IMG/VR virus record: IMGVR_UViG_3300028794_000003
Coordinates: 1-35,418 of that record
Length of the DNA stretch: 35,418 nucleotides
Direction: 5' to 3' (one strand)
Origin: a virus
The notes beneath the pieces are model-generated. The model saw only the letters and a program-made list of their open reading frames with translations. It was not told the DNA's origin and did no database searches. Below are positions 1-35,418 of the stretch, piece by piece (within the stretch, counting starts at the first letter, position 1; every line of letters starts with the position of its first letter). Made by a program: the position numbers and the translations under genes.

Positions 1-127
1 AAAATCAGGGAGGAAATTATTTTTCTACAAACGACTGGTCTACAGTAGTTCGCTGCGTTGAAATGGTCAATAAAGAACGACCTGAGATAACTACTTTGGT
101 TATTGATGATTGGCAGTATATTTTGGC
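1..127. repeat. 127-bp exact terminal overlap (left copy)
   Basis: Bases 1-127 are identical to bases 35292-35418. An exact 127-base overlap is the usual mark of a circular genome assembled with k = 127, so the unique genome is about 35,291 bp and circular or circularly permuted. The repeat lies inside the Sak4-like gene, and joining the two ends restores that gene in frame. This makes a biological terminal repeat unlikely, and headful packaging also predicts circular permutation. Confidence 0.95.
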
Positions 128-512
128 TTATGAATTCATGCGCCGTGTTAGTGAGAAAGGATTTGATAAATTTTCTGAGCTGGCTAACCATGGATGGTCC
201 ACCATTAATGCGTGCCTTGCAACCCGTTCATCATTAACCAATTTTATATTGGCCCATAGCGATGTGGACAATACAGGTAGGTCAAAGTGTAAAACGATAG
301 GCAAAATGCTAGATGAAAAGATAACGATTGAAGGCTTATTCACTACGGTCTTGCACTCAAGAGTAGTAGATGGAGCGTATCTTTTTCAGACGCAATATGA
401 TGGGGAATTTTTAGCAAAGTCTCCTATGGGCATGTTTGCAGAGTTTCTGATACCTAATGACTTGGCGTCTGTAAAGGGCGCTGTTGAAAATTACTTTAAC
501 GACGAGGAATAA
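1..512 (+). CDS. Sak4-like recombination ATPase, 3' part (gene crosses the contig join)
   Basis: The frame is open from base 3. Joined to the 5' part at 35138-35418 it gives a protein of about 221 aa. That protein has a Walker A motif GQSGSGKST at residues 9-17 and a Walker B motif LVIDD at 84-88 in the joined numbering. This is the layout of phage Sak4-type RecA-core ATPases, which help single-strand annealing and usually sit beside a phage SSB and a nuclease, as here. The stop codon lies two bases before the SSB start, so the genes are probably translationally coupled. The ATG at 63 is internal and is not the real start. An ATPase of a related RecA/KaiC fold is the main alternative. It probably acts in the cytoplasm on replication or repair intermediates. 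Confidence 0.85.
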   Translation, partial: NQGGNYFSTNDWSTVVRCVEMVNKERPEITTLVIDDWQYILAYEFMRRVSEKGFDKFSELANHGWSTINACLATRSSLTNFILAHSDVDNTGRSKCKTIGKMLDEKITIEGLFTTVLHSRVVDGAYLFQTQYDGEFLAKSPMGMFAEFLIPNDLASVKGAVENYFNDEE

Positions 513-514
513 AA

Positions 515-1099
515 ATGAGCGCATTTTGGGAAAGTGAATTGGGAGAAATAACCGGAAACGCAGCGGATGCGTTTGTCAAGTCCTTTAAACAAATACCGGA
601 CGGAACAACAGCATTAGCCCGTATAGATTCTTTTACGAATGCTGAATATCAGGGAAATAAATATCTCAGCATCGATTGGATATTAACTGATGGCGATTTT
701 AAAGGCCAGAAGGTAAATCAGAAGCTTAAAGTATGGGGAGATGCAAGGGACAAAGACCCTATGCGCACACGGCATAGGGCGCTTAATATGCTTAAACTTA
801 TTTATCAGCTTTTTAATATTAAGCCTAAATCTAGCGAGCCACCTACCGATATGGAGCTTTCTAGCTTTAATGGCAAGATAGCGGGCCTTAAGATTAGAGA
901 GACAGAGCCTAATGATGAGGGTAAGCAATATAATTGGGTCTCTGAGGTCCATGGGGCTCAAGGATTTAAATCAGAAACCGGAGTGAGCACTATTGTCACT
1001 CATGTCAATAAAGCTTACGTTAATGTAGATAGCGCCTTTAGCAGAAATACAGAGCGCGCTCAGGCTATGAAGGAACTAGATGCGGACATTCCTTTTTAA
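515..1099 (+). CDS. Phage single-stranded DNA-binding protein
   Basis: This 194-aa protein ends in the acidic, hydrophobic tip DADIPF. That is the tail bacterial and phage SSB proteins use to dock replication and recombination partners. The body (residues about 20-160) looks like the OB-fold phage SSB family often labelled DUF669: a beta-rich core with conserved Trp residues and a basic stretch near residues 75-95. It follows the Sak4-like gene with a two-base gap, and the Cas4-like nuclease comes next. Sak4, SSB and nuclease together form a recognisable phage recombination cassette. The ATG at 515 follows a GACGAGGAAT ribosome-binding site. The role is protection of ssDNA during phage replication and loading of the annealing ATPase. 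The family call is from motif and context. Confidence 0.85.
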   Translation: MSAFWESELGEITGNAADAFVKSFKQIPDGTTALARIDSFTNAEYQGNKYLSIDWILTDGDFKGQKVNQKLKVWGDARDKDPMRTRHRALNMLKLIYQLFNIKPKSSEPPTDMELSSFNGKIAGLKIRETEPNDEGKQYNWVSEVHGAQGFKSETGVSTIVTHVNKAYVNVDSAFSRNTERAQAMKELDADIPF

Positions 1100-1115
1100 T
1101 TCCTTAGGATGACTA

Positions 1116-1769
1116 ATGGTAAAGAATACGTTAAGCAAATTAATAGACGCGCATCAAGAAAAGAGCGTCAGTGAAGCGAGAAATTATATCGGGGCCTCAG
1201 CTATAGGTTCCGATTGTTTGCGTCAAATTTGGTATGAATTGAAGGGATTTGAAGGCATTGGGGTATCGCCAAAAACTCGCAGAACCTGGGCTATTGGTAA
1301 GAATCTTGAAAAACTTATTATGGAATGGCTTGCAGAGTCCGGCTTATCTGTTGCGGATACTTGGTATGATTTAGTTGATCCAGAGTTAGAATTTTTCAAA
1401 GGGCATATCGATGCTATGCTATTAATGGAGGGGAAGCCTAACGCTATTTTAGAAATCAAAACCGCCAAAGATGCCAGTTTTAAGATATTCGCAAGCAAAG
1501 GCCTCTTTATATGGAATGAACGTTATTATGCCCAGATCCAATCCTATATGGGTATGAGCGGAATACATACCGCCTATATTCTTGTTCTTAATAAAGACAA
1601 TAGTGATATAGCGGACGAGTGTGTAACTTTTGATGCCCACTATTATGAACTCTTAAAACAAAAAGCTTTAATGATTTATAAGGCGCAGGTAGAACCACCG
1701 CGTATAAATGGCTCGCCGCTTTGGTATCAATGTAAACTATGTCAATTTAACAAGGTATGTCATAAATGA
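1116..1769 (+). CDS. Cas4/RecB-type PD-(D/E)XK nuclease with probable Fe-S cluster
   Basis: The 217-aa protein carries GHID (D99) followed by the EIK motif (E113, K115), the catalytic core of the PD-(D/E)XK nuclease fold. One cysteine near the N terminus (C34) and three near the C terminus in CKLCQFNKVC match the split four-cysteine iron-sulphur arrangement of Cas4 and AddB nucleases. It should resect or trim DNA ends to make ssDNA for the SSB and Sak4-like proteins just upstream. Its stop overlaps the next start as ATGA, so it is coupled to the alpha-CTD gene. The start ATG at 1116 follows a CCTTAGGATGA stretch. No CRISPR array or cas gene is present, so a recombination role is preferred over spacer acquisition. 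Confidence 0.85.
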   Translation: MVKNTLSKLIDAHQEKSVSEARNYIGASAIGSDCLRQIWYELKGFEGIGVSPKTRRTWAIGKNLEKLIMEWLAESGLSVADTWYDLVDPELEFFKGHIDAMLLMEGKPNAILEIKTAKDASFKIFASKGLFIWNERYYAQIQSYMGMSGIHTAYILVLNKDNSDIADECVTFDAHYYELLKQKALMIYKAQVEPPRINGSPLWYQCKLCQFNKVCHK

Positions 1770-2329
1770 AAGAAAAAGAAACGAACAAGGAAATGATAGG
1801 ATCCATTGTAGAAGCTTGTTTTATTATGTTCAAAAAAGACATAGAAGTAAAAATACATAGCTTTCAGGATGGTATTTTTCAATTCTCATCTCGAATTACG
1901 GAAGCTAAAAATATGGCTATAAAAAATAGGGAAATTATTAAAGGTCAAGAGTGGCAATTTCAAAATATCCAGGAAGATAGGGAAAATATACGCTTAGCTA
2001 TACTTAATAATAGCAAAGAAATAAATCATTTAAAAAATGAAATAAAAGATATAACAAAAAATGTTATGGAACTGAAAAAGTTATTAGAAAAACCAGAAAA
2101 TATGCTGCATTCAGATGACGCTAAAAATAATATTCTTAAAGAGTCTATTGATTTTTTAGATCTGCCCGTAAGGCCAAGACATTGTCTTTTAGCGGAAAAT
2201 ATAAATACTGTACAAGACTTAATAGAATGCACGAGGCATGACCTGCTAATAACCCCAAATTTAGGAAGAAAATCCCTGACCGAAATATTAGATGCATTAC
2301 ATAGACATGGATTGAAATTAAAGGACTAA
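1766..2329 (+). CDS. Coiled-coil protein with RNA polymerase alpha C-terminal domain (RNAP mimic)
   Basis: This 187-aa protein has a long helical, probably coiled-coil region (about 40-110) and a C-terminal domain (127-185) that aligns without gaps to bacterial RNA polymerase alpha CTD. The DNA-contact residues of E. coli alpha R265, C269, G296, K298, S299 and E302 are all kept (R136, C140, G167, K169, S170, E173); N268 is replaced by H139. The face that touches CAP (E286, V287) is changed to R157 and H158. The acidic sigma-facing positions D258 and E261 remain acidic (D129, D132), while D259 became F130. There is no alpha N-terminal domain, so it cannot assemble polymerase itself. It sits in an ATGA overlap after the nuclease and one base before the sigma-4 gene. 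Likely role: an add-on UP-element reader or a decoy. Confidence 0.85.
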
Positions 2330-2330
2330 T

Positions 2331-2939
2331 ATGAGTGAAATGGATTTTCGCGTAGATATAAAAGTAAGAAATGAGAATATATTACATATAATAGAAAAGA
2401 ATGGGTATAAGACTGTAGGAGAGTTTTGTAGGACAAATAACATAATGAAGCATGTGTCACGAATAGGATCACTAGTCAATTTTAAAGAATCCCCCTTAAT
2501 GACTAATGGAGAATTTTGGCCATTCATATGTGAAATCGCAGATTTATTAATGTGTTCACCTGAGGATTTTTTTTCTGATTCGCAGCTAACAATGGAATTA
2601 GCAACCAATAAGAAGACGCTTCTTATTCGGGAGGCTGAGGTTAAAATGCTCGCAGAAAGCTATAATACAACACCGCTTCTTGAGGAGATAATCGATAAAG
2701 AGAAAGTTAAAAATATGATTGAAGATGCATTAGAAAGTTTAACCCCTAGAGAAAAGAAAGTACTTATAATGCGATTTGGCCTCAACGGCGGCAATGACCA
2801 CACGCTAGAAGAAGTGGCGAATGTTTTTGATGTTACTAGAGAGCGCATTAGGCATATAGAAGCAAAAGCTTTAAGAAAATTAAGGCATCCTAGCCGTAGC
2901 GAAGGATTGAAAGAATATTTAGAAGAAAGTTATTTATGA
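2331..2939 (+). CDS. Sigma-70 region 4 protein with N-terminal XRE-like domain
   Basis: Residues 115-200 of this 202-aa protein match region 4 of the housekeeping sigma factor. They contain the 4.1 helix motif [14 protein letters not shown] and the 4.2 helix-turn-helix [21 protein letters not shown]. coli sigma-70 residues R584, E585, R586, R588, K593, R596 and R599 are all kept; only Q589, a -35 contact, is replaced (H175). Regions 1-3 are missing, so it cannot melt DNA alone. Residues 9-85 look like an XRE-type helical domain. This mix occurs in other phages as far as I recall. It should bind the beta flap or -35 DNA as an appropriator, activator or competitor. It is followed by an ATGA overlap with the next gene and pairs with the alpha-CTD gene upstream. 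Confidence 0.88.
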
Positions 2940-3127
2940 GGAAGGATAATGAAGGGGTCGGAGAATTTCATTGGGAATATAGTAAAAATGGCGAGTACTG
3001 GGCACATAGATTTTATGAAACCGCTGAAGAAGCGCACGAAGCATATAAGAAGCATCAAGAGCAACAAGAGCTATGGAAGAACTCAGATAAGGTATCTGGG
3101 AAACTGGTTTATGTTTCAGGGGAATAA
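2936..3127 (+). CDS. Small hypothetical protein
   Basis: This 63-aa charged protein starts in an ATGA overlap with the sigma-4 gene stop, so it is probably co-translated with it. It is rich in aromatic residues near the N terminus and in Glu, Lys and Gln in the middle (residues 28-48), a stretch likely to be helical. I do not recognise the family. An alternative reading frame starting at 2949 is a shadow: this frame has the better start and operon spacing. Its position directly behind the polymerase mimics makes a transcription accessory role possible, but nothing in its own sequence shows this. Confidence 0.6.
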
Positions 3128-3129
3128 AA

Positions 3130-3270
3130 ATGAATGAAAACATTTTACTATCAATAGCCATGCTAGGTATTATTTTTCCTTTGGTACGAAAATTGGAGTT
3201 TTCGGCTTTTGAGATCCTGGTATTTTCATTTGGCCTAAATACTGCCGCTAATTTATTTCTCTTAAAATGA
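3130..3270 (+). CDS. Small two-helix membrane protein
   Basis: This is a 46-aa open frame. It begins two bases after the previous stop and ends in an ATGA overlap with the helicase start. Two hydrophobic segments (about residues 5-19 and 27-45), separated by a short charged turn with RK and E, suggest a small helical hairpin in the inner membrane. The AGGGGAATAAAA stretch before the ATG is a plausible ribosome-binding site. Its place in the early operon argues against a classic holin. It could be an exclusion or regulatory peptide. Function unknown. Confidence 0.55.
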   Translation: MNENILLSIAMLGIIFPLVRKLEFSAFEILVFSFGLNTAANLFLLK

Positions 3271-4985
3271 AACAACTTAGGCCGTACCAACAACAAGCAG
3301 TACACGAATGCTGGGAGGCTTTAAAGGCTAATGACGCCCCTGTTTTATTAATGGCTAGTGTGGGTTCCGGTAAAAGCCTTATGCTCGCCTCAATATTACT
3401 TTCTATGCAAAGGTATGAAAAGCGCGCCTTATGTTTAGTTAATAATGCCGAATTAGTGCGAAACAATTGCCAAACATTTAATGAGCAAGGAGGTATTTCT
3501 TCAATTTACTGTGCAGCCTTAAATAAAAAAGATTGTTCGGCTCCTATCGTTTTTGGTACTCCACAATCTGTTTTAAATGGTATAAATAAGCAAGAGCCTA
3601 TAGCGAATATTAACTTTAATATTATTGTCGTGGATGAAGCGCATGCTATTAACTATCTCAATGACAAGTCAGCTTTTATGCGTATCTTACGCCATTATAA
3701 ACATCAATATCCCCCTATGCGTCTATTGGGAGCCACAGGCACCAATTTTCGCTACAAGGGAACAGCGATTGTCGGTGAAGGATGTTTATTCAAAACTCAG
3801 GTGGGGAATATTACCACCGATAAATTAATCGATGATGAATATCTAGTAACGCCTAATTTTGAGGTCGATCCTAATTTAGTTATAGACTTTTCACAGGTAA
3901 AAGTAAAAAAAAATGGGCTCTTTGATCAGAAAGAATTAGCAACGGTAATTGAAAAGAGTGCACGATTAACACAGCTTATATGTCAGCAGTTAATTCATAT
4001 AATGGAGACACAAGGGAGATTTGGGGTATTTATTTTTGCTACTACCAAGAAGCATGCTTATGAGATTTTAAGCCATTTACCGCCTGAACATTCGGCCTTA
4101 ATCGTAGGAGAAACCCCTCATGAAGACCGTACAAAAACTCTGGATAAAGCGCGCTTGGGACATATTAAGTATCTTGTCAATATTGCTATTATTAGTGTTG
4201 GGGTGGATGTGCCTGGATACGATACAGTTGCTTACCTTAGGCCAACAGAAAGCCTCGTATTATTGGTTCAAACACTGGGCCGCGGATTACGCCTTTCTCC
4301 CGATACCTTAAAAAAAGAAGCCTTAATTCTAGATTTTGCCGGCAACATTGAGCGCCATAAAGATTGGGACAATCCTCTGCTGCTTAAAGCATTGAAGCAA
4401 ACCATCGATAAAGATAAGCCCTTAGTCATTAGTTGCCCCTCCTGCCAGGAAATGAATAGCGAATATGCTAGACGCTGTATTGGTGTAATTAATGATAAAC
4501 GCTGCAGTTATTACTTTGAGTTTAAGTTATGCCCCTCCTCAGAATGTGAAACTAAAAACGATATTGCTGCGCGACATTGTAGGGCCTGTGGCTGCGAGAT
4601 AATCGACCCCAATGAAAGGCTATCCCTATCCAAAATGAAAACCAATCTAATTGAAGTGGATGTCCTAGTGGCCAAGTACGGCATATCAGGAACTCAGCAA
4701 GGCTTTAGAGTAAATTGCGCCTATACATGCCAAGATGCGAAGGGCAAAGTTGGCGCTATCTATGAACATTACTCACCAAGCAGCGAAAAAGCATTGCGTG
4801 TTTTCTACGGACAATTCGTTAGATTTCATTGTGAAGATTCCAACAAATGGTACAGACATTTACACAAAAGAGAAAAAGTAGAAGAAATGTTAAAAACCGT
4901 ATCAACGCCTTGCAAATTAATGATTGCACCGCTAGAAAATGGCGCTAAAATCAAGAAGAAAATATTTGTAACCAGGAGTGATTAA
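3267..4985 (+). CDS. SF2 DEAH-box DNA helicase with C-terminal zinc motifs
   Basis: This 572-aa protein has the superfamily 2 helicase motifs in order: a RPYQQQAV Q-like motif (5-12), Walker A SVGSGKS (31-37), DEAH (123-126), the motif III region GATGTN (155-160), GVDVPGYD (312-319) and motif VI QTLGRGLR (335-342). After residue 385 there are cysteine clusters (C390/C393/C404/C413 and C422/C427/C438/C441/C443), probably two zinc ribbons or knuckles that hold DNA. The family is the UvsW/RecG-like phage helicase used to unwind or remodel forks. It follows the recombination and transcription genes in the early operon, and no DnaB-type helicase is present, so it may be the main replicative or restart helicase. 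The start ATG at 3267 overlaps the upstream stop. Confidence 0.9.
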   Translation: MKQLRPYQQQAVHECWEALKANDAPVLLMASVGSGKSLMLASILLSMQRYEKRALCLVNNAELVRNNCQTFNEQGGISSIYCAALNKKDCSAPIVFGTPQSVLNGINKQEPIANINFNIIVVDEAHAINYLNDKSAFMRILRHYKHQYPPMRLLGATGTNFRYKGTAIVGEGCLFKTQVGNITTDKLIDDEYLVTPNFEVDPNLVIDFSQVKVKKNGLFDQKELATVIEKSARLTQLICQQLIHIMETQGRFGVFIFATTKKHAYEILSHLPPEHSALIVGETPHEDRTKTLDKARLGHIKYLVNIAIISVGVDVPGYDTVAYLRPTESLVLLVQTLGRGLRLSPDTLKKEALILDFAGNIERHKDWDNPLLLKALKQTIDKDKPLVISCPSCQEMNSEYARRCIGVINDKRCSYYFEFKLCPSSECETKNDIAARHCRACGCEIIDPNERLSLSKMKTNLIEVDVLVAKYGISGTQQGFRVNCAYTCQDAKGKVGAIYEHYSPSSEKALRVFYGQFVRFHCEDSNKWYRHLHKREKVEEMLKTVSTPCKLMIAPLENGAKIKKKIFVTRSD

Positions 4986-5186
4986 ATGAGAACTATTCAA
5001 ACAATTTGCGATAAATGCCACAAAGAAGTAAACAGCAATGCGATCTGGTCGGTAACTCTGGCCTTTGATAGTTCTTTAGTAAAACTGAAAGAGCAATTAC
5101 ATTTTTGTACTTTTGAAGAAATGGGGGAATTTCTCTACGAGAGATTACCCCAAACTTTAGCCGGATTGACTGAAAAACAATATTAA
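4986..5186 (+). CDS. Small hypothetical protein with CxxC
   Basis: This 66-aa protein starts at the base after the helicase stop, with GGAGTGATTAA in front of the ATG as ribosome-binding site. It has a CxxC pair (C8, C11) and a third cysteine near residue 41, which could bind a metal, but the set is incomplete for a standard zinc finger. I do not recognise a family. Its tight coupling to the helicase gene suggests a small partner of the replication proteins, which is inference from position only. Confidence 0.6.
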   Translation: MRTIQTICDKCHKEVNSNAIWSVTLAFDSSLVKLKEQLHFCTFEEMGEFLYERLPQTLAGLTEKQY

Positions 5187-5198
5187 TAGGATAACAAA

Positions 5199-5456
5199 AT
5201 GAATATTACGCAGGAAGCGATAAACTTGGTAGACGGAGAGAGGAAAAAGGATTACGGGAATATCTCAGAATCCTTTACGCGCATAGCAGGATTATGGTCT
5301 AGCTATTTGGATGTGCCGTTAGATAAATTTGACGTAGCGAAAATGATGATGCTCCTAAAGATATCCAGAGCCCGGCATAACAATCATCGAGATTCTTATG
5401 TTGACATTGTAGGGTATGTGGAATGTGTAGATAAAATGGTAGCGGGAGGAGAATAA
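5199..5456 (+). CDS. DUF6378-like phage protein
   Basis: This 85-aa protein has the pattern RKKDYGN near residue 15, then a conserved helix with FDVAKMMMLLKISRARHN (about 44-61) and an acidic SYVDIVGY segment (about 66-73). This matches the small phage family usually labelled DUF6378, found in early or nucleotide-related gene blocks. The all-helical layout and acidic helices resemble MazG-type pyrophosphohydrolases, but I cannot show an active site. The ribosome-binding site AATAGGATAACAAA precedes the ATG. It is in the same operon as the helicase and ends immediately before the next start. Confidence 0.75.
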   Translation: MNITQEAINLVDGERKKDYGNISESFTRIAGLWSSYLDVPLDKFDVAKMMMLLKISRARHNNHRDSYVDIVGYVECVDKMVAGGE

Positions 5457-5636
5457 ATGGAAGAAAAGCTGCTAGAAATCTTGTTATCTACATTAAAACA
5501 ACAACAATGGGAAAAATGCAAAGGTCATTTGCAGTCTTTTTTGATCCTGGAGAAAAAATATAATTACTGGCGTAAGTTGGAAAAGCTCGTGAATCGCTTT
5601 ATCTATGAAGTAGAAAATAAAAGCTTGGAGATGTAA
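5457..5636 (+). CDS. Small helical hypothetical protein
   Basis: A 59-aa frame starts at the base after the previous stop, preceded by the GGGAGGAGAATAA ribosome-binding site. The product is strongly helical and charged, rich in Leu, Lys, Glu and Gln, with one cysteine and two tryptophans, and looks like a short coiled coil. I do not recognise it. Perfect head-to-tail packing with neighbours on both sides (three bases to the next gene) supports it as a real gene. Confidence 0.55.
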   Translation: MEEKLLEILLSTLKQQQWEKCKGHLQSFLILEKKYNYWRKLEKLVNRFIYEVENKSLEM

Positions 5637-5639
5637 CCT

Positions 5640-5948
5640 ATGGAAAAACAATATCTGCGAAATATCGAGATAGCCTTAAAGGTAGCAAAGAGTAAATATT
5701 CAACGAAAGGAAAACTCTATGCTTCTGTAGCTAAGGAGTTTAATATAACCGCATGTAGAGTATCTCAGATATACCGCCAGATTATGGCTGAGATTTGCAA
5801 AGAAAAATTTAAATTATCATCACTAGATGAGGCGCTACATGATGAGAAATATTATTTTCACGAAGATAGGATTGCTTTCCTTAATGCTTATAAAGAAAAT
5901 TATTTACAATCGTTAGCACTATTGGATGTTGACATAGAAAAAGGATAA
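5640..5948 (+). CDS. Probable helix-turn-helix protein
   Basis: This 102-aa protein contains a segment (about residues 25-48: KLYASVAKEFNITACRVSQI) that fits a helix-turn-helix of the sigma-4/TrfB-like kind. It has a helix, the turn around FNIT, and a recognition helix starting at CRVSQ. The rest is a helical C-terminal tail with many Lys, Glu and Leu. It would be a small DNA-binding regulator or a terminase-small-like protein. Location at the far end of the early operon suits a regulator of the next phase. The ATG at 5640 follows GGAGATGTAACCT. The family is not certain. Confidence 0.6.
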   Translation: MEKQYLRNIEIALKVAKSKYSTKGKLYASVAKEFNITACRVSQIYRQIMAEICKEKFKLSSLDEALHDEKYYFHEDRIAFLNAYKENYLQSLALLDVDIEKG

Positions 5949-5953
5949 ATAAA

Positions 5954-6130
5954 TTGCACACAATGGAAGATTTAATCAAAGAACTAACCGAGATACACTC
6001 TATGTTGGGAGCTATCCTCTATTATTTTAAACATAAAACAAATATTGATTTTGATGTACCTGAAAGCATTGAGTCATTAATAAAGCAGTACATCCAAGGT
6101 AAAATGGCAGAAATACATGGAAACAGTTAA
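5954..6130 (+). CDS. Small hypothetical protein with probable TTG start
   Basis: The frame encodes 58 aa from TTG at 5954 or 55 aa from ATG at 5963. The AAGGA at 5941-5945 is eight bases from the TTG but about seventeen from the ATG, so the ribosome-binding site favours the rare TTG start. The product is mostly helical and acidic, with a hydrophobic middle (about residues 15-25). No family recognised. It is the last well-packed gene of the early operon before a looser region. Confidence 0.5.
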   Translation: MHTMEDLIKELTEIHSMLGAILYYFKHKTNIDFDVPESIESLIKQYIQGKMAEIHGNS

Positions 6131-6388
6131 ATGACGGGGCTTCTCTGCGATGATAAGGATATTCATTTGATAGACATTCAGGAAGTAGCCTCATAAAAAT
6201 CCGGTTAGTGCAATAATCAGATATAGTGAAACACATAAACGTTAACCCATTGATTTATAATATAAGAAGCAAATGCACTCAGAGAATATAACGGCTCAAA
6301 ATTAAGCCCGACAATATGGAAATAAATTACACAATATTTTAGTATCATAAAATCACCAATGCTACCAAATATATACAAAGGAACTTAT
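6131..6388 (+). other. Loosely coding stretch at end of early operon
   Basis: This 258-base stretch has no clear gene. A 21-codon frame (6131-6196) starts at the base after the previous stop and has GGAAACAGTTAA in front, so a tiny coupled peptide is possible. The rest is AT-rich. A perfect TATAAT at 6256-6261 has no good -35 partner, so I do not call a promoter. No strong terminator hairpin with a T-run was seen. Confidence 0.4.
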
Positions 6389-6568
6389 ATGAAATCATTC
6401 CATAAAATTTCACTTTTAAATAAAGCGGGAAGGTGGTTAAGGTGTTGTTGCAAAGGGCATGATATCTCTTGCGCTTATCCATGGCATGAAACCTATTATA
6501 AAGATGGAACACAATTTTATAATATTAGATATTTAAAGTATTGCGCTCGCTGCAAGCGGACTTTCTAA
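6389..6568 (+). CDS. Small cysteine-rich protein, probable zinc ribbon
   Basis: A 59-aa frame begins at ATG 6389, six bases after an AAAGGA ribosome-binding site; the upstream in-frame ATG at 6359 lacks one. Cysteines C19, C20, C21 and C28, histidines H24 and H33, and the C-terminal CARC pair (C52, C55) suggest a small zinc-binding fold. The pattern (basic N terminus, early cysteine with KGH, closing CxxC) is echoed in the 46-aa protein at 31844-31984, so the two may be distant paralogues. The last 44 bases overlap the end of the convergent nuclease gene. Function unknown. Confidence 0.55.
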   Translation: MKSFHKISLLNKAGRWLRCCCKGHDISCAYPWHETYYKDGTQFYNIRYLKYCARCKRTF

Positions 6569-6938
6569 CTTTTATATAATCAGAAAGGTAAGTTAGAATC
6601 ATTTCCTTGGCAGCTTCACATCCCCAGACGCAGACAGCGGCATAGCCTCTGGCAGCCTTTCTGGCTAAGAATTCCGTTTGTTCTTTGGTAGGTTTATTAT
6701 TGCCGATTTTCAACTCTATCCAAAACCCTGAATTTTCGTTAAGAGGAAACGCTAAGAAAAAATCAGCTACCCCTTTTTTAACGCCCATGCGTTTCAGTAT
6801 TCTTCCATGAGTCGGACTGCATTTTCTCTCGTTGGCAAAATGATGGAAATCTCCTTCTAACTCAGGAAATTGAAAATTGAACCAATTCACCAAGTTAATG
6901 TGGTCTATTTGTTCGGGCTGTAGTGGCATCAATAACAT
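6525..6938 (-). CDS. VRR-NUC domain nuclease
   Basis: This 137-aa protein shows the small VRR-NUC nuclease signature: HFANER (33-38), GVADFFLA (D59), WIELKIG with E75 and K77, then a Gln in KEQ (Q87) and a GYAAVCVW strand. Together D59, E75, K77 and Q87 form the PD-(D/E)XK-type site. Phage members of this family are stand-alone nucleases, proposed to resolve branched DNA. It is the last gene of the minus-strand late operon, right after the lysis genes. It could clear junctions from concatemers before packaging. Starts at 6938 or 6929 (MPLQ) are both possible; neither has a strong ribosome-binding site. Its 3' end overlaps a plus-strand gene by 44 bases. Confidence 0.85.
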   Translation of the reverse strand: MLLMPLQPEQIDHINLVNWFNFQFPELEGDFHHFANERKCSPTHGRILKRMGVKKGVADFFLAFPLNENSGFWIELKIGNNKPTKEQTEFLARKAARGYAAVCVWGCEAAKEMILTYLSDYIKVRKSACSERNTLNI

Positions 6939-7047
6939 GATCCATTTTAAAGTTCATTAAATATAATGATTCCATAATTCCTTCTAATATCTCTAATACC
7001 ATTTCTTGATCGTCTTTCAGCAGATCTAATTTTTCCTCAACCGTCAT
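6895..7047 (-). CDS. Small acidic helical protein
   Basis: A 50-aa frame starts inside an ATGA overlap with the 53-aa gene upstream and ends 44 bases inside the nuclease gene in another frame. AAGGTGAAGATAA supplies the ribosome-binding site. The product is helical and rich in Glu, Leu and Met, with a heptad-like leucine pattern over residues 5-35; no membrane segment. Its position between lysozyme and nuclease is typical of small coupled phage genes of unknown role. Confidence 0.5.
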   Translation of the reverse strand: MTVEEKLDLLKDDQEMVLEILEGIMESLYLMNFKMDHVIDATTARTNRPH

Positions 7048-7205
7048 TTATCTTCACCTTCTTCATCAGTGGTGGGTGACAAGATTTTCCTTAAATAGGT
7101 TAATTGTGCACGCATACTCTCCAGAGACCTATGTACCGCTCTGTTTTCGTCAATTTGTTTATGGAAATGGTCCCACAATAACTCTAGCCTTTCTTCAGTA
7201 CTCAT
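7044..7205 (-). CDS. Small coiled-coil protein next to lysozyme
   Basis: A 53-aa frame starts in an ATGA overlap with the lysozyme stop and ends in an ATGA overlap with the next gene. The product is highly charged and helical (Glu, Arg, Leu rich; residues 3-43 likely one helix) with an acidic C-terminal tail. It has no transmembrane segment or lipoprotein signal, so it is neither a holin nor an Rz-type spanin by itself. Double stop/start overlap strongly supports translation. Function unknown. Confidence 0.55.
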   Translation of the reverse strand: MSTEERLELLWDHFHKQIDENRAVHRSLESMRAQLTYLRKILSPTTDEEGEDK

Positions 7206-7609
7206 TGTCCCTCACTTATCATAACCGCTATATCCTTAGCTCTATCACCAACCTGCACGGCCCATTTACTATCAAAAGCCTCTCTAGCAGCTAAAGGATA
7301 GTCTTTATTAATAAGTGCCTGAATCATTTTTTTGAAAGTTAAAAGACGCGCAAATCCCATATTAAAATTCATGTGAATTAGCGCATGCCTAACTGAAGGG
7401 GGCTGAAGTATATACCAACTTCGCCCTTCTAACTCACTCTTTGCACGCTCAAAATCATTTTGAAAAAGCATTTCTGCCTCTTCATCACTAATGCCATTTT
7501 CTAGATTTCTACCCCAGCCAATAGTTAATTTACCCACAGAATCGGTATAAGGGTAATTACGCTTACCTTCGTATTTTTTTATCCAAGATTTTAATTGTGA
7601 AAAGGACAT
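7202..7609 (-). CDS. T4-type lysozyme (endolysin, GH24)
   Basis: The 135-aa protein has the T4 lysozyme catalytic triad at exact family spacing: E14 in KKYEGKR, D23 in YPYTDSVGK and T29 in KLTIGWGRN (E-x8-D-x5-T). It cuts the glycan of peptidoglycan for host lysis. There is no signal peptide or N-terminal SAR-like anchor, so it needs a holin to leave the cytoplasm. No holin lies beside it; the membrane-anchored protein at 17008-17250 is a candidate. Length is slightly shorter than T4 lysozyme (164 aa). The ATG at 7609 follows GTTTTTCGCTTAC-side spacing in the late operon, directly after the small basic gene. Confidence 0.92.
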   Translation of the reverse strand: MSFSQLKSWIKKYEGKRNYPYTDSVGKLTIGWGRNLENGISDEEAEMLFQNDFERAKSELEGRSWYILQPPSVRHALIHMNFNMGFARLLTFKKMIQALINKDYPLAAREAFDSKWAVQVGDRAKDIAVMISEGQ

Positions 7610-7750
7610 TTATCTCTTCCTTCTCGTTTTTCGCTTACCAGCCTCAGCCAAGGCAATAGCTGCTGATTGGCGCTCTGGGTAACCTGAGCGCTGCAACTCG
7701 GCAATATTTTCAGAAATGACCGCTTTAGAACGTCCTTTTTTTAAAGGCAT
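7610..7750 (-). CDS. Small basic phage protein with GYP motif
   Basis: The 46-aa frame stops at the base before the lysozyme start. The centre reads [19 protein letters not shown], then an Ala-rich helix and a very basic tail (KRKTRRKR). Phages often carry such short proteins (pattern: NI..L...GYP..QA.AIA..A). Their role is not established, although the basic tail suggests nucleic-acid or capsid contact. The gene directly upstream (7764-7970) has the same GYP-(E/K)-R core, so the two are probably diverged duplicates. Confidence 0.65.
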
Positions 7751-7763
7751 AACGGTTCCTTGT

Positions 7764-7970
7764 TTATTTTTTCTTTTTATCTGTGGATTTTTTCATGCCT
7801 TTGGATTCATGACGCTCAGCTTTTTTGGCCATTCCCACTTCTCCATAAGCTGTACCGACAGCGCGACGCTTTGGGTAACCGGCTTCTTCCATAGCTTTCA
7901 CATTATGACGCATACCTTTAGCCGTTTCGGCCTTCTTGCCCTTAACTAAAGCATGTTTCTCTTTATGCAT
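7764..7970 (-). CDS. Small Lys-rich phage protein with GYP motif
   Basis: The 68-aa product is dominated by Lys, Ala and Met, with the core [20 protein letters not shown] (about 22-41) and a Lys-only C-terminal end. The core matches that of the following 46-aa protein. It has a strong ribosome-binding site (AAGGAGATAATA). It is the first gene after a terminator, so its transcript may come from read-through or a promoter I cannot see. Possible DNA-condensing or virion-associated basic peptide; not proven. Confidence 0.65.
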
Positions 7971-7983
7971 TATTATCTCCTTA

Positions 7984-8010
7984 TAATAAAAGGCCGCCCA
8001 AAGACGGCCA
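7984..8010 (-). terminator. Rho-independent terminator after fibre gene
   Basis: Read on the minus strand: a seven-pair stem GGCCGTC/GGCGGCC (one G-T pair) closed by a TTTG loop and followed by TTTTATT. It lies nine bases after the stop of the 396-aa fibre gene and before the small basic genes, so it should lower transcription of the lysis genes relative to the structural genes. Confidence 0.85.
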
Positions 8011-8018
8011 ACGGGAAA

Positions 8019-9209
8019 CTACACTGTAGGTATAATCCTATACCAAAGATGGGCTACAAAAGTACTATCGCCTGTAGTAAATGCCCCAGTGATATTACTT
8101 AAATACAGGCCTTTATTTACAGTAGTACTGAATGGTCTAAACACAGTACCAGCAGTCATAGTGTATGTAGTACTAGCAGTTTGTTGGAAAAGCGTATCAG
8201 CAGTTGTACTAGAAGCCGCTATACCCGCACCATTAACTGTAGAGTCATACTGGACAGCAACGGTACCTCCAGCCGCATAAGCCGCTGAAACATAGGTCAT
8301 TGCTAAGCTTATTTGCTCTAAGACGATGAGAGTATTGGCGCCACCTGCAGCTAACAACAATTTAGGAGCAGCATACATGCCATTAAATTCAGCCGCACTT
8401 ATTGTTACTGTTACATATTTGAGCAATAAAGGAGAAACCATGGAGCTTAATACTTTACTTGCCCCAATAGCCGTCACGCCAGTATTTCCTATAGTCACAT
8501 CGCCTGTCATAGCAACAGAAGTGGCAACGTTTCCAGCCGATCCTACTAATATATTTGTAGAAGTGAGTGCGGCAAGTTTAGAGAAAGAAATGGCCGCAGC
8601 AGCATTTACATCCGCATTGACAATAGCGCCTGCCTGGATGGAAGTAACTCCAGTATTGGTTATAGCAATATCCCCTGTCATAGCTGCCGCTGTAGCCACG
8701 TTTCCAGCCGATCCTACTAATATTTCAGCCGAAGGAAGAGTGGCAAGCTTGCTGAAGGCTATAGCGGCTGCTGCATTGACGTCAGCATTTACTATGGCTC
8801 CAGCTGCAATACCGAATACACCAGTATTGGTTAGCGTGATATCTCCAGAAGGAGAAACGCCTGTGGCTAGGTTGGCCCCGTTACCCACAAAAATATCGCC
8901 ATCTTGTAGGGTGTCTGCTAATCCACCGCTAGGAGCTAAGGCATCAAAAGTTTCATTAAGGGCATCTCTTACGAAAAATCCAATCTGAGCTGCTGAATAA
9001 TAAATCAATACTAAATCAGTCTCTGTCCACTGAAACTCTCCATTTTGGAGCAATTCAATGTCAGCTACAATATATTGGTTGGTAAGATAGCCTGCAGTGG
9101 TAATATCGGTTAAATCATTAGTACAAACCATAGCTACTATATTGGGATCGCCTACGAAATATCGGCCTATCGCGGTAATATTGGCCCCAAGTGTGGTGCT
9201 TATAGTCAT
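8019..9209 (-). CDS. Repetitive tail-fibre-type protein
   Basis: This 396-aa protein has a unique N-terminal region (1-105), then near-identical 57-aa repeats (about 120-270) built around GDI.(I/L)TNTGV, AGAIVNADVNAAAAI(A/S)FSKLA and ILVGSAGNVAT. It ends in a beta-rich unique domain (about 275-396). Repeats of this kind form beta-helical, trimeric shafts in phage fibres and in bacterial surface proteins; the C terminus would be the receptor-facing head. The ribosome-binding site AAGGAGATTTAA precedes the ATG. It is the last of the fibre genes before the terminator at 7984-8010. Which fibre role it has (side fibre or decoration) cannot be decided here. Confidence 0.75.
   Translation of the reverse strand: MTISTTLGANITAIGRYFVGDPNIVAMVCTNDLTDITTAGYLTNQYIVADIELLQNGEFQWTETDLVLIYYSAAQIGFFVRDALNETFDALAPSGGLADTLQDGDIFVGNGANLATGVSPSGDITLTNTGVFGIAAGAIVNADVNAAAAIAFSKLATLPSAEILVGSAGNVATAAAMTGDIAITNTGVTSIQAGAIVNADVNAAAAISFSKLAALTSTNILVGSAGNVATSVAMTGDVTIGNTGVTAIGASKVLSSMVSPLLLKYVTVTISAAEFNGMYAAPKLLLAAGGANTLIVLEQISLAMTYVSAAYAAGGTVAVQYDSTVNGAGIAASSTTADTLFQQTASTTYTMTAGTVFRPFSTTVNKGLYLSNITGAFTTGDSTFVAHLWYRIIPTV
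8473..8800 (-). repeat. 171-bp direct repeats inside fibre gene
   Basis: Two strongly conserved copies and flanking partial copies with a 171-base period (57 codons). For example, TTTCCAGCCGATCCTACTAA at 8530 recurs at 8701. They encode the shaft repeats of the fibre. The copies are close enough at DNA level to recombine, so shaft length could vary between isolates. Confidence 0.8.
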
Positions 9210-9239
9210 TTAAATCTCCTTATAATTAATTAGACTTCC

Positions 9240-9425
9240 TTATTTTATTTTCCGACGTCGCATTCTATCAATATCATCTACCCCTAAGAATCCTTCTTTT
9301 TCAATCATTGGGTTAGTGTCATTAAATTGCGAATTTCTTGCACTTTTAGCTCGGTCAATTTCTTCATTATAAGTTGCCTTAAATTGTAAATCGCCGCGCG
9401 TATTTCTAAATTCCCTTTCAGCCAT
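9240..9425 (-). CDS. Small charged hypothetical protein
   Basis: This 61-aa protein has many Arg, Asp, Asn and Glu and no hydrophobic segment. It carries a good AAAGGAGAAAATA ribosome-binding site and starts with MAER, like the MAEK start of the 58-aa gene upstream. I do not recognise a family. It lies between fibre genes in the late operon, among other tiny genes. A palindrome TTGCATTATGCAA lies just upstream (about 9447-9459), possibly a weak stem in the message. Confidence 0.55.
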   Translation of the reverse strand: MAEREFRNTRGDLQFKATYNEEIDRAKSARNSQFNDTNPMIEKEGFLGVDDIDRMRRRKIK

Positions 9426-9478
9426 TATTTTCTCCTTTATATTCTATTGCATAATGCAACTTTTAACCATCTTTTTGG

Positions 9479-9655
9479 TTATTTTTTCATCCCTTTTAAC
9501 GTCTGAGCTAACCTTGCTCTCTGGCCAAGCTTACCGCCTTTTGTTGCTGCTTTAGCTAATTTCTTAGCGGGGATTTTTTCCCCTTGTGGAATCCCCATTT
9601 CTTTATGTAAGGCTCCCGGTTTCTTTATTGCCTTTTGAATCCACTTCTCAGCCAT
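9479..9655 (-). CDS. Small basic phage protein (GALHKEMG type)
   Basis: A 58-aa frame whose product reads KKPGALHKEMGIPQGEKIP and then a Lys/Ala/Arg-rich helix ending in LKGMKK. This pattern (KPGALH..LG...GEKIP..K) is familiar from many short phage proteins of unknown function. It is very basic, so it may bind DNA or the virion interior. The start overlaps the end of the 53-aa gene by eight bases, with GGGAGAAAATA as ribosome-binding site. Confidence 0.65.
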   Translation of the reverse strand: MAEKWIQKAIKKPGALHKEMGIPQGEKIPAKKLAKAATKGGKLGQRARLAQTLKGMKK

Positions 9656-9809
9656 TATTTTCTCCCTGATTTGATTCGCTTTCTATAACTGCTGACTTTA
9701 TAAGTTCTTCAACGATAGCAATTGCGCCCACCACTTGATGATACATATCTTCAGCATTCTTTTTTTGATTCTTCAAGGTGACTAATTTTTCTTTTAAAAG
9801 ATCTAGCAT
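9648..9809 (-). CDS. Small coiled-coil protein
   Basis: A 53-aa frame with a Lys/Leu-rich N-terminal helix (about 1-25), a hydrophobic middle (VVGAIAIVEELI) and an acidic tail. AAGGAATAGATGA in front of the ATG at 9809 is a good ribosome-binding site, while an ATG four bases upstream is in another frame. Overlap with the following gene by eight bases supports translation. Function unknown. Confidence 0.55.
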   Translation of the reverse strand: MLDLLKEKLVTLKNQKKNAEDMYHQVVGAIAIVEELIKSAVIESESNQGENNG

Positions 9810-9820
9810 TCATCTATTCC

Positions 9821-10240
9821 TTATGCAATATATACATCCAAGTGACCATACGATTGTTCAATAATAAGTTTATCGTTAGCGGCAGCATTTGAAGACGCAG
9901 CCCATGCCACTAAATTAACATATTTATTGGTATAATTGTAAGCGGATTGCCAGTTTCTCGCTTTAACTACAACGCCGTGATGGTTGCCAGGAGTAATATT
10001 AAAGGCATTCGCAGGATCTAATAACACCCCTAAGCATGCAATAGGAGAGTCCGCTAAAATAACATTACTGCCAATCATCACATTATAAGGATAAGGATTA
10101 GTAGCTTCAAAGGCAGCAGTAATCTGAAGAATGGAATTATTAGAAATAGCAGCAATAGGTACGCTATAAATTACTTGAGCCACCTGTGAGTAAATATTTA
10201 AAGAAGTCACCTTTTCGGATAGGTCTTGTCCATAGAACAT
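9821..10240 (-). CDS. Beta-rich virion or fibre-associated protein
   Basis: This 139-aa protein starts in a TAATG overlap with the upstream fibre paralogue, preceded by GGAGGA. It is rich in Ala, Asn, Ile, Val and Tyr, with alternating hydrophobic strands (YSVPIAAIS, LQITAAFEAT, KYVNLVAWAA, LIIEQSYGHL), which suggests a small beta-sandwich. Such small proteins next to fibres are often head decoration or fibre-tip proteins. No specific family recognised. Confidence 0.6.
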   Translation of the reverse strand: MFYGQDLSEKVTSLNIYSQVAQVIYSVPIAAISNNSILQITAAFEATNPYPYNVMIGSNVILADSPIACLGVLLDPANAFNITPGNHHGVVVKARNWQSAYNYTNKYVNLVAWAASSNAAANDKLIIEQSYGHLDVYIA

Positions 10241-10956
10241 TAGTCATTCCTCCGTGCTGAAAAAAATCCATAGGCCGATAAAGTAGAGGCTGAGAAAGTA
10301 GCTCTGGCAATTAAATAAACCGTAGTATTGCTCGATACGGTAAAGCGTCCTTCTTGCGAGGGAAAGGAATAAGTGACAGCTCCGGCCACGAGCGATGAAA
10401 ATCCTTGAATATTTTGAGATTGACTTGTAGAGAGCACCCCAGGCAACGTGCCGCTCGTCGTGCTTATTCCTACGCGTAGGTCTGTTATGTTAGTTGATGC
10501 TGCGGCCACAAAGGCTATGCCACCCCATGTATTCCAATCCCCGGGGGTCAATGTTAATGAAGTGATATTAACCGCGGTTCCTGTGGTCAGAGCTGTTGCA
10601 CTTGCCAGCGCAATAGTGGAATTCATGAATTCGCCAAAATACCCGGATGGCGCATTGGTATTAGTAGAGCGGCCCTGTATTTCTACTCCACTTGTACCTT
10701 TTGATTTTAAATCCACTTCAATATTAGAATTAGATCCCATGGCGGCTATTTGTGGATTAGTTCCTGCCGCAGAATTCGTAATTTGTATATAATTTACAGC
10801 ACTGGCGTTTGAGCCAAAATTGTAAATAATGTTTCCATTTGAATCATGTATGGTAGCAATGACCGGTGTGACGATGGTAGGGGAATTAGCGCCAACGAAA
10901 TTTGCGGATCCCGTGCTTCCGGACAATCCTGTATCAATTTGATTTCTAGTAGCCAT
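10240..10956 (-). CDS. Fibre-type protein, paralogue A
   Basis: The start is ATG 10956 (MATRNQID), eight bases after AAGGAG, not the in-frame ATG at 10998. The product is 238 aa, exactly the same length as the gene upstream (10961-11677). Both share the N terminus MATRNQID, a TSGV....GRSTNT.(A/P).(S/T)GY(F/I)GEF block (about 92-114), a GDWN.WG.IAF block (about 148-160) and a C-terminal (F/I)(S/A)ARR end. They are a tandem duplication that has diverged mainly in the middle and in surface loops. Beta-rich composition suggests a receptor-binding or decoration protein of the tail. Confidence 0.7.
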   Translation of the reverse strand: MATRNQIDTGLSGSTGSANFVGANSPTIVTPVIATIHDSNGNIIYNFGSNASAVNYIQITNSAAGTNPQIAAMGSNSNIEVDLKSKGTSGVEIQGRSTNTNAPSGYFGEFMNSTIALASATALTTGTAVNITSLTLTPGDWNTWGGIAFVAAASTNITDLRVGISTTSGTLPGVLSTSQSQNIQGFSSLVAGAVTYSFPSQEGRFTVSSNTTVYLIARATFSASTLSAYGFFSARRND

Positions 10957-10960
10957 AGGA

Positions 10961-11677
10961 TTAACTCCTTCGCCTTGCAGCGATAAAGCCATAGGCAATA
11001 AGCGTACTAATCGTAAAAGTACCTTGCGCTACCAAATAAACCGTAGTGGTACCGGACAAAGACAATCTCCCCATTGGGATTGGTAAAGTAAAAGTGGTAA
11101 GCCCTACATAAGGAGCATAGTTATTAATAGATTGATTATAATCCACCGCTAATACCGTGGCTGGCAATGCATTTGTGGTATTGTTTATGGAAGAAATAAG
11201 CTGATTAATGCTGGTAGTTACGCCCGATTGAAAGGCTATCGCACCCCAGACATTCCAATCGCCTGCGGTAAGAGAAATTGAAGTCACGGTAGCCGGCGTA
11301 TTAGTCGTTAAACTTATGGCCGCGCCCGAAGTTATATTAGAGGAAAGGAATTCTCCGATGTACCCGGTAGGAGGGGTGGTATTTGTAGAACGCCCTAGGA
11401 CAATTACTCCAGAAGTTCCTTTGCCAATAATGTTAAGGGCAATATCAGAATCCGTTCCCAAAGCACTAACACTTGGAGCAAAAGTGGTCGCAGCATTACC
11501 CACTGAGACATAATTAACTGCACTGGCCGTTGCGACAAAGGTCTGCTCAATATTGCTGCTAGCATCATTTATTTGGGCAATGACTGGCGTCACGATCGTA
11601 GGCGAAGTCGAGCCCACGAAAGTTCCTGTTCCAGTAGTGCCCGATAAAGGGCTATCAATCTGATTCCTGGTAGCCAT
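10961..11677 (-). CDS. Fibre-type protein, paralogue B
   Basis: 238 aa, tandem paralogue of the following gene (four-base gap). It shares the MATRNQID start, the GTSGV..LGRSTNT block and the GDWNVWG and IAARR elements. The remainder differs strongly, as expected for proteins under diversifying selection at a receptor or immune face. AAGGATAGAT precedes the ATG at 11677. It is Ser/Thr/Asn/Gly-rich, beta-type, with no signal peptide. Confidence 0.7.
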   Translation of the reverse strand: MATRNQIDSPLSGTTGTGTFVGSTSPTIVTPVIAQINDASSNIEQTFVATASAVNYVSVGNAATTFAPSVSALGTDSDIALNIIGKGTSGVIVLGRSTNTTPPTGYIGEFLSSNITSGAAISLTTNTPATVTSISLTAGDWNVWGAIAFQSGVTTSINQLISSINNTTNALPATVLAVDYNQSINNYAPYVGLTTFTLPIPMGRLSLSGTTTVYLVAQGTFTISTLIAYGFIAARRRS

Positions 11678-11685
11678 ATCTATCC

Positions 11686-13323
11686 TTAAGTTACAGTTAA
11701 TCCCGCTGAATTAGTTGTCCTTACTCGCCATGTGGTATTCGCTACAATACAGGTTACATAGACATTATCGCTCGCTGCCACACTGGTTAAACTCCCAGCT
11801 GAGGACGTCGTTGATGAACCTATTTTAATGGTTTGTCCTGTATTGGCGGTAAGGACCCATCCGGCGGCTCCCAGGCCTTCTACGGCCACTATATCGCCTA
11901 TGGCTGCCGTGGCTGGTAAGGTCACTGTAGTTTGAGCCGCATTACCCGAAATATAGCCATTATTAACTGCTGCTGCCTGACTAGTTCCAGCTAATGTAGC
12001 CCAAGATAACCCCCCGCCTGTGGCCGCTAGGGTTATACTACCAGCTGCATTCGTAATGGATATACCTACCCCTGCGGTCAGAGTGGCTGCAGTTGGAGTA
12101 GCTCCAGTTGACCCAATTATCAATTGACCATTAGTCATTGTGCTTGACCAGACTGGTACCCCAGTACTGCTAGTCACTAAGGATGCGCTATTGGCCGTTG
12201 CTAGGCCGATGACTGTATTTACGCCATTGGAGTAAAGTAAAGTACTGGCTGCATAGGTATCCGCAAAAGTTGCCGTACTGGCTACCCAGTTCGTGCCGTT
12301 TGCGCGTAATATAGTCCCGGCACTGCCGGCTGTTGTGGGAAAGGTCGCTGTAGTCCAGGAGGGAGCCGCAGAGGAGCCAGACTGTAAAAGTTGGCCTGCT
12401 GTAGCCGTACCAGAAAGAATAGCCATAGCGGTTGCCGTGCTATAGACAATTCCACCATTAGAGGCCGTTAAAGAGGCGTTTGTGCCTCCTCGAGTTAAAT
12501 CTAATTGTCCGGCCCACCCTAGGGTTAATGAGACAGCTTGTAATAAGGCAGTAGCTGGCGTACCTCCAAGGGTTAAAGTGACATTCGTGTCATCCACTTT
12601 AGTAAGGGCTGCCGGCACTGGGGCCACTGAACTTATATAATTTTTTACCGATAAAGCGGTAGGAATATTGGTGGCTAAGGCTGTAACAAAGGTGTCATCA
12701 TTGATTATAGCCGATATGGCTACGGTAGACTGTATGGTGAAGGTTCCTGGCGCATTGAGCGTAGAGGATAGAGAGAACACGGGATTAGCACTTCCGTCCC
12801 CATTAGCTACATTAATTTGGTTCGTTGTACCCAAAAATGTTCGAGAAGCTAAGACTCCGCTGACGATAGTAGAGGACAAAAATCCTGTAGCCAGTGTGCT
12901 TAAAAATACACCATTCACTAAAGTTCCGTCATCTACGGTAGCAATGAGATGCGAGTTAGCTAAGTCCTGAACGGTTTGGCTCACCACACCAGCCTGGTCT
13001 TGGAGCCCGATTAAACTGGCACCTTCTAGTGGCAGATGACTCGCTAATAAAGGCAAAATACTCCCAGTACTAGAGAGCTCAACCCAAGTCGCGCTTAGAG
13101 GCTCATAGTACTCATACGCAAGGCTTGAGGTATTAAATCGTAAACGATAATACATGCTAGGCGCAATAGCGGGCCGACTACTAGTAGGTCCTGGCGGTAA
13201 CAAAGGAAAGGCATTTGTAAATCGCGTATTTATCGTGAGTGTATTATCTAGTCCAACCGTAATCTGATTGGGTTCTAAATCTCCACCATCGATAAATTCA
13301 CTAAATTTTATAGTATCAACCAT
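11686..13323 (-). CDS. Large fibre protein with conserved C-terminal domain
   Basis: The start is ATG 13323 (MVDTIKFSEF), six bases after AAGGA; extending the frame to 13377 would overlap the previous gene and lacks a ribosome-binding site. The 545-aa product has an N-terminal domain (FIDGGDL.P..I.VGLDNT) of the type that anchors phage fibres, a long Ala/Thr/Ser/Gly-rich repetitive shaft, and a C-terminal domain (about 440-545) with NNGYISGNAAQTTVTLPATA and GDIVAVEGLGAAGW. Domains of this kind recur at the tips of phage fibres. Probable trimeric fibre of the tail. Confidence 0.75.
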   Translation of the reverse strand: MVDTIKFSEFIDGGDLEPNQITVGLDNTLTINTRFTNAFPLLPPGPTSSRPAIAPSMYYRLRFNTSSLAYEYYEPLSATWVELSSTGSILPLLASHLPLEGASLIGLQDQAGVVSQTVQDLANSHLIATVDDGTLVNGVFLSTLATGFLSSTIVSGVLASRTFLGTTNQINVANGDGSANPVFSLSSTLNAPGTFTIQSTVAISAIINDDTFVTALATNIPTALSVKNYISSVAPVPAALTKVDDTNVTLTLGGTPATALLQAVSLTLGWAGQLDLTRGGTNASLTASNGGIVYSTATAMAILSGTATAGQLLQSGSSAAPSWTTATFPTTAGSAGTILRANGTNWVASTATFADTYAASTLLYSNGVNTVIGLATANSASLVTSSTGVPVWSSTMTNGQLIIGSTGATPTAATLTAGVGISITNAAGSITLAATGGGLSWATLAGTSQAAAVNNGYISGNAAQTTVTLPATAAIGDIVAVEGLGAAGWVLTANTGQTIKIGSSTTSSAGSLTSVAASDNVYVTCIVANTTWRVRTTNSAGLTVT

Positions 13324-13345
13324 CACTAATCCTTGTGATAAAAGT

Positions 13346-13684
13346 TTAGCTACCTTGCAATTGTCTGAGTGACACACCTACGTAGGCAGTAGCATCTGGT
13401 GTGATTAAATGTAGCACATCGCCACCTCTTACATAGCGTTTATCAGGTCTAAATTCATTGTATTGTTCAGTGCCAATAGTGCCTCCTGCTGGCACCCCTG
13501 CTATATCGTTATTGCGAACAAACACATTTGATGTAGAGGTATAACTAAATAAGGCCTGATATTGCGTGACAGCTGTACCAGGAATAGTGATGGTATCATC
13601 CGTATTTGCTGCTAATGCGACCTGATAGACCACGTCACTAAAAGGTATTGTTCCATCATAATTGCTATTATATTGTATTGCCAT
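13346..13684 (-). CDS. Small virion-associated beta protein
   Basis: A 112-aa protein with short beta segments (VVYQVALAAN, TITIPG, ALFSYTS, NVFVRNN, VRGGDVLHLI, AYVGVSLRQL). It has no Lys-rich tail and no membrane segment. It sits between the 704-aa and 545-aa fibre genes. The form resembles head or tail decoration proteins of short-tailed phages, but no close family is recognised. CTAGGAGAATAAA gives a strong ribosome-binding site for ATG 13684. Confidence 0.6.
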   Translation of the reverse strand: MAIQYNSNYDGTIPFSDVVYQVALAANTDDTITIPGTAVTQYQALFSYTSTSNVFVRNNDIAGVPAGGTIGTEQYNEFRPDKRYVRGGDVLHLITPDATAYVGVSLRQLQGS

Positions 13685-13693
13685 TTTATTCTC

Positions 13694-15808
13694 CTAGGGT
13701 ACTAAACCAAGCCTTGCATCGGCTGTAAAGTAAAATTGAATATATCCGGTTCCTGCCTGTGCAATCGCAGCATTAGCAGTTAATACCGAAGCCGTCCCCG
13801 AGGGTACGTAGCAAATGCCTTTGTTATGGGTTGCTAGAGCTGTCCAGTAGGTAGTTGGAGCGCTTACATTGGATGCTGAGGTTCCGTTATAAAAAAGATT
13901 GGCCTCTACGGTATTTATGGTGCCGTCTGGGTGATATAGCCTTACAGTTGGGGTAGCCGTACGTTTTAGGGTTAAGAATTCCAAATCGAAGGGAGAGACC
14001 GCTAAATAATGGCTAAGGCCTACTGTTTGAACTGTTTGTAACTTCAATAAAGGCACAGCAGAAAATCCTACATTTTGAGCAGGAAGTTGTCCAATATTTA
14101 GAGAGGTTTCATAGTAGTATTGGCATTGACTTAATGTTTTATCGAAAGTCATGGGATTTGAAGCAATCGCAAATTCGTTGGGGACTAAGGATATATCATG
14201 AAAAACGATATTATCTGGTGTGCCCGAAGAATCCATATTGCTAATAGTATAGGCCAGTATACCTACCGTCATATTAGCGCCTAAGCTTGCTCCTAGGCTT
14301 ATATTATTAAAGGCCAGCGTATTGTCGCCATCAGCTAAATTATAGACTGGATCGTTCTCAGGCAATGCGGAAAACCAGCCAGCAGAAAGAGTAGGGTTAG
14401 CGCCTGCCGTCCATGAAGCAATGGGCTCTGTTTGTGAAAGCGTGGAAGGAACAGTGGCTCTATAAATCAATCGTACTTTAAAGCGCAACGTACTCGCAGG
14501 GGTCTGCTTTTGAGTAGTCAGCTTAACTAATGCAGATAAAGAAGTTCCACAATAAGGCCGTATAGTTGTGGCATCGATATATTGTATTAAGGCAAATTGA
14601 TTACTAGCCGCATTTGCGGTTATTTTTAATCCATAATTTTCTGCAGTGGTTCCACGTCCTACTAATATGGTATTGGCTACTGCGCCCGATACATATTGCT
14701 GTGCTTCTACAATGGTTTGGTCTGCCGTATAGCCAAAGGTAGCTAGCGCCGTACTCACTGGGGTCGTAAATTGCCATGGATTAAGCCCAAAATTCCATCC
14801 GGTCAAAATAGAAGATTTAGGCATAAATAAAATGCTATCACGATAATAATGAAATGTATGGTCAACCTGTCTCTCGATAGTGTCTTGCTCATATTCAAAG
14901 TTAGTTGCAATATCCGAGACTATGACCTGGATGCTAGTGATATAAATTTCTATCGAGGTAGGTAGACGTATTTGATAGTCAATATAGGCATCTGGCGGGA
15001 TATCGGTATTAGTAGAGTCAGGAAGCTGTGCGAATCCACGGTACTGCGTATATTCTTCAGTTAATGAAGCAACACTTAATAATTGTGCTAAAGGTACGCC
15101 CATAGAATCTTGCATATAGACAGATAGTGTAGTGGGGGCTCCTTGTACTTTTGCGGTAATAGAGGTTGAAACGTATTTATTCGCCCATAGAATGCCGTTT
15201 TGATCGAATCGCTGCCTTAGGGTTGGGTTGCCCGTAAAAGAGCCGCTAATCGTCAAATGCAGGGCGTATGGCGCATTCGTAGGCATGAATTCAGTGCTTG
15301 TTATTGGTACCCGTTCGAAAATAACATTTCCTGTCCCTGTCAACTCTAAAAACCAACCTGGAGCGACCTCTATGGGATCGGGATTGGTTATCCCTGTCAA
15401 ACTAAAAGGTGAGTTAAAACTTAGTAGAGAAAACTGGGGATTAGTGATTTGATTGTCAGTAAATAGTCCTACGGTATCAATCGGAGGAGTTGCACCACCA
15501 CCGCTCGGGATATAGTTTTCAATGAGATAGATTAAGGGTGCAGACTGCGTAGGTCCTTGACGAATTTCTAGACGATAAACTACGGAAGGGTCCCAGTAGA
15601 TATCGATAGGCAGCGTACCGTTCGCTAAAAACCGAATAGGATCCGACCAGGGAAAAGCCCCCGCAGGATCATGCCATACTGGAGAAGGAATGTAAGGTAA
15701 ATCATTCTCTAGGGTAAATAGATAAAACGTATCGTCACATTGTCTTCCGGTAAGATCGACAAAACTCCAGACCGGATTAAAGCTGCGGACGAATCCATCA
15801 GTCGCCAT
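13694..15808 (-). CDS. Large tail fibre/spike protein
   Basis: This 704-aa protein begins with a conserved fibre-attachment domain (residues 1-100): F.P.WSF.DLTGRQCDDTFYLF, then W.DPAGAFPWSDPI, FLANGTLPIDIYWDP and VYRLEIRQGPTQ, ending in ENYIP. A proline/glycine linker follows, then a long beta-rich body. The N-terminal pattern is one I associate with phage fibres that dock on the tail hub. The rest has no visible enzyme motif. It is the first of the fibre genes read from the late operon after the accessory island. AAGGAGTGATTA is the ribosome-binding site. Confidence 0.75.
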   Translation of the reverse strand: MATDGFVRSFNPVWSFVDLTGRQCDDTFYLFTLENDLPYIPSPVWHDPAGAFPWSDPIRFLANGTLPIDIYWDPSVVYRLEIRQGPTQSAPLIYLIENYIPSGGGATPPIDTVGLFTDNQITNPQFSLLSFNSPFSLTGITNPDPIEVAPGWFLELTGTGNVIFERVPITSTEFMPTNAPYALHLTISGSFTGNPTLRQRFDQNGILWANKYVSTSITAKVQGAPTTLSVYMQDSMGVPLAQLLSVASLTEEYTQYRGFAQLPDSTNTDIPPDAYIDYQIRLPTSIEIYITSIQVIVSDIATNFEYEQDTIERQVDHTFHYYRDSILFMPKSSILTGWNFGLNPWQFTTPVSTALATFGYTADQTIVEAQQYVSGAVANTILVGRGTTAENYGLKITANAASNQFALIQYIDATTIRPYCGTSLSALVKLTTQKQTPASTLRFKVRLIYRATVPSTLSQTEPIASWTAGANPTLSAGWFSALPENDPVYNLADGDNTLAFNNISLGASLGANMTVGILAYTISNMDSSGTPDNIVFHDISLVPNEFAIASNPMTFDKTLSQCQYYYETSLNIGQLPAQNVGFSAVPLLKLQTVQTVGLSHYLAVSPFDLEFLTLKRTATPTVRLYHPDGTINTVEANLFYNGTSASNVSAPTTYWTALATHNKGICYVPSGTASVLTANAAIAQAGTGYIQFYFTADARLGLVP

Positions 15809-15918
15809 TAATCACTCCTTGATTAACTTTATTTCAAAATCATACCACAAAGTTGCTGTTTTATATACAAGGACTATATTGTAAACTACTGAATAAATAT
15901 TATTTGGAGAGTAGAGTA
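15809..15918. promoter_or_regulatory. Divergent spacer before accessory island
   Basis: The spacer separates the minus-strand fibre gene from a plus-strand gene. A possible plus promoter, TTGCTG (15852-15857) with TATATT about 16 bases later, would read into the 109-aa gene. The -35 is a moderate match. The upstream AT-rich run supports it only weakly. Confidence 0.3.
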
Positions 15919-16248
15919 ATGTACTTAGGATTAACTGAACAACAAATAAAAGCGATTAAGAAAGACTTGGAAATATTAGAAAAATTTAATGAGGGAGCAA
16001 TAAATTTTATAGGGGTACATGATTTTCGATTTTTTGTGGTAGCCGAACTGCTTAATTCCACAGAAATAAGATCCCTTATAAAGGAATGTGAGTTTGTTTT
16101 TAATCATATTTTATCATCTGCTTCACAAAAATCATCTGCATTTGAAGCATGCAATATTTTATCTGGAGCTAGTGTTCACCAAGAATTTATGCACGAAAAA
16201 AAAGAAGAAATAAAATCTAGAAAAAATATCAAGCTAATATGTAAATAA
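15919..16248 (+). CDS. Hypothetical protein of accessory island
   Basis: The start ATG 15919 has GGAGAGTAGAGTA in front; an open frame extends upstream but lacks a ribosome-binding site. The 109-aa product is helical, AT-rich in codon use, with hydrophobic FRFFVVAELL and FVFNHILSS helices and a basic end (KSRKNIKLICK). It runs against the late operon direction and converges on the winged-helix gene with a one-base gap. I do not recognise it. Its orientation and composition suggest a moron-type cargo gene, possibly host-takeover or exclusion. Confidence 0.55.
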   Translation: MYLGLTEQQIKAIKKDLEILEKFNEGAINFIGVHDFRFFVVAELLNSTEIRSLIKECEFVFNHILSSASQKSSAFEACNILSGASVHQEFMHEKKEEIKSRKNIKLICK

Positions 16249-16249
16249 T

Positions 16250-16804
16250 TTATTCATATATTTTTTTAAATTCTTCTAAAGACATAATATAAGCATCTTC
16301 ACTTAAAATCTTTATAATTATCCCCGATTTAATTTTCCCTACATATTCTTGATAAGCATTAAGCAACGAAATTAATTCCTTATCTTTAGGTTTTAAAGAA
16401 AGAGATGTTTTACTGTATGCAGCAGCTGCACGGTTGATCAAATTTTGATGCGACAGCTGCACGGTTGTTGAACTTTTGTTCAGAGTGACTTTTGAACGAT
16501 TCTGCACGGTTGTTAATATTTTATTCAGTATAGAACCTCTTATAAATTTTCGATTATTCCCTAATCCTTGACGAAGAATTAATCGGTAATTTTCTAAGTC
16601 ATTTAAAGTAGTGAAAACGGTTCGCAAACTAAATCCTGTTATATCGGCCATTTTTACAGCCGAATAAGGAAAGGGTTTATTATTTCTAATAAGGAATCCC
16701 AGAAGTCTCTGAAATATAATTCGTTGAGTAGGAGAAATATTTAATCGTTGATAAGTTTTTTCATAAACTTGAGCATTAAAAGTTTTTTGATTTTTTGTAC
16801 GCAT
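16250..16804 (-). CDS. Winged-helix replication-initiator-like protein
   Basis: A 184-aa protein with a winged-helix domain at about 20-95 (TQRIIFQRLLGFLIRNNKPF, VKMADITGFSLRTVFTTLND, then a wing with RKF). It continues in a linker rich in Asn, Thr, Ser, Gln and Ala and a helical end. The layout (N-terminal winged helix, low-complexity linker encoded by short repeats, C-terminal helices) resembles phage and plasmid replication initiators such as lambda O. The linker DNA holds three TGCACGGTTG repeats. It sits in an island inside the late region. A plus-strand promoter and hairpin lie just above its start. It could also be a transcription regulator. Confidence 0.6.
   Translation of the reverse strand: MRTKNQKTFNAQVYEKTYQRLNISPTQRIIFQRLLGFLIRNNKPFPYSAVKMADITGFSLRTVFTTLNDLENYRLILRQGLGNNRKFIRGSILNKILTTVQNRSKVTLNKSSTTVQLSHQNLINRAAAAYSKTSLSLKPKDKELISLLNAYQEYVGKIKSGIIIKILSEDAYIMSLEEFKKIYE
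16427..16512 (+). repeat. Three TGCACGGTTG iteron-like repeats
   Basis: TGCACGGTTG is found at 16427-16436, 16458-16467 and 16503-16512 (spacing 31 and 45). The first two extend to CAGCTGCACGGTTG. They lie in the linker of the winged-helix gene, in different codon contexts, so protein constraint does not explain them. The core TGCACGG recurs three times inside the second replication gene at 32944-32992. Confidence 0.6.
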
Positions 16805-16815
16805 AGGGATATACT
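16787..16815 (+). promoter_or_regulatory. Plus-strand promoter overlapping start of winged-helix gene
   Basis: TTGATT (16787-16792), 17 bases, TATACT (16810-16815). It reads away from the minus-strand winged-helix gene, through its leader, toward the gene at 17008. The hexamers are moderate to good and the spacing is ideal. It would give an RNA starting near 16822 that is antisense to the leader. Confidence 0.5.
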
Positions 16816-16821
16816 TGTCCT

Positions 16822-16880
16822 GTAATTAACGGTTACATATAGCCGGATCAACAGGTTTACGGCCTGTCCGGCTAATCTAT
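16822..16880 (+). ncRNA. Candidate antisense leader RNA with bulged hairpin
   Basis: The RNA expected from the promoter at 16787-16815 folds into a strong hairpin. AGCCGGA (16841-16847) pairs TCCGGCT (16868-16874), with an inner ACAGG/CCTGT stem, a TCA bulge and a TTTACGG loop. No clear T-run follows, so its end is uncertain; it may continue to the gene at 17008. It is complementary to the leader of the winged-helix gene, as in plasmid copy-number RNAs. Confidence 0.35.
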
Positions 16881-17007
16881 TATACATATTTATTTCGTTT
16901 TACTTTATAAAATCCTTTCCCACCTATTATCAATCATGATTAATTTTATGCTTGTTTTATGAGCATACGTGTATTACAATTCTCAATATAGATGAAAGGA
17001 AATAATT

Positions 17008-17250
17008 ATGACTACTCTCGATGCAATTACTCAGCAATATGTTGAACATGAAGTACAAATTCGTGTTCTTCAGGCCAAACATGATGATATCCATAAAGAA
17101 TTCGGTAGAATTGATGACACATTCAAAAAAATTGAACATCAATTTGAGTTGATCAATGCAAAAATTGAATCACGCACCATGTGGCTGATAGGATTGGTAA
17201 TTACCTCCATTATCTTGCCTGTTGTTCTTCACTCTTTAAAATTAGTTTGA
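17008..17250 (+). CDS. Coiled-coil protein with C-terminal membrane anchor (holin candidate)
   Basis: The 80-aa product has a charged coiled coil (about 5-54) and one hydrophobic helix (W59-L77) followed by KLV. This is the XhlA-like layout of single-anchor holin-associated proteins. GAAAGGAAATAATT is the ribosome-binding site. It is the only late-region protein seen with a clear membrane helix, and the lysozyme lacks an export signal. It therefore may serve as the holin, though it is far from the lysozyme and on the other strand. A membrane-exclusion protein is the alternative. Confidence 0.65.
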   Translation: MTTLDAITQQYVEHEVQIRVLQAKHDDIHKEFGRIDDTFKKIEHQFELINAKIESRTMWLIGLVITSIILPVVLHSLKLV

Positions 17251-17259
17251 GAGACTATT

Positions 17260-17328
17260 ATGTTATTAACTATCTGCGCTATTTATTGTTGTTGTTATTG
17301 GGGATGGCAATTGTTAGACCGTCCTTAA
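17260..17328 (+). CDS. Possible 22-aa hydrophobic peptide
   Basis: A short frame directly behind the coiled-coil/membrane protein encodes a hydrophobic, cysteine-rich peptide (AIYCCCYWGW core) with an acceptable GAGAG ribosome-binding site. It overlaps the end of the minus-strand gene by four bases. It could be a small membrane partner of the holin candidate or just chance. Confidence 0.25.
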   Translation: MLLTICAIYCCCYWGWQLLDRP

Positions 17329-19097
17329 TCAGACGCGCCAGCATATTGAGCAACTCCACGACTTAATGTTAATCCTAAAGCGGCTGCCTTTAATTGTTTG
17401 TCAGATATTTTACTTATTTCTTCCATCTGTTTTGCCCAATCTTTACTCGTGATAAATTCAATGGCAGCTTTATCATTTCCGCCTTTAGTGAAAATATGTT
17501 CTAGTAAAGTTTCTAAAAAAGCACCCGTGCTTCTGGATTGATTCATTCCACGCTCTTCAGTGCCTTTAGCGGTTTTAATAGTCGGAGGGCCCATTAGGTC
17601 TTTAAATAGTAATCGCATCGCCTTAAGGTTTTGTTGAGCATCTGGAGCATTTCTTAGTCCGTGCATCAACTCATCAAATTTCTTTTCTGAAGCCAATGCT
17701 TGATAGAAATTAGTGCCATTAACTTCTTTGCGATCAAAAACTTTTTCCAATCCTTCGCGTACTTTTTTACGCTCATAAAGGGCTCTTGCATCTGCATATT
17801 CAGGATAATGAGCATCCATTTGATCGCGCATTTCAGCACGAGTATTAGAAATAATACGAGCTTCATTACTATTACCACTACGCTCTGCAGTATTCACCAT
17901 GTCATCTAAAGCTCGTTTAACATGATCCCAGTAAACTAGAGAAGTAGGAAGAGGTTGTGTTTGACCTTCTTTTAATGCTACGTTTTCAGGCATTAATTTT
18001 TTTAAACTCTCTTGATAAGCCGGAGTTTTTTTCACCATCTTTTCGGCAGACTTAATAATCGCATTATTCTGAAATTGTAATGGAAATTCTTGAGGTAAAT
18101 TAACTTGGCTCATATTTTCATAAGCTTCAGTTATTTTAGGCCCCATAGTGGGTTCAGAATAGATATCATTTAATGTTTTTTCAATAGCTCTACGCTCACT
18201 CTCTTGACGAGATTTTCCACGCTGATAAAGTAATTGCCCACCTTCTTCCGTCTTTCCTAAAGCCCCTTGACGTTTAGCTGCCCATGGACTAACCCCGGCT
18301 TCAGCTGGAGTAAGATAGTTTAACCCTAATTGATTAGCTGCTTGGATTCGTGGATTCGCCACCTCAGGACTTACACCTTCTGTAAGCTTGCGCATCATAT
18401 CTTTCTTAGTGCCAAATCCTCTTGCGCCCAGCGCTCCGGTAAACATGCCAAGAATATCTGCGCCAGTTTCTCCGGTTCCTGCAGATTTTGCGCCCTCTCT
18501 ACCTAAAAGTCCTGCACCAGTCCCAGATAATATTTTAGCCATTAATTTAACTTTAGGACTGGTGCTTTGCATTAATTCGGATAATACACTGAAAGGAACC
18601 ATAGTGCCTGCGCTTACGGCACCCGATTTTAAAGGCTCCTCTGGAGATTGAATACCACTATAGATACCTTGTGGGGTAGCTTCAGAAACAGCTTTAGAAA
18701 CAAATCGCCCTACTTTAGGGATGGAGGACAATGCTTCCCCGGCTTTTCCTAAATTCATCCCAGGAATAGCAAATGCTGGAGCATATTGACCTGCAAACTG
18801 AATCAATTTATCTGCTGCATTAGGGTTTTCTACGCCAAGTGCTGGACCAAATTCATAATCAGAAGGAGATAGTTCGGGTATATAACCTTTGGTTAATTTA
18901 TGGGGTAGATTAGCAAACTCACGCCCCATATTTAATAATCCTATAGAAGGGTCTTTAATACCATAACGGACTACTTTTTGTAAAAGATTCTCTTTAGGTT
19001 TTGGAGGAAAACGATTTCTTAAGGACGATTCTATTTGCTCTCTGGTAAGATTATCAGGGAATTCAGCTATTTGCCCATTAGATAATTCGATTTGCAT
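17325..19097 (-). CDS. Ejection (internal virion) protein
   Basis: A 590-aa protein with N-terminal LSNGQIAEFPDNLTREQIES, a pattern shared by many phage internal/ejection proteins. A Pro-rich linker, a small-residue-rich segment with amphipathic helices (about 95-235: FAGQYAPAFAIPG, GAGLLGREGAK, MFTGALGARGFG) and a long helical charged C-terminal part (about 290-580) follow. In P22-type phages three such proteins form a channel that carries DNA through the envelope. It is the last of three likely ejection genes, and its start abuts the stop of the preceding one. No lytic transglycosylase motif is visible. Confidence 0.75.
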   Translation of the reverse strand: MQIELSNGQIAEFPDNLTREQIESSLRNRFPPKPKENLLQKVVRYGIKDPSIGLLNMGREFANLPHKLTKGYIPELSPSDYEFGPALGVENPNAADKLIQFAGQYAPAFAIPGMNLGKAGEALSSIPKVGRFVSKAVSEATPQGIYSGIQSPEEPLKSGAVSAGTMVPFSVLSELMQSTSPKVKLMAKILSGTGAGLLGREGAKSAGTGETGADILGMFTGALGARGFGTKKDMMRKLTEGVSPEVANPRIQAANQLGLNYLTPAEAGVSPWAAKRQGALGKTEEGGQLLYQRGKSRQESERRAIEKTLNDIYSEPTMGPKITEAYENMSQVNLPQEFPLQFQNNAIIKSAEKMVKKTPAYQESLKKLMPENVALKEGQTQPLPTSLVYWDHVKRALDDMVNTAERSGNSNEARIISNTRAEMRDQMDAHYPEYADARALYERKKVREGLEKVFDRKEVNGTNFYQALASEKKFDELMHGLRNAPDAQQNLKAMRLLFKDLMGPPTIKTAKGTEERGMNQSRSTGAFLETLLEHIFTKGGNDKAAIEFITSKDWAKQMEEISKISDKQLKAAALGLTLSRGVAQYAGASD

Positions 19098-20131
19098 TAT
19101 TCAAGCCTCCCGGTCTCTATATTATATTTCAAGACTTTTTTATCCGAAGTAGGCGCGACAAGCAATTCATCAGTATTAACCTTGCGAGAAGTAATTAAGG
19201 AGTGTGCGCGTTTTCTCCGAGCCTCTAAATCCTTTCTTAAGTCTTTAAGCCTTTCAATATAAGCGTCATCCGATTCATTGGTGGCGCGTCTTATTTGTTG
19301 CTCCACTAAATCAATACTTGCCTGTACTTTTGGAAGAGATTGTGCAGCTACTAAAGTATCAATCATGCCGCTTGTTTTGGCATTATATGCAGCTTTTTTA
19401 GACGGGCTAAAATCCCCTCTTCCATAAATTTTACTTGAATCTTTAATCATATCATCCAACATAGGCAATACTGTATCAATGCCTTGAATAGCTTGTTGAG
19501 ACTGAGTTAGCACAGCATTAGTAGGGGAATCCCCTCCTTTAGCTTGTTTCTTTATATCTTCTTTTTTTCTAAATAAATCTAATTGCATTTCTTGTTTGTC
19601 TTGAGGGGACTGTGCACCAGAAGTCAATGGATCATACCCAAACTGTTGCTTAAAAAATCCCCTCAACATTGGATTATTACGCAACATATCTAAATTCATT
19701 CCTGGAGAACCACCTTGTTGCTGGGTAGGCATAGCTTGCGCTTGCGCTTGCTCTAATCCTTCAGGCGAATACATGCCCATCCCTTCACTAGCCATTTGTT
19801 GTGGAGGAGCTTCCTGCTGAGCCATATCTCCACCGCCAAACATTTGAGCCATATTTTGAAATTGATTAATCTTATACATAGGGTCATTAGCATTACGCAG
19901 ACCCTGTAATTGCTGCTCCATCATCATACGCTTCAACGCATCAAACTGTCCCGCATGCGCCTGTTCTTGTTGACGCTGCGCCATTTGCTGCTGAAAATGC
20001 TGCTCTAGCTGCTTTTGTCTTTCGCGCTCTAATACAGGCTGCATCATACGAGAAAACATCGTAGAACCTGTATTTAATCCTTGTAGCAGGCCTACTCCCG
20101 CCTCTGCAGGTAATGGTATGCCTAAAGCCAT
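19097..20131 (-). CDS. Gln/Met-rich ejection protein
   Basis: A 344-aa protein. Residues about 30-160 are extremely rich in Gln, Met and Ala (for example ERQKQLEQHFQQQMAQRQQ), probably disordered or helical. The C-terminal half (190-340) is helical and charged. It sits between the other two ejection candidates and its ends touch both neighbours, as in the P22 gp7/gp20/gp16 block. Low sequence complexity makes a family assignment by eye unsafe; the role comes from position and composition. Confidence 0.7.
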   Translation of the reverse strand: MALGIPLPAEAGVGLLQGLNTGSTMFSRMMQPVLERERQKQLEQHFQQQMAQRQQEQAHAGQFDALKRMMMEQQLQGLRNANDPMYKINQFQNMAQMFGGGDMAQQEAPPQQMASEGMGMYSPEGLEQAQAQAMPTQQQGGSPGMNLDMLRNNPMLRGFFKQQFGYDPLTSGAQSPQDKQEMQLDLFRKKEDIKKQAKGGDSPTNAVLTQSQQAIQGIDTVLPMLDDMIKDSSKIYGRGDFSPSKKAAYNAKTSGMIDTLVAAQSLPKVQASIDLVEQQIRRATNESDDAYIERLKDLRKDLEARRKRAHSLITSRKVNTDELLVAPTSDKKVLKYNIETGRLE

Positions 20132-20133
20132 GG

Positions 20134-20745
20134 TTATCTCCCTGTAAAGTTCCAGCCGCCACCACCGCCCATACCGCCTCCTAAGGCGCCAGAAACCATT
20201 CCGGCAGCCGTCCCAAGACCTCTCTCATATAACCCACGTCCTGCATTTTGCTTTCCGTAAGCCATCTGAGATGACTGCTGGCCCATATTCATGGCATTCT
20301 GACCCATCTGACCAGCAGCATTAGCGCCTGCTCCAAAGATATTCTGACCGATACCAGCGCCTGCTAAATATTTTTGCAATAAGTCATTCATGTATTGCTG
20401 ACGGTCAGCTGACATAATCTGAGACGTGCCTTGCTGCATAGCACGCATGGCAGGGGAGGAGCCCAGCATGCCCATAGAGCTCGCTGCATTCATACCCTGC
20501 TGACCTGCAAAGTCTTGCAAGTCTTTGGCATACTGAGATTGCTGATAGCCCTGCGCCCACCTATCCTGCAATTCTTGAGGATTTAGGAGTTGTTGCATTG
20601 CTGAATTAAGATCGCCATAGGCATCTTGACCGTATTGACTATAAGGGTCCAGATAGCCTTGAGCCTGTTGGTAATATTTATCCAACTGTTCTTGGCCTTT
20701 TTGATAACCCCTTCCAGGGTTAATAAAATTAGATAACCAGCTCAT
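20134..20745 (-). CDS. Gly/Gln/Ala-rich ejection protein (P22 gp7-like position)
   Basis: A 203-aa protein that starts MSWLSNFINPGRGYQKG and has repeated YQQAQGY and SQYGQDAYGDL segments. It then has Gly/Ala/Met-rich helices (SSMGMLGSSPAMRAMQQ) and a Gly-rich end. This composition is typical of the first, small DNA-transfer protein of short-tailed phages, which enters the cell first. It follows the neck genes and begins the ejection block. TATAAGGACATAAT gives the ribosome-binding site. Confidence 0.7.
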   Translation of the reverse strand: MSWLSNFINPGRGYQKGQEQLDKYYQQAQGYLDPYSQYGQDAYGDLNSAMQQLLNPQELQDRWAQGYQQSQYAKDLQDFAGQQGMNAASSMGMLGSSPAMRAMQQGTSQIMSADRQQYMNDLLQKYLAGAGIGQNIFGAGANAAGQMGQNAMNMGQQSSQMAYGKQNAGRGLYERGLGTAAGMVSGALGGGMGGGGGWNFTGR

Positions 20746-20754
20746 ATTATGTCC

Positions 20755-21039
20755 TTATACTATGACAACTACTACACCATTTATCTTGGCTTTTAGTTGA
20801 TTGGTTGTTGTATCATACCACATTGTGCCATTTGCTGCCGTCAATGCCAAAGTGGTAATTTCAGCAGTCGTAAACTGGGGCGCAAATAGCCCATTATCAT
20901 ATCGATTAAGCTCATTTTGAATGAGCGTTATCGTTTCATTTAGCGTATCCACCAAAGTAGAGAGCCAAGAATTAAACTCAAAAGTAAAAGTAGACCCTGC
21001 TAAAGCTACTGTATTAACTCTCTCTAAAAAAACCGCCAT
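20755..21039 (-). CDS. Small virion protein after gp10-like gene
   Basis: A 94-aa protein with an N-terminal strand pattern (MAVFLERVNTVALAGSTFTF), a central amphipathic helix (STLVDTLNETITLIQNEL) and a terminal hairpin of the form GTMWYDTTTNQLKAKINGV. That hairpin recurs in phage virion proteins. Its start abuts the stop of the gp10-like gene. It may be a neck or tail-needle-associated protein; it is much shorter than P22 gp26. Confidence 0.65.
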   Translation of the reverse strand: MAVFLERVNTVALAGSTFTFEFNSWLSTLVDTLNETITLIQNELNRYDNGLFAPQFTTAEITTLALTAANGTMWYDTTTNQLKAKINGVVVVIV

Positions 21040-22790
21040 TAATTCGCCCCTCCTGATGACCTATGCGTATTCCTAACTCCACCCAAGATCACAATTGGCG
21101 CTGAACTTACACAAATAAGTTTATAACAGCGATTACGAGAAGGCCCAAGCTGATACCAACGCATACGCCACCGGTATTCTCCTAATGGACTAAATTCACG
21201 CAAATCAGCGCTCGTAAAGGTAATTCCTCCATCATCAGAATAGTACAGTTCAATATGCGGCTTAAAGAGTGCACAGTAATGATTATCATCAAAGGTAGGC
21301 GTATTCGTACCTTCTTGAATCAGATATTTATCGTCTTCGCTTAAGATATAGACTGGCACTTCAGGTGTTGAGTCTTCACTGACAATAAAAGTGGTATTTA
21401 AGAAAGGCGCACAACTTTGATAAAAGGTGTTATCACCAAAGACAAAATCTATCTCTACATAATCTTCCACAAATTCAGCATAATCGGGCAGAAATAACTG
21501 CTTAGTCACGAGCTCATAACGCATCGGATATTTACTAAAAGCATCCGCCGCTTGAGCATCGGTTTGCTCAGTATTTCGTAATTCATTGTGGTAAATATTG
21601 CCGGCCATCTCATAGATTACCGGATCGTCAAGAACTGTCACCAAATGCTTATTATTAAAATAAATATGCTTTTGAATACGATTGCGCTCACCGTTAAGTT
21701 CTATAACGCGTCCCCAAGTGCCCGTTTCAAAATTATACTCAATAGCGTTAGCAGATTGGGATAAATCTAAGGTGCCAAAATCCAGAAAGGCTCCAGCAGA
21801 TACCCGATAAAATATCGTATTTTCGTACTGATATAAAAATCCATTGGCGGTGTTAATAATAAAAGGGCTCACGCCTTCAGGGATAGACGAATTCTCCAGT
21901 AATACATTAATAGCCTGGGATGATATATCCTCAGGCTGTTGGCCATTAGAGGACATAAAGCTCACAAGTCCATCCGAGTTATTACCAAGCCATGCCATGC
22001 GTCCAAAGCTTATGTCAAGCGAAAAAGGGTCGGCAATACCATAGTCAAAGTTATAAGAAGTACTCAGCTTCCACGGGAACTCGCTCAAGCCAGCCCCTAC
22101 GGAAATCTGCGTTGCAATGTTGGACCAAATATCGGTCGTAAAATCATTAAAGATATAAAGCTGATTATGCAAAACCCCCATTTGCCTTATAATGCCAGAG
22201 GCTTGCGCAAATAAAGGGGCAACTGGAAGGCCTGAAGTAAAGCAGCCTGACGTCCCTCCAACCAAATTAATAGTGGTTAGCGTGAAGATAGGCTCATCCT
22301 TTTGGCTCACCGCAAAACGATTCCCAAAGGCTGCCACATAGACAGGCTTGGTTGGCGCATTTCCATCAGTCACTGCCGCCATAGTCACTAAAGCACCCGT
22401 TTCCGTGATTAAAAAAATATGACGCTCATCGGTTAAAAATGCATAGACCAAGTTTTCTACTGTTATAAAATCAAACCATAAATTGGTGCCCAGACTTACA
22501 CTGCCGATAACCTTTTGATTATAAAACCTGTCAACTTGAAAGACTTGGTTACCATCTATCACGTAAAAGAAGTTAATCGTTTTAAAAATAGCACGAGGCT
22601 CTGCATTAAATATCAGACGATTTTGATTTAAAAAATTAATATGCTTTCGACCCATCGCAGGATATAAAGCCTGTTGTTTTTTGCCGGACTCAACTGACAC
22701 TCCATACCAATTGGCACAATCCATCGCACCAAACTGAATAAAGCGTTGTTTGTCGTAATAGCAAAAGATAGGAAGCGCTTCAATGGCCAT
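21039..22790 (-). CDS. P22 gp10-like packaged-DNA stabilisation (tail hub) protein
   Basis: A 583-aa beta-rich protein starting MAIEALPIFCYYDK. It has repeated WD-like strands such as YVAAFGNRFAVSQKD, MGVLHNQLYIFNDFTTDIW and MAWLGNNSDGLVSFMSSNG, as in P22 gp10, which forms a hexameric plug below the gp4 ring. P22 gp10 is 472 aa, so this one carries about 110 extra residues near the C terminus. It lies directly after the gp4-like gene, in P22 order. No enzyme motif. Confidence 0.8.
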   Translation of the reverse strand: MAIEALPIFCYYDKQRFIQFGAMDCANWYGVSVESGKKQQALYPAMGRKHINFLNQNRLIFNAEPRAIFKTINFFYVIDGNQVFQVDRFYNQKVIGSVSLGTNLWFDFITVENLVYAFLTDERHIFLITETGALVTMAAVTDGNAPTKPVYVAAFGNRFAVSQKDEPIFTLTTINLVGGTSGCFTSGLPVAPLFAQASGIIRQMGVLHNQLYIFNDFTTDIWSNIATQISVGAGLSEFPWKLSTSYNFDYGIADPFSLDISFGRMAWLGNNSDGLVSFMSSNGQQPEDISSQAINVLLENSSIPEGVSPFIINTANGFLYQYENTIFYRVSAGAFLDFGTLDLSQSANAIEYNFETGTWGRVIELNGERNRIQKHIYFNNKHLVTVLDDPVIYEMAGNIYHNELRNTEQTDAQAADAFSKYPMRYELVTKQLFLPDYAEFVEDYVEIDFVFGDNTFYQSCAPFLNTTFIVSEDSTPEVPVYILSEDDKYLIQEGTNTPTFDDNHYCALFKPHIELYYSDDGGITFTSADLREFSPLGEYRWRMRWYQLGPSRNRCYKLICVSSAPIVILGGVRNTHRSSGGAN

Positions 22791-23728
22791 TAGATTCCAG
22801 CCCTCACACGCCAGGCACCATTAAGCAAGCTTTGCTCATCGCCAGTAATCGCCAGATTAATCTCACTAGCCGATTGCATTTCCATCGTAGCTTCTTGAAA
22901 TCTCGCCTCGAGTTTATCTGTCCAAGCATCCGCGCGCCCAGTATAAAGCGCTACATCACGCGCTACAGCAAATAAGAAAAACCGAATGTAATATTGAGGA
23001 ATACTGGATAAATCATCATTGCTAGTCACGTCCGTTAACTGGAATTTTCCTCTCGCAAAAAACTGGTAAAACTGCGAAGGCGCAGGATACAAAGTGGCCG
23101 TAACAATATCGGTATCTGGGTAGGTAATGATAAATCTTGGCAAGCCTTGCAAAGGCTCATACTTCCAAGCCGCTAAATAATCATCTCGACTCTTGTCAAT
23201 CAGTGGGTAGGTAACCCCAGACAATACCAGCCACGCATTATCTAAGTTAGCTAGTCGCCCAGCCTGAATATAAGCAGCTGTTGGATTATTCGTCTGATTA
23301 GTAAAAGTGAGCTGATAGGTCCCTGTCAAAATAGCTAAGTTGCTTATGGTGATTAGGTTGTTATCGATGATAGTAATGAAGGTATTAGCGGGAATTCCGC
23401 TCCCGGTTACCAAATCTCCTACCCTGTAAATTGTCCCGTTCACCACCGTAAAGGTATTTGACCCTATGGTCACGGCAACATATTCACTATTAGTCGTTGA
23501 AGTGTAATTCGTTGGCGTAAAATAAATCTGCGTTTGCCCAAGATTAATATTTACACTGACTGTCTTGGCAATCGTTAGCATTAATCCATTATTAGCGTAA
23601 TAATTTAATAATTGATTCAATACTTGTATGCATAGTTTTTGGTCATCACCATGCAAAGGTATAGTAGGATTATGGGCATTGATAAGTCGGTAAACTTGAA
23701 AAGCAAAATCCCGGACTGAATAGGGCAT
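22790..23728 (-). CDS. P22 gp4-like head-to-tail adaptor
   Basis: A 312-aa protein with helical DFAFQVYRLINAHNPTIPLH and CIQVLNQLLNYYANNGLM segments at its start. After those comes the characteristic beta part (LPRFIITYPDTDIVTATLYPAP) and a final helical tail that packs with the portal. P22 gp4 is 166 aa; here an inserted beta domain (about 75-150, with SNTFTVVNGTIYRVGD) explains the added length. Adaptors of this class bind the portal and close the head after packaging. It is followed by the gp10-like gene, as in P22. Confidence 0.8.
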   Translation of the reverse strand: MPYSVRDFAFQVYRLINAHNPTIPLHGDDQKLCIQVLNQLLNYYANNGLMLTIAKTVSVNINLGQTQIYFTPTNYTSTTNSEYVAVTIGSNTFTVVNGTIYRVGDLVTGSGIPANTFITIIDNNLITISNLAILTGTYQLTFTNQTNNPTAAYIQAGRLANLDNAWLVLSGVTYPLIDKSRDDYLAAWKYEPLQGLPRFIITYPDTDIVTATLYPAPSQFYQFFARGKFQLTDVTSNDDLSSIPQYYIRFFLFAVARDVALYTGRADAWTDKLEARFQEATMEMQSASEINLAITGDEQSLLNGAWRVRAGI

Positions 23729-23731
23729 GAT

Positions 23732-23962
23732 CTACTCCTTTTTTTTAGGAGCATGACTAAACTTAATAGGTTTTTTATCCTCTAAATCTAAGGACTCTAA
23801 CGCAGCTTCTGGATTGGAAAACCACAGGCCTGAGGCCATATGTTCTTCGTAATCTTCCCAGCTATTAATAAGTTTCGTGACACCGTTCGCAGCATAGATA
23901 AAAGCGCGAAAGCCTTCCTTGGCAATGGAGCGTCCGTTATAAACTACCTGCGTTCCTTGCAT
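23732..23962 (-). CDS. Small neck-region protein
   Basis: The start is ATG 23962 (MQGTQVVYNG), eight bases after CAGGGAG. The longer frame from 24004 would read through the coat terminator and is rejected. The 76-aa product has a small beta start and a helical WEDYEEHMASGLWFSNPEAA segment, then a basic end (KFSHAPKKKE). It lies between coat and adaptor. Such small proteins are often head-completion or decoration factors. No family recognised. Confidence 0.65.
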   Translation of the reverse strand: MQGTQVVYNGRSIAKEGFRAFIYAANGVTKLINSWEDYEEHMASGLWFSNPEAALESLDLEDKKPIKFSHAPKKKE

Positions 23963-23975
23963 AATGCTCTCCCTG

Positions 23976-24002
23976 AAAAAGACGCCCTCCGAAGAAGGCG
24001 CC
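23976..24002 (-). terminator. Terminator with UUCG loop after coat gene
   Basis: On the minus strand: stem GGCGCCTTC / GAGGGCGTC (nine pairs, two G-T), a TTCG tetraloop and then TTTTT. It lies eight bases after the coat stop. UUCG-capped stems are very stable, so much of the coat transcript should end here, leaving less message for the neck and fibre genes. Confidence 0.9.
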
Positions 24003-24010
24003 AATTTATC

Positions 24011-25258
24011 TTATGAACAAATCCTAACAGCAAATTCAGGATTGATAGCCACACCGCATATAACGTCAATACGGTCTAACTGTTCATAGTTTCTTATGTC
24101 CGCACCCAATGAATACGTTAGCGCTAATTTATATAAATCAGAATAACGCGTAACCGCTTCAACACCACCTTTCAATTCCTTGATAGGAGGAGCTGCAAAA
24201 ACTATTGCTTGAGTATGGTAGGCCAAACTTACATTATGACTTTCTCTCAACAACATTTGTGAACCGTTAGGTATAGCCGCAGAGATGTTTTGGCGAGCAC
24301 CAGACACAACGATTGTAGGATTAACAGGGATGGAAGCTGTGTTACCACCAGCTGAAATTACCTGAGCGGTCACCACGAACTGCGCACGCTGTTGTAAAGG
24401 CTCATAGGTCAATGGATTGACCATGAACACACCGGCCGCATCATCAACTTCTATAATGTCACCTTCTTGGAAAACTATTGTTCCAGGCGCTTGACCTAAA
24501 CCTGTCACATCAATAGTGTTACCAGAAGAGATAGGACCGTTAGTAACAGTACCTGCTAATAAGAAGCCAGCAGGAGGACTTCCGCCTAACTGTCCAGCAC
24601 CAGCTATTTGACGTTGTAAAAAGTTAGTCTTAAAGAAGTCAAAGCCAGATAAATGACCGATAAATCCATCAATTAATGCGCCAGTATTCACTGTCATATT
24701 AAAGACGTTATACAAATCATTAGAGAGGTTAGCAGCAACACGAGGAGGCACAGCAGCATAGCGCTTTCCATCTTCTGGTATAGCCAATTCAGTCATGTAG
24801 GCATCAGCACTTAAGATAGTGTTGAAATCTACAGGCACCCCAGGAGTTCCTACTGCTTGGTAAACTTGTTTTTGGAAATTGTCAGTAGCAATGAACTTCT
24901 CGACTAAGTTAGCTAAACGCTTAGCACGGGGCGCGTTAGCCATTTCAAGATAGGGTTCATCACGGGCACGATCGAAGGTCAGGTTAAATCCTGTGTATTC
25001 AATCATAGTTCTAAATTGCTTGCTAATAGTCAGCGGACGTATAACCTGAACACGCGCTTCAGCAGTCGCTGTTGCGCCTTCACCAGCTAGATATCTTTCT
25101 TCTAAACGGTAATCAAGTGTTTGACCTGTGGCGAAGCGAAGGTTCTTAAAATCACCTTCTAGGTTTCTGTTAGCGGTCCTTGCGAAAGCTAATGAGTTCC
25201 AAAATCTGATGAATACGTCATCTAAGACGTACTGCGTTTCTCTAAAAACGTTAGTCAT
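24011..25258 (-). CDS. P22-type major coat protein
   Basis: A 415-aa protein (P22 coat is 430 aa) in the expected place after the scaffold. It shows an N-terminal helix MTNVFRETQYVLDDVFIRFW, the ATGQTLDYRLEERYLAGEG stretch, and IPEDGKRYAAVPPRVAANLS near 160, which matches the conserved centre of the P22 coat family. A beta-rich insertion domain (about 220-330, FLLAGTVTNGPISSGNTIDV and onward) fits the I-domain. It assembles the head shell on scaffold. TTCAGGGAGAACAATA gives a strong ribosome-binding site. Terminators lie on both sides, which suits a separately measured, highly expressed gene. Confidence 0.88.
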   Translation of the reverse strand: MTNVFRETQYVLDDVFIRFWNSLAFARTANRNLEGDFKNLRFATGQTLDYRLEERYLAGEGATATAEARVQVIRPLTISKQFRTMIEYTGFNLTFDRARDEPYLEMANAPRAKRLANLVEKFIATDNFQKQVYQAVGTPGVPVDFNTILSADAYMTELAIPEDGKRYAAVPPRVAANLSNDLYNVFNMTVNTGALIDGFIGHLSGFDFFKTNFLQRQIAGAGQLGGSPPAGFLLAGTVTNGPISSGNTIDVTGLGQAPGTIVFQEGDIIEVDDAAGVFMVNPLTYEPLQQRAQFVVTAQVISAGGNTASIPVNPTIVVSGARQNISAAIPNGSQMLLRESHNVSLAYHTQAIVFAAPPIKELKGGVEAVTRYSDLYKLALTYSLGADIRNYEQLDRIDVICGVAINPEFAVRICS

Positions 25259-25451
25259 TATTGTTCTCCCTGAACAAAATAATAATAAATAGCTCTAAAT
25301 GAGCGCCTTACTTTCTTTTGTCCGACGGGTGACAGTAATAATTACACGTCTATTTTTTGGCGAGGAATGGACCCTCTTACGCATGAAATCATGTTAGGAA
25401 AATAAATGGCTAAATGTCAACCGAATTTAGCCATTAGACTATTTTTCTTAC
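25259..25451 (-). promoter_or_regulatory. Coat gene leader region
   Basis: A 193-base gap between scaffold stop and coat start. Besides the terminator at 25399-25434 it contains a short GCTC/GAGC hairpin just above the ribosome-binding site (about 25290-25302) followed by an AT-rich run. A long leader suggests its own coat promoter or message-stability element, but no convincing -35/-10 pair was found. Confidence 0.4.
25399..25434 (-). terminator. Terminator between scaffold and coat
   Basis: Minus strand: perfect ten-pair stem ATGGCTAAAT/ATTTAGCCAT, nine-base loop, then TTATTTT. It starts 18 bases after the scaffold stop. It probably ends most of the terminase-portal-scaffold transcript, which would decouple coat expression. 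On the plus strand a T-rich stretch also follows (25436-25450), so it could act both ways. Confidence 0.85.
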
Positions 25452-26333
25452 TTATTTCTTATATCGTGCATTTATCTGAGCGCGTTTCTTGGCTTCTGCC
25501 TTCTCAATTAAAGACTCAATGCTCTCACCTTCGTTCTTGTTTTTAGCGACAGGCATGCCTGTATCTTCACGGCTTCGGCCAATTGGTCTTGGTGCTGTTG
25601 TGCTTACTGTGGATTTACGCATACGTTCCTCAAGTTTTCCCATCTCAACCATTTGCGCATAAGGGTCGCGCAGTTGTGAGATTCGTTGCAATTCAGCAGG
25701 ATGTCTTTTGCTTGCTGCATAAACAAAAGCTGCCGGGTCATTAACCCCACGCAAAGCTAAGGTCATTGGGTCAGTGATAGGTTGTGCGCCCACCACGTCT
25801 CGAAAATCATTAAACCTCTCCATGCCATTAGCGAATTTCTCCTCAAAGGCATTATGGGCTTCTATATCACGTTGCTGTTGGGCTTGCGTTGCCTGGCGTT
25901 GGTTTATCTTCGTAAAGGTTTGCTCAACGAAAGATTCCAACTGCTGTTCCCATCCTTGTTCCGAATTAGGATTATAGTTAAATCCTTGCGCTTGCTGTAC
26001 TTGGCCAACTGTAGGCATAGGTTGGTCTTGCGTTTTCATGCGAGATAATCGCTCACGGATAGCTTTATTAATGCGATCGTTTACTTCCTCTTCCGTATAG
26101 ACGCGAGGCTTTTCTTTAAGATTGCCGTAGTCATCTGCTACAAAATCTTCCGGAGCGTTCTCATTATTTTCTTGCGCAGAATGCGTAATCGTTGTCTCAC
26201 CACTCTCTCCATATTCATTTTTATTACTGTTTTCACTAACGTCACTACTATCACTATATTCCTCTGGCGCCTGTGTAGCGTGGGCTCCAGAACCACTTAA
26301 CAACTCATCAATGCTGCTTGTTTCTGTCCCCAT
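25452..26333 (-). CDS. Scaffolding protein
   Basis: A 293-aa, highly charged, mostly helical protein (P22 scaffold is 303 aa) located between portal and coat. The N-terminal third is acidic, Ser/Glu/Asn-rich (EYSDSSDVSENSNKNEYGES). The middle is Gln-rich coiled coil (FTKINQRQATQAQQQRDIEA), and the C terminus ends in a basic helix (EKAEAKKRAQINARYKK). In P22 the basic C-terminal helix-turn-helix binds coat. The composition and place fit the internal scaffold that is removed or recycled at maturation. The start MGTETSS is preceded by GAGAGAGGATGTT. Confidence 0.82.
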   Translation of the reverse strand: MGTETSSIDELLSGSGAHATQAPEEYSDSSDVSENSNKNEYGESGETTITHSAQENNENAPEDFVADDYGNLKEKPRVYTEEEVNDRINKAIRERLSRMKTQDQPMPTVGQVQQAQGFNYNPNSEQGWEQQLESFVEQTFTKINQRQATQAQQQRDIEAHNAFEEKFANGMERFNDFRDVVGAQPITDPMTLALRGVNDPAAFVYAASKRHPAELQRISQLRDPYAQMVEMGKLEERMRKSTVSTTAPRPIGRSREDTGMPVAKNKNEGESIESLIEKAEAKKRAQINARYKK

Positions 26334-26345
26334 AACATCCTCTCT

Positions 26346-28595
26346 CTATTGTTGAATTCGGTGCGTCAAAATCTTAACGAGATTATCGGCATGCGCAATT
26401 TGCTGGTCACTCTGCGTTCTTTGTGTTTCAGCTGCATAACGCAACTCTTGTTCCTGCAGTTTCCCAGCCGCCTCCATTCGCTCTGTTTCTAACTCTTGTA
26501 TTTTAAATTGTGCCTCCATCACTATTTGTTGCTTCTTAAGTTCAATCTCTTGCTCTTTTAATTCAATTTGTTTTTGTTTAATCTGCATTTCTTGTTGCTG
26601 CATTTGCTGCTCAGCTTGCATGGCCTGTTCTTGCGGTGAAGGTTGCCCAGATTCTCCGGGCATCTTACCGGTCTTGCCTGCTTCAATAATCTGTGGAGGC
26701 ACAAGCGTTTTAAGCCTATTCTTAATCTCAATGGTATTCATGAGCGGCAAATTCTCAGCATATAAGTCGGCAATCAATCCAAAAGCTTGAGGGTCTGCCT
26801 GAAGTATTTGTTGCAAGGAATCCAGGGCCTGTTGTTTCTGTCCTTCAAAGCTCGGTCCAGGTTTTAGCCTAACTTGATAAGTACCTTTGCGAATATCATT
26901 TTTAATTACTTCGCCATACTCATCGGCCATTTGGTTAATGGTAATGTTTTTCATGCCTTCATCCGGGGTCATTAGAGCAAGCACGCGCTCGGTATCATAA
27001 ACCCGTGGAATCATCTCATTGACAATTTCACCGCCAACAGCAATGCTCCGATTAATAGAATTGAAAGCAACATATGTAGCATAACTTCCTTGTCGGGTTC
27101 TTGCATCGATAGCTGCTCCTGATACTTCGTTGCCTTCTTTGCCCATTCGCGTAGGGTAAAGTCCTGTTGACGTATATAAATCTTCAATGGCTAATTGGTA
27201 TTGCGTAAACAAAGACTGGGATAACTCAGGAGGGCGCACCTGTTCTGGCTTATGGCCATTAGGGGACTCATCATAGGCTAACAAACCTTGCGTAGCATTA
27301 GGGTCGGACCAGTTACGCCTTGTATCTAGCCCCTTAACATTTGCCTTGCTTCCGATGTATTGGTCATAGCGACTAATCTTAAGAATATAGGCTGATTGCG
27401 TACGAAGGTAGTTAATATACCGCTGAGTGTCTTTACAATCCCCGAAAAATGACCGGCAAATCTGCTTACCGTTTTTATCGTAGTAACTGTTCTGGTCAAC
27501 AAAGACTAAAGGCAACTGGTCGGAAGGAAATTCACTCTCATCAAGAACATAATCACCGGCTATCTTGTAATGCATAATCTTATGCTTTTTAGCTTCGCGC
27601 TTCTCTTCAATCCTAACTATCTCACCTTCATAAAATAGGGTAATTAAATCAGGGTCAACCTCCTCTTCACCCATTCCACTATCGACTTCTTCCTCACCCT
27701 CGGCATTCTGAGCAACTATCTCATCTTCCATAGGCATCAAACCTTGAGCTTGCATAAGCTCTGCTTCCATCTGCTCGTTCATGCGATTCATTTCTAGCGA
27801 CTTTTCTATAATCTCATCGAGCTCTTCTTGGTTAACGGTCTTGCCATTCGATAGTTTATAGAGTGTATCTTTCTCATATTTACGAACGAAGTGGTCCAAA
27901 ATAGTCACGGCTTCATTATCAGCCCAAGTGAAGGGGTCATCGCCATCGCTAGGCTGTGTAGCTAATGCTATCTCTTCTTGTGATTGTGTAGGAGACATAG
28001 TACGTAGTATCTTCTCCTCCATATCCTTGCCATATATCTCTCTAAACTTAGATCTAGTCATACGGGTTATATAGCCGGCCACCATACCATCAGTTTTGTT
28101 AATGCGCTCAGCGCCTACGTCAAAATAGGTGCGGCTCGCATCTTTAAAGTGACGGTAAACAATGTCTAGATCAAAGGACTTTTGATGAACATAATCGGTA
28201 TCTACGCAAAATGCCGAGTATCCACCGATAAATGCTTGCGAGGCAGCTACTTGATAGGCGGTGGTAGCATCAGTAGAAAACATAATGTCTTTTATGATGA
28301 TTTCGCGAAGCTTTGCGGTTTCATCATCGCAATTTTCCATAGGGACAACTTCGAGTTGAGGTGTATTTTGTTGTTGTTCGCCACACAGGGAATTAGAGAG
28401 CGCCGCAAGTTTATTGCAGACTAGAGGCACTTTCTTGAAGGTCTTGAGCATCTCTTCTTCATCATCAGTCCATTGCTGACCTAACACGAAAGTATGCATC
28501 ATATGGTATTGATCGATATTATACTTAAAAAATTCTCGCCATTTCTCACACGCTAAACGTGCCTTATGCGCAATGCGCTCCGCCTTCCTGGCCAT
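26346..28595 (-). CDS. Portal protein (P22 gp1-like)
   Basis: A 749-aa protein, close to P22 portal (725 aa). Residues about 1-600 give the crown, wing, stem and clip parts: early WREFFKYNIDQYHMMHTFVLG and QWTDDEEEML stretch, the LPLVFVDQNSYYDKNGKQIC strand, and a SGAAIDARTRQGSYATYVAF clip region. An acidic insert (about 275-315, EDEIVAQNAEGEEEVD) and a long Gln/Glu-rich coil at the C terminus (about 640-735, QAEQQMQQQEMQIKQKQIEL) fit the alpha-helical barrel known from P22. It forms the dodecameric DNA channel and packaging motor seat. Neighbours are terminase upstream and scaffold downstream, as expected. Confidence 0.88.
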   Translation of the reverse strand: MARKAERIAHKARLACEKWREFFKYNIDQYHMMHTFVLGQQWTDDEEEMLKTFKKVPLVCNKLAALSNSLCGEQQQNTPQLEVVPMENCDDETAKLREIIIKDIMFSTDATTAYQVAASQAFIGGYSAFCVDTDYVHQKSFDLDIVYRHFKDASRTYFDVGAERINKTDGMVAGYITRMTRSKFREIYGKDMEEKILRTMSPTQSQEEIALATQPSDGDDPFTWADNEAVTILDHFVRKYEKDTLYKLSNGKTVNQEELDEIIEKSLEMNRMNEQMEAELMQAQGLMPMEDEIVAQNAEGEEEVDSGMGEEEVDPDLITLFYEGEIVRIEEKREAKKHKIMHYKIAGDYVLDESEFPSDQLPLVFVDQNSYYDKNGKQICRSFFGDCKDTQRYINYLRTQSAYILKISRYDQYIGSKANVKGLDTRRNWSDPNATQGLLAYDESPNGHKPEQVRPPELSQSLFTQYQLAIEDLYTSTGLYPTRMGKEGNEVSGAAIDARTRQGSYATYVAFNSINRSIAVGGEIVNEMIPRVYDTERVLALMTPDEGMKNITINQMADEYGEVIKNDIRKGTYQVRLKPGPSFEGQKQQALDSLQQILQADPQAFGLIADLYAENLPLMNTIEIKNRLKTLVPPQIIEAGKTGKMPGESGQPSPQEQAMQAEQQMQQQEMQIKQKQIELKEQEIELKKQQIVMEAQFKIQELETERMEAAGKLQEQELRYAAETQRTQSDQQIAHADNLVKILTHRIQQ

Positions 28596-28625
28596 AACAA
28601 TCCTTTGTCATTTGTTAGAGTAATT

Positions 28626-30155
28626 TTAAATAAACATGCCCGATGCTTTATATGGTATTTTGTTAGAGACATAGCCTCCTTCGTGCAAATAATCTCCTAC
28701 ATAAAACGTTAAGGCTAAAGCATCTGCGGTATCTGGGGATTTCATTCCACGCCGTCGCAAATCGTCTTTAGACTCTATTTGTAATCGTGCTGAGCTATCG
28801 TATTTATAGCCTAGGCTTGTCAAGTCCCCGAGCAATTCATCGCTATCCGGCAACTGAACCGGCAACTCTTGGGCCAGCCATTCACGCATATCATACCATA
28901 GCTCAGCACGTAAGTTTCTAAATTTGTCTTTGTCATTAGCAGAGCGCGCAACATTTACTCCCTCAACGCAATCATAGCCGATTTCCAATAGTCTATCTAC
29001 AATGCCCGCCCCTATGCCGATACAATCGATGCAGACTTTAGAGGGTCGCTCTTTGTCAATAAGCCTACGTATAGCCCCTACGAGCTCCATAGTATTCATG
29101 TTGAAATGGGTTTCACATTTGTATACGAGTCTTCCCCTTCGTCTAATGATAGCAGTTCTGTCGTGGTCACTGATAGCAGGATCGATGCCAATTACCAATG
29201 GCGATTCGCTTTCTACGACACGCCTGCGTGCTTTAGTCACAAGGTCTGCCTTAATAAATCGGTCAACAACCGGGTTTCTAAAAGCATCCAGGGCGGTCAT
29301 GGGATACTCTACATTAAAGAGTTCCCGTCCTGTTTCAAAGTCATTGCTGAATTCTAATATCTTACGCCTTCGCCAAAACAAATGACGCATACTAAGACCA
29401 TCACCAGTATGGATATTTATAAGTTCGCGCTCCTCATCCGTAGGACTGCATACTTCACCTTCTTTAGCATCTGCTGTGTACTCGGGCTGCCAATACCAAG
29501 GGATAAAGATAGCTTGGAACTCGGACTGTCCTGTGCTTGCGGCGACCCACATGTTATAAAAGTAATTACCTATGCCGTTAGCGGTAGACTCCAGGATGAT
29601 CTCGGTGCCTTTCTCGTTTGGTACTGCCTGCAATATACCCTTAGCATGCTCTTCAGCATTAGGCCAGTACGCCACTTCAGAGCCATGGAAAATTTGAATG
29701 GTTTGGGAGCGTCCTACGGACTTGTTGCCAGCAGTACCGACAGCATAACCCGAATCCAAGGAATTAAAGTTTAACTCCTTAGCACTTGATGTGTCAGGCT
29801 TTGGAAGCAATCCTTCAGGTACGCTGTCGTTATAACGCTTTGTCATATCAAAAAGGTTCTTAGTCGCCTCCGCTTCATGCGTCAGAATAAAGGCCTTTTT
29901 CCCACGACGGGTTGATACTAGATGAAAATCACGGGCCTGTACATAGGTGGAGCATCCCTGCTGTCGCCCTTTAAGTATAAGTGCCCGTACCTTTCCTATG
30001 TTCGATTTTTGCGCTTCTAGACGTTCATGCAAATAGTTCTGGGCACGATTAAATATGAATGGCTCTATAGCGCCAGATTTTGTGCGAATCTTAAGAAAAT
30101 TATGAGCGAATAAGGGAAGGGAATTGACTACGCGTATTAACTTTTCTTCATTCAT
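28626..30155 (-). CDS. terL: Terminase large subunit
   Basis: A 509-aa protein (P22 gp2 is 499 aa). The ATPase part has a Walker A variant GRQQGCST (63-70) and Walker B with E160 in IFHGSEVAYW. The nuclease part has an RNase H-like acidic triad: D325 in VIGIDPAISD, D377 in KVCIDCIGIGAG and D475/D478 in SPDTADALAL. It cuts concatemers and drives DNA into the portal; the sequence class suits headful packaging. Its ATG at 30155 overlaps the stop of a degraded small frame upstream (ATGA). Confidence 0.92.
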   Translation of the reverse strand: MNEEKLIRVVNSLPLFAHNFLKIRTKSGAIEPFIFNRAQNYLHERLEAQKSNIGKVRALILKGRQQGCSTYVQARDFHLVSTRRGKKAFILTHEAEATKNLFDMTKRYNDSVPEGLLPKPDTSSAKELNFNSLDSGYAVGTAGNKSVGRSQTIQIFHGSEVAYWPNAEEHAKGILQAVPNEKGTEIILESTANGIGNYFYNMWVAASTGQSEFQAIFIPWYWQPEYTADAKEGEVCSPTDEERELINIHTGDGLSMRHLFWRRRKILEFSNDFETGRELFNVEYPMTALDAFRNPVVDRFIKADLVTKARRRVVESESPLVIGIDPAISDHDRTAIIRRRGRLVYKCETHFNMNTMELVGAIRRLIDKERPSKVCIDCIGIGAGIVDRLLEIGYDCVEGVNVARSANDKDKFRNLRAELWYDMREWLAQELPVQLPDSDELLGDLTSLGYKYDSSARLQIESKDDLRRRGMKSPDTADALALTFYVGDYLHEGGYVSNKIPYKASGMFI

Positions 30156-30333
30156 TCAGCACTCGTCATATAATTTAGTAAGGGACAACCGGCAGGAATT
30201 GCACCTACTTGGCTAGCAAGATACGTTCTGATATAAAGACGCCAAGCTTCTATCAGCGTAGAGCACGAAAGCCTTTAGCTAAGTTGTGGTCGCTTGATTG
30301 CTCTTAAGATGACTTATCCCACGTATTCATCAT
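30152..30333 (-). pseudogene. Degraded small gene upstream of terL
   Basis: Two adjoining frames look like pieces of one short protein. The first runs from ATG 30333 (MMNTWDKSS), meets TAA at 30306-30304, and continues as DHNLAKGFRALR to a stop at 30255. The second frame is open from 30274 to a TGA at 30154-30152. It reads LIEAWRLYIRTYLASQVGA then IPAGCPLLNYMTSAE and ends in an ATGA overlap with terL, but has no start codon. One nonsense codon and a -1 frameshift would join them. The stop/start overlap implies the gene was once translated with terL. A programmed shift is possible, but no slippery heptamer is visible. Confidence 0.4.
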
Positions 30334-30379
30334 CAACTTCTCTCTCCGACGTCACTGTCCGTCCGCAGTTGTCAAAAAA

Positions 30380-30586
30380 CTATAGGTCGTTACTATAAAA
30401 AATACCGTCTATGGCTAAAGATATTGCTTTCACTAATTCTTGCAGCTGACTTCTAGTCGTCTCATCCATTTCCGTGTTCTCTAAAATCTTCAGGAGCCTG
30501 CAATGGGTAATACCAAGCACAAAGGCAGCCTTTTTACCCGACGGGGACGAAGCATCTAAAGATGTTTGGGTATTTAGTTGGCTCAT
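30380..30586 (-). CDS. Small protein between terminase genes
   Basis: A 68-aa protein with a helix starting KKAAFVLGITHCRLLKIL and an acidic QLQELVKAISLAIDGI helix; polar Gln/Thr/Ser N terminus. Its ATG lies two bases after the terS stop, with GTGGAGTAAAT as ribosome-binding site, so the two are coupled. I do not recognise it. Small genes in this place sometimes assist packaging or regulate terS. A 224-base stretch with only degraded coding separates it from terL. Confidence 0.6.
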   Translation of the reverse strand: MSQLNTQTSLDASSPSGKKAAFVLGITHCRLLKILENTEMDETTRSQLQELVKAISLAIDGIFYSNDL

Positions 30587-30588
30587 AT

Positions 30589-30918
30589 TTACTCCACTAA
30601 TTTGTCGACTATTTTCTCAAGTAAGTTATTAACAGCGCTATGGTCTTCGGCATCCTTCTCACGCCATCTTCCACGTGTTTTAAGCCAAAACATCTGCGCC
30701 TTCACGTCTTCATCTTCGGTAGCCTTCTTAAATAAGCTCTTCGCCACCAATTTATTAGCATGCGTTAAAGCAGTATCCAATTGATAGCGATATTTATTTT
30801 GCAGCGTATCTACAGAGATACCAATGTACTTAGCTATATCTTCCTGATTGGTGCCAAAACTTACCAATGCCGATACTTCAGCCTTAGTGACATCAGTTGG
30901 GATGTGAGCAGGTAACAT
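30589..30918 (-). CDS. terS: Terminase small subunit
   Basis: The 109-aa protein has an N-terminal helix-turn-helix (SFGTNQEDIAKYIGIS, then TLQNKYRYQL, about 20-47), a helical middle (THANKLVAKSLFKKA) and FWLKTRGRWRE near 77-87. This is a pattern well known from phage small terminases that carry a DUF1804/gp3-like fold. It should recognise the packaging start and hand DNA to the large subunit. It lies upstream of terL with one small gene between. An extended 13-bp inverted repeat lies directly in front of it. Confidence 0.85.
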   Translation of the reverse strand: MLPAHIPTDVTKAEVSALVSFGTNQEDIAKYIGISVDTLQNKYRYQLDTALTHANKLVAKSLFKKATEDEDVKAQMFWLKTRGRWREKDAEDHSAVNNLLEKIVDKLVE

Positions 30919-30962
30919 TGGTTCATTCTCCGTTAAATAATATAAAAGTTATTACGACTCAT

Positions 30963-31006
30963 CCAATCAAGGTCTTGCACCCGGAAAAGTAATAGACCTT
31001 GATTGG
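30963..31006. repeat. Perfect 13-bp inverted repeat upstream of terS (pac candidate)
   Basis: CCAATCAAGGTCT (30963-30975) and AGACCTTGATTGG (30994-31006) are perfect inverted arms around an 18-base loop. No T-run follows on either strand, so terminator function is unlikely. The position just before terS fits a small-terminase binding/packaging site, an operator, or a structured leader of the terminase message. Confidence 0.6.
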
Positions 31007-31047
31007 TGGATTGAAGTGCGTAAAAGCAGTACATAGTACCGAAATAA

Positions 31048-31224
31048 TTACGGTCCAGCTTGTTCGTTTCGTCTGTCACCGCTCATATCGCCACCCACGT
31101 CACCAGGCTCACAGTACTTAGGTTGCTGACGACATTGCTCGTCTACAAGCCTTCCGTACATAGAAGGCACGCCATTATAATGCGTGTATTCCTTTTCAGT
31201 TGTGTAATCTTTTACTTCGCTCAT
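31048..31224 (-). CDS. Small hypothetical protein, first late gene
   Basis: A 58-aa frame from ATG 31224 with AAGGAGAGCTCA in front. The product is polar and acidic, with two cysteines (C31, C38), a YNGVPSMYGRLVDEQ stretch and a Gly/Asp/Arg-rich end. No family recognised. It is the first gene after the divergent control region and before the terS repeat, so its message is made under the late promoter at 31284-31312. Confidence 0.55.
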   Translation of the reverse strand: MSEVKDYTTEKEYTHYNGVPSMYGRLVDEQCRQQPKYCEPGDVGGDMSGDRRNEQAGP

Positions 31225-31242
31225 TGAGCTCTCCTTGTAAAA

Positions 31243-31260
31243 TTATTAATCGATTAATAA
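31243..31260. promoter_or_regulatory. Perfect 18-bp palindrome (operator candidate)
   Basis: TTATTAATCGATTAATAA is a perfect 18-bp palindrome. It lies between the -10 of the late promoter (31284-31289) and the first late gene, in the untranslated leader. Its size and symmetry fit a dimeric repressor or activator site. No matching copy was seen elsewhere in the window. Confidence 0.6.
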
Positions 31261-31283
31261 AGACCATTTGATTAGTCTTGAAC

Positions 31284-31312
31284 AATATAGCATAAACAAC
31301 AATAGTGTACAA
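31284..31312 (-). promoter_or_regulatory. Late-operon promoter with extended -10 and UP-like tract
   Basis: Minus strand: TTGTAC (31312-31307), 17 bases, TATATT (31289-31284), with TG one base before the -10 (extended -10). The -35 is a weak match, so it probably needs help. The 20 bases at 31321-31340 contain only one G or C and cover about -44 to -63, the normal place of a UP element. It reads into the 58-aa gene and then terS, terL and the head genes. Confidence 0.65.
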
Positions 31313-31340
31313 AATGTTGCATTGTAATTATTTATTATAT

Positions 31341-31384
31341 TTGGCATTCCAATTATTGACATAGATGCCAAGAGTTGGAATAAT
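31341..31384 (+). promoter_or_regulatory. Plus-strand promoter embedded in nested inverted repeats
   Basis: TTGACA (31356-31361), 17 bases, AATAAT (31379-31384): a strong promoter for the three small plus-strand genes. Inverted repeats TTGGCAT (31341-31347) / ATGCCAA (31365-31371) and TTCCAA (31347-31352) / TTGGAA (31375-31380) surround and overlap the -35 and spacer. These look like operators for a repressor that blocks polymerase. Confidence 0.7.
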
Positions 31385-31414
31385 AGGGACAGATTAAATC
31401 ACATGGAGATACCA

Positions 31415-31627
31415 ATGAAAACACTAGAAGATTTAAGTCTCTCAGAGTTAATGGGAGAAGATTTTGGCGTATGGGTTTGCAAGAACAAACAATACGGGTT
31501 TGATGTATCAATCGAAGATAAAGAAGGAGGTGACTACATAGAGGGTACAGGGATACATCCATGTGCTATGGAATCCATGGCGCATTTTTGTAGACAATTT
31601 TTATATTTTTACGAAAAGGTGACATAA
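31415..31627 (+). CDS. Small hypothetical protein
   Basis: The start is ATG 31415, six bases after TGGAG; the in-frame ATG at 31403 has no ribosome-binding site. The 70-aa product is acidic with an (L/F)GVWVCKNKQYGFDVSIED strand pair and a helical AMESMAHFCRQFLYFY end. The stop overlaps the next start by one base (TAATG). Unknown family. It is the first gene after a strong, operator-bearing promoter, so it is tightly regulated, maybe an early host-takeover or anti-defence protein. Confidence 0.6.
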   Translation: MKTLEDLSLSELMGEDFGVWVCKNKQYGFDVSIEDKEGGDYIEGTGIHPCAMESMAHFCRQFLYFYEKVT

Positions 31628-31851
31628 TGCAAATTCATAAGAAATACACTTACAATATTGTGTACGGGTTTAAAGATAAGAAAGAAGGGTATGCTTTTTG
31701 GGTCTACTGTGAAATGAGGGACAAAGATGAAGAGCCAGAATTAGTGCATCAATCTGAGACTATTTATGACGATCCTTACGAAGCGCGGCAAGCTGCCCAG
31801 GAATATATGGATTTATTACGATCGAAACTAAAAGGAGATTTAAATGATTAA
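31627..31851 (+). CDS. Small hypothetical protein
   Basis: 74 aa, co-translated (TAATG) with the preceding gene. N-terminal strands (YTYNIVYGFKDKKEGYAFWV), an acidic central part, then a C-terminal helix (DPYEARQAAQEYMDLLRSKL). The aromatic-strand-plus-helix layout is similar in style to the 63-aa product at 2936-3127 (aromatic N-terminal part, then [10 protein letters not shown]), but I would not call them homologues. Function unknown. Confidence 0.55.
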   Translation: MQIHKKYTYNIVYGFKDKKEGYAFWVYCEMRDKDEEPELVHQSETIYDDPYEARQAAQEYMDLLRSKLKGDLND

Positions 31852-31984
31852 ACGATTACGCTGCCTATTAAAGGGACATTATTTCATTATGCACCATTGT
31901 TCAAAAGGGCGATTTTCAGCCAACCCTTTTGATACCTGTGTACACTGTAAATGCCAAAGGGGCACGCATGCCCTTATAGCTTAA
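31844..31984 (+). CDS. Small cysteine-rich basic protein
   Basis: A 46-aa frame starts in an eight-base overlap with the previous gene, six bases after a perfect AAAGGAG. It has cysteines at C7, C19, C32, C35 and C37, with histidines beside them (CVHCKC near the end), suggesting a small zinc fold. It shares the layout R(L)RC..KGH and closing CxxC with the 59-aa protein at 6389-6568. It ends four bases inside the convergent cold-shock gene. Confidence 0.55.
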   Translation: MIKRLRCLLKGHYFIMHHCSKGRFSANPFDTCVHCKCQRGTHALIA

Positions 31985-32187
31985 TACTTTAGCTCAACCT
32001 TAGTAGCACTCAATCCTTTTTGACTCTTTTCTGCCACGAAAGTAACGACGTCATCAGGGTTGAGTGTTTTAAATCCTGCCTTTTGAATTTCCTTAAAGTG
32101 CACAAAATAATCTTTCCCGTCTGACATTATAAATCCAAACCCCTTTTTATTATCAAACCACTTCACAGTCCCTTCTTGCATGTTCAA
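31981..32187 (-). CDS. Cold-shock domain protein
   Basis: A 68-aa protein with the full CSD fold: GTVKWFDNKKGFGFI with RNP1 (KGFGFI, 15-20) and RNP2 (YFVHF, 27-31), then VVTFVAEKSQKGLSATKV. It is a single-strand RNA/DNA-binding chaperone, which can melt leader structures or act as an antiterminator. In this phage it ends the control/replication arm, downstream of the winged-helix replication gene. Both have structured or antisense RNAs nearby, so an RNA-chaperone role is reasonable. The ATG at 32187 follows AGGATTGAAC. Confidence 0.9.
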   Translation of the reverse strand: MNMQEGTVKWFDNKKGFGFIMSDGKDYFVHFKEIQKAGFKTLNPDDVVTFVAEKSQKGLSATKVELKY

Positions 32188-32264
32188 TCCTGTTTAAATT
32201 TCAAAAATAAGGGGCAAAATCAGTTGATAATAACGCGATCTCAAACTACCCCATGCCAACCTAC

Positions 32265-32498
32265 CTACTTTACCACAAAGTCTCTAGGAACGCCTGTATT
32301 TCCGTTTGCGTAATCTGGCATCCCATTTCTACTCCAAACCCCCACATGGCAATCCAAAGCCTCTTTTGGAACTAAGTCCGCTAACATATCGTTTTTATCC
32401 TCAGCACTCAAGAGCCTTAATGCAATTAACTTGGGACTAACTCCCCACTTGATGCCCAGATTGAATAGCTGTTTTTGACATTGCTCCTTGCTGGCCAC
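32265..32498 (-). CDS. Hypothetical protein, GTG start, overlapping rep gene
   Basis: 77 aa from GTG 32498, with AAGGAGAGGCTC just in front. The first 62 bases overlap the end of the winged-helix replication gene in another frame. The product has a helical N terminus (EQCQKQLFNLGIKWGVSPKL), IALRLLSAEDKNDML, and a C-terminal DCHVGVWSRNGMPDYANG. No family recognised. Such a partner gene overlapping the initiator is reminiscent of helicase-loader genes (lambda O-P, for example), but it is much shorter than P. Confidence 0.6.
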   Translation of the reverse strand: MASKEQCQKQLFNLGIKWGVSPKLIALRLLSAEDKNDMLADLVPKEALDCHVGVWSRNGMPDYANGNTGVPRDFVVK

Positions 32499-33393
32499 GA
32501 GCCTCTCCTTTTAGTTTTTTCGCCAATGCTGAAAAGTGTTTACGCCCCTCTCCCTGACTTATAGTCTGCAGAATAGCTTTATAAGCCTGGGCATTCTCTG
32601 CATATTGGACAAGCTTAGCCTTATGTTCTTCCTCCTCCTTATGACGAATTGACTGAGAACTTATGCCGTTAAATCCTTGAGGTATGTTCCATTTGCCTTC
32701 GCGTACTAGCTTAAGAGCAATGTTCACCTTCTTGATCACATGGTCATAGGTACGAAGGTGGCCGATGTAGAAGATAATCTGGGCAACCGTTTCGTCCTCT
32801 ATCAACTGATTTCGGTTTGCGACGGTTTTTTCGATGTGGTCTTTAATAGAACAATCATCAGAAAAAACAGAAACAGAGGGTTCTTTGTTTTGTTTTTCTT
32901 GGTAAACCTCTTGAGAAGACTCTTGTTTCTTTAGGTATGCTTTCCGTGCAGTCGGGACTGCATTCCGTGCAGTCGGGACTGCATTCCGTGCAGGGGTTGT
33001 CAAAAATTGTACAGGATTATCCCCATGATTTATATAGGATTCTTCTTCAGTGTTTTCGATTGGTGGTTTAAAATAGTTATATGTTTCGGAGACGTAAAAA
33101 CAGTTTGTTTTGCCGTATCTAAAATCATTATAGTTAGACCGGTGAATGACAAAATGGGTATGTTCTAATTCATTTAAAACGCTATAAGTTTTTCGTTCAG
33201 AGATACCGGCCCGGAGGGCTAGGCTTTTCACCGCAATGATGACAGTGTCACATTCCTCTTCGAAAGAAGTTAATTTACGTAACTGGGTATAAACCTTTAA
33301 AGCGTAGGGAGAAAAATTGTCCACACATCGCATATCACAAACTAAAAAAGGGTTTTTTCTTAAATTATTAGATTTTTTACGTGAAGATTTCAT
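32437..33393 (-). CDS. Winged-helix replication initiator with internal iterons
   Basis: A 318-aa protein with an N-terminal winged helix (about 25-112: SPYALKVYTQLRKLTSFEEE, IIAVKSLALRAGISERKTYS, VLNELEHTHFVIHRSN). It has a repetitive linker at about 130-155 (ARNAVPT repeated), an acidic polar stretch, and a helical C-terminal part. As in lambda O and related initiators, the linker DNA itself holds iterons, at 32942-32992. This points to an origin inside the gene. A Cro-like gene lies upstream in the same arm. A plus-strand promoter sits on its start codon. Alternative: plasmid-type RepA. Confidence 0.75.
   Translation of the reverse strand: MKSSRKKSNNLRKNPFLVCDMRCVDNFSPYALKVYTQLRKLTSFEEECDTVIIAVKSLALRAGISERKTYSVLNELEHTHFVIHRSNYNDFRYGKTNCFYVSETYNYFKPPIENTEEESYINHGDNPVQFLTTPARNAVPTARNAVPTARKAYLKKQESSQEVYQEKQNKEPSVSVFSDDCSIKDHIEKTVANRNQLIEDETVAQIIFYIGHLRTYDHVIKKVNIALKLVREGKWNIPQGFNGISSQSIRHKEEEEHKAKLVQYAENAQAYKAILQTISQGEGRKHFSALAKKLKGEARGQQGAMSKTAIQSGHQVGS
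32942..32992 (+). repeat. 21-bp iterons with internal dyad (origin candidate)
   Basis: Two perfect tandem 21-bp copies at 32942-32962 and 32963-32983 and a third partial copy (TTCCGTGCA, 32984-32992). Each full unit contains the perfect inverted repeat GCAGTC-GG-GACTGC. Tandem iterons with internal symmetry inside an initiator gene are the design of the lambda origin. The core CCGTGCA is the complement of TGCACGG, repeated three times in the other winged-helix gene. Confidence 0.75.
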
Positions 33394-33401
33394 GTTATAA
33401 T
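33393..33401 (+). promoter_or_regulatory. Extended -10 promoter on the rep start codon
   Basis: TG-T-TATAAT at 33393-33401, a perfect -10 with the TGn extension. The -35 region is only T-rich. It reads plus, away from the replication gene, whose start codon it overlaps. Polymerase here should also hinder translation-side transcription of the gene. RNA would start near 33407. Confidence 0.55.
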
Positions 33402-33406
33402 GACTC

Positions 33407-33502
33407 CGTGAGTGTAACAGAACCGGGCGGCGCTGTTAACGTTAAGGATACATCCGCAGTTTTTGGGTGCGGATCAGGGCGGGATGCCCTATTTCTCTTT
33501 TT
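33407..33502 (+). ncRNA. Candidate structured antisense RNA to rep leader
   Basis: The RNA expected from the promoter at 33393-33401 holds a stem ATCCGCA/TGCGGAT (33452-33458 with 33468-33474, nine-base loop). It ends in GGGC-GGGAT-GCCC (33477-33489) followed by a T-rich run to 33502, a fair rho-independent terminator. The length is about 90 nt. It is fully complementary to the leader of the replication gene, as with CopA-type or c4-like control RNAs. Resemblance to the c4 family was not testable. Confidence 0.45.
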
Positions 33503-33503
33503 A

Positions 33504-33746
33504 TTAAATTAGATCTAATTCTTCCAACATTTCCAATAAAGCATAAGTATAATTTTCTTCAGTTCCAAACCTCTTAACCACCTGATCCGAAAGCTCTTCT
33601 AGTGTATAATCTTTGTCTTCTAGAAGCATGCAAACATAGGTATACAGCCCTAGGTTCTCTAAATCATCAATTCTATCAATATATTTATTTTGTAAAACAA
33701 ACGCCACCGAAGCTGTTCGCCTAAAAGCAATCACATCACCCACCAT
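33504..33746 (-). CDS. Hypothetical protein, possible winged helix
   Basis: An 80-aa acidic protein with IAFRRTASVAFVLQNKYIDR at the start and two helical segments (NLGLYTYVCMLLEDKDYTLE and EELSDQVVKRFGTEENYTYA). The LEELSDQV..RFG part looks like a small HTH or a PqqD-like alpha fold, but I cannot place it. It precedes the antisense RNA region and the replication gene in the control arm. No strong ribosome-binding site is visible before its ATG. Confidence 0.55.
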   Translation of the reverse strand: MVGDVIAFRRTASVAFVLQNKYIDRIDDLENLGLYTYVCMLLEDKDYTLEELSDQVVKRFGTEENYTYALLEMLEELDLI

Positions 33747-33772
33747 AATAAACCCCGTTATAAATAATTATT

Positions 33773-33952
33773 TTAATAATGCGCCGTTAATTCTAACCCT
33801 AACTTCATCATCTCTTTAATCCACTCTTCAACGATATGAATTTCTTTTATGGTAAAGCTAAATTGGGTGTCGCTAGTATTTCGATCGTAAATTGAATTAG
33901 CGAGCTTTTCTAGCAATTGTGACGACATTACATTTACATCAATAGACATCAT
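33773..33952 (-). CDS. Small hypothetical protein behind structured leader
   Basis: A 59-aa frame from ATG 33952 with AAAAGGAGAC in front; the second ATG (33949) is also possible. The product is helical, with a SSQLLEKLANSIYDR helix and an amphipathic VEEWIKEMMKLGLEL helix. Its leader (33953-34110) contains two strong hairpins. Unknown family; probably a regulator or small partner. Confidence 0.5.
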   Translation of the reverse strand: MMSIDVNVMSSQLLEKLANSIYDRNTSDTQFSFTIKEIHIVEEWIKEMMKLGLELTAHY

Positions 33953-34029
33953 GTCTCCTTTTATTTTTTCTCATCATGAGATATCATGCGGATAGAGTTT
34001 TATTTCGCCTAAAAATAATTCTCTGTCCC

Positions 34030-34076
34030 TGGCTTTCGCCAACCGAATACCTTAGCGATTAACTAAAGTATTCGGT
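34030..34076 (-). promoter_or_regulatory. Structured leader: 14-bp stem plus GNRA hairpin
   Basis: On the minus strand a long hairpin (arms 34063-34076 and 34042-34055, 14 positions with one mismatch, seven-base loop) is immediately followed by TGGC-GAAA-GCCA (34041-34030). The two lie head to tail in the leader of the 59-aa gene, about 80 bases before its start. No T-run follows, so this is not an ordinary terminator. A regulatory RNA element is possible. Confidence 0.5.
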
Positions 34077-34110
34077 CATCTTAATATAAAAGAAAAACAA
34101 TTTACAGTGC

Positions 34111-34413
34111 TTAAATACCTGCTTCATTTTTAAGATGAATATAAAACTCAATAGTCTTTAAGGGAAACCCCCTAAACGATGGTATCTCATCTTTACTGCG
34201 CAAGAGCTCTTTAATGCAATCCTCTCTTCCTAAGATCTCTCTTACATGAGTCACATCTTTCAATAACTCGCGAATAATTTCATTGGCATGTATAGCTTGC
34301 ACCGTCTCCCAAAACTTAATATTTTCCATAGCCTCAAGGAGGCGTAAATTCGCAAAACTCTTCTCGATATCATAAGCCTTTAAAGTATGGTTAATTAATC
34401 CCTCTATCTCCAT
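34111..34413 (-). CDS. Hypothetical helical protein of control arm
   Basis: A 100-aa, nearly all-helical protein (LINHTLKAYDIEKSFANLRL, AMENIKFWETVQAIHANEII, then RELLKDVTHVREILGRED). It starts at the base before the Cro-like stop, so it is co-translated with it. Unknown family; possible anti-repressor or regulator by location. The C terminus ends FYIHLKNEAGI. Confidence 0.55.
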   Translation of the reverse strand: MEIEGLINHTLKAYDIEKSFANLRLLEAMENIKFWETVQAIHANEIIRELLKDVTHVREILGREDCIKELLRSKDEIPSFRGFPLKTIEFYIHLKNEAGI

Positions 34414-34590
34414 CTACTTGCTCCATTGCGTTTTTAACGCACCTTTAGTTATGCGCTCTAATTTATATTGTGCGTTTTCCGGCACAAATCCCCACTTCAA
34501 CCAATTCCCTAGCGTCGAGGTCGACATCCCTGTGAGCTTTCTAAAGTTGTACTGGCTGCCGTAGTACTTTTTAACATCTATAGGCGTCAC
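34414..34590 (-). CDS. Cro-like repressor with GTG start
   Basis: 58 aa from GTG 34590, preceded by GAGGAATGAT. The sequence TPIDVKKYYGSQYNFRKLTG, then MSTSTLGNWLKWGFVPENA and YKLERITKGAL matches the Cro/YdaS-type helix-turn-helix: a first helix around DVKKYYGS, recognition helix near STSTLGNW, and the G-(F/V)-VP and ERITKGAL ends typical of the family. It lies beside the face-to-face promoter pair, so it likely binds the repeated TTGAC(A/G)TAC there. No CI-like partner exists, so it may be the only repressor of the switch. Confidence 0.82.
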   Translation of the reverse strand: MTPIDVKKYYGSQYNFRKLTGMSTSTLGNWLKWGFVPENAQYKLERITKGALKTQWSK

Positions 34591-34639
34591 ATCATTCCTC
34601 TCTTTTTTATAAATATGTCATTATTTGTTATGCCGACTG

Positions 34640-34681
34640 TTGACATACGGGTATTATGAAGATATTATGTCTGTACGTCAA
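34640..34681. promoter_or_regulatory. Face-to-face overlapping promoter pair in a near-palindrome
   Basis: Plus promoter: TTGACA (34640-34645), 17 bases, TATTAT (34663-34668), reading into the early operon. Minus promoter: TTGACG (34681-34676), 17 bases, CATAAT (34658-34653), reading into the Cro-like arm. The two are exactly symmetric about 34660.5, with -35 boxes at the outer ends and the -10 boxes interleaved. The outer arms TTGACATAC and GTACGTCAA form an inverted repeat with one mismatch, likely the Cro operator. Confidence 0.85.
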
Positions 34682-34719
34682 TACCGACGCAGACTATATA
34701 AAGTAAAGAGGTATGTAAA

Positions 34720-35136
34720 ATGTTAAATTTAAACGAAGTAAATGAAAGAGAGTACTGCTTGTCTTTCAGTATTCAAGCGCTTGCTAAAGTAAATCGTCAG
34801 TTAGAAAAGCTATCGGAGAAAAGGGAAGAGCTAACTAAAAATATCATTGGCGCCATAGGCCATAATCATGAAGGCCAAAAAACTTATGAGTATGAGTCTT
34901 ATAAGCTAGAGATCAAAACACCATTCATTTATTCGCTAGACAAAAGTAAATATGAATCTGGTGAGTTTAATATCCCTAGAAAATTCGATCCTATTAAGAA
35001 AACCACTTCTTATTCAATTGACAAGAAATTATGTGATAAATATTTGCAAGAAGCGCCAGAAGACGTGCGTGAAGCTTTGATTGAGATTATTGATAAAAAG
35101 CCTGGGAAGGCTGCTGTACATATTAGGGAGAAATAG
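34720..35136 (+). CDS. DUF7173-like early phage protein
   Basis: A 138-aa protein, first in the early operon, with AAGAGG eight bases before the ATG. N-terminal helix (IQALAKVNRQLEKLSEKREE), NIIGAIGHNHEGQKTYEYES, then a strand-rich part (YKLEIKTPFIYSLDKSKYES, FNIPRKFDPIKKTTSYSIDK) and a KPGKAAVHIREK end. The layout matches the small phage family labelled DUF7173, regularly found before Sak4-type ATPases. It may assist recombination, but its biochemical role is unknown. One base separates it from the next start. Confidence 0.7.
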   Translation: MLNLNEVNEREYCLSFSIQALAKVNRQLEKLSEKREELTKNIIGAIGHNHEGQKTYEYESYKLEIKTPFIYSLDKSKYESGEFNIPRKFDPIKKTTSYSIDKKLCDKYLQEAPEDVREALIEIIDKKPGKAAVHIREK

Positions 35137-35137
35137 C

Positions 35138-35418
35138 ATGAGCAATACTGTATTGGTTATAGGACAATCAGGAAGTGGTAAGTCAACCTCTCTTCGTAAT
35201 TTAGATCCTAAATCCACATTTATTATTAACGTATTGGATAAGCCGTTGCCGTTTAGGTCATTTAAGAAGAACTATTCATCGGTAACTAAAGAAAATCAGG
35301 GAGGAAATTATTTTTCTACAAACGACTGGTCTACAGTAGTTCGCTGCGTTGAAATGGTCAATAAAGAACGACCTGAGATAACTACTTTGGTTATTGATGA
35401 TTGGCAGTATATTTTGGC
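35138..35418 (+). CDS. Sak4-like recombination ATPase, 5' part
   Basis: The start is ATG 35138, after TTAGGGAGAAATAGC. The Walker A motif is GQSGSGKST (residues 9-17). The frame runs off the contig end and continues in frame at base 3 of the window, to stop at 512. The whole protein is about 221 aa. The first base of the terminal overlap is in residue 52. Role and alternatives are given with the 3' part. Confidence 0.85.
   Translation, partial: MSNTVLVIGQSGSGKSTSLRNLDPKSTFIINVLDKPLPFRSFKKNYSSVTKENQGGNYFSTNDWSTVVRCVEMVNKERPEITTLVIDDWQYIL
35292..35418. repeat. 127-bp exact terminal overlap (right copy)
   Basis: Identical to bases 1-127. See the left copy: it marks circularity of the assembled genome. 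In any re-annotation one copy should be removed. Confidence 0.95.

Follow-up and report, generated by a model that had tools for sequence, protein, structure and literature searches.

A phage gene pair, RNA polymerase alphaCTD and sigma-70 region 4, as a possible two-part mimic of upstream promoter recognition

Known phage takeovers of host RNA polymerase (RNAP) modify, cleave or cover the C-terminal domain of the alpha subunit (alphaCTD) or region 4 of sigma (sigma4), or else bring in a new sigma factor or polymerase. T4 AsiA/MotA, a case of sigma appropriation, and SPO1 gp33/gp34, a partial or split sigma, redirect host RNAP via the region 4/-35 interface. In RNAP itself, alphaCTD bound to the proximal UP site adjoins sigma4, which occupies the -35 element. 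Cleavage of alpha by Rac is one known phage takeover of host RNAP (PMC7552054). Stand-alone phage proteins with an alphaCTD are already so named in UniProt/BFVD (uncultured Caudovirales phages, Rhodococcus phage Finch, Mycobacterium phage Mithril), and one is annotated in the phage isolate Goe8 (QDP42789). Open-access papers yielded no study of phage alphaCTD function or of sigma4-alphaCTD fusions, and such fusions apparently have no published description.

We analyzed a phage locus in which a gene for an alphaCTD protein (P0001) directly adjoins one for a sigma4 protein (P0002). Like the annotated phage alphaCTD proteins, P0001 stands alone and has a non-RpoA N-terminus, but the N-terminal parts differ from that of P0001 and the Goe8 gene has no sigma-annotated neighbor. 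T4 AsiA/MotA and SPO1 gp33/gp34 would resemble P0001 in redirecting host RNAP, but are not built from alphaCTD.

An alphaCTD on a helical stalk

The window, which is the entire 35,418-base IMG/VR virus record IMGVR_UViG_3300028794_000003, comes from a phage, with terminase, portal, scaffold and capsid genes, and is probably part of a larger genome. A large minus-strand block holds the terminase, portal, scaffold, major capsid, head closure, ejection and tail genes. The early block at the left, on the plus strand, encodes a Sak4-like annealing protein, SSB, a Cas4/YqaJ-type exonuclease (1116..1769, +; phrog_1990, E 1.3e-46), P0001, P0002 and then a helicase (3267..4985, +; phrog_16, E 2.7e-75). 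The P0001 ORF (1766..2329, +) is confirmed as a 187-aa frame between phage genes. Its first 4 bases are also the last 4 of the exonuclease gene, and it stops one base ahead of the ATG of P0002, which is preceded by a ribosome-binding-like AAAGGA. The P0001 gene is predicted to belong to an early operon.

A preliminary description of this DNA had recognized an alphaCTD in the ORF, an identification that an HMM search missing RNA_pol_A_CTD was to count against. The search instead gave a clear match of that Pfam family (PF03118) to residues 117–179 (E 5.3e-19; 68.1 bits, cutoff 23.8), within a domain spanning residues 117–185 (2114..2320, +). As claimed, the alignment is ungapped: phmmer against the PDB retrieved RpoA CTDs (E ~1e-12), which are the best sequence matches, gammaproteobacterial ones at the top, and the domain is ~50% identical to E. 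coli RpoA 249–329. An AlphaFold2 model based on 20 aligned phage proteins (mean pLDDT 92) comprises a helix (residues 2–107), a loose linker (~108–116) and the alphaCTD fold. In a PDB fold search the modeled domain superposed on the E. coli alphaCTD of 1lb2 and 3n97 at 0.8–1.0 Å; the value for 3n97, a crystal structure containing alphaCTD and sigma4 on UP/-35 DNA, is 1.0 Å.

The likeness to RpoA extends from the fold and the ungapped alignment to the residues that contact DNA: the equivalents of R265, C269, G296, K298, S299 and E302 are all retained, as R136, C140, G167, K169, S170 and E173. Six of the seven residues of the 265-determinant are kept, the exception, N268 (H139), being one whose change to His recurs in other phage alphaCTDs. 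The differences lie in the stalk, in the loss of the alpha N-terminal domain and in other residues. E286 and V287 are replaced by R157 and H158, which like N268H had been noticed earlier; to these can be added D259 to F130, E261 to D132, K271 to L and K291 to I, and the C-terminus falls short of the position of R317.

In E. coli the alphaCTD surface with D259 and E261 touches R596 and K593 of sigma70. This sigma-contact (261) determinant is half changed in P0001 (D259F, E261D), and because D259 is lost the canonical contact with sigma would be weakened, so that the case for sigma binding is weaker than in the preliminary description. R317 is part of the alphaCTD activator surface. The substitutions E286R and V287H and the lack of R317 support an altered CAP-contact (287) surface; they fit the idea of a domain retuned to ignore a host activator, insofar as sequence can be consistent with it.

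That the alpha N-terminal domain has given way to a helical stalk was borne out. PF03118 is the sole Pfam domain, and residues 2–107 (1769..2086, +) form a single predicted helix of 106 uninterrupted residues (pLDDT ~95), followed by a short flexible linker. Residues 1–109 are free of proline, and their few glycines (12, 36, 60) are isolated. The helical character of the stalk is well supported by the model; its description as a coiled coil holds for part of its length. Residues 50–110 have coiled-coil-like heptads, with a hydrophobic 3.5-residue periodicity above that of shuffled sequences (P 0.004), whereas the periodicity of residues 1–60 is not above shuffles (P 0.29). A dimeric coiled coil is accordingly placed, as likely, in the second half of the stalk. 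As a functional RpoA P0001 fails, since the N-terminal dimerization/assembly domain is absent and NCBIfam rpoA scores are far below cutoffs. These data support P0001 being a host-derived alphaCTD, stripped of the alpha N-terminal domain and carried on a helical stalk. A PHROG 'endolysin' match (E 6e-4) was discounted as probably due to coiled-coil similarity.

An adjacent sigma region 4 gene and a probable AT-rich cassette

P0002 (2331..2939, +) consists of an N-terminal part of ~115 aa and a sigma-70 region 4 (residues 124–199; 2700..2927, +). PF04545 matches residues 133–186 (E 2.9e-19), and 48 of 74 residues (65%) are identical to E. coli RpoD. Only I565L, D566N and Q589H differ among 22 functional sigma4 positions examined. 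Q589 is a recognition-helix residue that contacts bases of the -35 element; since it is His in P0002, the -35 preference of the protein may be shifted. Pfam, NCBIfam and PDB searches detected no sigma-70 region 2, which serves -10 recognition and core binding, and P0002 is therefore not a complete sigma factor. Its N-terminal 120 residues had no match in phage records; a Cro/C1-like helix-turn-helix suspected there by eye was not confirmed by Pfam, and a structure predicted without an alignment was of too low confidence to use (pLDDT 47).

The P0001 and P0002 genes look like a cassette, bounded on the left by the exonuclease gene and on the right by the helicase gene. The helicase is kept in three sister phages (L009, L010 and L011; 68–70% identity), which were reached through it. 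In L011 an unrelated 118-aa ORF stands between the exonuclease and helicase genes, where both the alphaCTD and the sigma4 gene are missing, and the junction lies directly after the exonuclease, at the same point as in the window. Moreover, the two genes have 32.5% GC against ~40% on either side, and only 2.8% of window stretches of cassette size have a GC content as low. It is this joint absence at the same place in one sister phage, together with the unusual AT-richness, that underlies the cassette reading. No close relatives of P0001 or P0002 were found in viral contigs beyond the query's own record, so the evidence for co-inheritance comes from that one sister phage.

In L009 an alphaCTD is attached to an entirely different N-terminal part and encoded elsewhere, after the helicase. 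From this placement and the absence in L011 we infer that phages of this group have acquired alphaCTD modules and joined them to new N-termini. A search for the host via the helicase in genome contigs gave no match. It is of note that the alphaCTD proteins at L009 11667–12164 and L059 5608–6234 have different N-termini and a common C-terminal Cys tail (KCRECIFRE / KCQSCLRKENA); the L059 protein had no close relatives in viral contigs beyond its own record.

alphaCTD and sigma region 4 in other phages

IMG/VR was scanned twice with profile guidance, giving a first set of 49 loci and a second set of 16; none of the ORFs read from them is a full RpoA. PF03118 matched all 26 scanned representatives. 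The N-termini of these proteins are very diverse. R265 is kept in all 42 distinct alphaCTDs of the first set and E302 in 40 of the 42; both positions lie outside the peptide patterns that guided the scan. Most proteobacterial-type phage alphaCTD proteins have no sigma4 nearby.

Some of these proteins contain both domains. Sigma4 is also present in 9 of the 16 second-set alphaCTD ORFs (8 distinct), with independent Pfam support in L070, L078, L082 and L083 (E 1e-8 to 7e-19) and weaker support in L069, L072 and L076. The first set adds a fusion in L040 (E 1e-8) and, weakly, one in L019, whose protein had no match in genome contigs; L003, the same protein as L068, is likewise fused. Single-chain sigma4-alphaCTD proteins therefore number ~10 distinct (L003/L068, L069, L070, L072/73, L076, L078, L082, L083, L040 and the weaker L019). 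Their layout is sigma region 4, helical linker, alphaCTD, in some cases preceded by a helix-turn-helix, of Cro/C1 type in L078 and L082 and of MerR/excisionase type in L003, L069 and L070. In the second set sigma4 is confined to alphaCTD ORFs (9/9, among 271 ORFs of >=100 aa; hypergeometric P ~6e-13, a value inflated because L072 and L073 are identical and the sigma4-bearing L068 was among the four profile seeds).

The sigma4-linked alphaCTDs also differ in their surfaces. Position 259 or 261, on the sigma4-contact surface, is acidic in 10/11 of them vs 22/44 other phage alphaCTDs (P 0.017, uncorrected for descent). Glu286 is absent from 9/11 vs 9/44, and from 8/10 when P0001 is set aside. Common descent confounds both the 259/261 and the 286 trend.

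Several database records proved to be bacterial. Six fecal scaffolds labeled 'Bacteriophage sp.' (MT837710, MT837602, MT839913, MT836419, MT837142 and MT835508; L002, L006, L007, L005, L008 and L004) carry a complete bacterial rpoA, pointing to host contamination, and these MT8xxxxx scaffolds were excluded. So were alphaCTD records from Salmonella, Listeria, Staphylococcus, Enterococcus and Acinetobacter 'phages', for which rpoA was the annotation or the suspected identity, and an alphaCTD match in a C. difficile 'plasmid' turned out on inspection to be a complete rpoA operon. In L047 (5848–6309), L048 and L056 (4186–4632) a small phage protein with the pattern 'LRDYFAAKAM ... AYAMADAMLKARE' appears to have an alphaCTD inserted within it or set ahead of it, as though the domain had been grafted into an existing fold.

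Possible function of the pair

Are P0001 and P0002 a captured domain and a chance neighbor, or do they act together? We consider it about an even bet that they form a two-part phage transcription regulator imitating that half of the RNAP holoenzyme which recognizes the upstream part of promoters (UP element plus -35). A two-part mimic is preferred to a lone captured domain because the sigma4 gene adjoins and fusions of the two domains exist in other, unrelated phages. A gene pair here and a fusion elsewhere are a classic sign of joint function, which suggests that the window pair acts jointly on promoters; the match is one of domains, not of orthologs. The fusions share with the window the two domains, the phage setting and a helical linker before the alphaCTD. 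They differ in being one chain with sigma4 first, whereas the window has separate adjacent genes in the opposite order (alphaCTD, then sigma4) and a longer stalk. Given this reversed order, the window pair is not a simple split gene. Also speaking against the regulator are the lack of sigma4 near most proteobacterial-type phage alphaCTD proteins, the loss of D259, and candidate phage promoters that do not exceed chance.

In such a regulator, sigma region 4 of P0002 would recognize a -35-like element, with the beta-flap as a possible docking site, and the alphaCTD of P0001 would bind the A/T-rich minor groove directly upstream. The stalk would replace the alpha N-terminal domain, uniting two alphaCTDs as the alpha dimer does. 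The two proteins would occupy one promoter side by side, presumably in contact, an arrangement like that of the two domains in RNAP. The complex could then recruit or retarget host RNAP to phage promoters, through a sigma4-flap or a sigma/alpha contact, or bar RNAP from host promoters; we slightly favor activation over competition. More broadly, and at somewhat less than even odds, phages may repeatedly have rebuilt the upstream promoter-recognition half of RNAP as a free regulator, fused or in two genes, that reprograms host promoter choice. If so, building a regulator from copies of the two modules that read upstream DNA would differ in strategy from the known takeovers, and would offer a ready minimal system for asking whether detached alphaCTD and sigma4 suffice for promoter choice.

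The position of the P0001 gene, after Sak4, SSB and exonuclease and before helicase, allows another interpretation, namely that the alphaCTD is a helix-hairpin-helix DNA-binding module of phage recombination or replication and the sigma4 gene is near it incidentally. Phage alphaCTDs do sit on many unrelated N-termini without sigma4, and there are weak helix-hairpin-helix matches (HHH_5, RAD51D_N, ERCC1). We nevertheless judge this unlikely, at perhaps half the weight of the regulator: P0001 is far closer to RNAP alphaCTD than to generic helix-hairpin-helix domains (E 5e-19 vs 0.01), the sigma4 gene directly adjoins and both domains are fused in other phages, and L011 has the exonuclease and helicase without an alphaCTD gene.

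Less probable again is a dominant-negative decoy, in which P0001, with or without P0002, would occupy UP elements or alphaCTD-binding factors and so silence strong host promoters such as those of rRNA operons. Retained DNA contacts and a changed activator surface would suit a decoy, as would the alphaCTD protein of Bacillus phage Goe8 (L084 1959–2591), whose N-terminus is unrelated and whose gene lies close to the end of the genome, on a segment that occurs twice in the record; phages related to Goe8 keep host-takeover genes at such a position. A UP-element decoy has, however, no need of a sigma4 partner. There is finally the prospect that the ORF comes from contaminating bacterial DNA, or is a captured fragment in decay and without function, which the host rpoA genes in several 'phage' and plasmid records bring to mind. 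Here phage genes flank the ORF, and its contig encodes terminase, portal, capsid and scaffold proteins. The ORF is without the alpha N-terminal domain, its frame is intact, its spacing within the operon is tight and its functional residues are kept; genome context largely refutes this reading, and we give it very little credence.

Some further features of the window deserve mention. A consensus scan of 30–35.4 kb gave candidate phage promoters at a level not above shuffles. A 102-aa ORF at 5640–5948 (+) has a weak sigma4/Spo0A-C-like helix-turn-helix and is possibly a third regulator. At 34600–34720 two divergent promoter-like sequences showing dyad symmetry, TTGACATAC ... GTACGTCAA, lie between a small Cro-like minus-strand ORF and a plus-strand ORF at 34720. 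ORFs similar to the Cro-like one occur in L009 and L010, and the sequence of the region looks like a genetic switch.
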